NCBI RefSeq assembly: GCF_003634045.1
Contig: NZ_RBIM01000001.1
Span: forward strand, 558,001-622,000
DNA from: Maricaulis maris
GTDB lineage: Bacteria; Pseudomonadota; Alphaproteobacteria; Caulobacterales; Maricaulaceae
Direction: 5' to 3'
DNA length: 64,000 nucleotides
In this document: positions 1 through 64,000 of the stretch, piece after piece
How positions within the stretch are numbered: the stretch's first letter is position 1
Layout: each line of letters begins with the position of its first letter
The notes under the pieces: generated by a model
What the model was told of the DNA's origin: nothing
The model's database searches: none
Seen by the model: the letters and a program-made list of their open reading frames with translations, nothing else
Made by a program: the position numbers and the translations under genes

Positions 1-774
1 CTCGGCCCAGCGTTGGCGATAGGCCGAGCGGGCTTCCTCGGCGCGACCGAAGAGCAGGCTGGCGCCGCCGCCCGGGTGTTCGAAACGGGTGCGGCCGGCA
101 TAGGGGAAGTCTTCCTCGGCCGGGTCGATCACGCGCAGCAGCACGCCCTGGGCTTCCATGGCGGCAAAGCGTGACAGGCGGGCAGCCCAGGTCTCGACTG
201 GATCAAGGAAATCGCTGGCCAGCACGACGCGGCCATAGCGCGACATGTTGGGCGCTTCCACCGAGGTGGCATCGCCGGGACCGAGTGCCAGACGGCGCGA
301 GGCGCGCTCCAGGCCCAAAGCGCCGGTGCGGGCAATTGCCGATTCGCCGAGTACCGAGACCCGTTCACCGCCCTGGGTCAGCAGGGCTGCGACGGCGATC
401 TGGCAGACCGCCGCGCGGTCGATCTTGGCGCCGTGATTGCGGCTGGAGCTGTAGCGCATCGAGGCCGAGCCATCGCGCCACAGCCAGATCGTATTGGCCG
501 CTTCCCATTCATTCTGGCGCACGAAAAGCTGGTCCGAGCGCGCCGATTGGCGCCAGTCGATGGCCTGGCGTCCGTCTTCCGGGCGGTGGTGGCGGTATTG
601 CCAGAACGTCTCGCCAATGCCCGAGCGGCGACGGCCATGCACACCTTGGGCGACCGTCGCGGCGATGCGATCGGCTTCGGCGAGGAGCGCTGGCAGGCTG
701 GCGGCCGCGTCCTCGCCTTCATGGCGCAGCGAGACGACACGCGCCTCATCCTGGCGATTGCCACCCTGGCTCAT
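1..774 (-). CDS. DUF58 domain protein (3' end outside window)
   Basis: The frame read leftwards from the ATG at 774-772 stays open to the window edge (258 codons, so the C-terminus is missing). The translation begins MSQGGNRQDE and contains the DUF58 hallmark near residue 70: a basic stretch, then DWRQSARSDQLFVRQNEWE, followed by a von Willebrand-like strand (WLWRDGSASM). DUF58 proteins are the usual partners of MoxR ATPases. The start lies 2 nt after the moxR stop codon, so the two genes are probably translationally coupled in one operon. Family knowledge suggests a role in envelope or metalloprotein maturation; no substrate can be read from the sequence. Confidence 0.85.
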   Translation of the reverse strand, partial: MSQGGNRQDEARVVSLRHEGEDAAASLPALLAEADRIAATVAQGVHGRRRSGIGETFWQYRHHRPEDGRQAIDWRQSARSDQLFVRQNEWEAANTIWLWRDGSASMRYSSSRNHGAKIDRAAVCQIAVAALLTQGGERVSVLGESAIARTGALGLERASRRLALGPGDATSVEAPNMSRYGRVVLASDFLDPVETWAARLSRFAAMEAQGVLLRVIDPAEEDFPYAGRTRFEHPGGGASLLFGRAEEARSAYRQRWAE

Positions 775-776
775 GA

Positions 777-1775
<999 letters not shown>

Positions 1776-1857
1776 CGTCCTACATTCCTCCGCGATACAA
1801 GTGATCTATAAAGCCAATTGGCGTGACGCAGCATGGCGTTGCGCAGATAAGGTGTCC

Positions 1858-2418
1858 ATGCCCGCAGCAACGCAAAACCGTGATCCAATGCAGTCCCTGC
1901 TCAAAGCCGCCCGCGAAGCGGGAAGCGGCCTGCCGCCGGTCGAGCGTTGGCATCCCACGTATTGCGGTGAGATGGACCTCGTCATCAAGCGGGACGGATC
2001 ATGGTGGCATGAGGGTACGCGCATCACGCGCGACCGTCTGATACGCCTGTTTGCCACAATCTTGCGGAAAGATGACGACGGCATTCATTATCTTGTGACG
2101 CCGGTTGAGAAAATCGGCATCGAGGTCGAGGTCGCGCCCTTCCTGGCCGTGCGAGTCGATGCCGTCGGCGAGGGCCGTGACCAGTCGCTGGTTTTTCACA
2201 CCAATATGGACGAGCTGATCGAGGCCGGTCCCGATCACCCGATTTCGGTGACCGTCGAGGCGGGCACCGGCGAACCGACTCCCCTCGTTCATGTCCGCGG
2301 CAATCTGCAGGCCCTGATGACACGGCCTGTCTTCTACGAATTGGCGGAATTGGCAGTCGAGCATGACGGCGTCACCGGCGTCTGGAGCGGCGGCGAATTC
2401 TTCGCCTTGGGCGCGTGA
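1858..2418 (+). CDS. DUF1285 family protein
   Basis: 186 aa starting at the ATG at 1858, chosen because AAGGTG lies 4 nt upstream; a longer in-frame extension would run into the divergent moxR gene. The sequence WHPTYCGEMDLVIKRDGSW and the later VTPVEKIGIEVE are typical of DUF1285, a widespread proteobacterial family without an assigned function. It heads a compact operon with a Nudix hydrolase (4 nt downstream), DUF6111 and the CCA-adding enzyme, an arrangement common in Alphaproteobacteria. That suggests a housekeeping role, but nothing specific can be inferred. Confidence 0.85.
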   Translation: MPAATQNRDPMQSLLKAAREAGSGLPPVERWHPTYCGEMDLVIKRDGSWWHEGTRITRDRLIRLFATILRKDDDGIHYLVTPVEKIGIEVEVAPFLAVRVDAVGEGRDQSLVFHTNMDELIEAGPDHPISVTVEAGTGEPTPLVHVRGNLQALMTRPVFYELAELAVEHDGVTGVWSGGEFFALGA

Positions 2419-2422
2419 GCCC

Positions 2423-3064
2423 GTGACCGCCGCGCCTGAAACCGCTGCGCTTCTGGACCGTTTGCGTGACCGGCTTGACCCGGTCGAGGGTCCAACCGGA
2501 CTGCCGCGTTTCGGTGATGCCGATCTCAATGGCGGGGCTGCCGGCGTGCCCGCCGCCTTTGCCGACGTCGAAATCCGTACCGCTGCGGTGGTCGCACCGC
2601 TCATCCTGCATGATGGCCCGCCGCGTCTGCTTCTGACCGAGCGGGCCTCGCACCTGCCACGTCACGCCGGCCAGGTTGCCTTTCCCGGTGGCCGTATCGA
2701 CGACAATGGCGAGACCGCAGCCCAAGCGGCTGTGCGTGAGCTGGAGGAGGAAGTCGGCATCTCACCGGCCCATGTCGAGCTGATCGGTCGCTTCGACGCC
2801 TATGCCACCGTGACCGGCTATCATGTCACGCCCTTTGTCGGTGTGATCAAGCCGGGCTATGTGGTCCGCCCCGATCCGGGCGAAGTGGCCGATGTCTTTG
2901 AAACGCCGTTCGATTTCCTGATGGACCCGGCCAATCATCAGCGTCAGTCGCGCGAATGGCAGGGGCATGTCCGGCATTTCTATGCGATGCCGTGGCAAGG
3001 TCGCTATATCTGGGGGGCGACGGCAGGCATGCTGAAATCCCTGCACGATCGGCTATATGGTTGA
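2423..3064 (+). CDS. Nudix CoA pyrophosphatase
   Basis: 213 aa with a GTG start at 2423, 4 nt after the previous stop. Two diagnostic motifs are visible. The NuCoA signature LLLTERASHLPRHAG plus FPGG occurs at residues 69-90, and the Nudix box (REL-EEEVG core) runs to about residue 113. This combination marks the CoA diphosphatase subgroup (NudL/PCD1-like), which cleaves CoA or acyl-CoA to phosphopantetheine and 3',5'-ADP. The enzyme is cytosolic, with no signal or membrane segment. Subgroup assignment rests on the NuCoA motif; the exact substrate is inferred. Confidence 0.9.
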   Translation: MTAAPETAALLDRLRDRLDPVEGPTGLPRFGDADLNGGAAGVPAAFADVEIRTAAVVAPLILHDGPPRLLLTERASHLPRHAGQVAFPGGRIDDNGETAAQAAVRELEEEVGISPAHVELIGRFDAYATVTGYHVTPFVGVIKPGYVVRPDPGEVADVFETPFDFLMDPANHQRQSREWQGHVRHFYAMPWQGRYIWGATAGMLKSLHDRLYG

Positions 3065-3067
3065 AAC

Positions 3068-3394
3068 ATGGTCCGCATAACGCTCATCGAAATCGCCTCC
3101 TTCCTGCTGCCTTTCGCGCTCTTCCTGTTGTGGCAGAGATTGTCATCGCGGGTGCCGGATGCGGGGCGGTTACCGACCCTGCGGCTGGCGGCGGCCGGGG
3201 CCGGGCTGGCCGTGCTGATGATGCTGGTGATGGTGTTCGTCGACGCCCGCAATGCCGGTCATGCCGGTGATCGCTATGTGCCGCCGCAAAGCGTGGACGG
3301 TCGCATCATTCCCGGCCATTTCGTGCCCGCTGGCGAGGACGAGACTAGCGACGAACCGACCGGTGACGAGAGCGGGACTGACGATCCGCAATGA
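3068..3394 (+). CDS. DUF6111 family small membrane protein
   Basis: 108 aa. Two hydrophobic segments (about residues 4-22 and 42-60) are followed by a stretch resembling Y-x-PP-x-x-x-DG-x-I-x-PG (residues 77-91), which I associate with DUF6111, and then by an acidic tail rich in D, E, S and T. It starts 3 nt after the Nudix gene and shares an ATGA overlap with cca (3391-3394), so it is translationally coupled. The function is unknown; the conserved neighbourhood next to cca is the only clue. Confidence 0.75.
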   Translation: MVRITLIEIASFLLPFALFLLWQRLSSRVPDAGRLPTLRLAAAGAGLAVLMMLVMVFVDARNAGHAGDRYVPPQSVDGRIIPGHFVPAGEDETSDEPTGDESGTDDPQ

Positions 3395-4632
3395 CCGCAC
3401 TGACGCTTGATCCGGCGCAGCATGGCTGGATGACCGCGCCGGCCACGCGCAAGGTGATGACCGCACTCGAGGCGGCCTGTCCGGGTGGCGCGCGCTTTGT
3501 CGGCGGCTGTGTGCGCAATGCGCTGCTCGGTGAGCCGGTCGCCGATATCGACATTGCCACCCGGCTCGACCCTGACGCGGTGATTGCAGCCGCTCGCGCT
3601 GCCGGCCTCAAACCGGTTCCGACCGGCAAGGCGCATGGCACGATCACGGTGGTCGCCGACGGCCAGCCCTTCGAGGTCACCAGCCTGCGCAAGGATGTGG
3701 CCACCGATGGTCGCCGCGCCGTGGTCAGCTTCACCCAGGACTGGGCCGAGGATGCGCGTCGCCGCGACTTTCGTCTCAACGCCCTCTACGCCGATACTGC
3801 CGGTGTGGTCCATGACCCGACCGGCGGGCTCGCCGACCTTGCCGAACGACGCTTCGTTTTCGTCGGTGATGCCGAAACGAGGATCCGCGAGGACTATTTG
3901 CGAATCCTCCGCCTGTTCCGCTTTCAGGCCTGGTATGGCGGCGGTGAAGTTGACCCGACGGCCCTTGCAGCGGTCAGAAAACACGTCGCCGGCGTTCATA
4001 AATTATCCGCCGAACGGGTCTGGATGGAGCTGAAAAAGCTGCTGGCAGCGCCTGATCCGCGCGCGGCCGTTAAGCTGATGCGCGATTTCGGCCTACTGGA
4101 AATGATGCTCGGAGTGAACGGATCATTAAGAGTCCTGAGCGGTATCATTGCGCAAGATGTAGAATACGGATTAGCGCCCGATTCGATGCTGAGATTTGCG
4201 GCGCTCGCCGATGGCGGACCGGAAAGGATCAAGACCATGGCAGCCAAGTTGAAAATGTCGAACGCGGAAACCCGTCGTCTCGAAGGAGCGGTCAATCCGG
4301 CCGCCCGCGAGGATGTTCGCAAGGCCTGGTCGGACAGTGCCGCCGCCGAGCGCGCGATCATGACATTGGGCGCCCGTGCCTTTGAAGACCAGGTCCGGCT
4401 CGAAGCCGCTGGCGAGGTGGCCCCGCCGCCGCGCGACTGGACCCTGCTGGCGCAATTCGCCCGTGAATGGAAAGAGCCGGACTTCCCGGTCAAGGGCGGC
4501 GATCTCATCCTGCTCGGCTATGAGCCCGGCCCGATGCTCGGCGACGCGCTGGACGAACTCAAGGCGATCTGGATCGCCGAACGCTTTGAGCCGACCCGGG
4601 AAGAGCTGATCGCCAAGCTGACCAAACACTAG
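3391..4632 (+). CDS. cca: CCA tRNA nucleotidyltransferase
   Basis: 413 aa class II nucleotidyltransferase that adds or repairs the 3'-CCA of tRNA. Visible motifs are GGCVRNALLG (residues 38-47), the metal-binding DID at 52-54, RRRDFRLNAL and REDYLRILRLFRF. These are the standard signatures of the CCA-adding/poly(A) polymerase head and neck. The start overlaps the DUF6111 stop. The gene ends 6 nt before the convergent marR stop, and its intrinsic terminator lies within the 3' end of marR. I favour cca over poly(A) polymerase because of the operon and the short C-terminal domain. Confidence 0.93.
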   Translation: MTALTLDPAQHGWMTAPATRKVMTALEAACPGGARFVGGCVRNALLGEPVADIDIATRLDPDAVIAAARAAGLKPVPTGKAHGTITVVADGQPFEVTSLRKDVATDGRRAVVSFTQDWAEDARRRDFRLNALYADTAGVVHDPTGGLADLAERRFVFVGDAETRIREDYLRILRLFRFQAWYGGGEVDPTALAAVRKHVAGVHKLSAERVWMELKKLLAAPDPRAAVKLMRDFGLLEMMLGVNGSLRVLSGIIAQDVEYGLAPDSMLRFAALADGGPERIKTMAAKLKMSNAETRRLEGAVNPAAREDVRKAWSDSAAAERAIMTLGARAFEDQVRLEAAGEVAPPPRDWTLLAQFAREWKEPDFPVKGGDLILLGYEPGPMLGDALDELKAIWIAERFEPTREELIAKLTKH

Positions 4633-4638
4633 GCGATA

Positions 4639-5184
4639 TCACCCGTCACGGATTTGAAGAGCCCCGGTCGATTGGCCGGGGCCTTTTTTTCTTGCGGGCG
4701 TGGTTGGCCGGTTCCGATCCAACGCTCCGCGGACTTCACGCAGGGGGGTGAGGAGGTCGGTCCAGACCTCGTTGCGGATCAGGTCGGCGTAGCGCTCACG
4801 CAACGGGCCGATGCCAGCAAGGGCGCTTTGGCGCATGGCGTGGCCGGCGGGCGTCAACACCACACGCCGGATACGGCGATCCTTGGCGTCCGGTTGCAGA
4901 TTGACCAGTCCGGCCGCCTCCAGCCGGCGAATGGTCGAGGACATGGTCGGTTGCGCGACCTGCATCGCGCTGGCCAGCTCGCTGATGGTCTCGCGTCGGC
5001 CCAGCCGCACGAGATGGTTGAGAATGCCGAATTGCGCCGTCGTCAGCCCGTCCGGCAGCACCGACGCGAGCAGATTGTCGGCCAGGTGGGCGATGATCCC
5101 GATCTCGGTCAACACCTTGAATTCCGGCGGGTCGAGCGCCGCACCGGACGTGTCAGAGGCAGGTGTTTCGGGTGTCGGCATCAA
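4639..5184 (-). CDS. MarR-family transcriptional regulator
   Basis: 181 aa winged-helix protein. The core LTTAQFGILNHLVRLG, then ISELASAMQVAQPTMSS and the wing DAKDRRIRRVVLTPAG are typical of MarR. MarR proteins are dimeric repressors often released by phenolics, oxidants or electrophiles. The gene lies 35 nt downstream of the nitroreductase-like gene on the same strand, so the two are probably co-transcribed. A near-perfect 24-bp palindrome upstream of that gene (6391-6414) is the obvious operator candidate. The C-terminal tail is rich in P, K and G and overlaps the cca terminator. Confidence 0.92.
   Translation of the reverse strand: MMPTPETPASDTSGAALDPPEFKVLTEIGIIAHLADNLLASVLPDGLTTAQFGILNHLVRLGRRETISELASAMQVAQPTMSSTIRRLEAAGLVNLQPDAKDRRIRRVVLTPAGHAMRQSALAGIGPLRERYADLIRNEVWTDLLTPLREVRGALDRNRPTTPARKKGPGQSTGALQIRDG
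4661..4690 (+). terminator. Rho-independent terminator of the cca operon
   Basis: GCCCCGG at 4661-4667 pairs with CCGGGGC at 4676-4682 across an 8-nt loop and is followed by seven T residues. The structure lies inside the C-terminal coding part of the convergent marR gene, so the same bases encode its last residues (around KKGPGQ). Confidence 0.9.
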
Positions 5185-5219
5185 TCTTTCCGCTTGGAAC
5201 GGCTCGCGTCAGGCTGGCA

Positions 5220-6380
5220 TCAGGCCAGTGGCATCAGGCGGGTTTCCATGGGCCAGCGCGGTGCGGGTCGCGGTACGCTGTCAACATAACCGAGTCGGAA
5301 CAAGCCTTGGATGCGGGACGGGGCCGCGACGCCGAGCAGGGCGTGGACGGCGTTGTAAACACCCGCCATCTCGGGAAATTCCTGCAGTGCTTGGCTGAGC
5401 GGATGAAAGGCAAGGCCGTTCGCCGTGGCCGCCAGGTGGGTGCGCAGCCAAGCGGCCCCGGTGTGAATTTGCGCGACCCGGTCATTGGACGCCGTCTCGA
5501 GCCAGGCGAAGGCTTGGGCGCTGCCGATTGCGCTGTCATAGAAATCCAGCGCGCCTCGCGCGGCCATGGTGTCGGGGCGGGTGAGGCTTGCATGGTTGAG
5601 CAGTCCCAGCCCGCGCCAGGCTTCCATCATCGGGCCGTAGAGAGAAATCCCGTCCGGATTGGCAGCCACCTCTGCCGCCCCGATCCGGGTCAAGGCCAGG
5701 CTTTCAGCATGGGTGCGCGATGTGTCGTATTCGATATGCCAAGCCTGATGCAGGTGCGATTTCACGGTCTCGACCAGCGCCGCGTCAGTACTGCTGCGTC
5801 GCTGCACGCCCGGTATCGCGCTGGCCAGTCGGTCCAGTTCGGCTAGGTCGTCGGTAGAGACCGGTCGATCATCGCGGAACGGCGTGCGCACGGTTCTGCG
5901 GTCGGGCACATGCGCGAACAATGGATCGGTCCCGGCGTCGGGATCCCGGACAAAGCGCACGTTGGCGACTGGTCGCTGATCGAGACGGGGTTCGCCGTCG
6001 CCGAGCGGGAACAGGGCGGTCTCCAGCCGGTAGCCATCGGCCTGCGCCGCCATCCGCAGGAGTTCGAGGAAAGCGCCGAGACCGACCGTGATCTGGCGGT
6101 CGAACGGGTCGGTCTGCGGCAGGCGGCGGTCCAGATCGCAAAACAGGGTCAGCCGGTCCTCGCCATCCAGCCGGACCCACCAAGGCTGGCGGTTGTGCGG
6201 GTTGGGCGCAAGGATCGCGAAGGCCAGCGCGTCGAGACGGGCATCGTCAAAGCTTTGTCCGGCCTGCGACCACGGTTCGCGCGCGGCCGGCGCATCCCGC
6301 ATCAAGACCGAGGCGCTTCCGGCGCCAACCACCAACAGGGTGGCGCCTCCGGCAATGAGCAGGCTTCGACGCGAGGGCAT
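5220..6380 (-). CDS. Nitroreductase-like (Acg-type) flavoprotein with Tat signal
   Basis: 386 aa from the ATG at 6380, chosen because GGAG sits 7 nt upstream and the N-terminus then begins MPSRRSLLIAGG, a twin-arginine signal with a hydrophobic core to about residue 28. Downstream, ILAPNPHNRQPW (FMN-site-like), DRRTVRTPF and the C-terminal FRLGYVDSVPRPAPRW resemble the Acg branch of the nitroreductase superfamily. Export of a folded FMN protein by Tat would place it in the periplasm. It is upstream of, and probably co-regulated with, the MarR gene. The substrate is unknown; the Acg assignment is by pattern, not alignment. Confidence 0.75.
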   Translation of the reverse strand: MPSRRSLLIAGGATLLVVGAGSASVLMRDAPAAREPWSQAGQSFDDARLDALAFAILAPNPHNRQPWWVRLDGEDRLTLFCDLDRRLPQTDPFDRQITVGLGAFLELLRMAAQADGYRLETALFPLGDGEPRLDQRPVANVRFVRDPDAGTDPLFAHVPDRRTVRTPFRDDRPVSTDDLAELDRLASAIPGVQRRSSTDAALVETVKSHLHQAWHIEYDTSRTHAESLALTRIGAAEVAANPDGISLYGPMMEAWRGLGLLNHASLTRPDTMAARGALDFYDSAIGSAQAFAWLETASNDRVAQIHTGAAWLRTHLAATANGLAFHPLSQALQEFPEMAGVYNAVHALLGVAAPSRIQGLFRLGYVDSVPRPAPRWPMETRLMPLA

Positions 6381-6390
6381 GGCAGGCTCC

Positions 6391-6414
6391 ATATACATAG
6401 ATATCAATGCATAT
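6391..6414. promoter_or_regulatory. Candidate MarR operator (24-bp imperfect palindrome)
   Basis: Twenty of the 24 positions are symmetric around GATATC (6400-6405), with outer arms ATATRCAT. The site is AT-rich in a GC-rich setting and lies 10 nt upstream of the nitroreductase start codon. That position suits repression by the MarR protein encoded at the end of the same transcription unit. Confidence 0.6.
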
Positions 6415-6434
6415 GTGTAATCCCGAACCGGCGC

Positions 6435-6469
6435 CGCCGCAAGCCCGTTACAAGACGGCTATTGCGGCG
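6435..6469 (-). terminator. Hairpin downstream of the CPBP protease gene
   Basis: CGCCGCAA (6435-6442) pairs with TTGCGGCG (6462-6469), with a short inner CCGT/ACGG pairing. There is no clear U-tract. It sits between the CPBP stop codon and the nitroreductase promoter and may insulate the two units. Confidence 0.35.
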
Positions 6470-6488
6470 TGCCTGATCGGCGTGGTGC

Positions 6489-7202
6489 TCAGATGTCCAG
6501 GTCGAGATACATCGCCGTGAAGCCGAGCGTGTCGACGGCGCCATGGGCGAGGATGTTGGGCCAGAGATTGCGCTTGTTGGCGAGATAGAGCGCGCCGAGG
6601 GCGAGGCCGATCAGCCCGGTCACCACAAACCCCCGGAAGCCCTGGTAGTAGGCGTGCACGGCGCCGAAAATGAGGGCCGGGATCAGGATGGCGACGAAAC
6701 TGGCCCAGCGCGCATCCGGCAGGAACTGACCGACCCGGTTGATCAGATAGCCGCGAAAGAAGATCTCCTCGCCAAAGGCGGCACTGGTCCAGATGATGGC
6801 GAGCCACATCAGGTAGACCGGCAGATTGCCCTCGACATTGCCCCACCGGGCCTCAACGCCTTCGGGCGTTTCCTCGACACTCCACAGCCCCACCGCATCG
6901 CCCAGATAAGCTGTACCGGCGCCGATGGCGATGATGGCAATCACCCCGAGCAGGGCTTGTGGCAGGATCAGCGGGCCGGACCACCAGCGGCGCAGTTTGC
7001 GAAAGCCGAAATTCGCCCAGCTCTCCTTTCGCGTGGCACTGATCACGGCGATGGTGGTGATGGTGCAGGCCATCGAGAAGGGGCCGGCGAAACGCCAGTC
7101 GACCTGGTCGAACAACGCCTTCGAGCCGGCCATCACGATCGCGACGATGGCGAGTTCGACGAGCAGCGCGATCCGGCTGCGATGAGGCGGGGTGAGGGGC
7201 AT
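6489..7202 (-). CDS. CPBP (CAAX-type) intramembrane metalloprotease
   Basis: 237 aa from the ATG at 7202 (AAGGAAA upstream; an in-frame TTG at 7217 is less likely). There are about six hydrophobic segments. The three CPBP/Abi motifs are present: FGEEIFFRGYL (EExxxR), FGAVHAYYQG (FxxxH) and NILAHGAVD (second His). These form the membrane-embedded metal site of the family, which includes CAAX endopeptidases and bacteriocin-immunity proteins. It lies 35 nt downstream of the AraC gene on the same strand and is probably co-transcribed. The substrate is unknown. Confidence 0.88.
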   Translation of the reverse strand: MPLTPPHRSRIALLVELAIVAIVMAGSKALFDQVDWRFAGPFSMACTITTIAVISATRKESWANFGFRKLRRWWSGPLILPQALLGVIAIIAIGAGTAYLGDAVGLWSVEETPEGVEARWGNVEGNLPVYLMWLAIIWTSAAFGEEIFFRGYLINRVGQFLPDARWASFVAILIPALIFGAVHAYYQGFRGFVVTGLIGLALGALYLANKRNLWPNILAHGAVDTLGFTAMYLDLDI

Positions 7203-7237
7203 GGATGTTTCCTTCAACGCGACCGCCCGGTTGGCGG

Positions 7238-8074
7238 TCAGTGAAGGACAGGATGTCGAACCGGCGAGCGCGGGTCTTGTACGATCGTGCGGGCGAACTG
7301 GCCGGGCGTAATGCCATAGGCTGCCTTGAAGTGGCGGCTCATATGGGCTTGGTCGACAAAGCCGGCTTGGTGCGCTGCATCGGCCAACCGGTCGCCACCG
7401 GCGATGGCCTGGCGGACCTGATCTAGGCGGCGCTGGGTCAGGTATCGCGCCGGGCTGGTGCCGCGCAGGGTCCGGAAGTCGCGGCTCAACTGCCAGCGGT
7501 CCAGACCGGTCAGACGTTCCAGCTCGTCCAGTGACACGCCGCGGGCGCTGTGGGCGCGGATATGATCGCAGGCCGCCTCGACCACTGCGCGGCTGACCGG
7601 GCTTGCCGCAACCGGCGCATCGCTGAGGCGATCAAGCGCAAGGGCAAGGTCGATCAGCGCGTTCTCATGCTCGAGGGTGCCAGCCCGTGGTGGCAGATCC
7701 AGCATGGCGCGCACGGCGCTGATCAACGCCGGATCGCGACTGACCCCGCCGGGCAGGAAGGGCAGTCCGCCGCCGGGCCGGTATTGCGAGAGCGCTTCCG
7801 GCAGGAGGCTCAGACCGGCATAGCCGAAACCGCCTTCAGCGCCCGGGCGGCCGTCATGCAACTCATCGGGATGCAGGACGACGACGGCGCCGGGCCGCGA
7901 GCGCCGCGTCGAGCCGCGATAGTCGAAATCCTGCACCCCGCGAGTGGTGAGCGCGAAGACATAGCTGTCATGACGATGCGGCGCGAAGGCTGTCGCCACG
8001 ATATTGGCGTGAAAACGCTGGTAGGGCAGGGAAATCTGGGTCTCTGGCACGACGGGTTCGCCTCTTGGGTTCAC
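7238..8074 (-). CDS. AraC-family regulator with cupin sensor domain
   Basis: 278 aa. The N-terminal half looks like an AraC-type cupin (FAPHRHDSYVFALTTRGVQ, then PGAVVVLHPDELHDG). The C-terminal 100 residues carry two helix-turn-helices: SLDELERLTGLDRWQLSRDF and AHQAGFVDQAHMSRHFKAAY. This layout fits the AraC subgroup that senses small molecules and controls exporters or nearby genes. The gene precedes the CPBP protease on the same strand. No ligand can be inferred. Confidence 0.92.
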   Translation of the reverse strand: MNPRGEPVVPETQISLPYQRFHANIVATAFAPHRHDSYVFALTTRGVQDFDYRGSTRRSRPGAVVVLHPDELHDGRPGAEGGFGYAGLSLLPEALSQYRPGGGLPFLPGGVSRDPALISAVRAMLDLPPRAGTLEHENALIDLALALDRLSDAPVAASPVSRAVVEAACDHIRAHSARGVSLDELERLTGLDRWQLSRDFRTLRGTSPARYLTQRRLDQVRQAIAGGDRLADAAHQAGFVDQAHMSRHFKAAYGITPGQFARTIVQDPRSPVRHPVLH

Positions 8075-8137
8075 CCGTTTGATGCGGCCCGATCCGCTAT
8101 TGGATGCGGGCGGGCTGTTATCAAGCCTGGCGTCCGG

Positions 8138-8590
8138 TCAGACCGCAAGGCCGGACGTGGCCTGATAGGCTTGGTTGGCCCGTTGCGAGGTCCCGGCCCC
8201 GTCAGCCGTGCCGCCCAGCGCGTCGCGGATGCGTTGCTGGATTTCCATCTCGATGCGCTCGCGCTCTTCCTCGGGCAGGGCAGCCAGTGAGTCTTCACTC
8301 AGACCTTCCTGCTCGAGATATTGTGCCCGGATGCGCTCTGCCGGTGTCATATTGGCCCAGCGCAGGAATTCCGAGACGGCGGCGGACTCCTCGGTCGACA
8401 AGGCCTTGGAGGTCGGTTCTGTTTGCGATGAGCCCGGGCTTGCGGTGCTTTTGGCAGTGGTCCTGGCTGCCGGATACTGGCTCGTGGCCGTCGTGGCTGT
8501 CCGAACCTCTTCGGTGCGGGCAGTTTCGGGGCGGGATGTCGCGGTGAGAAACGGGTTCACAGCCGTCGGGCCGATACCGGAAACACTCAT
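8138..8590 (-). CDS. Hypothetical protein, low-complexity N-terminus
   Basis: 150 aa from the ATG at 8590 (MSVSGIGPTAVNPF). Residues 15-75 are rich in T, S, A and P and probably disordered. Residues 80-130 form a charged, helical, conserved-looking stretch (WANMTPAERIRAQYLEQEG, then PEEERERIEMEIQQRI). There is no signal peptide or membrane segment. I do not recognise a named family. The codon pattern matches the neighbours, and the gene lies alone between araC and hemF. Confidence 0.7.
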   Translation of the reverse strand: MSVSGIGPTAVNPFLTATSRPETARTEEVRTATTATSQYPAARTTAKSTASPGSSQTEPTSKALSTEESAAVSEFLRWANMTPAERIRAQYLEQEGLSEDSLAALPEEERERIEMEIQQRIRDALGGTADGAGTSQRANQAYQATSGLAV

Positions 8591-8753
8591 TGTCTGACGC
8601 CTTGCTACAAACTCACCGCCAGGAGTTTGCAACCCGGATGCCAGCTCAACTTGCTGAGATCGCCTGCTATTTCGTGATGTGTCCGGGCGGGCTCCAGGCG
8701 GTATTTGCCGGGGGCTCAGCCTTGCCGGGCAGGAATTTCCCGGCCCGTCCGGC

Positions 8754-9653
8754 TTACGGCCACTTCGCTTCCGGCGGCATGGACGACAGGATCGATTTCA
8801 CATTGCCGCCGGTCTCGAGGCCGAATTTGGTGCCCCGGTCGTGCAGCAGGTTGAACTCGGCATAGCGGCCGCGGCGGATCAGCTGTTCCTCGCGATCCTC
8901 CGCCGTCCAGCTCTCGCCCATGCGGCGACGGACAATCTTCGGATAGATGTCGAGAAAGGCGAGGCCGACATCGCGGGTGAAGGCGAAATCGGTGTCCCAG
9001 TCGCCGGTATTGTGGCGGTCGTAGAATATGCCGCCAATGCCGCGCGGCTCGTCACGATGCGGCAGGTAGAAATATTCGTCGCACCACTTTTTGAAACGGG
9101 CATGGAAATCCCCGCCATGCTTGTCGCAGGCGGCCTGGCAGGCGGCGTGAAAGTCGACGGCATCGGGATGGTCCTGGTTGCGGGCCCGGTCGAGCACCGG
9201 GGTCAGGTCCATGCCGCCGCCAAACCACCACTCGGTCGTGGTAATGAAACGGGTATTCATATGCACGGCCGGCACTTTGGGTGACCACATATGGGCGATC
9301 AGCGAGACGCCGGTGGCGTAGAAGCGCGGATCCTCGGCGGCGCCGGGAATCTGCTGGCGGAATTGCTCCGAGAACTCGCCCTTCACGGCCGAGACATGCA
9401 CGCCGACCTTCTCGAACAGGCGACCGCGCATGATCGCCATCGTGCCGCCGCCTTCATCGGCAGACCCGTCACCGCGGCGCCAGTCTTCGCGCTCGAATGT
9501 GCCGGGGTCACGCGGGTAGAGCGCGTCCGGCGCCTCGCGCTCGAGGGCCTCGAACTCGCCGCAGATCTGGTCGCGCAGCTCCTCGAACCAGGCCTTGGCC
9601 GATTCGCGTTGGATGTCGGAGGCTGCGGCGGCGGGGGAGGTGGTATTCGTCAT
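8754..9653 (-). CDS. hemF: Oxygen-dependent coproporphyrinogen-III oxidase
   Basis: 299 aa from the ATG at 9653. It converts coproporphyrinogen III to protoporphyrinogen IX with O2 in haem synthesis. Signatures are [33 protein letters not shown] and the C-terminal [19 protein letters not shown]. The length matches E. coli HemF (299 aa). It is monocistronic and cytosolic. The upstream region (9654-9794) holds its promoter but no motif I can name, followed by the 130-bp repeat element. The nearby cytochrome bc1 operon makes haem supply a sensible neighbour. Confidence 0.97.
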
Positions 9654-9794
9654 GCCGCGATGTTTAGCGCCTTGGCGGGTGAGGGCAAGTGAACGGGGTG
9701 TCGCAGGGGGGGCGAGAAGCGTTCGGCCTGCCTGTGGATACCAAGTCTGACAGGACGTGTGCTCGTCGGTGAGGGCGCGTCTGCGCGTACCGGT

Positions 9795-9924
9795 CCATAC
9801 ATCGCTTGCCGGGATGTCGCCGCATCCGGTTTTCCAGGTCAAGGGCCGCATAGCGGCCGCTCCGCGGTTTTACCCTTGAGCTGGAAAACCGGATGCGGCC
9901 TGCTGGCTGTCAAGAGATTTATGG
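9795..9924. repeat. 130-bp palindromic element, copy 1
   Basis: Imperfect 14-bp terminal inverted repeats (9795-9808 and 9911-9924, pattern CCATNNATCNCTTG) enclose a 26-bp stem with one mismatch (9820-9845 with 9873-9898). An apical mini-hairpin GGCCGC/GCGGCC lies at 9844-9858. A second 130-bp copy at 45125-45254 has identical spacing but compensatory changes in the stems. It contains no ORF. It lies between the trmL stop and the hemF start and accounts for most of the 458-bp gap there. Confidence 0.85.
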
Positions 9925-10017
9925 TGCGGTCCGAGCGACGCACCTCCTCCGACCCGAACCGTCGCGCTGGAGGGCGTCCTGCTATTGGCGGGAGGTGAAT
10001 CGCAGCAGGCGGCTCCT

Positions 10018-10100
10018 CCCTCGCTTCGCTCGGCCCCCTTCGACCCGAGGCTGCGCCTCGGGCCACTTTCCCCGCTTTGCGGGGGCAGAAGGGGAGTGAG
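10018..10100. repeat. Modular triple-hairpin repeat, copy 1
   Basis: A C-module (around 10018-10033), a B-hairpin (CCCGAGG/CCTCGGG, 10044-10062) and an A-hairpin (CCCCGC/GCGGGG, 10070-10085) occur in this order on the + strand, joined by the conserved linkers TCGA-like and CCAC. Related copies lie at about 13539-13620, 45055-45116 (opposite orientation) and inside nadB (about 60076-60144). It ends just before the trmL stop codon. Confidence 0.7.
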
Positions 10101-10111
10101 GGTGCCGCTAC

Positions 10112-10564
10112 CTACCCCACCGCAAACTGCCGACTGGCTTCCGCCAGGGCGATTCCCGCGCTCACCGTCACATTCAACGAACGCATCCCGTCGCGAATCG
10201 GAATTTTGACGCGACATTCCGCCGCGTCATGAACATCGTCCGGTACCCCGACGCTTTCGCGGCCGAACAGCAGCCGGTCATCGGGTCTGAATGAAAAATT
10301 CCACAGCCCTTCCGCACCCTTGGTCGTGAACAGGACGAGGCGGCCGACTGCCGCCTGCGCACTTGCCTGATAGGCGGTCCACGAGGCATGGCGCAGGGGC
10401 GTTATGGCGGCCTGGTAGTCCATGGCAGCGCGCCTGATCCCCTTGTCTGTCAGGGGAAAGGCGCAGGGTTCGATGATGTCGAGTTCCGCCCCGAAACAGG
10501 CGGCGACTCGCATCGCCGCCCCCAGGTTTTGCGGAATATCCGGTTGAAAAAATACGATCCGCAT
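10112..10564 (-). CDS. trmL: tRNA (cytidine(34)-2'-O)-methyltransferase
   Basis: 150 aa SPOUT methyltransferase from the ATG at 10564. It 2'-O-methylates the wobble base of tRNA-Leu isoacceptors. The start MRIVFFQPDIPQNLGAAMRV and the knot motifs LLFGRESVGVP and IPIRDGMRSLNVTVSAGIAL define the TrmL (YibK) group, and the length matches the family. It is divergent from petA, a common alphaproteobacterial neighbourhood. There is no sign of damage. Confidence 0.95.
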   Translation of the reverse strand: MRIVFFQPDIPQNLGAAMRVAACFGAELDIIEPCAFPLTDKGIRRAAMDYQAAITPLRHASWTAYQASAQAAVGRLVLFTTKGAEGLWNFSFRPDDRLLFGRESVGVPDDVHDAAECRVKIPIRDGMRSLNVTVSAGIALAEASRQFAVG

Positions 10565-10658
10565 TCTAAGCCGCGCTGAGACTGGACCCAACTGTCTGCA
10601 TGCGGCATTGCGCCACCTACTGGTCAGTGCGTCCGGGAGTAGTTTATACCGCGTCAAA

Positions 10659-10690
10659 CCCCGCGCGTGCGGGGACGTCAAGTGTGACGT
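10659..10690 (+). promoter_or_regulatory. Tandem hairpins in the petABC leader
   Basis: CCCC-GCGCGTGC-GGGG (10659-10674) is immediately followed by ACGTCA-AGTG-TGACGT (10675-10690) and then GGTTTTT. The pair lies about 60 nt before the petA start. It could be an attenuator in the leader or a binding site; the T-rich run after the second stem resembles a weak intrinsic terminator. Confidence 0.45.
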
Positions 10691-10752
10691 GGTTTTTCTG
10701 GGGCAGGGCCCGCATCCCGCGGTCCCGATTAGATAAGAGAAGAGGTCGGCTC

Positions 10753-11376
10753 GTGACGGAAGAGAACGGCGCGCCCGGTGCAGACGGTCAGGAACCGTCC
10801 CGCCGCGACTTCATCTATATCGCTGCTGGCGGTGTGGCCGCTGTTGGCGGCGGTCTCGTGGCCTGGCCGTTCATCGACCAGATGAACCCCGCAGCGGATA
10901 CGCTGGCGCTGGGGTCCATCCGCGTTGATGTGTCGACCGTGGCGGTCGGATCGGAGATCACTGTCATGTGGCGCGGTGGACCTGTCTTCATCCGTCACCG
11001 GACCGAGGCAGAGATTGCCGAGGCCCGTGCGGTCGAGCTTGGTGCTCTGCCGGACGAGGAAGCCCGCAATGACAATCTGCCGGCCGGCACGCCGGGCACG
11101 GATGCCAATCGCGTCCTGCGTCCGGAATTCCTGATCGTGAAGGGCAATTGCACCCATCTGGGCTGTGTGCCGCTGGGTCTGGCTGCCAATACCGGCGATT
11201 ATGACGGCTGGTACTGCCCGTGCCACGGGTCGCACTACGACACTTCGGCCCGCATTCGTCGCGGACCGGCACCGGAAAATCTCCCGGTTCCCGACTACTA
11301 CTTCGAGACCGAGACGACCGTGAAGATCGGTCTGTCGCCTGAAGAAGCTGATAACTCCGGGTGGGCTGTATCATGA
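10753..11376 (+). CDS. petA: Ubiquinol-cytochrome c reductase, Rieske iron-sulfur subunit
   Basis: 207 aa from the GTG at 10753 (AGAGG 9 nt upstream). The N-terminus has a twin-arginine motif (SRRDF, residues 16-20) and one membrane helix (to about residue 40), as expected for a Tat-inserted Rieske protein. The [2Fe-2S] site is complete: CTHLGC (133-138) and CPCHGSH (155-161). In the bc1 complex it moves electrons from ubiquinol to cytochrome c1. It is the first gene of petABC and overlaps petB by ATGA. Confidence 0.97.
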
Positions 11377-12647
11377 GCGGACCTTCGACCTACAATCCGT
11401 CGACCGGGATCGAGAAATGGCTCGATGAGCGTCTCCCGATCATCCGCCTCGGCTATGACAGCTTCGTCGACTTCCCGACGCCGCGGAATTTGAACTACTG
11501 GTGGACCTTCGGCGGTATCCTCGCCATCTTCCTGATGATCCAGATCGTCTCCGGCATCGTGCTGGCCATGCACTATGTGGCGCACGAGGATTACGCGTTT
11601 GAGAGCGTCCAGCGCATCACCCGTGACGTGCCCTTCGGCTGGCTGATCCAGTCGATGCACGCCAATGGCGCCAGCTTCTTCTTCGTGGCGGTCTATCTGC
11701 ACATGTTCCGGGGCCTGTATTACGGTTCCTACAAGGCGCCGCGCGAGATCCTGTGGATCCTCGGTGTCGTGATCTATCTGCTGATGATGGCGACCGGTTT
11801 CATGGGCTATGTCCTGCCCTGGGGGCAGATGTCCTATTGGGGCGCGATGGTCATCACCAACCTCATTGGCGCCTTGCCGTTCGTCGGTGAAGCGATCCGT
11901 GAATGGTTGTGGGGCGGCTTCTCGGTCGGCCAGGCGACGCTCAACCGCTTCTTCTCGCTGCACTATCTGCTGCCGTTTGTGATTGCCGCCGTCGTCGGTC
12001 TGCACATCTGGGCGCTGCATGTGCCGGGCAATGGCAATCCGGTTGGTCTGGAAGTGAAATCCAAGAAGGATACGCTGCCCTTCCACCCGTATTATACGGT
12101 CAAGGACGGCTTCGCGATCATCGTCTATCTGATGATCTTCGCGGTCTTCGTCTTCTTCATGCCGAACGTGCTGGGCCATGCCGACAACTTCATCCCGGCC
12201 GACCCGCTGGTAACCCCGGCGCACATCGTGCCGGAATGGTATTACCTGCCCTTCTACGCGATCCTGCGCGCGATCGATTTCGGCATCGGTCCGATCGACG
12301 CCAAGCTGGGCGGCGTGCTGGCCATGTTCGGTGCCATCGGCATCCTGTTCGTCCTGCCCTGGCTGGACACGTCGAAGGTGCGCTCGATGCGGTATCGGCC
12401 GCTGACGCGCTGGTTCTTCATCTTCTTTGTTGTTGCGGCGCTCGGCCTTGGCTGGTGTGGCGCGAAGAACCCCGACGATTTCGTGCTCGGGATCGAAGGC
12501 TTCAAATTCATATATCTGGCGAAATTCCTGACCGCCTACTATTTCGGCTACTTCATCGTCATCCTGCCGGTGTTGGGCATCATCGAAAAACCCAAGGAGC
12601 GTCCGGCCTCGATCGAAGCCGCGGTTCTTGGAACGGACAAGGCCTGA
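11373..12647 (+). CDS. petB: Cytochrome b of the bc1 complex
   Basis: 424 aa from the ATG at 11373, overlapping the petA stop; an in-frame ATG at 11361 lies inside petA and is less likely. Eight hydrophobic segments are visible. The haem ligands H96/H110 and H197/H211 and the Qo-site PEWY (287-290) are all present. It is an inner-membrane protein carrying haems bL and bH for quinol oxidation and reduction. It is followed after 14 nt by cytochrome c1. The common alphaproteobacterial b/c1 fusion is absent: petB and petC are separate ORFs in different frames. Confidence 0.97.
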
Positions 12648-12661
12648 GGGGAGCGACGATC

Positions 12662-13471
12662 ATGAAGATGACCCGCATTTTCGCCGCCGCCATCGCGGCC
12701 CTTGGTTTCGCCGGTAGTGCTGCCGCTCTCGAGGGTGACCAGCACGCGCCGCACGAGCACCACTGGCATCATGACGGCCCGTTCGGCACCTATGACACCA
12801 GCGCCGTGCAGCGTGGCTACCAGATCTACCAGGAAGTCTGCGCCTCCTGTCACTCGATGGACCTGATGCGTTTCCGCAATCTGGGACAGCAAGGTGGCCC
12901 GTTCGCGTCGGACATGTTCCCGAACCCGAATGACAACCCGATCGTGATGCAGATCGCGGCCAGCTATACGCGCGTCTGGGACCAGGACGAGGTCAATGAT
13001 GATGGCGATCCGGTCGAACGCGCCGGCCTGCCGTCGGATACCTTTCCGGCGCCCTTCGCCAACCAGCAGATGGCCCGCGCCTCCAATGGCGGTGCCTACC
13101 CGCCGGACCTGTCGCTGATCGTCAAGGCCCGGACCGGTGGCGAAAACTACATCTACTCGCTGCTCACCGGCTATGAAGACGCACCGGAAGACAGCCATCT
13201 CGCGGCCGGCCAGTACTACAATCCCTACTTCGCCGGGGGCGCCATCGCCATGGCACCGCCGCTCGCCGAGGGCATCATCGAATACGCTGACGGCACGGAA
13301 GCCACGGTCGAGCAGATGGCCGAGGACGTCACCACCTTCCTCAGCTGGGCCGGCGACCCGCACATGGAGAAGCGCAAGCAGTTGGGTGTGATGGTTCTCA
13401 TCTACCTGCTGATCTTCGCCATCCTGGTCTATCTGGCCTACCGCCAGGTCTGGGCCAATGTGAAGCACTAG
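12662..13471 (+). CDS. petC: Cytochrome c1 of the bc1 complex
   Basis: 269 aa. An N-terminal signal peptide (AAIAALGFAGSAAALE) precedes a His-rich segment (about residues 28-37), then the haem c motif CASCH (60-64). A candidate Met ligand lies in GGAIAMAPPL. A single C-terminal anchor helix (VMVLIYLLIFAILVYL) is followed by a basic tail. It passes electrons from the Rieske protein to soluble or membrane cytochrome c. It is the last gene of the operon and has a terminator directly downstream. Confidence 0.97.
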   Translation: MKMTRIFAAAIAALGFAGSAAALEGDQHAPHEHHWHHDGPFGTYDTSAVQRGYQIYQEVCASCHSMDLMRFRNLGQQGGPFASDMFPNPNDNPIVMQIAASYTRVWDQDEVNDDGDPVERAGLPSDTFPAPFANQQMARASNGGAYPPDLSLIVKARTGGENYIYSLLTGYEDAPEDSHLAAGQYYNPYFAGGAIAMAPPLAEGIIEYADGTEATVEQMAEDVTTFLSWAGDPHMEKRKQLGVMVLIYLLIFAILVYLAYRQVWANVKH

Positions 13472-13499
13472 GCTTCGCAATCAGGCACCAGTTTGAAGA

Positions 13500-13530
13500 G
13501 GGCCGCGGACTAAGTTCGTGGCCCTTTTCT
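13500..13530 (+). terminator. Terminator of petABC
   Basis: GGGCCGCGGAC pairs imperfectly with GTTCGTGGCCC across a 3-nt loop, followed by TTTTCTTT. It begins 28 nt after the petC stop. Confidence 0.85.
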
Positions 13531-13538
13531 TTCCGCGC

Positions 13539-13620
13539 CGGCCCCTCGCTGCGCTCGGCCCCCTTCGTCCCTGCTTCGCTGACGCTGCGCAGGGCCACGT
13601 CCCCAGCAGGCGGGGGCAGA
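13539..13620. repeat. Modular triple-hairpin repeat, copy 2
   Basis: Same module order as the copy at 10018-10100: GCTCGGCCCCCTTCG, then an enlarged B-hairpin (CCCTGC/GCAGGG, 13569-13594), the linker CCACGT and an A-hairpin (CCCC...GGGG, 13601-13616). It fills the gap between the petABC terminator and mtnP. Confidence 0.65.
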
Positions 13621-13633
13621 CAGGAATTGAGCC

Positions 13634-14506
13634 ATGACGACATGGACACTGGGGATTGTCGGCGGCTCCGGCCTTTATGCGCTGGACGGGCTCGCGGACG
13701 TCCGTGAACAGGTGATCGAGACCCCCTGGGGCGCGCCGTCTGCGCCGCTCACCCGCGGGCGGCTGAACGGCGTCGAGCTGGTCTTCCTGCCGCGCCATGG
13801 CGCCGGCCATGCCATCCCGCCGTCGGACATTCCCTACCGCGCCAATATCGCGGCGCTGAAACTGGCCGGCTGTACCGATATCCTCTCCGTCTCGGCCTGT
13901 GGCTCGCTGCGTGAAGACTTGCCGCCGGGGCATTTCGTCATGGTCGACCAGTATGTCGACCGCACGGTCGGTCGGGAGCGCTCCTTTTTCGGGACGGGCT
14001 GTGTCGCCCATGTCCCGCTGGCGCAGCCGGTCTGCTCGCGTCTGGCCACCCTGGCGGCGGACGCCGGCGAGGCCGAGGGCATCCCGGTCACCCGTGGCGG
14101 CACTTACCTGGCGATGGAAGGGCCGCAATTTTCAACCCGCGCCGAGAGCGAGCTCTACCGGCAATGGGGAATGGATGTGATCGGCATGACCAACATGCCC
14201 GAGGCGCGCCTCGCCCGCGAAGCCGAGCTGCCCTACGCCTCGATTGCCATGGTCACCGATTATGATTGCTGGCGCGATGACGGCGACAGCGTTGATGTTG
14301 CTTCAGTGCTGGCCGTGATGCAGTCGAATACAGGGGCGGCCAAGCGCCTGCTCGACCGGCTCACGCAAACCCTTTCGACATTGCCACGCACGTCATCGCC
14401 GGACGGTATCGAAACCTGCCTAGACAACGCCATCATCACCCCGTCGACTGCCCGTGACCCGGCGCTGGTCACCCGGTTGAAAGGGGTCGCCGGCCGCGTC
14501 CTGTGA
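13634..14506 (+). CDS. mtnP: S-methyl-5'-thioadenosine phosphorylase
   Basis: 290 aa PNP/MTAP-family enzyme that phosphorolyses methylthioadenosine to adenine and methylthioribose-1-phosphate. Motifs are GIVGGSGLYAL at the N-terminus, LPRHGAGH, YRANIAALK, SACGSLREDL, the substrate segment TYLAMEGPQFSTRAES, IGMTNMPEARLAREAE and YDCW. The adenine it releases would be salvaged by apt about 2 kb downstream on the same strand. Start codon ATG, with the weak upstream sequence GAATTGAGCC. Confidence 0.93.
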   Translation: MTTWTLGIVGGSGLYALDGLADVREQVIETPWGAPSAPLTRGRLNGVELVFLPRHGAGHAIPPSDIPYRANIAALKLAGCTDILSVSACGSLREDLPPGHFVMVDQYVDRTVGRERSFFGTGCVAHVPLAQPVCSRLATLAADAGEAEGIPVTRGGTYLAMEGPQFSTRAESELYRQWGMDVIGMTNMPEARLAREAELPYASIAMVTDYDCWRDDGDSVDVASVLAVMQSNTGAAKRLLDRLTQTLSTLPRTSSPDGIETCLDNAIITPSTARDPALVTRLKGVAGRVL

Positions 14507-14565
14507 GCACCAGGATGAGCGGGTTTTAACTGGACGGTTCCGGGGCCGGGTGTTTGGATGGCGGG

Positions 14566-15309
14566 ATGAGACACACCGCGTCGCGCCTTGTCGGCCTCGG
14601 CCTCGCCCTGTTGACCGCGTCTGCCGCTCAAGCCGCTGACCGGCTGAGCTTCATGCCGCTGGACCCGGACAGTTTCGACGACAACCGCAATGGCGTGGTC
14701 CGCATCCTGTGCGAGGACAGCGCCAATGGTCGATCCTATCTCAGCCGCGCCGTCCTGCTGGCGGTGACCGGCGAGGGCGCCGACCATGATGTCCTGCTGG
14801 CAGCGCGTCATGGTGTGGTCGGGGGTGATGGCCCGCGCACCTGCCATGTCCATGGCCATGATGGCGCGGCCGCGCGGATCATCGACATGGTCATCGCGCC
14901 GCAGGATCCGCGTGAGGATAATGAGTTTGGCGAAGACTGGGCGATCCTGCGCACGGCCGGACGCTTGCCGGACGATATCGCGCGCTTGCCGGCGGCTGGG
15001 TCCGGACCCGGCGGGGCCGGGCGACTGACCATGCTCAACCGGGTGAACGATAATCGTGCCTGTCGTGTCGAGGAGATGGAGTATTGGGCCGATGACCGGC
15101 TCATTGTCCATGATTGCCCGGCACGGCCGGGCCTGTCCGGCTCGCCGATGGTGACACTGATCAAGGGCGTCCCCCATGTCGTTGGCCTGCATGTCGGCCA
15201 GTACATCCTGCTCGATGAGGACGGTCGTCGCCTCGGTGTCGCCCGGCGGCTGTCGGACAGCTTCCTGGACACGCTGATCGCCTATCTGGAAACCGACGCA
15301 GTGCCCTGA
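14566..15309 (+). CDS. Exported trypsin-like serine protease
   Basis: 247 aa from the ATG at 14566 (GGCGGG upstream; an in-frame TTG at 14554 is less likely). A signal peptide ends near AQAAD (about residue 24). The likely catalytic triad is His in LLAARHGVV, Asp in FGEDWAIL and Ser in PGLSGSPMV. The fold resembles chymotrypsin-like S1B or degP-type proteases, but no PDZ domain follows. It is probably periplasmic or secreted. Substrate unknown. Confidence 0.75.
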   Translation: MRHTASRLVGLGLALLTASAAQAADRLSFMPLDPDSFDDNRNGVVRILCEDSANGRSYLSRAVLLAVTGEGADHDVLLAARHGVVGGDGPRTCHVHGHDGAAARIIDMVIAPQDPREDNEFGEDWAILRTAGRLPDDIARLPAAGSGPGGAGRLTMLNRVNDNRACRVEEMEYWADDRLIVHDCPARPGLSGSPMVTLIKGVPHVVGLHVGQYILLDEDGRRLGVARRLSDSFLDTLIAYLETDAVP

Positions 15310-15372
15310 CCCAAGCCCCCTTTCCCCGTCCGCGGGGCTCGTCCATAAAGGGCGCGTATCGGGGAGTGGGAC

Positions 15373-15771
15373 ATGTTGGTGATTGCAGGTTTGTTTGTGG
15401 CGGCCCTGGCGGGTCAGGATTTGGCCTTTCCCGCGCCGCGTCCGGCGGTGGAGTGTTCCGAGCATCTGACCGATTGGCGGGCTCGCCGCAATTGCCTACG
15501 CGATTTGCTGGGCACGGCCGAGGACGGGTTGGAGACCGCGACCGATGCGGCGCGCGAGGAGGCCGATGAGATTGATGCCGATTCCGCCGGTCGGTTCGGG
15601 GCGCGTCGGGCACTGGATGCCGCCCAGACGGCTTGGACCGTCTATCGCGACGCTGAATGTACACGCCGTGCCGCCGCCATGTTCCTGTCCGAGGAATCGC
15701 GTGAGGAGATCACGCTGGACTGCCAGATCGACCTGACCCGGGCGCGGGCTCGCGAGCTGGCGGAGCGCTGA
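15373..15771 (+). CDS. LprI/DUF1311-like exported protein
   Basis: 132 aa with an N-terminal hydrophobic signal (MLVIAGLFVAALAG). The C-terminal half has the DUF1311 pattern: a candidate Cys pair, AQTAWTVYRDAEC, and a second Cys in ITLDCQIDLTRAR. This family includes the lysozyme inhibitor LprI. A role in inhibiting lysozyme or in envelope protection is inferred from family only. It lies 4 nt before the GST gene. Confidence 0.75.
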   Translation: MLVIAGLFVAALAGQDLAFPAPRPAVECSEHLTDWRARRNCLRDLLGTAEDGLETATDAAREEADEIDADSAGRFGARRALDAAQTAWTVYRDAECTRRAAAMFLSEESREEITLDCQIDLTRARARELAER

Positions 15772-15775
15772 ACCC

Positions 15776-16414
15776 ATGACACCCGTTCTCTATATCGGCA
15801 ATCGGCGCTTCTCGAGTTGGTCGCTGCGCGCCTGGCTGGTGCTCAAACGGGCCGGCATTGCCTTTGATGACACGCTGATCCCGCTCAATGAGCGCGAAAC
15901 CCGCAAGGCGGTCTCGGCGATCTCTCCGGGCGGCACCGTGCCGGCCCTGCACACGCGCAATGCCGTGATCTGGGACTCGCTGGCGATCAGTGAATGGGCC
16001 GCCGAGCAAGTGCCTGAGCTTTGGCCGGCCCATGAAGGCAAGCGAGGTCGCGCCCGGGCTGCCGTGTCGATGATGCATTCCGGCTTTCTCGCCTTGCGTC
16101 AGGCCTGCCCCATGGACCTCGCCCGCCGCCCGTCACCGATCAGCCTCAACGACCCGACCCGGACCGATATCGCGGCGGTCCAGGCGCTGTGGCATGAGGT
16201 CAAAAGCGTCGATGGCGACTGGCTGTTTGGTGACTGGTCGATCGCGGACGCCTTCTTCACGCCGGTGGCCGCCCGCTTTCATGCCTATGACATCCCGCTG
16301 CACGCCGAGGCACAGGCCTATTGCGACACCTTGCTGGCCGATGGACATTATCGGGAATGGCATGAGGCCGCCCGGGCCGAGACCTTCGCGAATCCGTATG
16401 AAACCCAGATCTAG
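15776..16414 (+). CDS. Glutathione S-transferase family protein
   Basis: 212 aa with a thioredoxin-like N-terminal domain: YIGNRRFSSWSLRAWL at the start, the cis-Pro element GGTVPALHT and WDSLAISEWAAE, which matches the glutathione-binding E/S-x-x-I pattern. An all-helical C-terminal domain follows. The Ser in FSSWS is the likely catalytic residue. Probably cytosolic detoxification or thiol chemistry; substrate unknown. It is in a run of same-strand genes before apt. Confidence 0.9.
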   Translation: MTPVLYIGNRRFSSWSLRAWLVLKRAGIAFDDTLIPLNERETRKAVSAISPGGTVPALHTRNAVIWDSLAISEWAAEQVPELWPAHEGKRGRARAAVSMMHSGFLALRQACPMDLARRPSPISLNDPTRTDIAAVQALWHEVKSVDGDWLFGDWSIADAFFTPVAARFHAYDIPLHAEAQAYCDTLLADGHYREWHEAARAETFANPYETQI

Positions 16415-16435
16415 CTGGCTGACGAGACGAGATTG

Positions 16436-16963
16436 ATGGACCTGAAATCCGCCATCCGCACCATTCCGGACTATCCCAAGCCCGGCATCCTGTTCCGCGA
16501 CGTCACCACGCTGATCGGCGATGCCCGCGCCTTCCGCATCGCGGTTGATCAAATGGTCCAGCCCTGGGCCGGTGCCAAGATCGACACGGTGGCCGGCACC
16601 GAGGCGCGCGGCTTCATCCTGGGCGGCGCCGTCGCGCATCAGCTTTCGGTCGGCTTCGTACCCGTGCGCAAGCGTGGCAAGCTGCCCTGGCGCACGCTGG
16701 TCGAGGAGTACGAGCTGGAATACGGCCAGGACGCGATCGAGATCCATGTCGATGCCATTCGCGAGGGAGACCGGGTTCTGTTGGTCGATGATCTCATCGC
16801 GACCGGCGGCACAGCGGAAGCCTCGATCAAACTCCTGCAACGGGCCGGCGCCACAGTGGTGGGCGCCGCCTTCGTCATCGACCTGCCGGATCTCGGCGGC
16901 GCCAAACGCATCGAAGCGTTGGGGGTGCCGGTGTCGGCGCTGGTCGCGTTTGACGGGGAATAG
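16436..16963 (+). CDS. apt: Adenine phosphoribosyltransferase
   Basis: 175 aa from the ATG at 16436 (the TTG just upstream is less likely). Signatures are [32 protein letters not shown], the PRPP-binding loop [16 protein letters not shown] and the flexible-loop KRGKLPW. It makes AMP from adenine and PRPP, which links it to mtnP upstream (adenine release) and prs elsewhere in the window. Length matches the family. Confidence 0.96.
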
Positions 16964-16992
16964 GTGACGGGAGTCGAGCGGGGGGCAGCGCC

Positions 16993-17649
16993 ATGTTCAT
17001 AGGTCATTACGGTCCGGCCCTTGCCGGAAAAACCATCGCGAAGGCGGTGCCGCTCTGGGTTTATTTCCTGGCGGTGCAGTTTGTCGATGTGTTGTGGGGC
17101 GTCTTTGTCGCCAACGGGATCGAGCATGTCCGCATCGTGCCGGGTTTCACCGAGGCTAATCCGCTCGACCTCTATGACATGCCGATCACGCACTCCCTGC
17201 CCGGAGCGCTGGGCTGGTCGGTGCTGGCAGGTCTGGTCTGGGCGCTGGTATCGCCGAAGCAGAAGCGGATCGGCGGCATCGCCATCGCGCTGGCGGTGTT
17301 CTCGCACTGGATCCTGGATCTGATCGTTCACGTCCCCGACCTTGAGCTGTGGCCCGGCGGCCTGCGGGTCGGGTTCGGGTTGTGGAACAACTACCCCGTC
17401 GCCCTTGCGGTCGAATTCGGGGTCCTGCTGGCCGGTTTCGCGCTCTATCTGCGGGTGACCGAAGCGAAGGGGCTGATCGGCCGGATCTGGCCCTGGGTCT
17501 TCATGGCACTTCTGGCGCTGGCGGAATACGCCAACCACACAACACCGGTTCCCGATGATTTCACGACCGCTGGCTATATGGGCACCATCACCTTCCTGGT
17601 CATCGCCGCGCTGGCGGCGATCTGTGACCTGACCCGGCGGACGCGCTGA
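16993..17649 (+). CDS. Integral membrane protein with HxxxD metal-like motif
   Basis: 218 aa with about six hydrophobic segments. FSHWILDLIVHVPDL (about residues 104-118) gives His, Asp and His in a pattern like the membrane-bound YdjM/DUF457-type putative metal-dependent hydrolases. The start follows apt by about 30 nt on the same strand. I would call it a possible membrane hydrolase; the family assignment is tentative and the substrate is unknown. Confidence 0.6.
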   Translation: MFIGHYGPALAGKTIAKAVPLWVYFLAVQFVDVLWGVFVANGIEHVRIVPGFTEANPLDLYDMPITHSLPGALGWSVLAGLVWALVSPKQKRIGGIAIALAVFSHWILDLIVHVPDLELWPGGLRVGFGLWNNYPVALAVEFGVLLAGFALYLRVTEAKGLIGRIWPWVFMALLALAEYANHTTPVPDDFTTAGYMGTITFLVIAALAAICDLTRRTR

Positions 17650-17680
17650 CCAACTCCGCACATGACAGGCTCCGCTCATG

Positions 17681-17710
17681 AAAAAGGCCCGGCGCATGGC
17701 ACCGGGCCTT
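17681..17710 (-). terminator. Terminator of the S10 peptidase gene (probably bidirectional)
   Basis: AAGGCCCGG (17684-17692) pairs with CCGGGCCTT (17702-17710) over a 9-nt loop. On the minus strand the stem is followed by five U residues. It lies between convergent genes. Confidence 0.85.
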
Positions 17711-17731
17711 GTCCGTGTCAGGAGCGCTTGA

Positions 17732-19210
17732 TCAGTCGGCGATCAGCGCCCGCACATCATCGGTCATCGTCAGCAGTGAGGGCTGGTGAATATACATCAT
17801 GTGGCCGGCTTCATAATAGCGGAAGTGGACACGATCCTGGTCGAAGCCGGGCTGGTTGAACATCAGTTCGGCTGCGAAGAAGGGGGTCGCCAGGTCGTAA
17901 TAACCCTGCTGCACCAGCACTTCGAGATCGGAGTTCTGGCGCAGTGCGCGGGCGATCCACGGCGCGACATTGATGTAGTTGTTGTTGCCGGAGCGACCAG
18001 CATCCCAATTCCAGCCCCGCACGCCGCCAATGGTCGAGTAATACTCGGTCAGGTCGACGCCCAGTGTGCGGCCGAAATAGTCGAGCATGGAGGCGGTGAA
18101 ACTGCCATCAATGCCGTAGAAGCTGGGATCGGTCTCGGGACGTTCGCCGACCCCGTCGACCTCGACGCCGGTATAGCGGCTGTCCAGACGTCCGACCGAC
18201 AGGCCCTCATCACGGCGCAGTTCGCGCTGGAAGCGCTGCAGGGAGACGCGCATATTGGCGCGATCGAGGAAGCCCTCGGACAGGCCGGTGAAGTCCGACA
18301 AGCGGGCAATCACCTCGGCTTCACGCGCCGGATCCAGCGAGACACCGCGCAGCAGGGCCGGCATGTAGTCCTCGATGGCGAATTCGCGGGCATCGGCGAG
18401 GAAGGCTTCGATATCGCCACCCCAGGCCGAGCGGTCGACCTTGCCGTGATACCAGGCCGTTGCCGCATAGCCGGGCATCAGGCCGACATAGCCGACATCA
18501 TTGCCGTCGGACGTGTCATCATAGCGGAAATCCAGCACGGTCGAGATCAGGGCAACGCCATTGATCGAGACGTCGGTATAGCTGCCTTCCAACTGGTTCA
18601 GCAGCGAGCCGATGCGCAGCGTGCCATAGCTCTCGCCCAGGAGGTATTTCGGCGAATTCCAGCGCTGGTTTTCCGACAGCCAGATACGGATGAACTGGGC
18701 CAGGCTCTCGCCATCCTCATTGACGCCCCAGAAATCGCTGCCGTCGCTGTCGCCCAGCGCCCGCGACCAGCCGGTGCCGACCGGATCGACGAAGACAAGA
18801 TCGGCGACGTCGAGGATCGAGTAGGCGTTCTCGACCACGTCAAACGGCGCAGCGCCGTCATCCATCGCATCGGGCAGGACCAGGCGTTGCGGCCCGAACA
18901 CGCCCATGTGCAGCCACAGGCTGGCCGAACCGGGACCGCCATTGAACACGAAGGCGACCGGGCGGGTGCGCGGATCGCTGGTGCCGTCGGCGACATAGCT
19001 GGTCGCGAAAATGGCGGCGGTCGCATTGCCGTCGGCGTCACGCAGGAAGGTCTCGCCAGCGGTGGCGGTATAGCGGATGCGCTGGTCACCGACGGTGACC
19101 TGGCCGCGACTCTCCCAGACGCGCGGTTCCGGCGTGTCACCGGCTTCCTGCGCGAGCGCCGGCAGGGCGAGGGTGGCGACCGCGAGCGCGGCCGTGAGTA
19201 GACGGATCAT
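17732..19210 (-). CDS. Exported S10-family serine carboxypeptidase
   Basis: 492 aa from the ATG at 19210 (GGGGAGAT upstream). A signal peptide ends near ALAQEAG. Family motifs are FNGGPGSASLWLHMG (oxyanion region), the nucleophile elbow LLGESYGTLR, YYDLATPFFA with the catalytic Asp and AGHMMYIHQP with the catalytic His. S10 peptidases remove C-terminal residues at acidic pH and are fairly uncommon in bacteria. It is likely periplasmic or secreted and involved in peptide scavenging. A hairpin overlaps its Shine-Dalgarno (see 19218-19242). Confidence 0.93.
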   Translation of the reverse strand: MIRLLTAALAVATLALPALAQEAGDTPEPRVWESRGQVTVGDQRIRYTATAGETFLRDADGNATAAIFATSYVADGTSDPRTRPVAFVFNGGPGSASLWLHMGVFGPQRLVLPDAMDDGAAPFDVVENAYSILDVADLVFVDPVGTGWSRALGDSDGSDFWGVNEDGESLAQFIRIWLSENQRWNSPKYLLGESYGTLRIGSLLNQLEGSYTDVSINGVALISTVLDFRYDDTSDGNDVGYVGLMPGYAATAWYHGKVDRSAWGGDIEAFLADAREFAIEDYMPALLRGVSLDPAREAEVIARLSDFTGLSEGFLDRANMRVSLQRFQRELRRDEGLSVGRLDSRYTGVEVDGVGERPETDPSFYGIDGSFTASMLDYFGRTLGVDLTEYYSTIGGVRGWNWDAGRSGNNNYINVAPWIARALRQNSDLEVLVQQGYYDLATPFFAAELMFNQPGFDQDRVHFRYYEAGHMMYIHQPSLLTMTDDVRALIAD

Positions 19211-19217
19211 GAAGGAT

Positions 19218-19242
19218 CTCCCCGATTGCATTTGCCGGGGAG
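19218..19242 (-). promoter_or_regulatory. Hairpin sequestering the S10 peptidase Shine-Dalgarno
   Basis: On the minus strand CTCCCCG pairs with CGGGGAG across an 11-nt loop. The 3' arm is the Shine-Dalgarno of the S10 gene, ending 7 nt before the ATG. This could lower initiation or make it conditional. Confidence 0.45.
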
Positions 19243-19311
19243 ACTAGGGCGCAAGCGGCGCTGCGCAAAGGCCGCATGATGTCCGGTTTTGCAACCAGTG
19301 CGGACCGGCTT

Positions 19312-20094
19312 TCAGCGGGCGCGCTTCTTCTCGACGAGGAGGGTCTTCGGCCGGCGCTCCCGGGCCGTCTTGAACAGCTGGAAGCTCTGATTGACGAAAT
19401 TGGTGACGTCGGTGAGCGAGCGCATGAAACTCACCAGCTCTTCGGTCTTCTCCGCTTCGACCAGGCGCAAAGGGGCGGCCGGATCGCCGCCTTCAAAGCG
19501 CACATAGAACAAGGGTTCGCCGCGCTTCAGGATCAGATCCTTCGTGGTGTCATGCCATTCGAAGGCCCACATATGGGCGCGCGGCCAGATATCGGCCGGA
19601 AAACGTCCGCACATCATTACACCGGGTCGCTGGCAGGCCTCATAGTGAAGGAAGGGCGGGAACTGGTTCACATAGAGCGGGTCGTCGGACACGAAGACAT
19701 AGGGTGTTACCAGTTGCAGCATCGGCCGGCCCGGATGACGCCATTCATTCTGCGGTGACATCATCAGGATTTGCTGCAGACCGGCCGGCCGCGTCGAGGC
19801 CTGTGGCCCCTCGATATTGGTCAGCTGGAGCTGGCCCTGCGCGTTCTTGACCAAGCGGAGGTGCAGGTCGATCGGGCAGGGAATGGCATAGTGGCGCCGG
19901 TCAAATTCGATCGCGGCCGGGCAGGACACCGCCGATTTCGACGTCGCCGGCTTGTCATGGGAAAAGCTGACCGGCTTGGGCGCGTCCCAGATCAGGCTCG
20001 ACTTCTCGTCCTTGAGAAACCAGCCCGCCTTCATCACCCGCCGCTCGCCATGAGCAGCCTCGTCTTGCATCCGGCGATAGAGTTTCACGAACAT
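19312..20094 (-). CDS. Conserved-looking protein of unknown function
   Basis: 260 aa, no signal peptide or membrane segments. Distinct blocks are SCPAAIEFDRRHYAIPCPI (two Cys-Pro pairs), PYVFVSDDPLYVNQFPPF, MMCGRFPADIWPRAHMW, WHDTTKDLILKRGEPLFYVR and a basic C-terminus. It reads like a compact beta-rich enzyme or binding protein. I recall similar hypothetical proteins in other Alphaproteobacteria but no characterised family. It lies alone, divergent from rlmJ and downstream of nothing obvious. Confidence 0.8.
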   Translation of the reverse strand: MFVKLYRRMQDEAAHGERRVMKAGWFLKDEKSSLIWDAPKPVSFSHDKPATSKSAVSCPAAIEFDRRHYAIPCPIDLHLRLVKNAQGQLQLTNIEGPQASTRPAGLQQILMMSPQNEWRHPGRPMLQLVTPYVFVSDDPLYVNQFPPFLHYEACQRPGVMMCGRFPADIWPRAHMWAFEWHDTTKDLILKRGEPLFYVRFEGGDPAAPLRLVEAEKTEELVSFMRSLTDVTNFVNQSFQLFKTARERRPKTLLVEKKRAR

Positions 20095-20213
20095 GGTGCG
20101 GCGTCCCTCAATGCTGTCCTGAGCCCCGCGAAAGCTAGGACAAGCCTGGCTTCGAGGCGAGGGCGGTTTTGCAGGTGGTGGCGTCCGGCGCCGCGCCGCG
20201 CTATAGCGCCGCC

Positions 20214-21104
20214 ATGAATTACCGCCACGCCTTCCATGCCGGAAACTTCGCCGATGTGCTCAAGCACTCGGTGCTCGCCCTGTGCCTTGAACATCTCAAC
20301 GCCAAGCCGAAACCCTATCGGGTGATCGACACCCATGCCGGGATTGGCGGCTATGATCTCGCCTCCTCCGAAGCGGAGCGCTCGCCGGAATGGAAAGACG
20401 GGATTGCTCGCCTGATCGATGCCGACCTGCCCGAGCCGGTCCAGGCCATGCTCGGTCCCTGGCTCGACATTGTGCGGGACATGAATCCGGATGGTATCAA
20501 GGCCTATCCCGGCTCGCCGGAGATTGCCGCCCGCCTGACCCGCGAGGATGACCGGGTCCATCTGTGCGAACTGCACGAGGCGGACAGTCAGACGCTGGAT
20601 AATCGCTATCGCCGCGATGCCCGCGTCAAGGTCGAGCGCCGCGATGGCTACAAGGCGCTGAAAAGCCTGGTGCCGCCAAAGGAAAAGCGCGGCCTGGTGC
20701 TGATCGACCCGCCCTTCGAGGACCGCGACGAGCTGGCGCATATGGCCGAAGCCGTGATGGGCGCGCTGGCGAAATGGCCGACCGGCACCTTCATCTTCTG
20801 GCGTTCCCTGAAAAACCTCTGGGCCGCCGACCGTTTCGACAATGGCCTCGCTGAATGGTTGATCTCGGAGAAGGATTTCGAGCCGGAGAAAATCCTCCGC
20901 GCTGACCTCTGGATCCGCGACCTGGCGTCCGAAGGCAAGCTGGCCGGCGCCGGCGTGGTTATCATCAACCCGCCCTTCACGCTGGAAGACAAGCTGGTCA
21001 ACGCCATGCCCTGGCTGGCGGAAACCCTGGCCCAGGGCGATGGCTATGGCTGGCGCGTCGATGGCGGACTGACCGAGGATGATCTGGACGAGGACGAGGG
21101 GTAG
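20214..21104 (+). CDS. rlmJ: 23S rRNA (adenine(2030)-N(6))-methyltransferase
   Basis: 296 aa from the ATG at 20214, where the characteristic MNYRHAFHAGNFADVLKH begins. Other motifs are the SAM-binding IDTHAGIGGYD and the catalytic LVLIDPPFE (D/N-PP-F type). RlmJ methylates A2030 in the 23S rRNA peptidyl-transferase region. The C-terminus ends in an acidic tail (DDLDEDEG). Monocistronic and followed by a repeat element. Confidence 0.95.
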   Translation: MNYRHAFHAGNFADVLKHSVLALCLEHLNAKPKPYRVIDTHAGIGGYDLASSEAERSPEWKDGIARLIDADLPEPVQAMLGPWLDIVRDMNPDGIKAYPGSPEIAARLTREDDRVHLCELHEADSQTLDNRYRRDARVKVERRDGYKALKSLVPPKEKRGLVLIDPPFEDRDELAHMAEAVMGALAKWPTGTFIFWRSLKNLWAADRFDNGLAEWLISEKDFEPEKILRADLWIRDLASEGKLAGAGVVIINPPFTLEDKLVNAMPWLAETLAQGDGYGWRVDGGLTEDDLDEDEG

Positions 21105-21130
21105 GGGCGCCTGGCCGCTCACACCACGTG

Positions 21131-21250
21131 TTGTCATCCCTGCCGGATGTCCCGCGAACGCGGGACGCAGGGCGGGGACCGATATGCCTGCAATCAGGTA
21201 GGTCCCTGACTTTCGCCCGGCCTGCGCCGGGCGTCCACCAGGGATGACAA
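21131..21250. repeat. GTCATCCC-bounded palindromic element, copy 1
   Basis: Perfect 12-bp outer arms (TTGTCATCCCTG, 21131-21142; complement at 21239-21250) enclose two GC hairpins (GTCCCGCG/CGCGGGAC near 21149-21165; GCCCGGCCTGCGCCGGGC near 21215-21232) and an inner GGACC/GGTCC pairing. A related element lies at 44922-45020. It explains about half of the rlmJ-ABC gap (21105-21389); I see nothing else in that gap. Confidence 0.75.
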
Positions 21251-21389
21251 AGGGGGGCGTTGGAGACCTTGGTGATGGTTCCATCGCACCCAAGCACCTC
21301 GAGCACGGGTTGAATTTCGCGCACAAATACCCACCTTTGGCGCTTCGCGCGGGGCAGCGTGCCTGACACTCGTAAGAGGCTGGAACTCC

Positions 21390-22346
21390 ATGACGCATGA
21401 AACGCCGTCAGGCGCCGCCGAGCCGGCAGTCCTGACAATCAAGGGCGTGTCCAAGACCTATGCCGGCGGTTTTACCGCACTCAAATCGGTCGATCTGGAC
21501 ATCAAAAAGGGCGAAATCTTTGCCCTGTTGGGCCCGAATGGTGCCGGCAAGACGACGCTGATCGGCATTGTCTGCGGGCTGGTGAAGGCCACAACCGGCA
21601 AGGTCGCGGTTTTCGGACATGACATTGACGGCGATTACCGCCTGACCCGTTCGCGCATCGGTCTGGTGCCGCAGGAAATGTCGATCGACATGTTCACCAA
21701 GGTCGCTGACGCGGTGGCCTATGCACGCGGCCTGTTCGGCAAGCCGTCCGATCCGGCCTGGGTCGAAAAAGTGCTCAGGGATCTCTCCCTGTGGGACAAG
21801 CGGAATGAACAATTGCGCACCCTGTCGGGTGGCATGAAGCGTCGGGTGATGATCGCCAAGGCGTTGTCGCATGATCCCGACATTCTCTTCCTTGATGAGC
21901 CGACCGCCGGCGTTGATGTCGAACTGCGCCAGGGCATGTGGCAAGTGGTCGAAAAACTGCGCCAGCGCGGCAAGACCATCATCCTGACCACGCACTACAT
22001 CCAGGAAGCCGAGGAAATGGCTGACCGGGTCGGTGTGATCCGCCAGGGCGAGATCGTGCTGGTCGAGGAGACGGCCACGCTGATGGCCAAGCTGGGCCGC
22101 AAACAGCTCACCCTGCAACTTGCCGAGCGGCTCGACGCGGTGCCCGAAGCGCTCGCGGTCGAGGGGCTGACCCTGTCCGAGAGCGGCGATGCCCTGCATT
22201 TTGATTACGACACACGGGCCGACCGCACCGGCATCACCACGCTGCTGGCCAATCTCAATGCCGCCGGCGTGTCGGTGCGCGATCTCGAGACCCGGCAAAG
22301 CTCGCTGGAAGAAATCTTTGTCGACCTCGTGGGAGGTGCATCATGA
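21390..22346 (+). CDS. ABC-2 type exporter, ATP-binding subunit
   Basis: 318 aa. Walker A GPNGAGKT (residues 48-55), Q-loop VPQEMS, signature LSGGMKRR, Walker [13 protein letters not shown] and the switch His in ILTTHYI are all intact. The C-terminal region (after about residue 240) is the small accessory domain typical of DrrA/NodI/YadG-type exporters. It pairs with the permease that overlaps it by ATGA. The cargo is unknown; such pairs export lipids, drugs or polysaccharide precursors. Confidence 0.93.
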
Positions 22347-23104
22347 ACTGGCGCGGCGCAGTCACCATCTACAAGGCGGAAATGGCCCGCACCGGTCGCA
22401 CGCTGATGCAGTCCGTCCTCGCCCCGGTCATTTCAACCTCGCTGTATTTTGTCGTTTTCGGAGCGGCCATCGGCTCGCGCATGGAATCGATCGACGGGGT
22501 GGGCTATGGCGCCTTCATCGTGCCCGGCCTGGTGATGATGATGATCCTGATGCAGTCGGTCTCGAACGCGGCCATCGGCATCTATTTTCCGAAATTCAAC
22601 GGCACGGTCTATGAACTGCTTTCGGCGCCGATCTCGGCGTTGGAGATCGTGATCGGCTTTGTCGGCGCGGCGGCGACCAAGTCCTTGATCCTCGGCGCGC
22701 TGGTCATGGTCACGGCGGCTTTCTTTGTGCCGATGGAAATACAGCACCCGCTGGCCATGATCGCCTTCCTGGTCATGACCTCGGTGACCTTCTCCCTGTT
22801 CGGCTTCATCATCGGCATCTGGGCCGACAATTTCGAACAGCTCAACATCGTGCCGATGCTGATCGTGACGCCGCTGACTTTCCTGGGCGGCAGTTTCTAT
22901 TCGATTTCCGTCCTGCCGCCCTTCTGGCAGACGGTCACCCTGTTCAATCCGGTCGTCTATCTGATCTCCGGCTTCCGCTGGAGTTTTTACGGCGTGTCGG
23001 ATGTTGATATCGGCATCTCCCTGGCCGCTATCGCCGGCTTTTTCGCGCTGTGTGTTGTCATCGTCTGGCGCATGTTCAAAACCGGCTATCGGCTGAAGAC
23101 GTAA
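22343..23104 (+). CDS. ABC-2 type exporter, membrane subunit
   Basis: 253 aa with six predicted membrane helices. The conserved ABC-2 element [19 protein letters not shown] precedes the fifth helix, then [18 protein letters not shown]. This is typical of the YadH/NodJ-like half-transporter permease. Translation is coupled to the ATPase gene through ATGA at 22343-22346. The PhzF gene follows after 10 nt and may be in the same transcript. Confidence 0.92.
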
Positions 23105-23114
23105 GGACAATCCC

Positions 23115-24035
23115 GTGACCCATCGCTATGCGATCTTCGACGTTTTCACTGACCAGGCGCTGGCCGGCAATCCACTCGCCGTGGTGTTCGGGGCCGATGA
23201 TCTGGACGATGTCGCCATGCAGGCGATCGCGGGCGAGTTCAACCTGTCGGAAACGGTCTTCATCACCGAGCCGAGGGGCCGCGACGCCGATTACGGCTTG
23301 CGCATTTTCACCCCGCGCGAGGAATTGCCGTTTGCCGGTCACCCCACCATCGGTGCCACGGTCGCGCTGACCCTGGCCAGCGGCGCAGCCGAGGGCACGC
23401 GCAAGCGCTTCGTGCTGGAAGAGACCGTGGGCGACGTCACGGCCGATGGCCGCGTCAATGGCCCGCGCCATGGCTCGGCCCGCTTTTTCGCGCCCAAGCT
23501 TCCTGAACAGGTTGGTGAGCTGCCGGACTATGCCGCCATCGCGTCAGCGCTGGGGCTGCAGACGGGCGATCTGCTCGACACGCCGATCACCGGCGGCATC
23601 TGGTCGGCCGGTGTGCCCTTTGCCGTCATTCCGGTTCGCGATCCGGCCCGGCTCTCGGCGATCAAGCTCGACCTGTCTGCGTTCGAAGACGTGTTCGGCG
23701 GCGATGATCCGGTCTGTGCTCTCGTGGTCGCCAAGGCGACCCTGACGGAACACACCACCGATTGGCGGGTCCGCATGTTCGGTCCGCATCTGGGTATCAC
23801 CGAGGACCCGGCGACGGGCGGTGCAGCGGCGGCCTTTGCTGGTCTGATCAGCCAGCAGGCCGGTCTCGGTGAGGGCGAGCATGGCGTTGACATTTATCAG
23901 GGTGTCGAGATGGGGCGGCCCAGCCTGATCCGCCTGCGCCTCAAGCATGAAAACGGTAAGCTGACCGATCTCATGCTGGGCGGCGATGCGGTCAAGATTG
24001 CCGAGGGTGAACTCTTCTCGCAGTCGCTTCGCTAG
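23115..24035 (+). CDS. PhzF-family isomerase/epimerase
   Basis: 306 aa with a GTG start at 23115. The diaminopimelate-epimerase-like fold is shown by FTDQALAGNPLAVVF, FNLSETVFI (catalytic Glu region), LPFAGHPTIGA and the C-terminal EDPATGGAAAAFAGLI. PhzF acts in phenazine synthesis, but most members are of unknown substrate; no phenazine genes are nearby. Its stop codon overlaps the convergent hydrolase stop in the tetranucleotide CTAG (24032-24035). Confidence 0.92.
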   Translation: MTHRYAIFDVFTDQALAGNPLAVVFGADDLDDVAMQAIAGEFNLSETVFITEPRGRDADYGLRIFTPREELPFAGHPTIGATVALTLASGAAEGTRKRFVLEETVGDVTADGRVNGPRHGSARFFAPKLPEQVGELPDYAAIASALGLQTGDLLDTPITGGIWSAGVPFAVIPVRDPARLSAIKLDLSAFEDVFGGDDPVCALVVAKATLTEHTTDWRVRMFGPHLGITEDPATGGAAAAFAGLISQQAGLGEGEHGVDIYQGVEMGRPSLIRLRLKHENGKLTDLMLGGDAVKIAEGELFSQSLR

Positions 24036-25510
24036 CCGAGCTTGCGCACCGTGAAGACGTCGTCGCTGGCGACGCGCGGCAGGATCACGCGCAGGAAATG
24101 CGTCGTGTAGCGGCGCAGGAAGCGCTTGCCCTTTTCCTCGTCGCCCGGATCCAGGGCGCGCAGTCGGATGAGGGCGCTATGCTCCTTGCCGTCAACATCG
24201 AAATATCCGATCCGCTTGCCCGGCGAGGCCGCCGTGATGCCCGCCGCCAACGAGGCTTCATAACCACGGGGTATCCGGTCCCGCAGGAAATTGGCCAGTA
24301 GTTCGCGGCGATCAATGTGCAGGGACAGGCGGTTTTTGTTGCGGGTATTGGTGTGCTCGTCCTGGATCAGTGAGAGCTGGGCGTCGATTTCGACCTTGGT
24401 GACCGTGGTGCCGGCCTTGAACTGGGTCTCCTTGACCGCCTTCGGGGCCGTCAGCCAGAGCGTGAAATCATCGACGGGCAGGCCGGTGTGATCGACCGCT
24501 TCGACCACGATTTGGTAGAATTCGCGGAAGCGGCTGGCATCTGCGCCGGCCTTGCCCAGTACGCGTTCGCGCAGGGCGTCGGCCTCCGGCCCGTCCTGGG
24601 CCAGCTGGCGGGTTTCCAGGCAGATATCGGTCCAGTCCGCGGCAACTGCGCGATAGTCGGCGGCGGTCTTCGTGGACAGCGCCTGCAGGATCAGCTTTTC
24701 CAGCCGCTGTGACACAACCGGGTCCTTGGACGCGCTGTCTTTCGGCGCGGGCTTGAGAATGCTCAAATGGCTGCGGTCGGGAATGACGGCGAACGGCGTG
24801 TCCTCGGGGCCGCGGCGGGTCCAGGCGCGAAATTCCGGCTCCAGGATCGACCCCTTGGTGAAGTCCACCGTGACGCCGCGCGGATCGATATTGGCAGTCG
24901 CGATGCGGACCGTCCCATCCCATGCCTTTTCGCCCAGTATGGCGGTCCCGAATATCGGGTCAGCACCGACGATGACAAAGGGGCGGGTGCCGTCTTCCGA
25001 GAACGGGCTGTCGGTCGTGCCGTCCTCGCTCAACCTGTCACGCAGGGCGAGGTCTTCCTGGAATTTGGAGGCCAGTTCGAGCGCATTCAGGAAATGCGTG
25101 CCGGTCTGGAAACCGGTTGAAAATCCCTTGGTCAGGCGCCCGAGAGTGGATTTGCCGATGGTTGCCAATGGCGAGCCGAAATTGGCCGGGGCGAGCATCA
25201 GGAAGTTGGTGACCGGCGCTCCGCCGCGCGGGAAATACTCCGCTATCCACCAGCGCGCGACCAGTGCGCCGGTCGAGTGCACCACGACATGGAATTTGCC
25301 TGGCAGCGTGCCGGCCGCCTGCATATCGGTGACAATCGCGTTCAGGCGACGGCCCGAGTCCTCGATACGGACATCATCATCCATCGAGGGATAGCCGCCC
25401 AGATAGACGTCCTGGGTCTGGTATCCATGCGCGGCGAGCAGCTCGCCGACCTTGGCCATCGACTTGTCGCTGGCACTCCAGCCATGGATCAGAAGGACAT
25501 GTTCAGTCAT
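24032..25510 (-). CDS. Alpha/beta hydrolase with long C-terminal extension
   Basis: 492 aa. The N-terminal domain opens with HVLLIHGWSASDKSM (oxyanion-hole HG) and has HVVVHSTGALVARWW, where the nucleophile elbow reads V-H-S-T-G rather than G-x-S-x-G. A candidate acid/His pair lies in IPDRSHLSI. Residues from about 280 onward form an unrecognised second domain with TLWLTAPKAVKETQF and a charged region ending in FLRVILPRVASDD. No signal peptide. It looks like a lipase/PGAP1-like esterase fused to a novel domain. Confidence 0.75.
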   Translation of the reverse strand: MTEHVLLIHGWSASDKSMAKVGELLAAHGYQTQDVYLGGYPSMDDDVRIEDSGRRLNAIVTDMQAAGTLPGKFHVVVHSTGALVARWWIAEYFPRGGAPVTNFLMLAPANFGSPLATIGKSTLGRLTKGFSTGFQTGTHFLNALELASKFQEDLALRDRLSEDGTTDSPFSEDGTRPFVIVGADPIFGTAILGEKAWDGTVRIATANIDPRGVTVDFTKGSILEPEFRAWTRRGPEDTPFAVIPDRSHLSILKPAPKDSASKDPVVSQRLEKLILQALSTKTAADYRAVAADWTDICLETRQLAQDGPEADALRERVLGKAGADASRFREFYQIVVEAVDHTGLPVDDFTLWLTAPKAVKETQFKAGTTVTKVEIDAQLSLIQDEHTNTRNKNRLSLHIDRRELLANFLRDRIPRGYEASLAAGITAASPGKRIGYFDVDGKEHSALIRLRALDPGDEEKGKRFLRRYTTHFLRVILPRVASDDVFTVRKLG

Positions 25511-25557
25511 TGCAACCTCCGGAGAATTCCCGGCAGGCTATCACCTGTTGCGCGAAT

Positions 25558-26439
25558 TCAACAGTACTCGTCTTCCTCCGCATCCCACCAGGGATGCCAG
25601 GGTGGCAAGTCACTGGAGACTTTCATCGGGAAATCCGGTGCGCGTTTTTCCAGGAAGGACATCACGCCCTCCTTGGCGTCCGGCCCCATGCCGGCGTGCA
25701 GGATGCCGAGGCTTTCCACACGGTGCGCTTCCATCGGATCGGCCGCGCCCTGCATGCGCCAGGCCATGCGTCGCATCATCGCGACCGAGACCGGGGCGCA
25801 GCGTTCGGCGATCAGGCGGGCTCGCTCGCGCGCTTCGGCCATCAGGTCATCGGCCGGGACAACACGGGCGACCAGACCGGACTCAAACGCCTCCGCCGCC
25901 GAGAAGGTCCGCCCCGTCAGCCCCCAATCCATCGCCGTGGAAATGCCGACGACGCGCGGCAGGAACCAGCTGGCACAGCCATCCCAGACAATGCCGCGCT
26001 TGGCGAAGGGGTAGGCGAATTTGGCGTCCATCGAGGCGAGGCGGATATCCATTGGCAGAATCATCGTCGCGCCGATCCCGACCGCCGCGCCATTGATGGC
26101 GCCGATCACCGGTTTCAGCGTGTTCCAGATGCGCAGATTGAGGACGCCGCCCTTGTCACGCCATTTCGGATCGCTCTCGTCGAACGCTCCGCTCTCACGC
26201 GCTTGCGCGACCATGTTGAAGGTTTCGGCTCCGGTCGACAGGTCTGCTCCGGCGCAAAAAGCCGGCTTCTCGCCGGTGAAAATGATGGCGCGGACATTGT
26301 CATCGCGATCGGCCTCGTCGAGCGCCGCGATGATCTCATCGCCCATCTCATAGGTGAAGGCGTTGAGCCGGTGCGGCCGGTTCAGCGTGATCGTCGCGAC
26401 CTGGTCTTCGACGGCGTAGGTAATGGTCTCGTACGGCAA
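25558..26439 (-). CDS. Enoyl-CoA hydratase/isomerase family protein
   Basis: 293 aa from a TTG start at 26439, preferred because GAGGGG lies 7 nt upstream and the protein then begins MPYETITYAVEDQVATITL. Crotonase motifs are NRPHRLNAFTYEM, FCAGADLSTG, INGAAVGIGATMILPMDIRLA and LTGRTFSAAEAFESGLVARVV. Probably cytosolic acyl-CoA metabolism; the longer-than-usual loop after FCAGADLS (about 35 residues) is typical of one alphaproteobacterial subgroup. The substrate chain length cannot be judged. Confidence 0.92.
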   Translation of the reverse strand: MPYETITYAVEDQVATITLNRPHRLNAFTYEMGDEIIAALDEADRDDNVRAIIFTGEKPAFCAGADLSTGAETFNMVAQARESGAFDESDPKWRDKGGVLNLRIWNTLKPVIGAINGAAVGIGATMILPMDIRLASMDAKFAYPFAKRGIVWDGCASWFLPRVVGISTAMDWGLTGRTFSAAEAFESGLVARVVPADDLMAEARERARLIAERCAPVSVAMMRRMAWRMQGAADPMEAHRVESLGILHAGMGPDAKEGVMSFLEKRAPDFPMKVSSDLPPWHPWWDAEEDEYC

Positions 26440-26549
26440 GGCATGTCCCCTCAGGCGCGGTGCGTGTCCGCCATGATGGGATGGATTGGACAAACGGGCC
26501 AGTCGGCATGTTCCTGGCCGATCCTGTTTGGTGGAAAGATTCCCCCGGG

Positions 26550-27785
26550 CTAATCCTCGCCGGTCTGAAACAGCTTGCCGCGTTCGGTCCAGAATACGAT
26601 CGCCAGTGCTGTGGCTGCCATCAGGGCCTGGCTGACGATCAGCGGCGTCGCGGTGCCGTCATAGAGTTGGCCCACATAGGAGCCGATGGCCGCCCCGATC
26701 ACTCCGGTCACGAAGCCATAGACCGCCGAAGCGGTACCGGCGATATGGCCGACCGGTTCCAGCGCCAGGGCCGAGAAATTGGCGGCGATCAGTCCGAGGA
26801 AGGCCATGGCGGCGGCGAGCAGGACGAGGAAGAGCGCGAAATTGTCGACGCCGCTGGACAGTATCACTGCGTGCACCGCCGAGATCGCGGTGAAGGCGAT
26901 CAGCGCGCCGTGTGACAGGCGCCGCTGGCCCAGTCGCATGACCAGGCGCGAATTGGCATAGCTCGACACCCCGATGCCGCCGGCAATGGCCGCAAAGGCA
27001 AAGGGAAAGGCGTCGTCGGACAGGCCGAAATGGCCGACGAAGATCTGCTGTGAACTGCCCAGGAATCCATACAGGCCGCCGAAGAAGGGCGCGCCGGCAA
27101 GGGTATAGCCCAGCATCAGCCGGTGTTTCACGGTCTCGCGGAAGGCCGCCATCAATGGTTTCACCCGCAGCGGGACACGGAATTCCGGGTGCAGGGTTTC
27201 CGGCAGACGCAATTGCAGCCACGCCATCAGGCCGAGGCCGAACAGGACCAGGAAGGCAAAAATCCAGCGCCAGGGTGCCACGGTCAGGATCAATTGGCCG
27301 AAGATCGGCGCCAGCACCGGCACGGCCATGAAGGCGGTCATCACCATCGACATGACCTCGGCCATGCGTCGGCCCGACGTCAGGTCGCGGGCAATTGCGG
27401 TCGCGATGACGCGGCAGGCGGCCGCCGCGGCGCCCTGGAAGAAACGGGCGACCAGCAGCATCTCGAAGGTCGGTGTCAGGGTGCAGACGAGGCTGGTTGC
27501 GATGAAGAAGGCAAGGGCGCACTGGATGACGATCTTGCGCCCGAAACGGTCCGATAACGGGCCATAGAGCAATTGCGCGGCGCCGAATCCGGTCAGGTAG
27601 ACCGCGATGACGAATTGCTGGTCATTTTCGTTGGCAACCCCGAGATCCCCGGCAATGTCGTCCAGCGCCGGCAACATCATGTCGATTGCCAGCGCCACGA
27701 CGGCGGTCATCGCGACAAGCAATGCAACGAGTTCCGTGAGCGAAATCGGCATGGCTGTGCCGGTCGCCTGCTGTGGCTGTTTCAT
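26550..27785 (-). CDS. Bcr/CflA-family MFS drug exporter
   Basis: 411 aa from the ATG at 27785 (GGAGCAGG upstream). Twelve hydrophobic segments are visible. IDMMLPALDDIAGDLGV in helix 1, YGPLSDRFGRKIV between helices 2 and 3 and RFFQGAAAAACRVIATAIARD are standard Bcr/CflA motifs. It would extrude drugs or metabolites by proton antiport from the inner membrane. It is flanked by the truncated haemoglobin gene, on the same strand 91 nt upstream. Confidence 0.92.
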   Translation of the reverse strand: MKQPQQATGTAMPISLTELVALLVAMTAVVALAIDMMLPALDDIAGDLGVANENDQQFVIAVYLTGFGAAQLLYGPLSDRFGRKIVIQCALAFFIATSLVCTLTPTFEMLLVARFFQGAAAAACRVIATAIARDLTSGRRMAEVMSMVMTAFMAVPVLAPIFGQLILTVAPWRWIFAFLVLFGLGLMAWLQLRLPETLHPEFRVPLRVKPLMAAFRETVKHRLMLGYTLAGAPFFGGLYGFLGSSQQIFVGHFGLSDDAFPFAFAAIAGGIGVSSYANSRLVMRLGQRRLSHGALIAFTAISAVHAVILSSGVDNFALFLVLLAAAMAFLGLIAANFSALALEPVGHIAGTASAVYGFVTGVIGAAIGSYVGQLYDGTATPLIVSQALMAATALAIVFWTERGKLFQTGED

Positions 27786-27876
27786 GACCTGCTCCGGGAA
27801 TGCGGCATGGGCCCATGCCGGAGTTTCCAAATGCGACTTCAAGGCGCGAAGTGCAACCCCACAGGCGAATGCGGTA

Positions 27877-28320
27877 TCAGCTGTTTTCGTATGGATCGTA
27901 GAAGAGATGGGCCTGGAAGCTGGCGGCAATGCGGTTGGCACGCTCTTGGAAGGCCGCTTTGGCAGCGGGTGTGGCACCGATCTCGTCGAGGGCCTGCCCG
28001 AACAGCGACAGCCAGCGGTCGAAATGGTCCGGTGAAATCTGCGCTTTCAGCTTCACATGCGCCGGCATCGGCCGCCCAGCATAACCACCATCGTGAAACA
28101 TGATCGCCGACCAGAAGGACTTCATGGTCGCCAGGTGCGGACCCCACTCGCCGGGAATGGCGCCGGCGAAGACCGGCCCCAGCATCTCGTCGCTCCGGAT
28201 ATGGCCGTAGAAGGTCTCGACGAGATCGGAGATCAGCTCAGCGGTAATGCCCATCGCCGCGGCTTCGGAGCGGGCAGCGAGACGGGCTTCGGTGACGCGG
28301 ACTTGGTTCGGTGATGACAT
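27877..28320 (-). CDS. Group III truncated haemoglobin
   Basis: 147 aa. Key features are ISDLVETFYGHIRSDEMLGPVF, W...HLATMKSFWSAIMFHDGGYAGRPM and the proximal-His region PAHVKLKAQISPDHFDRW. The short loop after the E helix and the WS pair fit trHbIII. These proteins bind O2 or NO and are probably involved in nitrosative or redox stress. Single gene, ATG at 28320, cytosolic. Confidence 0.9.
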   Translation of the reverse strand: MSSPNQVRVTEARLAARSEAAAMGITAELISDLVETFYGHIRSDEMLGPVFAGAIPGEWGPHLATMKSFWSAIMFHDGGYAGRPMPAHVKLKAQISPDHFDRWLSLFGQALDEIGATPAAKAAFQERANRIAASFQAHLFYDPYENS

Positions 28321-28394
28321 GGCCGCGATGTAGGATGCGTGGCTGCCCGTCGCAATGTGGCGGGTTGGCGCAGGTGGCGCGGACCTGTCCTGAC

Positions 28395-29492
28395 TTAAAC
28401 GTTGAAGCGGAAGTGCAGCACGTCGCCATCCTTGACGATATATTCCTTGCCCTCGGCGCGCATCTTGCCCGCCTCCTTGGCCGGACCTTCACCGCCACAG
28501 GCGACATAATCGTCATAGGCGATGGTTTCGGCGCGGATGAAACCTTTTTCGAAATCACCATGGATGACGCCGGCGGCTTGCGGCGCGGTCCAGCCTTCGC
28601 GGATCGTCCAGGCGCGGGCCTCTTTCGGGCCGGCGGTGAAATAGGTCTGCAGGCCCAAGAGCGAATAGCCGGTGTGGATCAGGCGATCGAGGCCGGGCTC
28701 GGTCAGGCCGATCGCTTCCATGTATTCGTCGCGCTCCTCGTTTTCCAGCAGCGCCAGCTCGCTTTCGATCTTGGCCGAGATGACGACAGCTTCGGCGCCT
28801 TCTTCCTTGGCGCGGTTGAGCACGATTTCGGAATAGGCATTGCCGGTGCCGGCGCTGCCCTCATCGACATTGGCGATGAAGAGGACCGGCTTGGTGGTCA
28901 GAAGCTGCAGGCCGCGCCAGGCCTTGCGATCATCCTTGGGCACGTCGGCAAAACGGGCCGGCTTGCCGTCATTGAGCTGGGCGAGGGCGATGTCGATCAG
29001 GACGAGGGTGGCCTTGGCTTCCTTGTCGCCGGACTTGGCTTTCTTCTCGAGGCCGGACTTGCGCTTTTCCAGGCTTTCCAGATCAGCTAGCATCAGCTCG
29101 GTTTCGACGGTTTCGAGGTCGGCGAGCGGGTCGATCCTGTTGTTCACATGGGTGATGTCGTCATCGTCGAAACAGCGCAGCACATAGGCGATGGCGTCGG
29201 TCTCGCGGATGGTGGCGAGGAACTGATTGCCCAGGCCTTCGCCCTTGGATGCACCTTCAACCAGGCCGGCAATGTCGACGAAATTCATCCGCGCCGGCAA
29301 GATTTCCTTCGAGCCGGCGATCTCGGCCAGCTTGGCAAGGCGCGGTTCGGGCACGGCAACATCACCGACATTCGGTTCGATCGTGCAGAAGGGATAATTC
29401 GCCGCCTGCGCCGCTGCCGTCTGGGTCAGGGCGTTGAACAGGGTCGACTTGCCGACGTTCGGAAGCCCGACAATGCCGCATTTGAATCCCAT
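28395..29492 (-). CDS. ychF: Redox-regulated ATPase YchF (OLA1-like)
   Basis: 365 aa. G1 motif GLPNVGKST, switch sequence ANYPFCTIEPNVG, DIAGLVEGASKGEGLGNQFL, a coiled-coil insertion (ESLEKRKSGLEKKAKSGDKE) and a TGS-like C-terminus ending HGDFEKGFIRAETIAYDDY and GDVLHFRFNV. YchF binds ribosomes and hydrolyses ATP rather than GTP. It is third in rplY-pth-ychF, a conserved arrangement. Confidence 0.97.
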   Translation of the reverse strand: MGFKCGIVGLPNVGKSTLFNALTQTAAAQAANYPFCTIEPNVGDVAVPEPRLAKLAEIAGSKEILPARMNFVDIAGLVEGASKGEGLGNQFLATIRETDAIAYVLRCFDDDDITHVNNRIDPLADLETVETELMLADLESLEKRKSGLEKKAKSGDKEAKATLVLIDIALAQLNDGKPARFADVPKDDRKAWRGLQLLTTKPVLFIANVDEGSAGTGNAYSEIVLNRAKEEGAEAVVISAKIESELALLENEERDEYMEAIGLTEPGLDRLIHTGYSLLGLQTYFTAGPKEARAWTIREGWTAPQAAGVIHGDFEKGFIRAETIAYDDYVACGGEGPAKEAGKMRAEGKEYIVKDGDVLHFRFNV

Positions 29493-29573
29493 GGCGAAAT
29501 ATCCTCACTGGTTCGAGCGCGCCTTATAAGAAGAATGCAGCGCGGGGTCGACTATGGAGTCAGTGGGGACGGC

Positions 29574-30176
29574 TTAATCAACGTCCGGCCCGCGCTTTAC
29601 CACGTCCGGCGCCGGCGCCTTGTGCGTCACTTTCGTCTGGAAGGCGTCGTAATCATCGGCCGCGAGCAGATCGAGGCTGCCGGCGACCGCATCCAGCAGG
29701 TCGATCAGCCAGTCTTCCTCGGCCTTGGCGAAGTCGGACAGGACATAGCCGGTAACGCGATTGCGGTCGCCGGGATGACCGATGCCGATGCGGGCGCGGC
29801 GGAAGTCCGGGCCGAGCTGGCTGGTGATCGACTTGATGCCGTTATTGCCGGCCGCGCCGCCGCCCATTTTCATGCGGAACTTGCCCGGCGCCAGGTCAAG
29901 CTCGTCATGGAAGACGATGATGTCCTCCGGCTTGACCCGGTAGAAGGCCGCCGCGGCGCCGACCGAATGGCCAGCATTGTTGTAGAAGGTGGTCGGTTTG
30001 AGCAGGAGCAGCTTGTTGGACCCGATGGTCAGCTCGCTCGCCAGGCCCTGGAAGCGTTTACGCCAGGGGCCGGCGCGCCACGCCTGGGCGATGATGTCGA
30101 GCGCCATGAAGCCGACATTGTGGCGGTTGCGCAGGTATTTCGCTTCATAATTGCCGAGACCGGCCAGGATTTTCAT
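29574..30176 (-). CDS. pth: Peptidyl-tRNA hydrolase
   Basis: 200 aa from the ATG at 30176. Motifs are the N-terminal GLGNYEAKYLRNRHNVGF with the catalytic His, KPTTFYNNAGHSV, VFHDELDLAPGKFRMK and GGGAAGNNGIKSI. It recycles peptidyl-tRNA released from stalled ribosomes. Compared with short Pth proteins it carries a C-terminal tail (after about 185) common in Alphaproteobacteria. A strong hairpin separates it from rplY. Confidence 0.97.
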   Translation of the reverse strand: MKILAGLGNYEAKYLRNRHNVGFMALDIIAQAWRAGPWRKRFQGLASELTIGSNKLLLLKPTTFYNNAGHSVGAAAAFYRVKPEDIIVFHDELDLAPGKFRMKMGGGAAGNNGIKSITSQLGPDFRRARIGIGHPGDRNRVTGYVLSDFAKAEEDWLIDLLDAVAGSLDLLAADDYDAFQTKVTHKAPAPDVVKRGPDVD

Positions 30177-30211
30177 CGCGCGGGCTTTCCCAAAACAAGT
30201 GCCAGATACGA

Positions 30212-30244
30212 AATCAGCGAAGCCATGGTGTGGCTTCGCTGATT
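30212..30244 (-). terminator. 14-bp hairpin between rplY and pth
   Basis: AATCAGCGAAGCCA pairs perfectly with its complement over a 5-nt loop; on the minus strand it is followed by TCGT, not a proper U-tract. It lies 29 nt after the rplY stop and 35 nt before the pth start. A partial terminator, RNA-stability hairpin or processing site is likely. Confidence 0.6.
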
Positions 30245-30273
30245 GCATTTCCAGTGCTGAAAAGCGGTGAGGA

Positions 30274-30921
30274 TTATTCCTCGTCGCCCTTCTGCTTGAT
30301 GGCTTCCGGTTCTGCCGGAGCCTCGTCCGTCTCTTCTTCGGCGTCGGTCAGGACGGCGCGCGAACCCTGCAGGGTCGCGATGGTGAAGTCACGGTCGGCG
30401 ATGGTCGGCTTCACGCCCTTCGGCAGGGTGACCGCCGAGATGTGGATCGAATCACCAATATCGAGGCCGGTCAGGTCGGCTTCGACCGCTTCCGGGATCG
30501 AGCCGGCCGGGCAGAGCAGCTCGACGTCGTGACGCACGATGTTCAGCACGCCGCCGCGCTTCAGGGCCGGGCAGGCGTCTTCATTGATGAAGTGGACCGG
30601 CACATCGACATTGATCTTGGTGTCTTCGTCGACGCGGAACAGGTCGATATGCATGGCCTTGTCGGACACCGGGTGGAACTGGATGTCCCGGGCGATGACC
30701 GTTTGGCGCTTACCTTCGTGATCGAGCTCGATCATGTTCGACAGGAAGTGACCGCCCAGCAGGGCCTTGCGGATTTCATTGCCGCGCAGGTTCACCGAAA
30801 CCGGGCCGAGCTTGCCGCCATAAACGACGCCCGGGACCAGGTCTTCACGGCGGGCAGCGCGAGCCGCGCCCTTGCCAGTGCCTTCACGAACGTCAACGGT
30901 GAGAACGATGTTGGAGCTCAT
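30274..30921 (-). CDS. rplY: 50S ribosomal protein L25 (Ctc form)
   Basis: 215 aa, the long two-domain CTC/TL5 form that binds 5S rRNA. Signatures are VREGTGKGAARAARREDLVPGVVYGG and the C-terminal beta domain with VPVHFINEDACPALKRGGVLN and GLDIGDSIHISAVTLPKG. The final 25 residues are acidic. It is the first gene of rplY-pth-ychF, with prs 185 nt upstream. Confidence 0.97.
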   Translation of the reverse strand: MSSNIVLTVDVREGTGKGAARAARREDLVPGVVYGGKLGPVSVNLRGNEIRKALLGGHFLSNMIELDHEGKRQTVIARDIQFHPVSDKAMHIDLFRVDEDTKINVDVPVHFINEDACPALKRGGVLNIVRHDVELLCPAGSIPEAVEADLTGLDIGDSIHISAVTLPKGVKPTIADRDFTIATLQGSRAVLTDAEEETDEAPAEPEAIKQKGDEE

Positions 30922-30944
30922 CGGTCCAGATCCTTAAATGCAAA

Positions 30945-30980
30945 CGCCGCCTCCAGCCGGTTCAGCCCCGGCGGGCGGCG
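30945..30980 (-). promoter_or_regulatory. Leader hairpin upstream of rplY
   Basis: On the minus strand CGCCGCC pairs with GGCGGCG, with an inner GCCGG/CCGGC pairing. It ends 23 nt before the rplY ATG and is followed by TTTGCATTT. It may be the prs terminator or an autoregulatory leader. The remaining prs-rplY spacer (30981-31105) shows nothing clear. Confidence 0.4.
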
Positions 30981-31105
30981 ATCTATCCAGGCGTCATGCC
31001 TACAGTGTTATTTCGAGCGGCGGGCTATAGCCGATCCATTCGCCCCACGCAACAGCGCTGCACGGGAAGTCGCAGCGATTGGCCACATGTCGTCCGTTGC
31101 TCAAC

Positions 31106-32038
31106 CTAGTCGAACAGTTTCGACACCGACTCGTCATTGGCGATGCGGCGGACGGCTTCGCCGAGCAGCGGCGCGACGGAGAGGCGGCGCACTTTCGGTG
31201 TCTCGGTCGAGCCCGGCGGCGGCACGATCGAATCGGTGACCACCAGCTCGCGCAGTTTCGACTTGGCGATGCGGCCCTGGGCGTCATTCGAGAGCACGCC
31301 GTGGGTGACATAGGCGGAGACCTCGACAGCACCCTTTTCCAGCAAGGCGTCAGCCGCATTCACCAGCGTGCCGCCACTGTCGCACATATCGTCAAAAAGG
31401 ATGCAGCGACGGCCTTCGACTTCACCGATGATGTTCATGACCTCAGCCACACCGGCTTTCGGGCGACGTTTGTCGACGATGGCGATCTCGGCATCGAGCA
31501 GCTTGGCCAGGGCGCGGGCCCGCACCACGCCGCCGACATCCGGCGAGACGATCAGCAGATTGTCGGTCTGGTAGTTCCGGCGGATGTCGTCTTCCATCAC
31601 CTTGGTGGCGAAGAGATTATCGGTCGGAATGTCGAAGAAGCCCTGGATCTGGCCGGCATGCAGGTCGACCGTGAGAACCCGGTCGGCGCCGGCCTTGGCG
31701 ATCAGATTGGCCACCAGCTTGGCCGAGATCGGGGTCCGGCCGCCGGTTTTGCGATCCTGTCGGGCATAGCCGAAATAGGGGATGACGGCGGTGATCCGGC
31801 GGGCGCTGGCGCGGACCAGGGCATCAATGCAGATCAGCAATTCCATCAGATGGTCATTGGCCGGCGAGGAGGTTGATTGCAGGATGAAGACATCCTCACC
31901 ACGCACATTCTCGTCGATCCGCACAAAGATCTCGCCATCGGCGAAACGTTCGATCTCGGTCGCTGTCAACGGAGCGTCCAGATAGTCCGCAATGGACCGC
32001 GACAGCTCCGGATTGGCAGTGCCTGACATCAGCTTCAT
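31106..32038 (-). CDS. prs: Ribose-phosphate pyrophosphokinase
   Basis: 310 aa class I PRPP synthetase. Visible motifs are [20 protein letters not shown], the ATP/metal segment [36 protein letters not shown] and the PRPP loop [14 protein letters not shown]. The product feeds apt, the phosphoribosyltransferase at 57.8 kb and NadC in this window. ATG at 32038; the 73 nt upstream to midA hold its promoter or Shine-Dalgarno but no distinct motif. Confidence 0.98.
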
Positions 32039-32111
32039 TGTTTCGACCCCCGAGTCTCAAGAAACCGCGGGCTGCTTAACAGAGCCTCGCCGGGGATTGA
32101 AGCTGAAATGA

Positions 32112-33206
32112 TCAGCCTGCGGAGAATCCCGGTGGCGGTGGTAAATCGGCACTGTCGAAACAGACCAGTTTGAACAGCTCGCCCATCTGTTCCTTGTCGG
32201 TCAAGCGCCAGATTTGTCGGGCGATTTCCGAACGCTTGCCGGGTTGAGACTGGCTCAGCGCGGCCGCCCGCGCCTCCAGGCCGAGGCCCGTCAGCCAAGC
32301 GCCCTGCGGTTCCGGGCCGTAACAGGTCAGACCGGCGGACTTGCCTGCCATGATTAGGGATTCAAAGTCGACGCGCGCCGTCAGGTCGGCCGTGCCCGGT
32401 GCCTCGAGCGGCGGTTGTTTCTTATGAGCGCGGATCGCTTGCAGCGTGTCACCGATCTCACTTTGCGCCGGCCCGTAATCGATGAAGAGGGCCCGGCCCG
32501 GCTGGTCGGCGAAGCGGGCGGCGAGCTGGTCGATGACCTGGCGGTCACCCGGACGCAGCTCGACCAGGGCACCGTCGTCGGCGTCGCGCAGGCGTGCCGG
32601 AATGAGGTCGCTGTCGCCGGCCAGCGGCGGCCCGAGCACGAAGGCGAAGGCTTCGCCGGTCTCGTCCTGTGGGTCCAGCCCGACCAAGCGCTCATGCCAT
32701 TGTCCCTGATGGCGGACGGCCTGGCGCACCGGCAGGCAGTCGAGGAACTCATTGCCCAGGATGATCGACGGGCCTGGCGCAACAGCTTCCAGCCGGTCGA
32801 TCCAGCGGATCTGGGCACCACTGGGACCCAGGGTCTGGGCCTGCACGGCCTTGAGTGCGGCACTGGCTTCGATCAGCACGATCTCGGCGGCGTCCATGAA
32901 GCCGGGCACGGTCCGGGCGGCGCGCAGGGCGTCGCTCATCATCGTGCCGCGCCCCGGCCCCATCTCGATCAGCTTGACGGCCCCCGGCCGGCCCATGTCG
33001 AGCCAGGTCTGGGCGGCCACGAGACCGACCAGCTCACCGAACATCTGGCTGATTTCCGGCGCCGTGATGAAATCGGCACCGGCGCCGATCGGGTCCTTGG
33101 TGGCGTAAAATCCGTGGCGCGGATCGAACAGGGCCTCGGTCATGAAGGCGGCGATCGAGATCGGCCCGCCGGTCCGGATCCGGTCGCGAAGCGTGTCGGC
33201 AATCAT
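32112..33206 (-). CDS. Class I SAM-dependent methyltransferase (MidA/NDUFAF7 family)
   Basis: 364 aa DUF185 protein. The opening GPISIAAFMTEALFDPRHGFYAT, then GADFITAPEISQMFGELVG and the SAM site LIEMGPGRGTMMSDALRA are highly characteristic. The eukaryotic homologue methylates an arginine of complex I subunit NDUFS2; the bacterial role is inferred to be similar. It overlaps lgt by ATGA (33203-33206), the usual alphaproteobacterial lgt-midA order. The laccase-domain pgeF gene often found next is absent. Confidence 0.9.
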   Translation of the reverse strand: MIADTLRDRIRTGGPISIAAFMTEALFDPRHGFYATKDPIGAGADFITAPEISQMFGELVGLVAAQTWLDMGRPGAVKLIEMGPGRGTMMSDALRAARTVPGFMDAAEIVLIEASAALKAVQAQTLGPSGAQIRWIDRLEAVAPGPSIILGNEFLDCLPVRQAVRHQGQWHERLVGLDPQDETGEAFAFVLGPPLAGDSDLIPARLRDADDGALVELRPGDRQVIDQLAARFADQPGRALFIDYGPAQSEIGDTLQAIRAHKKQPPLEAPGTADLTARVDFESLIMAGKSAGLTCYGPEPQGAWLTGLGLEARAAALSQSQPGKRSEIARQIWRLTDKEQMGELFKLVCFDSADLPPPPGFSAG

Positions 33207-34084
33207 GGTTTGGCAGGCGCGTCCGTCTTCAGGGCACGGTGGATCAGCCAGGCACCCGCGAGGATCATCGGGACCGACAGGATCATGCCCATGGTGATAT
33301 AGCCGCGCAGCGCTTCCGGCATGTAGAGGTCCGGTTCGCGCACCTGCTCCAGCGAGGTCCGGAACAGGCCGTAGAACAGCAGGAAGAGGCCGGTATTGAG
33401 GCCGGGTTTTTCCAGCGAGCGGAATTTCCAGGTCGCGATATTGATGATGGCAAACAGGGCCAGGCCTTCAAGCGCGGCCTCATAGAGCTGGCTGGGATGG
33501 CGCAGGGCGCATTCCGGATCACCGGCAAAGCGCATCGCCCATGGCACATCGGTCGGGCGGCCCCACAGCTCGCCATTGATGAAATTGGCCAGCCGGCCAA
33601 ACAGCAGGCCGATCGGGGTCACCACCGCGGCGGCATCGCCGATCCGCATCAGGTCCAGCTTCTGGCCGCGGGCAAACCACCACAACGCCAGCGACACGCC
33701 GATCAGTCCGCCATGAAATGACATGCCGCCATCAGTAATGCCCAGGATGATGTCCTGCGGCCGGGTCCAGATCATGTCGGGCATGTAGAAGAGCACGAAG
33801 CCCAGCCGTCCGCCGCCGATCACACCCAGCGTCGCCCACAGCAGGAGATCGTCGACTTGCGGCTCGGTGAAGGGCGCTTTCGGCTTCTTGGTGCCCGACG
33901 GCGACCACAGCGCCGGGCGGCGGGCCAGGGCGACCATATAGCGCCAGCCCAGCATCAATCCGGCGATATAGGCGAGGGCGTACCAGCGCAGGTCGAAGCG
34001 GAAATCCATGCCGAACAGGTCGAACGGACCGATCGTGAACAGGATGGGGTCGATCAGGTCAAAGCTTGGCGGGCAGTATTCCAT
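33203..34084 (-). CDS. lgt: Prolipoprotein diacylglyceryl transferase
   Basis: 293 aa inner-membrane enzyme that transfers diacylglycerol from phosphatidylglycerol to the lipobox Cys. Seven membrane segments are visible. The Lgt signature GRLANFINGELWGRPTDVPW is intact, as are the essential region FHGGLIGVSLALW and HPSQLYEAALEG. ATG at 34084; divergent from ubiK. Coupled to midA by overlap. Confidence 0.97.
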   Translation of the reverse strand: MEYCPPSFDLIDPILFTIGPFDLFGMDFRFDLRWYALAYIAGLMLGWRYMVALARRPALWSPSGTKKPKAPFTEPQVDDLLLWATLGVIGGGRLGFVLFYMPDMIWTRPQDIILGITDGGMSFHGGLIGVSLALWWFARGQKLDLMRIGDAAAVVTPIGLLFGRLANFINGELWGRPTDVPWAMRFAGDPECALRHPSQLYEAALEGLALFAIINIATWKFRSLEKPGLNTGLFLLFYGLFRTSLEQVREPDLYMPEALRGYITMGMILSVPMILAGAWLIHRALKTDAPAKP

Positions 34085-34196
34085 GATGTATTCGGCTCAT
34101 TCTTCGGCGAGGTGCAGCTGTGACGGAACGGCGCGTTGCGCTTTTCTGGCTGGAGCCGCATATAGGCGATGTTGAACCCACTAATGGCTTTCTTTG

Positions 34197-34502
34197 ATGC
34201 AAACGCGCAACCCGCTTCTGAATGATTTTGCTGATCTCATGACCGACGCCTTCGGCGCGGCGCAGGCGATGGGCGAAGAGGCGCGTTCGGTGTTTCGCGC
34301 CCGGGCCGACCGCATGGTCGCCGAGATGGACCTGGTCACGCGCGAGGAATTCGATGCCGTCAAGGCAGCGCTCGACGCCTCCCAGGACGAGGTCGCCGCG
34401 CTGACCCGCCGTATCGAGGCGCTGGAAGCCGCGGTCGCCAAGCCGAAAACCACAAGCCGGGCCAAAGCGCCGGCGAGCAAGGCCAAGACGACCAAGGCCT
34501 GA
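34197..34502 (+). CDS. ubiK: UbiK-type accessory factor (BMFP domain)
   Basis: 101 aa from the ATG at 34197 (an in-frame TTG one codon upstream is less likely). The pattern MQTRNPLLNDFADLMTDAFG and VTREEFDAVKAALDASQDEV gives the amphipathic helix plus coiled coil of the BMFP/UbiK family. The C-terminus is Lys/Ala/Thr-rich. UbiK trimers assist ubiquinone synthesis; in Alphaproteobacteria this gene is normally divergent from lgt, as here. Confidence 0.85.
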   Translation: MQTRNPLLNDFADLMTDAFGAAQAMGEEARSVFRARADRMVAEMDLVTREEFDAVKAALDASQDEVAALTRRIEALEAAVAKPKTTSRAKAPASKAKTTKA

Positions 34503-34606
34503 TCCTGAAATCACGCGCACAACGCGCTTTTTATTGCGCCTGACGCGGCGCAGACATACCGTCACCGGACGGTGTGAGTCGCCGCGCAGACGATGGAGCC
34601 ACTTCG

Positions 34607-35110
34607 ATGGACCTGCTGTCAGACGAGTTTTCACCGACTGTGACCGATCCGCTTGATGCGGTCGAACAGGCGGTCATCGCCGAGCAATATCCTTATGACC
34701 GTGACGAGAATGGTGAAATCCACCTGACCGCCACAGGCGCTTGGCGTGATCACCAGATCTGGTTTGCGTGGCGCCCCGATCTCGAGGCGTTGCACATTTG
34801 CGGCAGCCTGGACCTGAAAGTTCCGGCCAATCGTTTCCGCGATGTCTGCGAGCTGGTCGCCCGGCTCAACGAGAAGCTCTGGCTCGGCCATTTCGACATC
34901 TGGGCCGAGGACGGTTCGATCGTCTATCGCCACGCCCTGTCCCTGCCCAATGGCGAGGCTGTGTCCCCGTCCCAGGCAGCGGCCATGATCTCGGCCGCGC
35001 GTGAAGCCGGCGAGCGCTTCTATCCGGCTTTCCACTTCCTGGTCTGGGGTGGCAAGGGTGTGGAAGAAGCGGCGGCGGCGGCGATGTTTGAAACTGCGGG
35101 CGAGGCCTGA
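34607..35110 (+). CDS. YbjN domain protein
   Basis: 167 aa from the ATG at 34607 (GGAG 9 nt upstream). The YbjN-type fold (type III chaperone-like) is suggested by DRDENGEIHLTATGAWRDHQ, NRFRDVCELVARLNEKLWLGHF and SIVYRHALSLPNGEAVSPSQ. The biochemical role is unknown; YbjN proteins are linked to stress and motility. It lies 8 nt before proC, a common alphaproteobacterial pair. Confidence 0.88.
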   Translation: MDLLSDEFSPTVTDPLDAVEQAVIAEQYPYDRDENGEIHLTATGAWRDHQIWFAWRPDLEALHICGSLDLKVPANRFRDVCELVARLNEKLWLGHFDIWAEDGSIVYRHALSLPNGEAVSPSQAAAMISAAREAGERFYPAFHFLVWGGKGVEEAAAAAMFETAGEA

Positions 35111-35118
35111 CACCTCCC

Positions 35119-35961
35119 ATGGCACAAAATTTTCGGATTGCACTCATTGGCGGCGGCAATATGGGCGGCGCCCTGGCGGCTGGCTGGCTGCGGACCAAAC
35201 GCGGCACTGTGGCTGCTGACGAACTCGTCGTCATCGATCCGGCACCCGGCGATGTCGTCCAGGACCTGGCCGACAAGTCCGGTGTCACCCTCCTGCCCGA
35301 GTTGACCGCCGACGCCGCGGCGGCGCTCGACCTCATTGTATTTGCGGTCAAACCGCAAATGTTTGAACAGGTCTCGGCCACGATTGCCGACCTGTTGCCC
35401 GACAATGCCGGGGTGATCTCGATCATGGCCGGCGTCACCATCAATCGCATGGTCATGGCCCTCGGTGAGCGACCGATGGTCCGGGCCATGCCCAACACCG
35501 CTGCCGCGGTCGGGGCCGGCGTCACTGTCTGCGTCGCCAATGATGCCGGCGAAGCGCTGGAAAAGACCGTGACCCGCCTGCTCAAGGTCGCCGGTACGGT
35601 CGAATGGGTCGGCGACGAGCGCATGATCGGCGCCGTGACCGCCGTCTCAGGTTCCGGCCCGGCCTATGTTTTCCTGCTCGCAGAAGCCCTGGCCGGTGCC
35701 GCCTTCGCTGAAGGCCTGCCGCGCGACCTCGCCGACAAGCTGGCCCGCGAAACCATCATCGGTGCCGGGGCCCTGCTCGCCAAATCCGGCAAAACTCCCC
35801 AAGAGTTACGCCGTGCCGTGACGTCTCCGGGTGGCACCACCCAAGCCGCTGTCGATGTCCTGATGGGCGCTGGCGGCGGACTGCCCGAACTGGTCCGACA
35901 GGCCGTCGCCGCCGCCGAGCGCCGGTCAAGGCAGATGGGCCAAGAGCCCGGCAAGCGCTAA
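35119..35961 (+). CDS. proC: Pyrroline-5-carboxylate reductase
   Basis: 280 aa. It reduces pyrroline-5-carboxylate to proline with NAD(P)H. Visible motifs are the Rossmann loop IALIGGGNMGGALAAGW, VFAVKPQ, VRAMPNTAAAVGAGVTV, and the C-terminal AVSGSGPAYVFLLAEAL and LRRAVTSPGGTTQAAVDVL signatures. Typical length. Probably co-transcribed with ybjN. Confidence 0.97.
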   Translation: MAQNFRIALIGGGNMGGALAAGWLRTKRGTVAADELVVIDPAPGDVVQDLADKSGVTLLPELTADAAAALDLIVFAVKPQMFEQVSATIADLLPDNAGVISIMAGVTINRMVMALGERPMVRAMPNTAAAVGAGVTVCVANDAGEALEKTVTRLLKVAGTVEWVGDERMIGAVTAVSGSGPAYVFLLAEALAGAAFAEGLPRDLADKLARETIIGAGALLAKSGKTPQELRRAVTSPGGTTQAAVDVLMGAGGGLPELVRQAVAAAERRSRQMGQEPGKR

Positions 35962-35993
35962 GTCCTTCCCGCGTCTGGGCGAGGACCTGTCAG

Positions 35994-36076
35994 CCATTCC
36001 CCTCCATACCCCGCGAACCCAAACATATTTTTCCCGGCTGGCGCTGCGCGCCTCCGGGAAAAATGTAGGGGGATGG
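35994..36076. repeat. Long nested palindrome between proC and the histidine kinase
   Basis: Inner arms ACATATTTTTCCCGG (36023-36037) and CCGGGAAAAATGT (36054-36066) enclose a GC-rich loop. Outer arms CCATTCCCCTCCAT (35994-36007) and ATGTAGGGGGATGG (36063-36076) pair imperfectly. Lying between convergent genes, it is probably a bidirectional terminator. Confidence 0.65.
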
Positions 36077-36117
36077 AAGCGAGGAAGCGCCGTGCCGGCT
36101 GCGGCACTGCATCCCCG

Positions 36118-37434
36118 TTACTGCGGCAAGCTGATCACCGCTCGCAGACCACCCAGCTCTGACCGCCCCAGCTTGATGTCGCCGCCGTGATTGCGGGCGA
36201 CGTCGCGGGCGAGGGCGAGGCCGAGGCCGACGCCCTTGCGGTTCTGGTTGCGGCTTTCATCAAGGCGATTGAAGGGCTTCAGGGCCTCGTCATACTGGTC
36301 TTCCGGAATGCCGGGGCCGTCGTCCTCGACCCGGATTTCGACCCGTGAGCCGACCCGGGTGACAGCGACCTCGACCAGGTCGCCGAAACTTTGCGCATTG
36401 CCGATCAGGTTGGCGAGGGCACGGCGGACGGCACCGGGACGGATCTCGGCATCAAGTTCACCGGCATCGTCGAAACGGACCTCACCACCATGACGACGGG
36501 CATCTTCCACGGCGTCACGGGTCAGGGCGACCAGATCGACGCGCTGGGTGTCCTCATTGGCCTCGCCGCGGGCAAAATCGAGATATTCGTCCAGCATGGC
36601 TTCCATCTCGTCGAGATCGCGGCGGGCATCGGCGGTCTCCCCGGTCTGCGGCATCAGGGCGAGCTGGAGTTTCAGGCGCGTCAGCGGCGTTCGCAGGTCA
36701 TGGCTGACCCCGGCGAGGAGGGCGGTGCGTTGTTCGAGATGGCGTTTGATCCTTGCCCGCATTTCCAGGAAGGCATGAGCAGCCTGGCGCACTTCGGTGG
36801 CGCCGGCGGGGCGGAAATGGGCGACATCCTGGCCGCGACCGAATTGCTCGGCGGCATCGGCGAGGCGGCGGATCGGTTTGACCTGGTTGCGGATGAAGAC
36901 GACCGAGACGGCGGTCAGCAAGGTGGTCGCGCCAATGATCCACAACAGGAAGATATGGCCCGTCGTGGCAAACACCCGGTCGCGCGGGGTGATGAAGCGC
37001 AACACGCCGCCCTCGACCTGGACGCGGACATCGACATAGCTGGGATAGCGGGTGGTATCGAACCAGACCGTATTGTCGAGCTGTTGCGACAAGGCCTCGC
37101 GCAGGGTGATGTCGAGCGTGCGGAAGAAGGAGGAGCGGCGCGAGGTCGGCAAGGTGTCGCCGGGCCGGAAATCGATCGACAGGCGCGTCGTGCCCAGCGC
37201 GGTCTCGATATGGCGCTGGAAGGCCGGGGTTTCGCCGCCTTCCTCCTCATAGAGCCGGGTTGCCATGGCAATCTCGCCGGCCACGCCCTCGGACAGGCGG
37301 CTGGTGACGGTCTCCCAGTGTTCCTCGAAGAAGGACCACGCAACGGCGACCTGCATCAGCCCGACCGGCAGGACGATGATCAGCAGCGTCCGCCAGAACA
37401 GGCCCTTGGGCAGGAAGCGTTTGAGAACCGACAC
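36118..37434 (-). CDS. EnvZ-like sensor histidine kinase
   Basis: 438 aa. TM1 (residues 13-34), a periplasmic loop of about 120 residues, TM2 (157-181), a HAMP linker, then the H-box AGVSHDLRTPLTRL with H245, the N-box ALANLIGNA, G1 VEDDGPGIP and G2 VGLGLAL. This layout matches the EnvZ/RisS group. It lies 6 nt downstream of its response regulator gene. The likely signal is osmotic or pH/envelope stress by analogy; not visible in the sequence. Confidence 0.93.
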   Translation of the reverse strand: MSVLKRFLPKGLFWRTLLIIVLPVGLMQVAVAWSFFEEHWETVTSRLSEGVAGEIAMATRLYEEEGGETPAFQRHIETALGTTRLSIDFRPGDTLPTSRRSSFFRTLDITLREALSQQLDNTVWFDTTRYPSYVDVRVQVEGGVLRFITPRDRVFATTGHIFLLWIIGATTLLTAVSVVFIRNQVKPIRRLADAAEQFGRGQDVAHFRPAGATEVRQAAHAFLEMRARIKRHLEQRTALLAGVSHDLRTPLTRLKLQLALMPQTGETADARRDLDEMEAMLDEYLDFARGEANEDTQRVDLVALTRDAVEDARRHGGEVRFDDAGELDAEIRPGAVRRALANLIGNAQSFGDLVEVAVTRVGSRVEIRVEDDGPGIPEDQYDEALKPFNRLDESRNQNRKGVGLGLALARDVARNHGGDIKLGRSELGGLRAVISLPQ

Positions 37435-37440
37435 GCCGGA

Positions 37441-38142
37441 TCAGTCCTCGAAAACCGGATCGGCGAGCAGGCGATAACCTTCACCGCGCACGGTCTGCAG
37501 GTGCATCGGTTCCTTCGGGTCGGTCTCCAGCTTGCGGCGCAGGCGTGTGACCTGGACATCGACGGCGCGTTCGCCGCCGCCCGTGCGTTCCGACAGGGTC
37601 AGACGGGAGACGGTCTGGCCGGCCGAGGCCGCCAGCGCGCCCAGAAGCGCCGCTTCACCGCCGGTCAGGCGCACCGGGCTGCCGTTCTGGGTCAGGCTCT
37701 CGCGGGCAATGTCGAAACTCCAATCGCCGAAACTGACACGCTGGATGGCGGCTTGGGCCGGCTTGGCGCGGCGCAGGATGGCATTGATGCGCAGCACCAG
37801 TTCTTCCGGCTCGAAAGGCTTGGGCAGATAATCGTCGGCGCCCAGGGACAGGCCCTTGATCCGGTCTTCTGCATCGCCGCGCGCGGTCAGCAGTAGGATC
37901 GGCGTCTCGCCGCGCTTGCGGACCGCCTCGGTCAACTCGAACCCGTTCATGCCAGGCATCATCACGTCGAGCACCAGCAGGTCGAAGGCCAGGGAGTTCA
38001 GGGTCGACAGGGCTTTGTCGGCATTCGGCGCCGTCGACACGCGATAGCCGCGCTCCTGCAGGAAGCGTTTGAGCAGGTTGCGGATACGGTCATCATCATC
38101 GACGACGAGAATGTGCGCGTCATCGCCTTGCGTCTGGGCCAT
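37441..38142 (-). CDS. OmpR-family response regulator
   Basis: 233 aa. The receiver has acidic residues in VVDDDDRIR, phosphoacceptor D59 in VLDVMMPG, T87 and K108. The C-terminal winged helix contains LTGGEAALLGALAASAGQTV, RAVDVQVTRLRRKLETDP and VRGEGYRL. Pairs with the downstream EnvZ-like kinase. Such pairs in Alphaproteobacteria control outer-membrane proteins or envelope genes; targets here are unknown. Confidence 0.95.
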   Translation of the reverse strand: MAQTQGDDAHILVVDDDDRIRNLLKRFLQERGYRVSTAPNADKALSTLNSLAFDLLVLDVMMPGMNGFELTEAVRKRGETPILLLTARGDAEDRIKGLSLGADDYLPKPFEPEELVLRINAILRRAKPAQAAIQRVSFGDWSFDIARESLTQNGSPVRLTGGEAALLGALAASAGQTVSRLTLSERTGGGERAVDVQVTRLRRKLETDPKEPMHLQTVRGEGYRLLADPVFED

Positions 38143-38193
38143 CTGGTCCTGCCAAATTGCGAGCCGTGATCATGAACCGCAGTGCAAGTCGGC

Positions 38194-38979
38194 TCAAGGT
38201 GCTTTGTCGGAGGCCGCAGCCGGCCCAAGCCGTTCGGCGCAGGCGGCGCGTAGGACGTCGAGCCCGGCTTCATAAGGTTCCGGATCGGCATAGATGGCGG
38301 CGAGGGGCGCGCGGGCGCCCTCGACCAGCTCCTCCGGTGTCAAAAGACGCGACATGTGCGGCGTCAGGCCAGCCGCCTGCACGGCCTCGATCTGCGGCCA
38401 CATGCGATGCCAGCCGCCATAGAGGCGCAGCGAGATCACATTGACCGGCAGGCGGGCGCTGGCGACATTATGAACCGGCGGCCAGCCGGGCGCGGTAATC
38501 GTGGTGCGATCAGCGGTGTAACGGCCGGTGTGCACACTCAGCCGCGCTGCCGGCGCCAGCCCGCGCACGATGTCCAGCAGGTCGAGCGAGAAGGCGTCGA
38601 TCAGTACCGGTGCGTCGTGCAAGTCTGCCAGGCGGACCAGTTCGGCCAGCGCCGCCTCGCGGTCGCCGATGCCGATCTTCATTTCCAGTACCACGGCATG
38701 GCCGCGCGCCGCCGCCAGCGCGTCTTCGAGCCGCCAGAGTGTGCCGTTGGCACAGCCATCCGCGATCGCGCGTCGGCCGAGCCGGTCGAGCATCATCGCG
38801 GGATGGCGGGTGTACAGCAGGGGCGGCCCCTCGCCATCGGCGACCCAGCAGATATCGGCCTCATGGGCGTGGCGGGCTTCCGGCAGCCGTCCGGCCAGTG
38901 TCAGGCCGCGGTCAAAGGCGCGCGGCGAGTTCAGGGACCGATGGTGAAGAATTTCAAGCGCTTGTGGCGGTAATGACAT
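38194..38979 (-). CDS. Glycerophosphodiester phosphodiesterase-like TIM-barrel protein
   Basis: 261 aa from the ATG at 38979. It resembles GDPD enzymes: an early His pair and Arg (HHRSLNSPRAFDRGL), EADICWVADGEGPPLLYTRHP corresponding to E-x-D...DG...HD, and VLEMKIG corresponding to LE-x-K. However, the first signature is HRSLN rather than HRG and the later HD reads HP, so activity is uncertain. It is last in a tight operon with a CDP-alcohol phosphatidyltransferase and a HAD phosphatase, which supports a role in lipid head groups. Confidence 0.5.
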   Translation of the reverse strand: MSLPPQALEILHHRSLNSPRAFDRGLTLAGRLPEARHAHEADICWVADGEGPPLLYTRHPAMMLDRLGRRAIADGCANGTLWRLEDALAAARGHAVVLEMKIGIGDREAALAELVRLADLHDAPVLIDAFSLDLLDIVRGLAPAARLSVHTGRYTADRTTITAPGWPPVHNVASARLPVNVISLRLYGGWHRMWPQIEAVQAAGLTPHMSRLLTPEELVEGARAPLAAIYADPEPYEAGLDVLRAACAERLGPAAASDKAP

Positions 38980-38986
38980 GCCGCAT

Positions 38987-39547
38987 TCAAGCCTTGTCGG
39001 GCCCGGCTCGCAAGCCCGCAAGCAGGTAGTCCACACAGGACCAGACTGTCACCGCGACCGCCAACCAGAAACTGGCTTGGGCGAGGCTGGCCACGAGTGC
39101 CGGGTCGACCAGGGATGCCGGCACCAGCGGCACTGCGAGCAGGGCGATGATGGCAACGCCCTGGACGATCGCTTTCAACTTGCCGGACAGGCGGGCACCG
39201 ACGGCGCGGCCTTTTGACTGCATCATCAGGCGGGCATAGCTGACCAGCACATCGCGCCAGGCGAAGACGATGATCGTCCATACCGGGATCAGCCCGCCGG
39301 CTGCCAGTGCCGTGAAGGCGCCGATCCGGTACAGGCTGTCGGCCAACGGGTCGAACTGGGCGCCGAAATCCGATTGCTGGTTGAAGCGGCGGGCGACCCA
39401 GCCGTCCAGCATGTCGGTGACCTCGGCCGTGATCGCGAGTGCCAGTGCGAAGACCAGTCCGGCCGTGCTGTCCATGGACAACGCCAGAAACAGGAAGGGC
39501 ACCAGGGCAATGCGGCAGGCGGTGAGCAGGTTGGGCCAGGTCATCAT
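38987..39547 (-). CDS. CDP-alcohol phosphatidyltransferase
   Basis: 186 aa with about five membrane helices. The full catalytic signature is present: D-x2-DG-x2-AR-x8-G-x3-D-x3-D, read as DMLDGWVARRFNQQSDFGAQ followed by FDPLAD. It transfers a phosphatidyl group from CDP-diacylglycerol to an alcohol, as in PgsA. It begins within the HAD gene's stop (ATGA, 39544-39547) and ends 7 nt before the phosphodiesterase-like gene. Whether it is the main PG-phosphate synthase or a second enzyme cannot be decided from this window. Confidence 0.9.
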   Translation of the reverse strand: MMTWPNLLTACRIALVPFLFLALSMDSTAGLVFALALAITAEVTDMLDGWVARRFNQQSDFGAQFDPLADSLYRIGAFTALAAGGLIPVWTIIVFAWRDVLVSYARLMMQSKGRAVGARLSGKLKAIVQGVAIIALLAVPLVPASLVDPALVASLAQASFWLAVAVTVWSCVDYLLAGLRAGPDKA

Positions 39548-40326
39548 GCCGGTCGGATCTTTCGTGCGGCGAGCAAACGGTTGGCGATCTCGGCAAAGCC
39601 GGCGGCTTCATCGCCCTTGGCGATCTCGGCCGGATGCGCGGTCATGACCGGCAGGAAGCGACGCACGCCGGCGACGCCGAAGCTCAACGGAAAGGCGGCG
39701 AACATCGGTTCGTCATTCGGTGCATCGCCAATATAGGCGATCTGGGCCGCCTGATCGGGTTCGGCGATACCGAATCGCGTGGCGAGGACCTGGCAGGCCG
39801 TGGTTTTCTTGTCGTGGTCGCCAAACCAGGCATTGACGTGGATCGAGCTGGTCTTGGCGATCGCGCCGGCTTCCGCGAAACGGGCGCGGACGCGTTCGGC
39901 ATCATCCAGCGTCGGACCGTCGACATCTTCGGCGAAATCGACCGCGATATCGCAGGCGCGCCAGGCATTGTCGGCGGCATGGGCCAGGTTCGGCGCCAGC
40001 GAGAGTGTATCGTCGGCGATGGCGGTGAGACGGGCGCGGCCGTCATCCGAGGTCTCGCAGAACCAGTCGCGGGTAATCCGTCCGTCGCCCCGGCGGGCAA
40101 AGCAGAAGGCGCCATTCTCGCCGATCACCGCATCGACCGGCCACCAGCGCGCGATCAGGTCGCACCAGCCAGCCGGGCGCCCGGTGACAGCCAGGGTGAG
40201 AATGCCGGCCGCCTGCAGCAACTCCATTGCCGCGAGGCTGGAGGCCGGGACACGGCCGTCCTGCGTCACCGTGCCGTCGAGGTCGAACAGGAAGGCCTTG
40301 ACCCCGGCGAGGGCGTCGTCAGTCAC
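39544..40326 (-). CDS. HAD-superfamily (IIB-like) phosphatase
   Basis: 260 aa using the GTG at 40326, which overlaps the upstream stop by a few bases; in-frame ATGs farther upstream (for example 40380) would overlap that gene by about 60 nt. HAD motifs are FLFDLDGTVTQDG (motif I), LAVTGRPAGW (II) and IGDAPNDEPMFAAF (IV). The cap resembles HAD-IIB sugar-phosphate phosphatases such as mannosyl-3-phosphoglycerate phosphatase. Sandwiched between a membrane protein and a phosphatidyltransferase, it may dephosphorylate a lipid head-group precursor. Confidence 0.8.
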   Translation of the reverse strand: MTDDALAGVKAFLFDLDGTVTQDGRVPASSLAAMELLQAAGILTLAVTGRPAGWCDLIARWWPVDAVIGENGAFCFARRGDGRITRDWFCETSDDGRARLTAIADDTLSLAPNLAHAADNAWRACDIAVDFAEDVDGPTLDDAERVRARFAEAGAIAKTSSIHVNAWFGDHDKKTTACQVLATRFGIAEPDQAAQIAYIGDAPNDEPMFAAFPLSFGVAGVRRFLPVMTAHPAEIAKGDEAAGFAEIANRLLAARKIRPA

Positions 40327-41122
40327 TCCGCTTGCCGGTATCGACCCGTTTGACGAGTTCATTCCATTCATCCTCATCAAGCTGGAACTGCTCTAGCATT
40401 TCGTCGCGCGGAATGGAGCGGGCCGATTGCAGCCACAGGCCGAGGAAAAAGAAGAGCAGCGTCCCCAGAACAGCGATGAAGGGGGCGGCCAGGCCGATGA
40501 AGGCGAAGACCGAGGATACCGCCAGGCTGACCCCGATCCCGGCCACCACGATCGAGCGACCGACCACTTTCAGCCGGGTCCGGATCGGCACCATGGGTGA
40601 GAGTGTGTTGGTGTGGACGATCTCGGCCGCAGCCATCATGGCGCCGGCAATCGCCAGTATGCCGGCATTCCACAATGCCAGTTCGGCTTCGGCAAAGGGG
40701 GCGACGCCGGTGGCATCGCCCTGGATGACGAGGGCGGCGACGACCATGGCTGCCGACAGGGCGATACCGGAATAGGCTTCCCACTTGTATTCGCGGTGAT
40801 ACTCGATCAGCGCCTCGTGCGAGAGCTTGCCCTTCTCGACCAGGTATTCCTCGGCATGGCGATAGCGCCGGATGCGCCCTTTTTTGCTGTGCCCGACCTT
40901 GCGGTTCTGACGCAGGGCGGTGATCACGAAAAAGAGGACGGCCAGCGCGTAAATGCCCAGCATGGTGATCAGCTTGGGCACAGCGCTGACTTCCAGGACC
41001 ATGCATTGCAGACCGTTGCGGGCCGCTTCGCAGGTCCCCTCCGGTGCGGTGGCGCCGGCCAGATAGACCCAGATCGCGCCGATGGCGATCGTGAAGGCGA
41101 GTTGGATGAAATTCTTGAACAC
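40319..41122 (-). CDS. Polytopic membrane protein of unknown function
   Basis: 267 aa from the GTG at 41122, chosen for the GGGAG 9 nt upstream; a TTG at 41161 is possible. It has about seven hydrophobic segments. A cytoplasmic basic loop (RQNRKVGHSKKGRIRRYRHA) follows helix 2. The acidic C-terminus (FQLDEDEWNELVKR) overlaps the HAD start. It is first in the phosphatidyltransferase operon. I do not recognise the family; a flippase or small transporter for the pathway's product is possible but unproven. Confidence 0.75.
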   Translation of the reverse strand: MFKNFIQLAFTIAIGAIWVYLAGATAPEGTCEAARNGLQCMVLEVSAVPKLITMLGIYALAVLFFVITALRQNRKVGHSKKGRIRRYRHAEEYLVEKGKLSHEALIEYHREYKWEAYSGIALSAAMVVAALVIQGDATGVAPFAEAELALWNAGILAIAGAMMAAAEIVHTNTLSPMVPIRTRLKVVGRSIVVAGIGVSLAVSSVFAFIGLAAPFIAVLGTLLFFFLGLWLQSARSIPRDEMLEQFQLDEDEWNELVKRVDTGKRSD

Positions 41123-41183
41123 GACGCGACGCTCCCCCGATGCAACCGGTGGATAATACAAGTCTCGCCGGGCGCGGAAAGAC

Positions 41184-41735
41184 TCAATCGGTCAATCGGC
41201 GCGGCAGGAAGCGATGGAGTTTGAAGGCCGCCGCGAGCCACAGAAGGGCGATCCAGACCGTCAGGGCGATCTCGCTGCCGGTCCAGTCCAACAGTGCCGC
41301 GAGCAGGGGCAGGCCGCCGGCGGCGAGGGCCAGAACCTGCCCGATCACGGCCATCGGCTTACCGTGAGCCGACAGGCCATCGTGCGGCTTGGGGCGGAGC
41401 AGGTCATGGATGTCGGTGACGAGGATGCCCAGCATCGGCGCGATCAGATAAGCGTTCGGGCCGATCATCACCACGAACAGGATGAGCCAAGCGCTGGCAT
41501 GGGCGGCGCGGGCGAGCCGGGCGATCAGCCCGTCACCGCCGAGCCGGAAGGCGGCAATTGTACTGGCGATCAAAAAAGCTGCGGCGCCAAAGGCGGCCAA
41601 GGCCCGCGCGGCCTCGATGAAGCCGGCAAATGCGACCGGCCCGTCGGCGGAACCGGTCCAGCGCCAGGAAAACCAGATTGCGACCGGACCGAGTACACAC
41701 AGGATCAGGCGGAGGAGGGCAGCGGCGAATGTCAT
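41184..41735 (-). CDS. Small polytopic membrane protein
   Basis: 183 aa from the ATG at 41735. Five hydrophobic segments, including LLRLILCVLGPVAIWFSWRW, LILFVVMIGPNAYLIAPMLG and IALTVWIALLWLAAAF. No enzymatic motif is visible. It begins 13 nt after the uvrC stop on the same strand and is probably co-transcribed. Function unknown. Confidence 0.75.
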   Translation of the reverse strand: MTFAAALLRLILCVLGPVAIWFSWRWTGSADGPVAFAGFIEAARALAAFGAAAFLIASTIAAFRLGGDGLIARLARAAHASAWLILFVVMIGPNAYLIAPMLGILVTDIHDLLRPKPHDGLSAHGKPMAVIGQVLALAAGGLPLLAALLDWTGSEIALTVWIALLWLAAAFKLHRFLPRRLTD

Positions 41736-41748
41736 TGTTGGCAGTCCG

Positions 41749-43650
41749 TCACTTCTGGAACCAGTCATGGATCTTTTTGGCCATGGCTTTGGAGATGCCG
41801 TCAACCGCTTCCAGATCGGCCAGGGCCGCATTGCGCACTGCCTTGGCGGATCCGAAATGGGCCAGCAGCGCCTTCTTTCGTGACGGACCGATCCCGTCGA
41901 TCCCGTCGAGCGGATTGTCGGTCATCTGCTTCTTGCGCTTGGCCCGGTGGCCGCCAATGGCGAAGCGGTGGGCCTCGTCGCGCAGGCGCTGGAGATAGTA
42001 GAGGACCGGGTCCTTCATCGGCAGTTTGAAGGGTGGTTTTCCGGGCAGGTAAAAGGCTTCCCGGCCGGCATCGCGTTCCGGTCCCTTGGCAATGGCGGCG
42101 ATGGTGATGCCGGTCTCTGCCGTGATGCCCAACTCCTCGGCGATCTCCATGACCGAGGATAATTGCCCCTTGCCGCCATCGATCAGTACGAGATCCGGCA
42201 CCGGCGCGCCGTCATCACGCTCTTTCAGCAGGCGGGCGAAGCGGCGTTTGAGCATCGCTTTCATCATCGCAAAATCATCATTGGTGGCGGCGTCATCGCC
42301 CTTCATGTTGAAGCGACGATAATGGTTTTTCTCGAAGCCTTCTGGTCCGGCGACAATCATCGCGCCCAACGCATTGGTGCCCTGGATGTGCGAGTTGTCA
42401 TAGACCTCGATACGCTGGGGCAGGTCGGGCAGGTCGAAGACGCGCTGCACGCCCTTGAGCAATTGCGTCTGCGTGGCACTTTCCGACAGACGCCGGGCCA
42501 GGCTCTCGCGGGCATTGGTCAGGGTGCGCTCAACCAGCTTACGCTTCTCGCCGCGTCGCGGTGTGTGCAGCGTGACCTTGCGCTCGGTACGCAGGCTCAG
42601 CGCCTCGCCCAGCAGGTCGGCCTCCTCGATCTCGTGCGACAGCAGGATCAGGGCCGGCGCCGGCTTGTCGTCATAAAATTGCGCCACGAAGGCAGCCAGC
42701 ACCTCGGCGGGCTCGGCCTCGCTGTCATGGCGCGGGAAGAAGGACTGGTTGCCCCAGTTTTGGCCGGCCCGAAAGAAGAAGACCTGGACGCAGGACTTGC
42801 CGCCATCGGTGTGCACAGCGACGACATCGGCTTCCTCGACACCATCCGGATTGATGCCCTGGTCGGTGGTGACGGCGGCGATGGCACGGATCCGGTCACG
42901 CAGCTTGGCGGCGCTTTCAAAGTCCATCGCCTCGGCGGCCTCGGCCATGCGCGCCTGCAAGTCCTGGCGCAGGGCGTTCGAGCGGCCGCGCAGGAAGTCG
43001 GTGGCCTCCTTGACCAGCTCGTCATAGGCGGCGGGTTCGATCAGATCGACACAGGGGCCGGCGCAGCGCTTGATCTGGTGCAGCATGCAAGCGCGCGAGC
43101 GGCCCTCATAAACGCTGTCGCTACAGGTGCGGATCAGGAAGGCTTTCTGCAGCGTATTGAGGGTCTGGTTGACCGCCCCGACCGAGGCGAAGGGGCCGAA
43201 ATAATCGCCTTTGGCCTTGCGCGCGCCGCGATGCTTGGTCAGCTGGGCGGCGGGATGGTCCTTGCGGATCAGGATATAGGGGAAGCTCTTGTCGTCGCGC
43301 AGCAGGATATTGAAGCGCGGCTTCAGCGACTTGATCAAATTGGCTTCCAGCAGCAGGGCTTCGGTCTCGGTCTGGGTGACCACGAATTCCATTTTGCGGG
43401 TCAGGCCGATCATCAGGGCGATGCGGTTGGAATGGCCGCGGCCATTGGCATAGTTGGAGACCCGGTTCTTCAGGTTTCGGGCCTTGCCGACATACAAGAC
43501 CGCCCCATCCTCGCCGAACATCCGATAGACGCCGGGCTTGGGCGGCAGGTTGCGGACATAGTCCGCGATGAGTTTCGCACCCGCCAAAGATTGCGCCGAC
43601 GCGGCGGAAGCGTCATCTATCTCACCGGATTGAGGAGTTTGCGAAGTCAT
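41749..43650 (-). CDS. uvrC: Excinuclease ABC subunit C
   Basis: 633 aa. Domains in order: GIY-YIG nuclease ([20 protein letters not shown]), the Cys-rich linker ([20 protein letters not shown]), a UVR domain ([20 protein letters not shown]), the RNase H-like nuclease ([31 protein letters not shown]) and C-terminal HhH motifs ([20 protein letters not shown]). It makes both incisions in nucleotide excision repair. The ATG at 43650 shares CATG with the divergent folM start. Upstream in-frame alternatives cannot be excluded. Confidence 0.97.
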
Positions 43651-44416
43651 GTCGGACAGGATTGCGCTCGTAACCGGCGGCGGCAAGCGCCTGGGTGCCA
43701 AAATCGCCAGCGCCCTGGGTGCGGACGGCTGGCATGTGATCGTTCATTACAATGCTTCGGCAGACGACGCACAGGCCGTTGCTGCTGACATCGTTGCGGC
43801 AGGAGGCTCGGCCCGGTGCGTTCAGTTTGACCTTGCCGATACCGGTTCTGTCGAGGCCTTCATGGCTGATGTGGGGCGGGTCGACGTTCTGATCAACTCG
43901 GCCTCCATTTTCGAGATGGATCGACCCGAAGACGTCAGTCCGCAATCGCTGGAAGCGCACTGGCGCATCAATACCGCCGCGCCGGTCCTGCTGGCCAAGG
44001 CCATGGCGACCGGTCATAGCGAGCGCGCCTCGGGCTGTGTGATCAATCTGCTCGACCAGAAACTCTTCAACCTCAATCCGGATTTCTTTGCCTACACCCT
44101 GTCCAAGCACGCCCTTCTCGGCGCGACGACCACGATGGCAATGGCCTTCGCGCCGGCCGTCCGCGTCAATGCCATCGCGCCGGGCATCACCCTGCCTTCG
44201 GGCGGTCAGAGCGAGGACGAGTTCCAGCGCGCCCATACAATGAACCCGATGCGTGGCGGCTCGACGCCGGACGACATCATCCGCGCGGTGCGCTTCATCC
44301 TTGCGACGCCCTCAATGACGGGTGAGACCATCACCATTGATGGTGGCCAGCATCTCGACGCCCGCAATCGCGACGTCATGTATGCCGCCAACCCGCCGCA
44401 GGACGATGCCTCATGA
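43649..44416 (+). CDS. folM: Short-chain reductase, FolM/pteridine-reductase type
   Basis: 255 aa. The cofactor loop TGGGKRLG has the Arg typical of pteridine reductases (TGxxxRxG), followed by NSASIFEMD and the catalytic [10 protein letters not shown] (Y-x3-K). The final DGGQHL is the SDR C-terminal loop. FolM reduces dihydrofolate or dihydromonapterin. The ATGA overlap with folB (44413-44416) supports a pterin role. GAGGAG lies 11 nt before the ATG at 43649, which overlaps the uvrC start. Confidence 0.85.
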
Positions 44417-44814
44417 GACTGGACAATGTGATCGAGAACGCCCTCGCCAGCGCGTCCGGCGAGGATGTCTTCATCTACCGGCTGGAAGGCGTGAAGCTGG
44501 ATGTCGAGATCGGCATCCATGACTATGAGCGCGGCGTCAAACAGCGTGTCCTGATCGACGTCATCACCCTGGTGTCCAAGCAATGGTGCGGCTCGGATGA
44601 TATCGGCACCGTGGTCGATTACGACTACATCCTGCACGGCATCAAGGCGCTGGAAACCCGCCAGTTCGACCTCCAGGAAACCCTGTGCGGGACGGTCCTG
44701 GATATCGCCCTTGAACCCGCCGTCGTCACCGCCGCCCAGGTCACGACACGCAAGGTCGATGCCTATGCCGATGCGGCGGCCGTGGGACTGACGCGGTTTC
44801 GGCGCAAGGTTTAG
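44413..44814 (+). CDS. folB: Dihydroneopterin aldolase
   Basis: 133 aa. The FolB fold is indicated by YRLEGVKLDVEIGIHDYERG with the substrate Glu, QRVLIDVITLV, and a C-terminal RKVDAYADAAAVGLTRFRRK. It converts dihydroneopterin to hydroxymethyl-dihydropterin in folate synthesis. It is coupled to folM by ATGA. The first 15 residues extend beyond the minimal FolB and are common in Alphaproteobacteria. Confidence 0.92.
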   Translation: MRLDNVIENALASASGEDVFIYRLEGVKLDVEIGIHDYERGVKQRVLIDVITLVSKQWCGSDDIGTVVDYDYILHGIKALETRQFDLQETLCGTVLDIALEPAVVTAAQVTTRKVDAYADAAAVGLTRFRRKV

Positions 44815-44827
44815 GGCGGGAATCTGC

Positions 44828-44866
44828 GACAGGTACAATTAACGCGCGTCGCTAATTATGCCTGTC
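44828..44866 (+). terminator. Hairpin downstream of folB
   Basis: GACAGGTACAATTA (44828-44841) pairs with TAATTATGCCTGTC (44853-44866) with two mismatches over an 11-nt loop. There is no U-tract afterwards. It is the first of several palindromes filling the 512-bp gap between folB and the convergent lysE gene. Confidence 0.5.
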
Positions 44867-44921
44867 CCTATGGCGGCAAGCTCGTCGAGGGCTGGGACAT
44901 AACCCTCTTTCTACTTATCCA

Positions 44922-45020
44922 CCGTCATCCCCCGGCTTGTCCGGGGGACCTCACCCATCCGCCAGCCGTCCGGGACGAGGTCCCCCGGATGAGCGCTGTG
45001 CGCTCCCCGTGGGATGACGG
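44922..45020. repeat. GTCATCCC-bounded palindromic element, copy 2
   Basis: Outer arms CCGTCATCCC (44922-44931) and GGGATGACGG (45011-45020) enclose a hairpin (CCCCCGGCTTGTCCGGGGG, about 44929-44947), then a GACCTC/GAGGTC pairing and a second GC hairpin. The general plan matches the element at 21131-21250. Confidence 0.7.
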
Positions 45021-45054
45021 AGTGGGAGGGGGAGGGGTTCGAGCGCAATAGGGT

Positions 45055-45116
45055 CCTTCCCCTTGATGGGGAAGGTGCCCCGAAGGGGCGGAAGGGGTGA
45101 GACGCGCCATCGGCGC
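45055..45116. repeat. Modular triple-hairpin repeat, copy 3 (opposite orientation)
   Basis: In order on the + strand: A-hairpin CCTTCCCC/GGGGAAGG (45055-45075), the linker GT, B-hairpin GCCCCGAAGGGGC (45077-45089), GGAAGGGG and C-hairpin GCGCCATCGGCGC (45104-45116). Relative to the copies at 10.0 and 13.5 kb the order is inverted. Confidence 0.65.
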
Positions 45117-45124
45117 ACAATGCC

Positions 45125-45254
45125 CCATTCATCCCTTGCCGAGACGTCGCCGTATCCGGTTTTCCAGGTCAAGGGCGCCACAGGCGCCGCTGCGCGGTTT
45201 CACCCTTGAGCTGGAAAACCGGATACGGCCTGCTGGCTGCCAAGTGATGTATGG
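45125..45254. repeat. 130-bp palindromic element, copy 2
   Basis: Same length and spacing as 9795-9924: TIRs at 45125-45138 and 45241-45254, a 26-bp stem at 45150-45175/45203-45228 and an apical mini-hairpin GGCGCC/GGCGCC. Where copy 1 has GCATCC/GGATGC, this copy has GTATCC/GGATAC. The next 72 bp to the lysE stop show nothing further. Confidence 0.85.
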
Positions 45255-45326
45255 ACCAGTCCGCGCGTCGCGCACTCACGTTCAGAATGTACCGGGAAAG
45301 CGTGTGTGAGCGCGGTCGACGCTAGC

Positions 45327-45923
45327 CTAGACCAGGCTATCCACCGCCAGACCCAGCGCCAGCAGGATCAGCGTGCCGCCGACCGCGATGTTGAACAGCT
45401 GCATGCGGATCGGGTCGGCAAGGAAGCGGCGGATGCCGCTGCCGAGCACCGCCCAGCTGCCCACCCCGATCAGGCAAAGCGCGAAGTACAAGCTGGCGAA
45501 CACGGCCAACTCGCGGCTGGGACCGGCCAGCTCGAACAGCGAGACCGCGGCCAGACAAGCCGCCCAAGCCTTGGGATTGACCCACTGCATCAGGGCGCCC
45601 TGCCACGCCCGTGGCAGGTCCGGCATGTCAGTCTCGGCAAGACCGGTCGGAGCGAGGGCGATCCTGATACCAAACCAGATAATCACGGCAGCGCCGATCA
45701 CTGACAGCGCCTGCATCCAGTAGCCGCCCAGCGCAGCGACCAGGTTGGCGGCGAGTCCCACGGTCACCAGCAGGGCTGTGAATCCGGCCGTCGAACCGAC
45801 CACAAACGGCAAAGCCCGAACCGGCCCGTGATGCAGGCCGGCGGACAGTGTCATCATGTTCACCGGCCCCGGCGAGATCGACATGGTCAGGGCAAATGCC
45901 CCCATGGCCAACAGATTTCCCAT
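45327..45923 (-). CDS. LysE-family amino-acid exporter
   Basis: 198 aa with six membrane helices. FALTMSISPGPVNMMTLSAG is the LysE/RhtB N-terminal signature and QWVNPKAWAACLAA the second conserved element. Members export amino acids or related compounds from the inner membrane. The AAAGGAGA Shine-Dalgarno is excellent. It is divergent from a LysR regulator, the classic arrangement for LysE-type control. Substrate unknown. Confidence 0.93.
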   Translation of the reverse strand: MGNLLAMGAFALTMSISPGPVNMMTLSAGLHHGPVRALPFVVGSTAGFTALLVTVGLAANLVAALGGYWMQALSVIGAAVIIWFGIRIALAPTGLAETDMPDLPRAWQGALMQWVNPKAWAACLAAVSLFELAGPSRELAVFASLYFALCLIGVGSWAVLGSGIRRFLADPIRMQLFNIAVGGTLILLALGLAVDSLV

Positions 45924-45986
45924 CGCAGTCTCCTTTGACGGAGAGGTAGCTTTGCCAGCCGGTTTTTATTAGATTGCACAATTAAA

Positions 45987-46001
45987 TTTCATTATTCGAA
46001 A
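45987..46001. promoter_or_regulatory. Candidate LysR-type (T-N11-A) site
   Basis: TTTC-ATTATTC-GAAA fits the T-N11-A rule with dyad arms, in an AT-rich 88-bp spacer between divergent lysE and lysR genes. Confidence 0.45.
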
Positions 46002-46011
46002 ATTCTGATGA

Positions 46012-46923
46012 ATGCTTGAGCATCTCAAATCCCTGGCCACTTTCGGCATGGTCCTGCGCGCCGGGTCGTTTCGCGGCGCGGCTGAGCGCCTTGGCATGGC
46101 GCCGTCAACGGTCAGCTATCACGTGACAGTGCTTGAGGAATTCATTGGCGCCCCACTCCTGAACCGCTCGACACGGCGGCTCTCTCCCACATCCCTGGGC
46201 GAGACGCTGGGTATCCAGGCTGAAGCCATGCTCGCCTCGGTCGATGGCGCATTGCGACTGGTGGATGAACAGACCGGACTGCTGCGCGGCTTGTTGTCCG
46301 TGACCTGTACATCCGCCGTCATCGGTGCCGGTTTTGGCGAGGTCGTCGCCCTGTTCACCCGCCGCCATGCGGACATCACACTGCGTCTTGATGTTTCCGA
46401 CTCCGCCGCCGACCTGATCTCCGGCCGTTTCGATCTGGGCATTCGCGCCGGCCGGTTTGCAGACAGCGCCATGAAGCGTCGCCGGATTGGCGCCATCCGC
46501 CGTGCCCTGGTCTGTGCACCGACATTGCTTCAGTCGGATGGGCCGATCCGCGATGCCAATGACCTGGTCGGGTTGCGCTGGATACGCCTGTCCAGCATGT
46601 CGTCGCGACGGCAGCTGGTGGCACCCGATGGCGACATGGTCGAACTGGCGACGCCGACCCATGCCGAGGTCGGCAGTATCGAGGCGATGATCGAACTCGC
46701 CCTGGCCGGTATGGGCGTGGCAACGCCGCCGGCGCATCTGGTCGGTGCCCATCTCGCGACCGGTGCCTTGGTCGAGCTCGCACCGGGCTGGCAGGCGCCG
46801 CCGATCGAATTGCAGGCGGTCTGGCCGGCATCACGCACCGACTCACCGCTGCGGCGGGCCTTTGTGGATCACTTGCTGGACGTGTGGGCGCCGACACTCA
46901 ATGGCCCGGCTCGAGCACGATAG
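46012..46923 (+). CDS. LysR-family transcriptional regulator
   Basis: 303 aa. The N-terminal winged helix reads FGMVLRAGSFRGAAERLGMAPSTVSYHV and STRRLSPTSLGE. The C-terminal type-2 periplasmic-binding-like effector domain follows (residues about 90-295). It is divergent from the LysE exporter gene and probably activates it in response to the exported compound. ATG at 46012. Confidence 0.94.
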   Translation: MLEHLKSLATFGMVLRAGSFRGAAERLGMAPSTVSYHVTVLEEFIGAPLLNRSTRRLSPTSLGETLGIQAEAMLASVDGALRLVDEQTGLLRGLLSVTCTSAVIGAGFGEVVALFTRRHADITLRLDVSDSAADLISGRFDLGIRAGRFADSAMKRRRIGAIRRALVCAPTLLQSDGPIRDANDLVGLRWIRLSSMSSRRQLVAPDGDMVELATPTHAEVGSIEAMIELALAGMGVATPPAHLVGAHLATGALVELAPGWQAPPIELQAVWPASRTDSPLRRAFVDHLLDVWAPTLNGPARAR

Positions 46924-47017
46924 AGGCGGTACAGGGCGGGTCGATCGCAAGCGTCAGCAGGCCGGATCGATGATTGCGGTCTGCAACGCGCAATCGCCGA
47001 TCCGTTGTTTCGTCCTG

Positions 47018-48220
47018 CTACGCCGCCTCGGCTGGCTTGCCCTTGAGCAGCGGCTGCGCCTTGCCATAGGTCAGCGAACGCCAGACCCATTCCAGCGGGC
47101 CGAAGCGGAAGAAGTGGAGCCAGATCGGTGACCAGATCAGCTGGATGGCCCAGACCATCACCACCAGCTTGGCCTGGTCGACCCGTTCCACCGTGCCGAA
47201 CAGGCCGAGGCCCGGCGCGCCGACAAAGATGAAGGTCATGATCAGGGTCTGGCTGAGATAATTCGTGAAGGCCATCCGCCCGGTTGCGGCGAAGAGTTTG
47301 ATGATCAGGCTGAAGAGGCCGATCTTCGAGAGCAACATCACGGCCGAGGCGTAGCCGAAGGACATGAGGATGCTGCCGCCATACATGTAGGCATTGCCGT
47401 CAGCCAGCGCGCCCGGTTCGAACTCGCCGGCAATCAGCGTATTGGTTGAGGCTTGGCAGAGATAATAGCCCAGCCCGATGCCGATGACGGCGAGAATGGC
47501 GTAGCGCAGATGGCCCCAACTGGCGGACAGGAAGCCACTCTTGTAGAGCGCCATGCCAAGCAGCATCAGGCCGGCCGTCCGCGGTCCGAGCATGAGGAAG
47601 CTGAAAACCTGGCCGAAGACGGCGAAGCCGGCATTCCAGGGAATGTGGTTGAGGAAGCCGGCCCGGTAGGCCTCGGTCATGCCGGTCATCAATCCGGCCA
47701 TCATCTCGGCTTCCTGGGCCGCGCTCTCCGGGCTCGCGAAGGCGGCGCCCATATATTTGCCGCCGACCCACAACAGTGCGCCGAGCGCGAGCAGGGGAAG
47801 GGCGGTCAACACCAGGCGTGGCACCGACCATCGCCGCGCCCCGACCACGATCAGTCCGAGCAGGGCGTAGTGAACCAGGATGTCACCCCACCAGAAGAGG
47901 TAGGCGTGGATGGCGCCGATCGCGAGCAGCCACAGCATGCGCCGGGTGTGCGGTCCCTTGTCCGGCCCGTCTCCCGCCATGAGGACGATGCCGGCCCCGA
48001 ACAGGGTCGAGAAAATCGTGATGAATTTGTAGGCGAAGAAGGTGTGGGCGAAAGCCCAGACTGACAGGCCTGCCGCACCCGCCTCGATCTGCATGGTCGG
48101 ATTGTCATAGGCCATCGGCGTCATCGCGAAGCCTTGGACATTCATCATCAAAATGCCCAGCACGGCGATGCCGCGCAGCGCGTCGATCGAGACCAGGCGA
48201 TCGGTCCTTGGTGCAGACAT
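47018..48220 (-). CDS. DUF418 membrane protein
   Basis: 400 aa. The start RLVSIDALRGIAVLGILMMN is the acyltransferase-3/DUF418 signature, followed by about ten hydrophobic segments. The C-terminal DUF418 domain contains ATGRMAFTNYLSQTLIMTFIF and FRFGPLEWVWRSLTYGK. Members are YeiB-like inner-membrane proteins, function unknown. ATG at 48220 with GGGGGAGC upstream. The 94-bp gap to lysR (46924-47017) shows no distinct feature. Confidence 0.92.
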   Translation of the reverse strand: MSAPRTDRLVSIDALRGIAVLGILMMNVQGFAMTPMAYDNPTMQIEAGAAGLSVWAFAHTFFAYKFITIFSTLFGAGIVLMAGDGPDKGPHTRRMLWLLAIGAIHAYLFWWGDILVHYALLGLIVVGARRWSVPRLVLTALPLLALGALLWVGGKYMGAAFASPESAAQEAEMMAGLMTGMTEAYRAGFLNHIPWNAGFAVFGQVFSFLMLGPRTAGLMLLGMALYKSGFLSASWGHLRYAILAVIGIGLGYYLCQASTNTLIAGEFEPGALADGNAYMYGGSILMSFGYASAVMLLSKIGLFSLIIKLFAATGRMAFTNYLSQTLIMTFIFVGAPGLGLFGTVERVDQAKLVVMVWAIQLIWSPIWLHFFRFGPLEWVWRSLTYGKAQPLLKGKPAEAA

Positions 48221-48388
48221 GGTGCTCCCCCCAATTGTCGTCCGGCGAAACTATAGGCATGCCGGAACGGAATGTCGCCGGGACATTGCCGTCGCCAATT
48301 CCCCCTTTTGATGTTGACCGGGGTGATCAGGTGTGTCCGTGCGCGGTGGCTTGTGCGAAACTCAGGAAATCATTGTCCGGAGACTTCC

Positions 48389-49102
48389 ATGCACCGTCGT
48401 TCTGTCATGCTCGGCCTTGGCGCCAGCGCCCTGGCCATCACCGCACCGGTCTCGGCTGTCCAGTTTGGTCTGTCCGAAAACCAGGCCCGCGACGGTATCC
48501 GCTCGGCGCTCAGCCAGGCAGCCCGACTGGCGACCACCCGGCTTGGTCAAACCAACGGCTTTTATGGTGATCCGCAGGTTCGCATTCCGCTGCCTTCGCG
48601 GGTCCGCGACGTCCAGTCGATGCTCCGTCGGGTGGGGATGTCGCAACAGCTCGACGATCTCGAACGCCAGCTCAATCGGGCCGCCGAAGCGGCGATGCCG
48701 GCGGTGCAGACCATTTTCGTCAACGCGGTTCGCTCGATCACGCTGGAAGATGCAGTCGGCATTGTCCGTGGTGGCGACCGCTCGGCCACGGATTATCTCG
48801 AACGGCGGACATCCGACCCGCTTTTCGCGCTGATCCGGCCACGCATGGCGAGCACGCTGGAAGCGTCCGGTGCCTATCGCACACTGCAGCCGATCGAACA
48901 GCGGCTGAACAATCAGGGCGGCATGCTGGGCCGGTTCCTGCGCGGTCGTTCCAGCGGCGGGTCCCTGCAGGACCAACTGACTGACGACGCCTCGCGCCGG
49001 GCCATGGCCGGCGTCTTCCACTATGTCGGTGAGGAGGAGCGGGCGATCCGCCGCGACCCGGTTAACCGGACCACCGACATCTTGCGCCGGGTGTTTGGCT
49101 AG
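48389..49102 (+). CDS. DUF4197 exported protein
   Basis: 237 aa from the ATG at 48389 (CCGGAG upstream). A signal peptide (RRSVMLGLGASALAITAPVSA) is followed by GLSENQARDGIRSALSQA, then a long helical region. YGDPQVRIPLPSRVRDVQSMLRR and RSITLEDAVGIVRGGDRSAT identify DUF4197. Likely periplasmic and of unknown function. Its stop overlaps the convergent caxA-like stop in CTAG (49099-49102). Confidence 0.88.
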   Translation: MHRRSVMLGLGASALAITAPVSAVQFGLSENQARDGIRSALSQAARLATTRLGQTNGFYGDPQVRIPLPSRVRDVQSMLRRVGMSQQLDDLERQLNRAAEAAMPAVQTIFVNAVRSITLEDAVGIVRGGDRSATDYLERRTSDPLFALIRPRMASTLEASGAYRTLQPIEQRLNNQGGMLGRFLRGRSSGGSLQDQLTDDASRRAMAGVFHYVGEEERAIRRDPVNRTTDILRRVFG

Positions 49103-50088
49103 CCGCCGACCGCGCTGCGGGCCAGAATGACGATATAGCCGATATAGCTGGCGAAGAGCAGGCCGCCGAGAAGGCGGCTGATCGGCTGTTTGGCCATGAT
49201 GACGCCGGCGATGATGATGCTGGCGCCGAGCATGACCCACAGGTCGAGACCGAAGAAGGACTCCGGAACCGGCAGGTCGACACCGATCGCCGAGGCTGCC
49301 AAGCCGGTGGCACCGCCGACGGCAAAGACGTTGAAGATGTTGGAGCCAAGCACATTGCCGATGGCGAGTTCCGCCTGTCGCCGGACCGACGCCATGACGA
49401 CGGTTGCCAGCTCCGGCAGCGACGTGCCGAAAGCGACGGCGGTCAGACCGATCAGGGCATCGTCAACACCCAGGTCTGCAGCAGCAGCCGTACCGCCGGT
49501 GACGATCATGTGGGCGCCGATCGGAAGGCCGACGAGACCAATCAGCAGCGCGCCGAGGATGGTGGGCATGGATTTGGGCAGGCCGTCCATGTGCTCGAGA
49601 TCGGTCAGCTCGGCAATCGACGGGTCGTCGGTCTTGCCGCGCGCCAGGAAAGCCAGCAGCAGCACATAGGCGATGATCAGCGCGAACAGGACATAGCTCT
49701 CGACCGGCGAGATCAGCCGGTCCCAGCTCACGGCGATGAGGATGACCGCCGCGCCCAAGGCGAAGATGGCATTGCGACGCACGCCTGGCGTGGTCGTCGC
49801 GATGGCACCGAAAACGGCCGGAAGGCCGAGAATCAGGAGGAAATTGGCGGTGTTCGAACCGACGATATTGCCCAGGGCGAGGCCCGGCGCGCCGGTCAGG
49901 GCCGACTGGATCGAGACCACGAGTTCCGGTGCCGACGTTCCAAACGCAATGATCGTCAGGCCGACCAGCAACGGGGGAAGGCGCCAGACTTTGGCCAGGG
50001 CGGCGCCGCCACGCACCAGCAAATCCCCGCCGAACAGCAGGATGATAATGCCGACAAGAATCAGGGCGATATAGGCGGGAGCTGCCAT
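49099..50088 (-). CDS. Calcium/sodium antiporter (YrbG/CaxA-like)
   Basis: 329 aa with about ten hydrophobic segments. The two alpha-repeats are clear: GTSAPELVVSIQSALTG then GNIVGSNTANFLLILG, and GTSLPELATVVMASV then GNVLGSNIFNVFAVGG. It exchanges Ca2+ for Na+ or H+ at the inner membrane. ATG at 50088. A 26-codon ORF lies 27 nt upstream on the same strand. An acidic cytoplasmic loop occurs at about residues 150-165. Confidence 0.94.
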   Translation of the reverse strand: MAAPAYIALILVGIIILLFGGDLLVRGGAALAKVWRLPPLLVGLTIIAFGTSAPELVVSIQSALTGAPGLALGNIVGSNTANFLLILGLPAVFGAIATTTPGVRRNAIFALGAAVILIAVSWDRLISPVESYVLFALIIAYVLLLAFLARGKTDDPSIAELTDLEHMDGLPKSMPTILGALLIGLVGLPIGAHMIVTGGTAAAADLGVDDALIGLTAVAFGTSLPELATVVMASVRRQAELAIGNVLGSNIFNVFAVGGATGLAASAIGVDLPVPESFFGLDLWVMLGASIIIAGVIMAKQPISRLLGGLLFASYIGYIVILARSAVGG

Positions 50089-50115
50089 TTCAGGGCCGTC
50101 CGGATGGTTTGCGGA

Positions 50116-50196
50116 CTAGTCGAGGCGGCGGTATTCGATGAGATTGAGAAGCCCGAAAATGACGGCAACCGAGCCGATGGCAACCAGAGCGTACAT
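50116..50196 (-). CDS. Predicted 26-residue membrane peptide
   Basis: ATG at 50196-50194, stop TAG at 50118-50116. The product starts MYALVAIGSVAVIFGLLNL and ends IEYRRLD: one clean transmembrane helix followed by a charged tail. GGGGA lies 8 nt upstream of the ATG. It precedes the caxA-like gene on the same strand with 27 nt between them. I recall short alphaproteobacterial peptides with comparable LNxIE-type ends, but no characterised family. Too short for standard gene callers. Confidence 0.65.
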   Translation of the reverse strand: MYALVAIGSVAVIFGLLNLIEYRRLD

Positions 50197-50274
50197 GAGA
50201 GATATCCCCAAAACGGCGTACAATTCGCCCGTACATAACCTGCCCGCGCGGCACTGGCTAGCCGGGGATGCGGC

Positions 50275-50745
50275 ATGAACTGGCGGCAAAGTGTCGAACC
50301 GCTTGTCCGGCCGCTCCTGCAGGCATTCTGGCGCCTCTCACGGGGTACGACGCTGGGTGTTCGCGGCATCGTCATACGCGCCGACGGACACATCGTTCTG
50401 GTGCGCCACACCTATGTTGGCGGTTGGCATTTGCCCGGCGGCGGCGTTGAAAAAGGCGAGACCGTGCGGGATGCCCTTGCCCATGAATTGCGTGACGAGG
50501 CCGGTGTCGATATCAGCGGCGAGACACCTGTCCAGGGCGTGCATGCCAATCACCGACGCTTTCGCGGTGATCATGTCGTGGTGTGTGTGGTTCGCGACTG
50601 GCAACCTTGTGAACGCGGTGCGGCTGGCGAGATCGAGGCGGTGGACTGGTTCGATCCGGAACATCTGCCCGATGGTACCACGGATGCGACGCGGGCGCGG
50701 ATTACGGAGTTCCTCGGCCGGTCGCCGGTGTCCGACCTTTGGTAG
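50275..50745 (+). CDS. Nudix hydrolase
   Basis: 156 aa. The Nudix box GGGVEKGETVRDALAHELRD-EAGV (about residues 57-80) has a His in place of the usual Arg before the catalytic Glu (HELRDEAGV versus REx2EExG). The catalytic acidic residues remain. It starts with a 30-residue N-terminal extension. Substrate unknown; probably a nucleoside diphosphate derivative. Same strand as the following kinase genes but separated by 250 nt. Confidence 0.9.
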   Translation: MNWRQSVEPLVRPLLQAFWRLSRGTTLGVRGIVIRADGHIVLVRHTYVGGWHLPGGGVEKGETVRDALAHELRDEAGVDISGETPVQGVHANHRRFRGDHVVVCVVRDWQPCERGAAGEIEAVDWFDPEHLPDGTTDATRARITEFLGRSPVSDLW

Positions 50746-50780
50746 GCTTGCCGGCGGCAAGAAACCGCTCCTGGGAAGTT

Positions 50781-50844
50781 GCGGTGTACCGGACGAAGCT
50801 GACACGAAGCGAGGGATATCGGGCCAACCCATCCGGTACACCGC
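50781..50844. repeat. 13-bp inverted repeat upstream of the histidine kinase operon
   Basis: GCGGTGTACCGGA (50781-50793) is perfectly complementary to TCCGGTACACCGC (50832-50844), with 38 nt between. It lies about 155 nt before the kinase start in an otherwise featureless 252-bp gap. It could form a hairpin or be two half-sites for a regulator. Confidence 0.6.
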
Positions 50845-50997
50845 GGGGCGCACGCTGACGACATTAGGCGGGCCGGTCTGAACCCGAGCTGACAGGCGAT
50901 GACCCATTTTTGCCCTGAATGTGGCTTCAAGTGGGGACAAGTGCGGCAAAATCACTAGGATGGCCTCAGATGCGGTGATGGATCGGGATCGATTCGA

Positions 50998-53325
50998 ATG
51001 TCCACGACGCCGAGCGGCGATACCTATTTGCGGACGTCCTCGGACGCCGACGAACCGAAATCAGCGCTCCAGCGGCTGACCGACACCGATGGCTGGATCG
51101 GTCAGGTCCTGCCCGGACTGGTTGCGGTCACCTGTATTTTCATCGTCGCGCTCGCGGTCATGGCCGGCGAGGGGAGGCTGATGTCCTCGGCGCGTGAAAC
51201 CAATCTTCGCACGCTAGAAACCGTTCGCAGCAACACCCGTCAGCGTTTCGAATTATGGGCGCAATCGCGTGAGAATGATGCCCGCGTCTGGGCCGAAAAC
51301 AGCCGTTTGCAGGCCGCGGTTGAGGGGCTGGTCGACATGCCGGTTCCGGCGGCGCTGGCATCCTCGCCGGAACAGCAATGGCTGCGCGAGACGCTGGGGC
51401 CGTGGCTGACTGAATACGGCTATCGCGGATTCTTGTTGCTGGCGCCGAACGGCACCACGCTGGGGGCGATGCGCGACAATGATCTGGGACAGCCCTCGCT
51501 CGTGCTCGACTTGGTGAATGCTGATCGGCTCGCCACCACGGGTGTCGTGCTGACCCGGCCGCATATCGTCGATCTCGTGGACATCACTGATGCCAACGGC
51601 GTTGATTCGGTCGACGAGGAAATCCTGATGTACGCGGTCGCGGCCATTCGCGACGGTGGTGAATTACTGGGCTATCTCGCGCTGCGGATCGACCCGCTGT
51701 CTGAATATACGGCGACATTCCGGGTCGGCCGGACCGGGGTGTCCGGCGAGACTTTTGCGATTGATCGTGACGGTCGCCTGCTGACCGAGACCCGTTATGG
51801 CGAAGAATTGGTGGCGGCGGATCTGTTGGTCGAGGGGCATCCCTCGATCCTGCATGTCGAAGTGCGCGACCCGGGTGTCGATGTGACCATGGGCGGCATC
51901 CCTTCGCGGCCCTATGCCGAGTGGCCGCTCACCGAAGCCGCGCGCGGTGTGATTGCCGACGGGCAGGGGCATAACTTGCAAGGCTATCGCGATGTTCGCG
52001 GCGTACTGGTGATGGGGGCTTGGGACTGGGATCCGGCCCGCGATATCGGCATCATCACCGAGGTCGAGCTTGGCGAGGCGATGGCGGGCGCCAACAATGC
52101 CCGTGCCGTGCTGCGTGTCTTTGCCGTGGCGATGGCGCTGTCTTTCATCCTGCTGGCGGTCCTCTTCTCGGCCCACCGTTCGATCACCCGTCGCCGCGCC
52201 CAGGCGACCCATGAGGCCAATCAGCGTCTGTCGCAGATCCTGATGACAGCGGCCGAGGGGATTTACGGCATTGATGGCGATGGTGTTGTCACCTTCATCA
52301 ATCCGCGCGCTTGCGCGATGCTGGGCTATCACGAGGATGAGCTGATCGGCAAAAACATGCACGCCGTGGTGCACCATTCGCGGCGCGACGGCTCGATCTA
52401 TCCGCGCGAGGAATGTCCGATCCATTGTGCCGGCGTACCGGCGGAATCGCCGGATGGCGACGTGTTCTGGACCAAGAACGGCCAACCGATTCCGATCGAG
52501 TCCGCATCGTCGCCGATCGACCCGCTCGACAAGTCGGTGGGGGCGGTGGTCACCTTCCGCGATGTCACCAACCGCAAACGCGACGAGTTGGCCCTGCGCC
52601 GCTATGCCCAGGAGCTCAAGCGCTCGAACTCGGAATTGCAGGAATTCGCCTACGCGGCCTCGCATGACTTGCAGGAACCCTTGCGCAAGATCCAGGCATT
52701 CGGTGAGCGCCTGAACAATAAATGTTATGACGCGCTCGATGACACCGGTCGCCATTATCTCGAGCGCATGGTCGACGCCTCGACCCGGATGCGGCGCCTG
52801 ATTGACGACTTGCTGAGCTATTCGCGGGTCAATTCCAAAACCACCAGCTTCCTGCCGGTCGACATGTCGGCAGTGGTGGCGGATGTCCTGTCTGATCTGG
52901 AGCCGCGCATCAATGCCGAGGATGCCAAGATCCGGGTCGGCGAATTGCCGGCGATCGAAGCCGATCCGGGGCAGATGCACCAGCTCTTCCTCAACCTGTT
53001 GGCCAACGCCTTGAAATTCCGCCGTCCTGGTGTCCAGCCGTCGATTTCCATCGAGGGCAGTGTCGAGGTGGGCGAGAACGGTGCCATGGCGCGCATTGCC
53101 GTGGCCGACAATGGCGTCGGTTTCGAGCCGCGTCATGCGGAGCGAATTTTCGGCATGTTCGAGCGTCTGCACGGGCGTGACGAGTTTGACGGGACCGGCG
53201 TTGGCCTGGCCACGTGCCGCAAGATCGCCGAGCGGCATGCCGGCGAGTTGACAGCCTGGGGCGAACCCGATGCCGGCGCAGTCTTCACACTGCTCCTGCC
53301 GGTCCGGCAGGGCAATGTGATGTAG
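50998..53325 (+). CDS. Membrane hybrid-sensor histidine kinase (Cache-like + PAS)
   Basis: 775 aa. TM1 is at about 35-57, a periplasmic sensor of about 310 residues resembling a double Cache domain follows, then TM2 at about 370-392. A PAS domain (409-535) has ILMTAAEGIYGIDGDGVVTF and GAVVTFRDVTNRKRDE. The kinase core is phytochrome-like: SHDLQEPLRKIQAF with H556, LFLNLLANALKFRRPG, VADNGVGFEPRHAERIFGMF and DGTGVGLATCRKIAERH. It is first in an HK-HK-receiver operon and probably phosphorylates the Rcp1-like receiver. Confidence 0.93.
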   Translation: MSTTPSGDTYLRTSSDADEPKSALQRLTDTDGWIGQVLPGLVAVTCIFIVALAVMAGEGRLMSSARETNLRTLETVRSNTRQRFELWAQSRENDARVWAENSRLQAAVEGLVDMPVPAALASSPEQQWLRETLGPWLTEYGYRGFLLLAPNGTTLGAMRDNDLGQPSLVLDLVNADRLATTGVVLTRPHIVDLVDITDANGVDSVDEEILMYAVAAIRDGGELLGYLALRIDPLSEYTATFRVGRTGVSGETFAIDRDGRLLTETRYGEELVAADLLVEGHPSILHVEVRDPGVDVTMGGIPSRPYAEWPLTEAARGVIADGQGHNLQGYRDVRGVLVMGAWDWDPARDIGIITEVELGEAMAGANNARAVLRVFAVAMALSFILLAVLFSAHRSITRRRAQATHEANQRLSQILMTAAEGIYGIDGDGVVTFINPRACAMLGYHEDELIGKNMHAVVHHSRRDGSIYPREECPIHCAGVPAESPDGDVFWTKNGQPIPIESASSPIDPLDKSVGAVVTFRDVTNRKRDELALRRYAQELKRSNSELQEFAYAASHDLQEPLRKIQAFGERLNNKCYDALDDTGRHYLERMVDASTRMRRLIDDLLSYSRVNSKTTSFLPVDMSAVVADVLSDLEPRINAEDAKIRVGELPAIEADPGQMHQLFLNLLANALKFRRPGVQPSISIEGSVEVGENGAMARIAVADNGVGFEPRHAERIFGMFERLHGRDEFDGTGVGLATCRKIAERHAGELTAWGEPDAGAVFTLLLPVRQGNVM

Positions 53326-53355
53326 CCCGCTTAACGCGCAGGGCGAAGGACAGGC

Positions 53356-54282
53356 ATGAGGCAAGCTGGGCAAGTGCTGCATCGATTTGCGCCGATCTTC
53401 ATCGGCGCCGCGGTTGGCGTGTTGGCCCTCGTCTTGGCCCTGCCCTTCCTGTCTCGGCCGTGGCCAGGCGCCGCCGAGACCGTTCTGATCACGCTGGGCG
53501 CGGTCGCCGCTGCCGGACTGGCTTGGCTGGCGGGGCACGGCCTGCGGCAGGCGGGTCTGGCCCGGCGCGAGGCCGAGGCCCTGCGGCGCCGTGTCGAGGA
53601 CGTCGGGATATTCGCCAGCGCCGCGCGCCATGACCTGCGTGAGCCGCTGCGCAAGATCATCGCATTTGGTGACCGGCTGACCGAACGGCTCGGTCCGCTG
53701 CCAGACGATCCGCAAGTGGCGCGCTATGCGGAGCGGATGTCCGATGCGGCCGGGCGCATGCGGGGCCTGCTCGATGAATTGACGATCTGGGCGGGCGTCA
53801 ATGACACCAGTACGACGATGGAGCCTGTCGCTGTGCGCGAGGTCCTGGAGCCGCTTGTTGCCGGTGCGAGCGAACCATTGGCGGCGTGCGGCGGCCGGGT
53901 CGAACTTGGTGAATTGCCCGATATTCACGCCGACCGCCGTCAATGCAAGATCCTGTTCGAAATCTTGCTGGCAAATGCCATCCAGTATGCGTCTGACGGA
54001 CGCCCGCTGGTCGTGTCGGTTGCCGGCGAGGTCGCTGCCGACGGGGGCGTCGTCATCCGCTTCGCCGACAACGGGATCGGCTTTGATGACGACAAGGCGG
54101 AACGCATCTTCCTGCCTTTTGAGCGACTGCATGCGCGGGACGCCTATCCAGGCACCGGAATCGGCCTCGCCACCGCCCGCAAAATCGCGGAACGACACGG
54201 CGGACAACTGCTGGCGCGTGGAGAAATGGGAATTGGCGCCGTCTTCACCTTGATCTTGCCGCGCCAAAAGGCGAGTTTGTAA
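53356..54282 (+). CDS. Short membrane histidine kinase, paralogue of the upstream kinase
   Basis: 308 aa. Two membrane helices near the N-terminus (about 11-33 and 40-60), a short helix, then a core nearly superimposable on the upstream gene: RHDLREPLRKIIAFGDRL with H92, LLANAIQYASDGRP, FADNGIGFDDDKAERIFLPF and PGTGIGLATARKIAERH. It lacks a PAS or Cache domain. It likely arose by tandem duplication with sensor loss and may modulate the shared receiver. Gap to the first kinase is 30 nt. Confidence 0.9.
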   Translation: MRQAGQVLHRFAPIFIGAAVGVLALVLALPFLSRPWPGAAETVLITLGAVAAAGLAWLAGHGLRQAGLARREAEALRRRVEDVGIFASAARHDLREPLRKIIAFGDRLTERLGPLPDDPQVARYAERMSDAAGRMRGLLDELTIWAGVNDTSTTMEPVAVREVLEPLVAGASEPLAACGGRVELGELPDIHADRRQCKILFEILLANAIQYASDGRPLVVSVAGEVAADGGVVIRFADNGIGFDDDKAERIFLPFERLHARDAYPGTGIGLATARKIAERHGGQLLARGEMGIGAVFTLILPRQKASL

Positions 54283-54328
54283 CAAGACGAACCCAAATCA
54301 AGGCTCTAACCGGGTTGAGGCTGTCATC

Positions 54329-54808
54329 ATGAGCGACGAAAACCGGCTTTTCACCATTCTGATGGTCGACGATGATCCGGACGACCGGCTGCTGTTCAAG
54401 GAAGCGTGTGAGGAAGTGCGGCTGCGCAATCCGCTCGATTTCCTCGAGAATGGCGAACAGCTGGTCGATTATCTCAAACGCCGCGGGCAATATGCCGATC
54501 TCGACGGAACGCCCTTTCCGGGCATCATCCTGCTTGATCTCAACATGCCGCTCAAGGATGGCCGCGAGGCGCTTGAGGAGATCAAGGCTGATGCCCAGCT
54601 GCGGCACATCCCGATCATTGTGCTGACCACGTCCAAGGACGAGGACGACATTCTTTCCTCCTACGGGCTGGGCGCGTCTTCCTATATCGTCAAGCCGATC
54701 TCGCTGGATCGTCTGATGCGGGTGGTCAATTCGATCGGCGAATACTGGGTCCAGATCGTCGAAGTGCCGTCGACCGAGAGCGAAGCCGAACCGGTCGACG
54801 ATATCTGA
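54329..54808 (+). CDS. Rcp1-like single-domain response regulator
   Basis: 159 aa receiver without an output domain. Acidic pocket D14-D16, phosphoacceptor D70 in LLDLNMP, T100 and K122. The long insertion before D70 (GQYADLDGTPFPGI) and the C-terminal VNSIGEYWVQIV are typical of Rcp1 receivers that pair with phytochrome-type kinases. It follows the two kinases by 46 nt. The output must come from another protein or from protein-protein interaction. Confidence 0.93.
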   Translation: MSDENRLFTILMVDDDPDDRLLFKEACEEVRLRNPLDFLENGEQLVDYLKRRGQYADLDGTPFPGIILLDLNMPLKDGREALEEIKADAQLRHIPIIVLTTSKDEDDILSSYGLGASSYIVKPISLDRLMRVVNSIGEYWVQIVEVPSTESEAEPVDDI

Positions 54809-54906
54809 TCCGATTCCGGTTTCCCCGATCAGGCGAGTTTGCTAGCCTCCCCTCGCGCAAGGGGGCGCTTGCGGACCCGTGGGGTCTGCTTATCGGGGAG
54901 TAACTC

Positions 54907-55245
54907 ATGAAACATCTGATTGCGGCCGGCTTGGCCGCTGCTTGTCTGGCCACGCCGGCCTTGGCCGAGGGCATGTCGAATGCGTTCGGGAATGCCGTGC
55001 GTGTCAGCATGGGCGAGCAAAGCTTCGACGCCTGGTTCAGTGCCGATGGCCGCTATAGTGACAGTCGTGGTCTCACCGGGACCTGGACCTATGAGGGCCA
55101 GCTCTGCATCCAGGTCACCACCGAAGCCGGTCCCGACGAAAACTGCGGGCCCTGGAATGAAACCCTGGCGCCGGGTGAAAGCTGGGTGACGGATGGCTGG
55201 TCGGCTGACGGCTCGCAGCTGACCGTTCAAATCATCGCCGGCTGA
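54907..55245 (+). CDS. Small exported protein of unknown function
   Basis: 112 aa. Signal peptide to ALAEG (about residue 21); the mature part is acidic and has two Cys (CIQV, ENCGPW), possibly a disulfide. Motifs GNAVRVSMGEQSFDAWFSAD and GLTGTWTYEGQLCIQV suggest a small beta-barrel. GGGGAG lies 6 nt before the ATG. No family recognised. Confidence 0.75.
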   Translation: MKHLIAAGLAAACLATPALAEGMSNAFGNAVRVSMGEQSFDAWFSADGRYSDSRGLTGTWTYEGQLCIQVTTEAGPDENCGPWNETLAPGESWVTDGWSADGSQLTVQIIAG

Positions 55246-55253
55246 TACGATCT

Positions 55254-55296
55254 CGTGACGGGCGCCGGTCGCCTTGTGCGGTGTGTGCCCGTCACG
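55254..55296 (+). terminator. Terminator-like 10-bp inverted repeat
   Basis: CGTGACGGGC pairs perfectly with GCCCGTCACG over a 23-nt loop and is followed by CTTTC. It starts 9 nt after the preceding stop. The short U-run makes intrinsic termination moderate. Confidence 0.6.
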
Positions 55297-55393
55297 CTTT
55301 CGCGCCGCGCGTGTCCAGGCGGGACGGCGCCACAGATAGGCGCTAGTATCCGGATCGGGCACGCTGGCCAGTTCCGGCGGCAAGGGGAAGATC

Positions 55394-56056
55394 ATGTTGT
55401 TAGCGCGTCTGTCGAAGATTTCCGCCACGCTCTTCGTGTCGATGATCCTGGCCATGATCATGCTGGTCGGCCTGTGGTATTACGCCGCCGACTGGCTGAG
55501 CTGGGTGCAGGACGGCGCCGACCTGATCGAGGACATGATCGCCTCCATCCCGCTGGAAGACCGCTACAATAATTTCGTCCGCCTCTTCGCGAGCGACGAC
55601 AAGATCGTGCTTTTGATCTTCACCATCATCGCCCGCATCCTGCTGGCCCTCGTCGGCAGCAGTTTTACCGCCCTGACCGGTGGCCATGATCGCTACAGGG
55701 TCAAGGAACCGGGGCTGATCAGCCAGGTTTCGTCGATGATGGCGACGCTTTTCCTGTCCTTCATCGTGGCCATCATCATGCTGGCGGTGATCTCGATCGC
55801 GGCGGAAGGCGTCTTGCACAGCCTGCTGGACGCCGCCGACTGGGTCGAAGACCAGATTGCCCATCTGCCGATCGGCGGACGCTGGCGCGCCGGGGTCCGC
55901 TTTGCGGTCTCCGACGACAAGATCGTGCTTTTGTTCTTCACCATCATCGCCCGCCTGTTGATCGCGCTGGTCGCGACGGCCGTTACGCGCGCGGTTGGTG
56001 GCGGCGACAAGCCGGAGATCATTGCGCCGAAGGCGAAGGCCAACGCCAACAGCTGA
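55394..56056 (+). CDS. Membrane protein made of two tandem repeats
   Basis: 220 aa. Two units of about 95 residues have the same plan: a helix (ATLFVSMILAMIMLV / ATLFLSFIVAIIMLA), a D-W-x-E-D-like amphipathic segment ending in ASIP / AHLP, then SDDKIVLLIFTIIARILLALV / SDDKIVLLFFTIIARLLIALV. The second block is also nearly identical at DNA level (SDDKIVLL...FTIIAR). Four membrane helices in total. A recent internal duplication is likely. No known family is recognised. Confidence 0.8.
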   Translation: MLLARLSKISATLFVSMILAMIMLVGLWYYAADWLSWVQDGADLIEDMIASIPLEDRYNNFVRLFASDDKIVLLIFTIIARILLALVGSSFTALTGGHDRYRVKEPGLISQVSSMMATLFLSFIVAIIMLAVISIAAEGVLHSLLDAADWVEDQIAHLPIGGRWRAGVRFAVSDDKIVLLFFTIIARLLIALVATAVTRAVGGGDKPEIIAPKAKANANS

Positions 56057-56170
56057 CGGTTCCCAGGCGTGTCTGGTCAGCCGTCGGCCCGGTCAGTCCT
56101 GACATGAAAGCTTGTGTTGCGTGCCACCGCCCGCTTCGGCATCAAGCGCCCAGCAGCGGGAGTGGGTGTC

Positions 56171-56662
56171 ATGTGGGGCAATCGAGCAATACTGCCGGGC
56201 TTGCTGGCCTGGTGTCTGGTCAGCATGGCGTCGGCCCAGGCCCAAGAGGCGGCGAGCGCGGATGACGTGGTCGCGGCCTCGCGCGCGCAACCGTTCCGGC
56301 CACTTGAGGACATGTGGGTCCGCCTGGATGTTTGCGGGTCCGGCGCGGCCAACGGCAGCGCCTTTCTCAACAGCTATGACAATTACCGCGACCCGCGCTC
56401 CCTGAATGTCGAGCTGGTGCCGGCACTTCGTTCAGCGCTGGCCGCGCTTAACGGCCAGGATCCGGTGGACCATTATCTGGGGCGGCGTGTGCTGGTCTTT
56501 GGGGCGGTCCGACAGGTTCCGATCCAGGTTCGTGACGCTGATGGCGTGGTCGTTCACGTCTATCACCAGACCCAGATGCGTCTGACCCGTCCTGACCGGA
56601 TACTGGTCGTGGAAAACGAGCAGGGTCCCGAGCGGGCCCGCTGCGATCGCCTCATCGCCTGA
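56171..56662 (+). CDS. Exported protein of unknown function
   Basis: 163 aa from the ATG at 56171 (GGAG 9 nt upstream; GTG at 56165 is an alternative). A signal peptide ends near AQAQE. Two candidate Cys in the mature part (DVCGSG and RCDRL). The middle (SALAALNGQDPVDHYLGRR, then VLVFGAVRQVPIQVRDADG) looks like a beta-sheet. Family not recognised. It is convergent with the esterase gene. Confidence 0.7.
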   Translation: MWGNRAILPGLLAWCLVSMASAQAQEAASADDVVAASRAQPFRPLEDMWVRLDVCGSGAANGSAFLNSYDNYRDPRSLNVELVPALRSALAALNGQDPVDHYLGRRVLVFGAVRQVPIQVRDADGVVVHVYHQTQMRLTRPDRILVVENEQGPERARCDRLIA

Positions 56663-56674
56663 TCCAGGTGGCTA

Positions 56675-57691
56675 TCACGCGCTCAGTGCTTCGGCGAGGA
56701 AGGGCAGGGAGACGTCCATCCGGTAATCGATCGAGGAATGGGTGTCGGGGAATTCCTCATAGCGGTGCTTGACGCCCAGGGCGGCCAGCTTTCGGGTCAT
56801 GCGGCGGGCGCCGTAGAGCAGGTTGTACTGGTCGATATCGCCGCAATCGATCATCAGCGCCTTGAGCTGTTTCAGTCCTTCGCCATGGCTGTCGACCAGT
56901 TCCAGCGGGTCCCATTTCATCCATTCAGCCCAGCGCTCCGGGATCAGCTCGCAAGTGTCCATCGTCACCGGCAGGCGGATGCCCATCAGCACGCTCGGAT
57001 CGGGGTCAGGGTCATAGGTGGCCGCCATGGCCAGGGTCATCAGCGTATGCATGTCTTCGCCGGCCGGTTTCAGGGCGGCTTCGAAAGCCTCGATAAAGCT
57101 GGTGATCGTGCCGCCATGCTTGCCGATACGCCGCAGGGCCAGGGCGAAATCGGTCGCGAATGCCAGCTCGAAGCCCATATCGCCGGAATGGCACACCGCC
57201 CCGGCCCAGACATCGGGATATTTGAGGGCATGTACCATGGCGCCATAACCGCCTGACGATTTGCCGAACACGGCCCGCTTGCCGGTGCCGCCGCAGCCGA
57301 ACTTGCCTTCGATCACCGGCAGCATTTCGGCGATCAGGAAATCCTCCCACATCCCCATGGCCGGCGAGTTGACATACTGGTTGCCGCCCAACCGGGTAAA
57401 GCAGTCGGGAAAGGCGATCACGGCCGGCTTCATGACGCCGCTGGCGATCAGGCGGTCAGCGCGTTCGGGAACATTCTCGCCGAAGTTTTTCCAGTTCACA
57501 TGGCCCAGACCCGAGCCGGTAAAACCGGCCAGGTCGACCAGCAGCGGCAGGTCCGTCCCGTCATGACCATGCGGCACATAGACATCGACGCGGCGCCGGG
57601 TCGGGTCGCCGAGCCGGTTGCAGGCCACGGCCTGGCTGTCGATGAAAAGCGTGTGGATCCGGCCCTCCGGCAGGCTGTGGTCGCGGCGCAT
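56675..57691 (-). CDS. Alpha/beta hydrolase (esterase D/PF00756-like)
   Basis: 338 aa from the ATG at 57691 (GGGGGAAAG upstream). Features are RRVDVYVPHGHDG, VIAFPDCFTRLGGNQYVNSP, the nucleophile elbow VFGKSSGGYGAMVHAL (G-x-S-x-G), VCHSGDMGFELAF and the C-terminal EFPDTHSSIDYR with the likely His. No signal peptide. Resembles trehalose-mycolyl/feruloyl-type putative esterases. Substrate unknown. Confidence 0.85.
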   Translation of the reverse strand: MRRDHSLPEGRIHTLFIDSQAVACNRLGDPTRRRVDVYVPHGHDGTDLPLLVDLAGFTGSGLGHVNWKNFGENVPERADRLIASGVMKPAVIAFPDCFTRLGGNQYVNSPAMGMWEDFLIAEMLPVIEGKFGCGGTGKRAVFGKSSGGYGAMVHALKYPDVWAGAVCHSGDMGFELAFATDFALALRRIGKHGGTITSFIEAFEAALKPAGEDMHTLMTLAMAATYDPDPDPSVLMGIRLPVTMDTCELIPERWAEWMKWDPLELVDSHGEGLKQLKALMIDCGDIDQYNLLYGARRMTRKLAALGVKHRYEEFPDTHSSIDYRMDVSLPFLAEALSA

Positions 57692-57785
57692 GATCTTTCC
57701 CCCGGTTGTGGTCACGGCACACTAGGCTGCGCCGTCGCCAGCGCAAATGGTTGAGCTGCGGCGACAAAGCGGGCAAGTCTTCTGC

Positions 57786-58367
57786 ATGAGCAGCACCAAA
57801 CACTACATCACCGCCAATGCCTTGCTGGAGGACAGTTTTCGCCTCGCCCGGCAGATTCTCGACAGCGACTACCGGCCAACTCATATCGTCGGTGTCTGGC
57901 GTGGCGGCGCGCCGGTTGGCATTGCGGTCCAGGAATGGCTGGCCCATTGCGGGCTGGAAACGGATCATATCGCCATCCGCACCGCCTCCTATACCGGGAT
58001 CGACCAGCAGGACCGCAATGTCCGCGTCTATGGCGAGGGGTATCTCGTCGACACGCTGGAGGCCGAGGACCGGCTGCTGATTGTCGATGATGTCTATGAC
58101 AGCGGTCGGTCGATTGCCGCAGTGCTGGAGACGCTTCGCGCCAAATGTCGTCGCAACTTCCCGGCCGAAGCCCGGATCGCGACCGTCTATTACAAGCCGC
58201 TGCGCAACACGACCGAGTTGACGCCGGATTATTTCGTCCATGAAAGCGACGACTGGCTTGTCTTCCCGCACGAGATTTGCGGTTTGGGCGCTGATGAGCT
58301 GGCCGCGAAAGGTCTGCCGGCAGACCTGCTTCCGCCGAACGATGTGGTGACCAAGGACGGAGCGTAG
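57786..58367 (+). CDS. Phosphoribosyltransferase family protein
   Basis: 193 aa from the ATG at 57786. GVWRGGAPVGIAVQEWL and the PRPP loop LLIVDDVYDSGRSIAAVL are classic type I PRTase features. The C-terminal region YVHESDDWLVFPHE resembles bacterial hypoxanthine/xanthine PRTases. It would use PRPP from prs to salvage a purine, but the base cannot be assigned. The membrane gene follows after 6 nt. Confidence 0.85.
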   Translation: MSSTKHYITANALLEDSFRLARQILDSDYRPTHIVGVWRGGAPVGIAVQEWLAHCGLETDHIAIRTASYTGIDQQDRNVRVYGEGYLVDTLEAEDRLLIVDDVYDSGRSIAAVLETLRAKCRRNFPAEARIATVYYKPLRNTTELTPDYFVHESDDWLVFPHEICGLGADELAAKGLPADLLPPNDVVTKDGA

Positions 58368-58373
58368 GCGCGC

Positions 58374-58787
58374 ATGACGTCACAAACACCGCGAATTTTC
58401 TGGTTGGCCTTCGGCCTGATCATCCTGGAAGCGGGCTATGCGCTCTTCAACGCTGGCAAGGATCTGATCATCCGTTTCCTGCCGGGCAGCCACGCCTATA
58501 TGAATCCGGCCGAGGTGGCGTTCATCCTGTCCGTCAGCTGGCTGCAGGAACTGGTCTTCTTTTCAGCCGTGGCGGCGACCTGTGTCAGCGTTTACCTGAT
58601 GCTGCAGCGCTCGATCTGGGTGTTGGCAACCTATGCTGCGGGTGTTTTCCTGACCAAGGCCGACTGGTTGATCTCCGGCTTCAACGGTGTCGAGCTTTTT
58701 GCCCTGAACGGCTATGTCAGCCTCATCTATCAGACAGTCGTGATGGGGGTGTTGGTGTGGTTGTCATTCCTGGGAAAACTGGATTGA
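58374..58787 (+). CDS. Small membrane protein of unknown function
   Basis: 137 aa with four hydrophobic helices (for example FWLAFGLIILEAGYALF and TVVMGVLVWLSFLGKL at the end). No catalytic motif. It starts 6 nt after the phosphoribosyltransferase gene, so is probably co-transcribed. Convergent with nadC. Confidence 0.75.
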   Translation: MTSQTPRIFWLAFGLIILEAGYALFNAGKDLIIRFLPGSHAYMNPAEVAFILSVSWLQELVFFSAVAATCVSVYLMLQRSIWVLATYAAGVFLTKADWLISGFNGVELFALNGYVSLIYQTVVMGVLVWLSFLGKLD

Positions 58788-58808
58788 CCGCGCGGACCCA
58801 GCAACATC

Positions 58809-59660
58809 TCAGCCCTCGTCCAAGCCAATATCAAAATTGGGCGCTGAATGGGTCAGCGCCCCGACCGAGATCACATCGACGCCGGTTTCGGCAATGCCGC
58901 GCACGGTCGTCAGATTGACCCCCCCAGAGGCTTCCAGCGTCACCTTGCCCTTGGCCGCCGCGACGGCGGCATTGAGGTCATCCAGCGAAAAATTGTCCAG
59001 CAGTACGCTCTCCGCGCCAGCGGAGATCGCAGCGTCGAGCTGGTCGAGCCGGTCCACTTCGACGGCAATGCGGGTCATGTGACCGGCGTTTGAGCGCGCG
59101 GCTTTGACAGCCTCGGCGACCCCGCCGCAGACAGCGACATGATTGTCCTTGATCAGGATGGCGTCATCGAGCCCGAAACGGTGCAGCGCCCCGCCGCCGG
59201 CCTGGACGGCCTGCAGCTCGAAGGCGCGGAAACCCGGTGTGGTCTTGCGGGTGTGGGCGATCCGGGCGCCGGTGCCCTTGACCGCATCGACATAAGCCCG
59301 CGTGAAGGTCGCAATCCCGCTCATCCGTCCCATGAAGTTCAAGAGGATCCGTTCGGCTGCCAACAGGCCGCGGGCGCGTCCGGTCACCGAGATCAGCACA
59401 TCGCCGGGTTTCACCTTATCGCCGTCTTCCATTTGCGGGCTGACCAGGGCTTCCGGATCACATTGCCAGATCGCTTCCAGCGCCGGCTGGAAACCACAGA
59501 CCACGCCGGCCTCGCGCGCATTGACGTAGAATTTTGCTTCGGCCTTGGCTGGAATGCAGGCCAGGGAGGTGACATCACCGCGACCGCCCTGGTCCTCGGC
59601 AATGGCGCGGGCGACCGCATCGCGGACGACTTGGCGGGGCAGGGGCAGGATGGCGGGCAT
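58809..59660 (-). CDS. nadC: Nicotinate-nucleotide pyrophosphorylase
   Basis: 283 aa from the ATG at 59660. Quinolinate PRTase signatures are DVTSLACIPAKAEA, the HTRKTTPGFRAFE motif, the GGGALHRFGLDDAILIKDNH segment and VEVDRLDQLD. It converts quinolinate and PRPP to nicotinate mononucleotide. Last gene of nadABC, 10 nt after nadB. Confidence 0.96.
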   Translation of the reverse strand: MPAILPLPRQVVRDAVARAIAEDQGGRGDVTSLACIPAKAEAKFYVNAREAGVVCGFQPALEAIWQCDPEALVSPQMEDGDKVKPGDVLISVTGRARGLLAAERILLNFMGRMSGIATFTRAYVDAVKGTGARIAHTRKTTPGFRAFELQAVQAGGGALHRFGLDDAILIKDNHVAVCGGVAEAVKAARSNAGHMTRIAVEVDRLDQLDAAISAGAESVLLDNFSLDDLNAAVAAAKGKVTLEASGGVNLTTVRGIAETGVDVISVGALTHSAPNFDIGLDEG

Positions 59661-59670
59661 GGCGGTCGTC

Positions 59671-61308
59671 CTATTCAGCCGGACCGTTGAGGGCCGCGGG
59701 CGCCAGTTCCGGCGCGGCAAGATCGTCGAGGCGCAGCGCGCTATGGCGCGCCTCCTTGAGTGTTTGTGGGCAATCAGTGCGGAAATGACCACCCCGGCTT
59801 TCACGCCGGTTCAGCGCGCCCGTCACGATGAAGCGCGCTGCGATCAGCGCATCCGCCTCGCCATGCTCGGATCGCATCGCATCGATCAGCGCCGCCAGTT
59901 CACTCAGCCCGGCCTCGCTACGCTCGACCCCGCAATGGCGCGACATGGCCTGACGCAGTCGCAGGAGGGCGAGGGGAGGGAGGTTTCCTCCCCAGCTTGC
60001 TGGGGAGGGGGATCGCGAAGCGGTGGAGGGGTCGGTGTGCGCAAGCACGCCGATGTCGATCCCAAGTGGCTCACGGCGGCCTGCGGCCGCGGCTCCATCG
60101 ACCCGCGGCTTTGCCGCGGCCCACTTCCCCACGGTGTGGGGAAGAAACGCCGCTACACGCGCAAACCGCGCCGCTGACACCAGCCCCTCGGCCAGCGAAT
60201 TCGAGGCCAGGCGATTGGCGCCGTGCAGGCCGGTGGCGGCGCATTCGCCGATCGCAAACAGGCCGGGGACCGAGGTTCGTCCGTCGATATCGGTGGCAAC
60301 ACCGCCCATATGGTAATGCGCCGTCGGGGCAACCGGGATCGGCTCGATACGCGGATCGATGCCGGCGCGCTGGCAGGCTGCGAAGACCGCCGGGAATCGC
60401 TCCGGGAACGCCTCGCCGACAGCCTCACGGCAATCGAGGAAAGCGCCTTTTCCCGATGCATTCTGGCGGTGCACGGCGCGGGCGACGACATCGCGCGGAG
60501 CCAGCTCCGCATCGTCGTGGATCGCCTTCATGAAGCGGTGACCGGTCTGGTCGACCAGGATCGCCCCCTCACCGCGCAGGGCTTCGGTGCACAGGGGCGC
60601 CGGATCGAGGCCGGCATTGAGCGCGGTCGGGTGGAATTGCACGAATTCCGGGTCACGGATTTCCGCACCCAGACGGGCTGCCATGGCCATGGCCTGGCCC
60701 TGGGCGATCGCCGGAGTGGTGGTCAGCGCGAACAGGCCACCTGCGCCGCCCATGGCAAGCAGGGTTGTGTCGGCGTCAAGGGCCTCGATCTCGCCGTTCG
60801 GGCCTTGCGCAATGGCACCCCTGCAGGCGTTCGCGTCACCCAGCAGGGAGACCGCTCTCCAGCCATCGCGGATCTCGATATGAGCGGCCGCGCGAACCGC
60901 CTCGATCAGGGTTGCCATGATCGCCGCGCCGGCCCCATCGCCCTTCACCCTTGCGACCCGCGGCCGCGAATGCGCCGCTTCGCGGGAGAGGGACCAGCCC
61001 TCGCCCTCGCGCTCAAACGGCGCACCGAGTGCCGCCAGTGCCGCAACTTCCGCCGCCGCGCCCTCGGCAAGGGCAAAGGCCGCGTCTTGATCAACCAGAC
61101 CGGCACCCGCCGCGACCGTGTCGCGGGCATGCAGCGCCGCACTGTCATTCGCGGCCAGTGCCGCCGACACTCCGCCCTGCGCCCAGCCGGACGCGGCTCC
61201 GTCACCCAGCGGTGCGCCGGTAAGAAGGATCACCGGCCGCGGCGCGAGCTTCAACGCCGCCCAGAGTCCGGCGATGCCAGCGCCGCAAATAAGGGTGGGG
61301 CGGGTCAT
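59671..61308 (-). CDS. nadB: L-aspartate oxidase with an in-frame repeat insertion
   Basis: 545 aa FAD enzyme making iminoaspartate. The nucleotide-binding site is [14 protein letters not shown]. Other signatures are [12 protein letters not shown] and [41 protein letters not shown]. Residues 388-447 (FLPHTVGKW ... GGNLPPL) do not look like NadB but like translated palindromic repeat (nt 59968-60147). They sit between the FAD domain and the helical C-terminal domain, where a flexible linker is tolerated. The frame is intact. Confidence 0.93.
   Translation of the reverse strand: [545 protein letters not shown]
59968..60147. repeat. Palindromic repeat cluster inserted in nadB
   Basis: About 180 bp (60 codons) within nadB. 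An A-hairpin CTTCCCC/GGGGAAG (60124-60144), a B-hairpin CCGCGGC/GCCGCGG (60103-60119) and a C-hairpin GCGGCC/GGCCGC (60076-60090) match the triple-hairpin family. A further hairpin, CCTCCCCAGC/GCTGGGGAGG, lies at 59987-60008. This is copy 4 of the family, extended at one side. Confidence 0.8.
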
Positions 61309-61312
61309 GGGA

Positions 61313-62422
61313 TCAAATCACAACCAGATCCACACGCTTCTCCGGCTTGGTCGGATCAAAGCTGGCGGGCTTGGCCGGCTTGGGCAGGTCGAGCATGGCC
61401 TGGACCGAACGGCGGGCGCCTTCGATGACGGCGTCGGGGACGGTCACTTCATGCTGTCCCAGACGCAGGCAGTCATAGATGTTTTCCAGCGTGATCCGCT
61501 TCATGTGCGGGCACAGATTGCAGGGGCGGATGAACTCGACCTCCGGCACGTCGGCGGCGACATTGTCGCTCATTGAGCATTCGGTGAGGAGGACGGCCTT
61601 CTTGGCGCCTGAATCCTTGGCCCAGTCGGCCATGGCGGCGGTCGAGCCGGCGAAATCGGCGGCTTGGACCACCTCCAGCGGGCTTTCCGGATGGGTGATG
61701 ATGACCACGCCGGGATGGGCATCGCGCAGGTCCTGGATGTCCTGCGCCGTGAATTGCTCGTGGACTTCACAAGCCCCCGCCCAGGTCAGGATTTTGACAT
61801 CGGTCTGGGCGGCGACATTCTTGGCGAGATACTGGTCGGGCAGGAGGATGACGGTATCGCTGCCAAGGCTCTCGACCACTTGCACCGCGTTGGAGCTGGT
61901 GCAGCAGATATCGCACTCGGCTTTGACGTCCGCCGAGGTGTTCACATAGGTTACGACCGGGATGCCGGGATAGGCGGCCTTGATGCGGCGCACATCCTCG
62001 CCCGTGATCGATGAGGCCAGCGAACAGCCGGCGCGGGTGTCGGGGATGAGGACGGTCTTTTCCGGGGCGAGCACCTTGGCGGTCTCGGCCATGAAGTGGA
62101 CGCCAGCCTGGACGATGATATCGGCTTCGCTTTCCGCCGCCATGCGGGCGAGGGCGAGGCTGTCGCCCATCAGGTCGCCGACGCAGTGGAAAATGTCCGC
62201 CGTCATGTAATTGTGCGCGAGGATGACCGCGTTCTTTTCTTTTTTCAGCTGGTTGATGGCGTGGATGAGGGGGGCCTTGGCAGGCCATTCCATCGGTGTC
62301 ACGACATGGCTGACCTTGGCGTAAAGATGGTCCGTCGCGGCTTTGACCTCGTCCGTATAGGCGAGTTCGGGCCGATCCTGATCAAAGCCCGCAAGCGTGC
62401 CGTCCATGTTCATCCGGTCCAT
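61313..62422 (-). CDS. nadA: Quinolinate synthase A
   Basis: 369 aa from the ATG at 62422, preferred over 62452 because GAGGGAAAA precedes it directly and site 1 of the operator array lies between the two. Three candidate [4Fe-4S] Cys occur in TRAGCSLAS, CDICCTSSN and RPCNLCPHM. AVILAHNYMTADI, GVHFMAETAKVL and VIITHPESPLEVVQAA are NadA signatures. It condenses iminoaspartate with DHAP. First gene of nadABC, 4 nt before nadB. Confidence 0.95.
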   Translation of the reverse strand: MDRMNMDGTLAGFDQDRPELAYTDEVKAATDHLYAKVSHVVTPMEWPAKAPLIHAINQLKKEKNAVILAHNYMTADIFHCVGDLMGDSLALARMAAESEADIIVQAGVHFMAETAKVLAPEKTVLIPDTRAGCSLASSITGEDVRRIKAAYPGIPVVTYVNTSADVKAECDICCTSSNAVQVVESLGSDTVILLPDQYLAKNVAAQTDVKILTWAGACEVHEQFTAQDIQDLRDAHPGVVIITHPESPLEVVQAADFAGSTAAMADWAKDSGAKKAVLLTECSMSDNVAADVPEVEFIRPCNLCPHMKRITLENIYDCLRLGQHEVTVPDAVIEGARRSVQAMLDLPKPAKPASFDPTKPEKRVDLVVI

Positions 62423-62435
62423 TTTTCCCTCACTT

Positions 62436-62452
62436 TTGCTCAATTCGAGCAT
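62436..62452. promoter_or_regulatory. nad operator candidate, site 1
   Basis: TTGCTC-AATTC-GAGCAT: half-sites WTGCTC/GAGCWT with a 5-nt spacer. It begins 14 nt upstream of the nadA ATG at 62422 and overlaps its leader, a repressing position. Confidence 0.6.
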
Positions 62453-62505
62453 ATCTGGGGTCTGAAAAGAGGCGATGGCTGAAGGGCCATCACCGGAAAC
62501 GCGGC

Positions 62506-62526
62506 TTATGCTCGAAATGAGCTTAA
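62506..62526. promoter_or_regulatory. nad operator candidate, site 2
   Basis: Core ATGCTC-GAAAT-GAGCTT (62508-62524) within the near-palindrome TTATGCTC...GAGCTTAA. Half-site and spacer lengths match sites 1 and 3. It lies in the expected nadA promoter region. Confidence 0.6.
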
Positions 62527-62539
62527 CCGTGAGTGAGAT

Positions 62540-62560
62540 ATATGCTCACAGTGAGCATTG
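62540..62560. promoter_or_regulatory. nad operator candidate, site 3
   Basis: ATGCTC-ACAGT-GAGCAT (62542-62558), with perfectly palindromic 8-bp arms ATGCTCAC/GTGAGCAT around a single central base. It is the most symmetric of the three sites and lies just after the stop of the upstream small membrane gene. Confidence 0.65.
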
Positions 62561-62569
62561 CGCAAGGGG

Positions 62570-62821
62570 TCAGAGCAAACTGGTCGCAACAGTGGCCGAG
62601 GCAGCGCTGTAACCGGCGGCACCAAGTGCAAGGGCCGGAACAATCAGGCGCCAACGTACCCGCTGTTGGCCGGCACTGAACAGGGTGACCATGAGCAGTA
62701 TGGCCGCAACGGCCCCCATCCAGCCGAACACTGAAAATTTGATGGCCAGGAGGGCGAGCGCGACCACGGTGCACAGGGCGGCTGCGCGAACAAAATCTGA
62801 AAAACTCAAACGCTCAGACAC
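62570..62821 (-). CDS. Small membrane protein of unknown function
   Basis: 83 aa from the GTG at 62821 (GGGGGA 4 nt upstream). Three hydrophobic segments: VRAAALCTVVALALLAIKF, GWMGAVAAILLMVTLF and LIVPALALGAAGYSAASA. No motif. It lies between rluA and nadA on the same strand, but the operator array downstream suggests nadABC has its own promoter. A short CAGATAT/ATATCTG repeat precedes it. Confidence 0.6.
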   Translation of the reverse strand: MSERLSFSDFVRAAALCTVVALALLAIKFSVFGWMGAVAAILLMVTLFSAGQQRVRWRLIVPALALGAAGYSAASATVATSLL

Positions 62822-62903
62822 GTTGTCCCCCAACAACACAAGCTCCAATCACAGATGGTCAGATATATCACCACACCTCAAGCGACAATATCTGATGTGG
62901 AGA

Positions 62904-63575
62904 TCAGAACGGGGGCCGGCTCTCGAAACTGACCGGCGCACCCCCGTCCGGGTGGCGAAAGCCCAGCTCCTGCGCGTGCAGGCACAGGCGGTCGCTGGCG
63001 GCCAGTGCCTCGGGTGGCGCGTAGAGATTGTCGCCCAGGATCGGATGGCCCAGATGCAGCATGTGGACGCGCAGCTGGTGGCTGCGTCCGGTCAGCGGGC
63101 TGAGGCGAACCCGGCTGACGCCATCGGCAATGTCCAGCACCTCCCAATCGGTCACCGCACGGCGCCCGCGCTCATGGCAGATCATCTGCCGTGGACGGTT
63201 GGGCCAATCGGTAATGAGCGGCTGGTCGACGCGACCGGATGACTGCGTCATCTCGCCCTGGACCCGCGCGATGTACGACTTGCTTGTCTGACGCTTCTCG
63301 AACTGCTTGCCGATATGCGCCTGGGCGTGTGCGGTCAGGGCCAGGACGATGACGCCAGAGGTATCCATGTCGAGCCGGTGGATGATGCGCGCGGTCGGGA
63401 AGTCAGCGCGGGCACGTGCTTCCAGGCAGTCGGCGCGCTCCGGCCGGTTACCGGGCACGGTGAGCAGGCCGGACGGTTTGTCGATGACCAGGATATGATC
63501 GTCAGCATGGATGACCGGTAGCGGCCCGGCGGGCGGCGGTGAATAAATGAAGGGGCGGGGCGTGTCTCCGGGCAT
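62904..63575 (-). CDS. RluA-family pseudouridine synthase
   Basis: 223 aa from the ATG at 63575. The catalytic motif IIHRLDMDTSGVIVLAL contains the essential Asp; GLLTVPGNRPERADCLEAR and LTGRSHQLRVHMLHLGHPIL are further RluA signatures. No S4 domain. The product is probably an RNA (23S or tRNA) pseudouridine synthase of the RluA/RluC/RluD type; the target site cannot be assigned. Confidence 0.93.
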   Translation of the reverse strand: MPGDTPRPFIYSPPPAGPLPVIHADDHILVIDKPSGLLTVPGNRPERADCLEARARADFPTARIIHRLDMDTSGVIVLALTAHAQAHIGKQFEKRQTSKSYIARVQGEMTQSSGRVDQPLITDWPNRPRQMICHERGRRAVTDWEVLDIADGVSRVRLSPLTGRSHQLRVHMLHLGHPILGDNLYAPPEALAASDRLCLHAQELGFRHPDGGAPVSFESRPPF

Positions 63576-63639
63576 GGGCCGGGTCCATACAGGGTTTTGC
63601 CCGACCTGACCCGGGCCGGCTGCAGGGGCGGGTCGGCGC

Positions 63640-63996
63640 TCAGTTGTCCGGATCGCCCTCGCCATCGCCGGTATTGCCGTCTTCAGCCGCGGCACCAAAG
63701 CCGGCGAGCAGCTGGACACCCTGGGTCGTGGTGGCCTGAAGCACGGTGTTGGCGTTTTGCTGGCCGGAGGTCGCATTGTGCGCCGACCCGAGCTCGGCAG
63801 ACATGGGCTCCGCAAAAGACTGATTGCCCATGCTGGAAGCTGGCGCATTGCCGAGCACCTCGGTATTCGTCTGGCTGATGCTGTCGTCGACCTGGGAGTT
63901 GACGGTGCCGGCGGGTACGGCGTCCTGGGCTTCGGCGGCAATGGACAGGCCAAGCGTTGCCGGCACGGCCAGGATGAGTGCGAAGGCACGGGTCAT
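63640..63996 (-). CDS. RebB-family (R-body) protein with signal peptide
   Basis: 118 aa from the ATG at 63996; its upstream region is cut off by the window edge. Residues 1-24 form a signal peptide (LILAVPATLGLSIAAEAQ). Residues 30-99 match the RebB/killing-trait pattern: VNSQVDDSISQTNTEVLGNA, MGN, HNA, QQNANTVLQATTTQGVQLL. Reb proteins assemble into R-bodies, contractile protein ribbons known from Caedibacter. A signal peptide is unexpected. The tail (EDGNTGDGEGDPDN) is acidic. Confidence 0.75.
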   Translation of the reverse strand: MTRAFALILAVPATLGLSIAAEAQDAVPAGTVNSQVDDSISQTNTEVLGNAPASSMGNQSFAEPMSAELGSAHNATSGQQNANTVLQATTTQGVQLLAGFGAAAEDGNTGDGEGDPDN

Positions 63997-64000
63997 GAAG

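Follow-up and report, generated by a model that had tools for sequence, protein, structure and literature searches.

Palindromic elements of 105-146 bp that lie in frame in conserved genes are known from Rickettsia as RPEs (Ogata et al. 2000, via Delihas 2007, PMC2229807). According to the same text, RPEs occur in 19 reading frames, which belong to different genes; it also describes an RPE-bearing guanylate kinase, the product of gmk, that is translated and active with a changed substrate affinity (PMC2229807). The REPs tagged with CGTC prevail in Alphaproteobacteria and have no dedicated transposase, and Rickettsia RPE-4 and RPE-6 have been assigned to the CGTC-REP superfamily (Di Nocera et al. 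2013, PMC3733652, accessible text). That text also lists REPs that lie within coding regions in several species, and it notes that the recB genes of X. campestris and X. oryzae carry different REPs at about one site (PMC3733652); elsewhere REPs are described as seldom overlapping coding regions (PMC12306157, accessible part). The Caulobacter intergenic repeats (CIR) are entered with a '-' for terminal inverted repeats (footnoted) and for open reading frame in the table of PMC2229807; judged from that table description alone, they are like the Maricaulis repeats discussed here in being short, dispersed, and alphaproteobacterial. In-frame palindromes are already known, as Rickettsia RPEs and intragenic REPs, and so is a recB site in two Xanthomonas; what is unusual at the locus we describe, in nadB of Maricaulis, is the repeated refilling of one site with unrelated families. 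Among open-licence papers searched by title and abstract opening, we found no report of nadB palindromes or of a Maricaulis repeat family, a scope that makes this weak evidence of absence. A term search of PMC3733652 returned no mention of Maricaulis, and neither of the families that we call A1 and A2 was recognised in the accessible portion of its text.

The window, by which we mean the whole 64,000-nt stretch of Maricaulis maris DNA analyzed, carries nadB on the minus strand at 59671-61308. The ORF, profile matches, and predicted structure agree on a 545-aa L-aspartate oxidase. Upstream, and in an operon-like run with it, lies nadA (quinolinate synthase, 61313-62452, minus strand), and downstream lies nadC (quinolinate phosphoribosyltransferase, 58809-59660, minus strand). 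NadB scores 620 bits against NCBIfam NF005701 (L-aspartate oxidase; cut-off 528), which places it in that family, and the closest PDB structure to its model is E. coli L-aspartate oxidase 1knp (E 2.2e-41). The AlphaFold model, for which 23 aligned NadB sequences and relatives served as input, has a mean pLDDT of 85. The pLDDT is below 50 for residues 392-433 and averages 88 over 381-390 and 92 over 441-450, the blocks of ten residues to either side; the model predicts a disordered stretch at 392-433 between two confident domains. Pfam FAD_binding_2 and Succ_DH_flav_C match on either side of the insert, in agreement with the placement of the insert in an inter-domain linker by the first-pass annotation.

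The insert itself is a type A1 palindromic element at 59984-60147, recognized by sequence, folding, and a covariance model (minus strand; model strand plus, antisense to nadB). It is a string of hairpins, 164 nt in length, that covers codons 388-442 of an uninterrupted 545-aa ORF, so that the frame of nadB is kept, as had been proposed. An earlier span of 59968-60147 had its end exactly right and its start 16 nt too far out. The two ends of the element match, TTTCCTCCCC ... GGGGAAGAAA (TTTCTTCCCC read on the other strand), and each holds a terminal hairpin with a perfect stem, CCTCCCCAGC..GCTGGGGAGG at 59987-60008 and CTTCCCCAC...GTGGGGAAG at 60124-60144. The folding of 59968-60152 beats 200 of 200 dinucleotide shuffles, with a z of -3.98 as RNA and -5.11 as DNA. 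A known structured RNA at the insert was considered and rejected; the sole candidate, a ZMP-ZTP match, lies outside the insert and below threshold (23 bits vs 39).

With the whole element as query, its own genome returns the element itself and about 11 clear full or partial copies among the 45 matches listed, which run down to chance level. The hairpin modules that the first-pass annotation had seen elsewhere in the window are indeed there, each as a half copy: one of A1 at 10021-10092 (G000:C1:568021-568092, plus strand; covariance model E 2.1e-13) and one of A2 at 45054-45107 (G000:C1:603054-603107, minus strand), identical over 54 nt (100%) to the nadB insert of G017. The A1 covariance model, built for one element end from 12 hand-copied examples, matches all 19 Maricaulis genomes 2 to 69 times each, where one element may match at both ends. 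Weaker A1 matches extend beyond the genus into part of the bacterial family (in 30 of the 59 genomes examined, six of them from the genus). A2 is a sister family with TTGAT loops and an interior different from that of A1; its search gave 13 to 50 matches in each of eight genomes searched (8/8), some of them cross-matches to A1. In the window's own genome, at G000:C3:420439-421259 (L262, L269, L277), we also observed three A2-like copies with starts 342 and 344 nt apart, an apparent tandem array.

Type B is a third family. Its unit reads CGTC-ATCCCCCGG-CTTGT-CCGGGGGAC, with the first A-C position unpaired and 8 bp remaining, and it is found at two or fewer mismatches in 14 of 19 genus genomes, with no match to a reversed control pattern. 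The window holds one such CGTC-REP dimer at 44922-45020, the first unit of which is identical to that in nadB of G016 and G010. In nadB of G016, G010, and G006, type B is like the CGTC REPs (CGTC tag, stem of 8-9 bp, loop of 4-5 nt) in its outer CGTC tags, short stem, and 5-nt loop, and likewise in being a dispersed head-to-head dimer, with CGTC outermost in nadB and in the other copies read; its stem is followed by CTC, where the short tail of CGTC REPs is mostly CCA. The A1 element of the window bears neither a CGTC nor a GTAG end tag, its ends being TTTCCTCCCC...GGGGAAGAAA, and thus falls outside the CGTC-REP superfamily as defined by a CGTC tag at one palindrome end. Two further repeats of the window are recorded here as side observations. 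Type C, at 9780-9941 and 45110-45271, is 162 nt long with 83% identity between copies and 27-nt near-perfect arms (GCCGYATCCGGTTTTCCAGGTCAAGGG); in relatives of it near A1 elements (L003, L007, L011) the arm sequences differ yet remain complementary by eye, which suggests that the arms covary. A 62-nt direct repeat at 55594-55655 and 55912-55973 is 87% identical, its copies being 318 nt apart.

The likeness to RPEs drawn in the first-pass annotation stands in that both are in-frame palindromes in a conserved protein gene (one gene here), and the host does differ, being the genus Maricaulis rather than Rickettsia. The accompanying description as a different repeat holds for the window copy, which is untagged (A2 likewise has no CGTC tag), but three sister species carry in the same linker a CGTC-tagged dimer, of the superfamily that includes RPE-4 and RPE-6. 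RPEs, moreover, occupy many genes, whereas in the Maricaulis sample one gene takes several families.

A NadB match was obtained in 61 of 61 genomes searched, the sole match in G024 resembling the SdhA paralogue. The presence/absence comparison of nadB that had been proposed for the genus reveals a complete palindromic element in the linker of 12 of 19 species, a partial element in two (G013 and G002), and none in five (G001 (M. parjimensis), G014, G004, G007, and G009), with classes set by eye from hairpin motifs and in agreement with BLAST. A1 occupies the linker in four genomes (the window's own, G005, G003 (M. salignorans), and G011); A2, in the orientation opposite to A1, in five (G015, G017, G012 (M. 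alexandrii), G008, and G018); and the type B dimer in three (G016, G010, and G006, in the last of which the N-terminal part lies on another contig). The species names are those of loci that share the NadB segment of the genome in question. Against the repeat library, four of the five empty linkers give no match, and that of G014 matches only via a 25-nt flank common with G008. In all 11 aligned loci from other genera the linker is short, 27-28 aa in the three with both anchors, compared with 65 aa in the window NadB; the same 60 residues in NadB of distant Alphaproteobacteria, which the first-pass annotation had named as evidence against an insertion, are not seen there, and conservation of the insert in distant NadB is rejected. 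Among the matches listed, the N- and C-terminal parts of NadB fall on a single contig in 23 of 42 non-genus genomes, separated by -24 to 87 nt (by eye). The recB case concerns two species, whereas the nadB case spans 12 of 19 with three families, both orientations, and displacement of the native linker by type A.

We counted turnover as the minimum number of changes on a tree of NadB minus its linker, which may differ from the species tree. On this tree, no fewer than 4 changes are required for the three families in the 12 filled linkers, 5 for complete-element presence (4 if partial elements are counted), and 10 for five linker states including 'partial' and 'none'. The clade of six species to which the window strain belongs (A1, B, B, A2, A2, B) takes 3 changes by itself. 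Grouping each family as a single clade is rejected, with AU p values of 0.006 for B, 2e-13 for A1, and 2e-66 for A2. Clustering of the linker states on the tree is weak; shuffled labels gave equally few changes in 65 of 500 trials for the five states and in 33 of 500 for the families among the 12. What had been read as one insertion is repeat-derived, as proposed, but the relatives reveal a recurrent hotspot. Simple inversion in place of one type-A element was set aside, because A1 and A2 are unlike in their interiors and A2 has matches in a dispersed family of its own.

Measured from the codon of a conserved Ala-Ala-Arg to the first hairpin motif, type A starts 18 nt past that codon in seven of the nine complete linkers and in the partial G013, 21 nt past it in the window genome (or 18 with the leading TTT included, as the script counted), and 15 nt past it in G012. 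The starts of all nine complete type-A inserts therefore lie no more than 3 nt from a common position, and seven of them coincide with it. Type B starts at 36, 39, and 36 nt, and all 12 complete elements begin at a codon boundary. The DNA in the linker that does not belong to an element amounts to 31-45 nt with type A, 74-89 nt with type B, and 84-114 nt in empty linkers. Native linker has thus been lost with type A; these inserts displaced about half of it or more, and B inserts leave about the native length. The closest filled/empty pair, G008 (A2) and G014 (none), is 95% identical in the N flank of nadB and 93.5% in the C flank. Their linkers have identical immediate flanks, between which about 45 nt of G014 stand in place of the A2 element of G008, a swap of the interior that is not what clean transposition or simple excision would leave. 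In seven of nine type-A cases (the exceptions being G005 and G018) the best BLAST partner is a non-nadB copy rather than another nadB element, in a comparison where the non-nadB library is larger than the nadB set.

In all 19 genus nadB genes both linker anchors lie within one uninterrupted ORF. The other five frames of the linker are each closed in 6 to 13 of the 19, most of all in B, and we saw no consistent preference of the elements for the least hydrophobic frame. The nadB flanks, with dN/dS of 0.04-0.33, are under purifying selection. In four pairs with homologous linkers, the linker dN/dS is 0.23 (G016/G006, ten changes), 0.40 (G015/G017), 0.82 (G010/G016), and 0.54 (G008/G018, where the alignment is uncertain). 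Going by these ratios, homologous linkers are less strongly constrained than the flanks; since all four values are below 1, some constraint on the peptide is possible. The G016 (L032) and G006 (L077) linkers are 95% identical with a dS of 0.12, between flanks with dS of 0.61 (83 codons) and 0.39, which in this one pair suggests either a local recombination patch or constraint at the DNA level.

We asked of each repeat locus whether both flanks code in one open frame, using a codon-usage heuristic trained on 40 window ORFs picked by base composition. The answer was positive for 14 of 14 nadB inserts (12 complete, 2 partial) and for none of the loci elsewhere: 0 of 60 for A1 (from six genomes), 0 of 27 for A2, and 0 of 28 for B, 0 of 115 in total. 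In a first version of the test, on A1 only, the best frame agreed between the two flanks in 8 of 60, but stops intervened. For A1 the sample is the best 60 of about 150 rows, and nadB loci were taken out of the A2 set (L279 and L283; L261, also nadB, was never in it) and of the B set (L143 and L157). The loci are partly dependent: one array accounts for three of the A2 loci, two B pairs each represent the ends of a single dimer, and some loci are close to the end of a contig. Because the sample is a best-scoring one with partly dependent loci, our claim is limited to nadB standing out, and other genes may also be hit. As intergenic controls, three A1 sites of the same genome were traced in relatives. 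At the L209 site, the A1 element is kept in G016 at 96%, with no library match in G015, G017, G010, or G012. At the L208 site, G016, G010, and G015 give no library match. At the L204 site, G016, G017, and G006 match other repeats, chiefly type C, over short lengths, and G010 has no match; in G015 type A is kept according to the search listing. By eye, the orthologue of the L208 site in G016 (L324) holds a TGTC-tagged-looking palindrome pair instead of A1, and since this site differs, palindrome slots change between genes too. A palindrome that changes in place is therefore no peculiarity of nadB; the intragenic position is the distinctive part. As the intergenic A1 sites likewise vary, one being stable and two holding another repeat or no repeat in the majority of relatives resolved, nadB behaves as an intergenic slot.

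The observed core is that unrelated families, in both orientations, occupy one linker, in frame in every species examined, while the flanking enzyme is strongly conserved. We consider it probable, with moderate confidence, that Maricaulis has a hotspot in the NadB linker, which joins the FAD/capping part to the C-terminal helical domain, and that dispersed palindromes are repeatedly gained, swapped, and lost there. A first palindrome would have landed in the linker early in the genus, and later variants may have arisen mainly through recombination or repair between the resident palindrome and other dispersed copies, with selection keeping solely those outcomes that were stop-free and of 3n length. 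SbcCD cleaves long palindromes, and the resulting break is mended by recombination. The shared left edge would also follow from fresh insertion by a site-specific inserter, as an alternative to conversion turnover of this kind; how type B could be a homologous replacement of type A is not obvious. The encoded peptide would be carried in a disordered tether, and the insert is best read as a tolerated passenger rather than a new enzyme function. A bolder and decidedly tentative version is that nadB holds a genus-wide coding slot, with a type-A start within one codon, that is repeatedly emptied and refilled by unrelated palindromes either way round, either since the slot itself recruits palindromes (by site-specific insertion or break repair) or since a strong hairpin is useful there whatever its sequence.

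The usefulness of a hairpin is the substance of the best-surviving alternative, an unlikely one in our estimation, in which hairpins in the middle of nadA-nadB-nadC would have been exapted and kept for mRNA tuning, through translation pausing, mRNA stability, or nadC output. Any strong palindrome would then suffice, hence the repeated refilling of one linker by three unrelated families. The 11 complete linkers also fold strongly, at -91 to -132 kcal/mol against -35 to -48 for the five empty, shorter ones (values without a shuffle control), and the low dS of the G016/G006 linker between its faster flanks points the same way, although a local recombination patch explains it equally. Yet 5 of 19 species do without any element, and within 59600-60500 a consensus scan found neither a promoter nor a terminator-like site and Rfam gave no match at gathering score.

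The shared left edge of all nine complete type-A inserts, and the frequent closeness of elements to non-nadB copies rather than to the nadB inserts of other species, would also be expected if a transposase or RAYT recognized the nadB site and inserted afresh in each lineage. We regard this as quite improbable. A Y1 transposase (PF01797) is present in 5 of 19 Maricaulis genomes, and no Y1/RAYT transposase was found in the other 14, the window's own included. Type A does occur near two of nine Y1 loci, with three copies by one in G012 and one copy in G003, but it sits at least 0.8 kb from the transposase gene and does not border it; at the seven of nine Y1 hits whose gene borders were inspected, these bear, by eye, other inverted or repeated motifs. 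The arrangement of a RAYT-mobilised REP or REPtron, a Y1 transposase flanked by the repeat, is not seen for type A at these loci. The loss of native linker that accompanies type A also speaks against such an inserter. The Maricaulis Y1 genes L300-L306 have by eye their own repeated border motifs (e.g., GGGACATGTACC...GGTACATGTCCC) and perhaps resemble the TIR-associated transposases of PMC3733652.

If homologous recombination had passed entire nadB linker alleles from one species to another, true insertions being few, this could account for a G016/G006 linker similarity that far exceeds that of the flanks. We find it very improbable: in G008/G014 the identity of the flanks reaches to the very edge of the swapped interior, and the other same-family pairs compared, G015/G017, G010/G016, and G008/G018, show no such excess of linker similarity. 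An assembly error or a pseudogene, for which nothing was found in favor, deserves next to no credence, given the element in 12 separate genomes, two of which are single contigs (G010 and G016), and nadB ORFs that are uninterrupted and retain the C-terminal ESRGGHFR.

Returning to the hotspot of gain, swapping, and loss, this coding spot in nadB behaves like intergenic DNA, because in most of the species compared the linker is built from whichever palindrome ended up there while the enzyme stays intact. The nadB site bears on how REP-like and other palindromic repeats move without an obvious transposase. At this one orthologous coding site the repeat family has changed at least four times in one genus; with its common left edge, its empty counterparts in sister species, and the requirement for frame, the site naturally documents how elements are inserted, swapped, and lost, and nadB provides an example of an enzyme tether rewritten several times from unrelated DNA.
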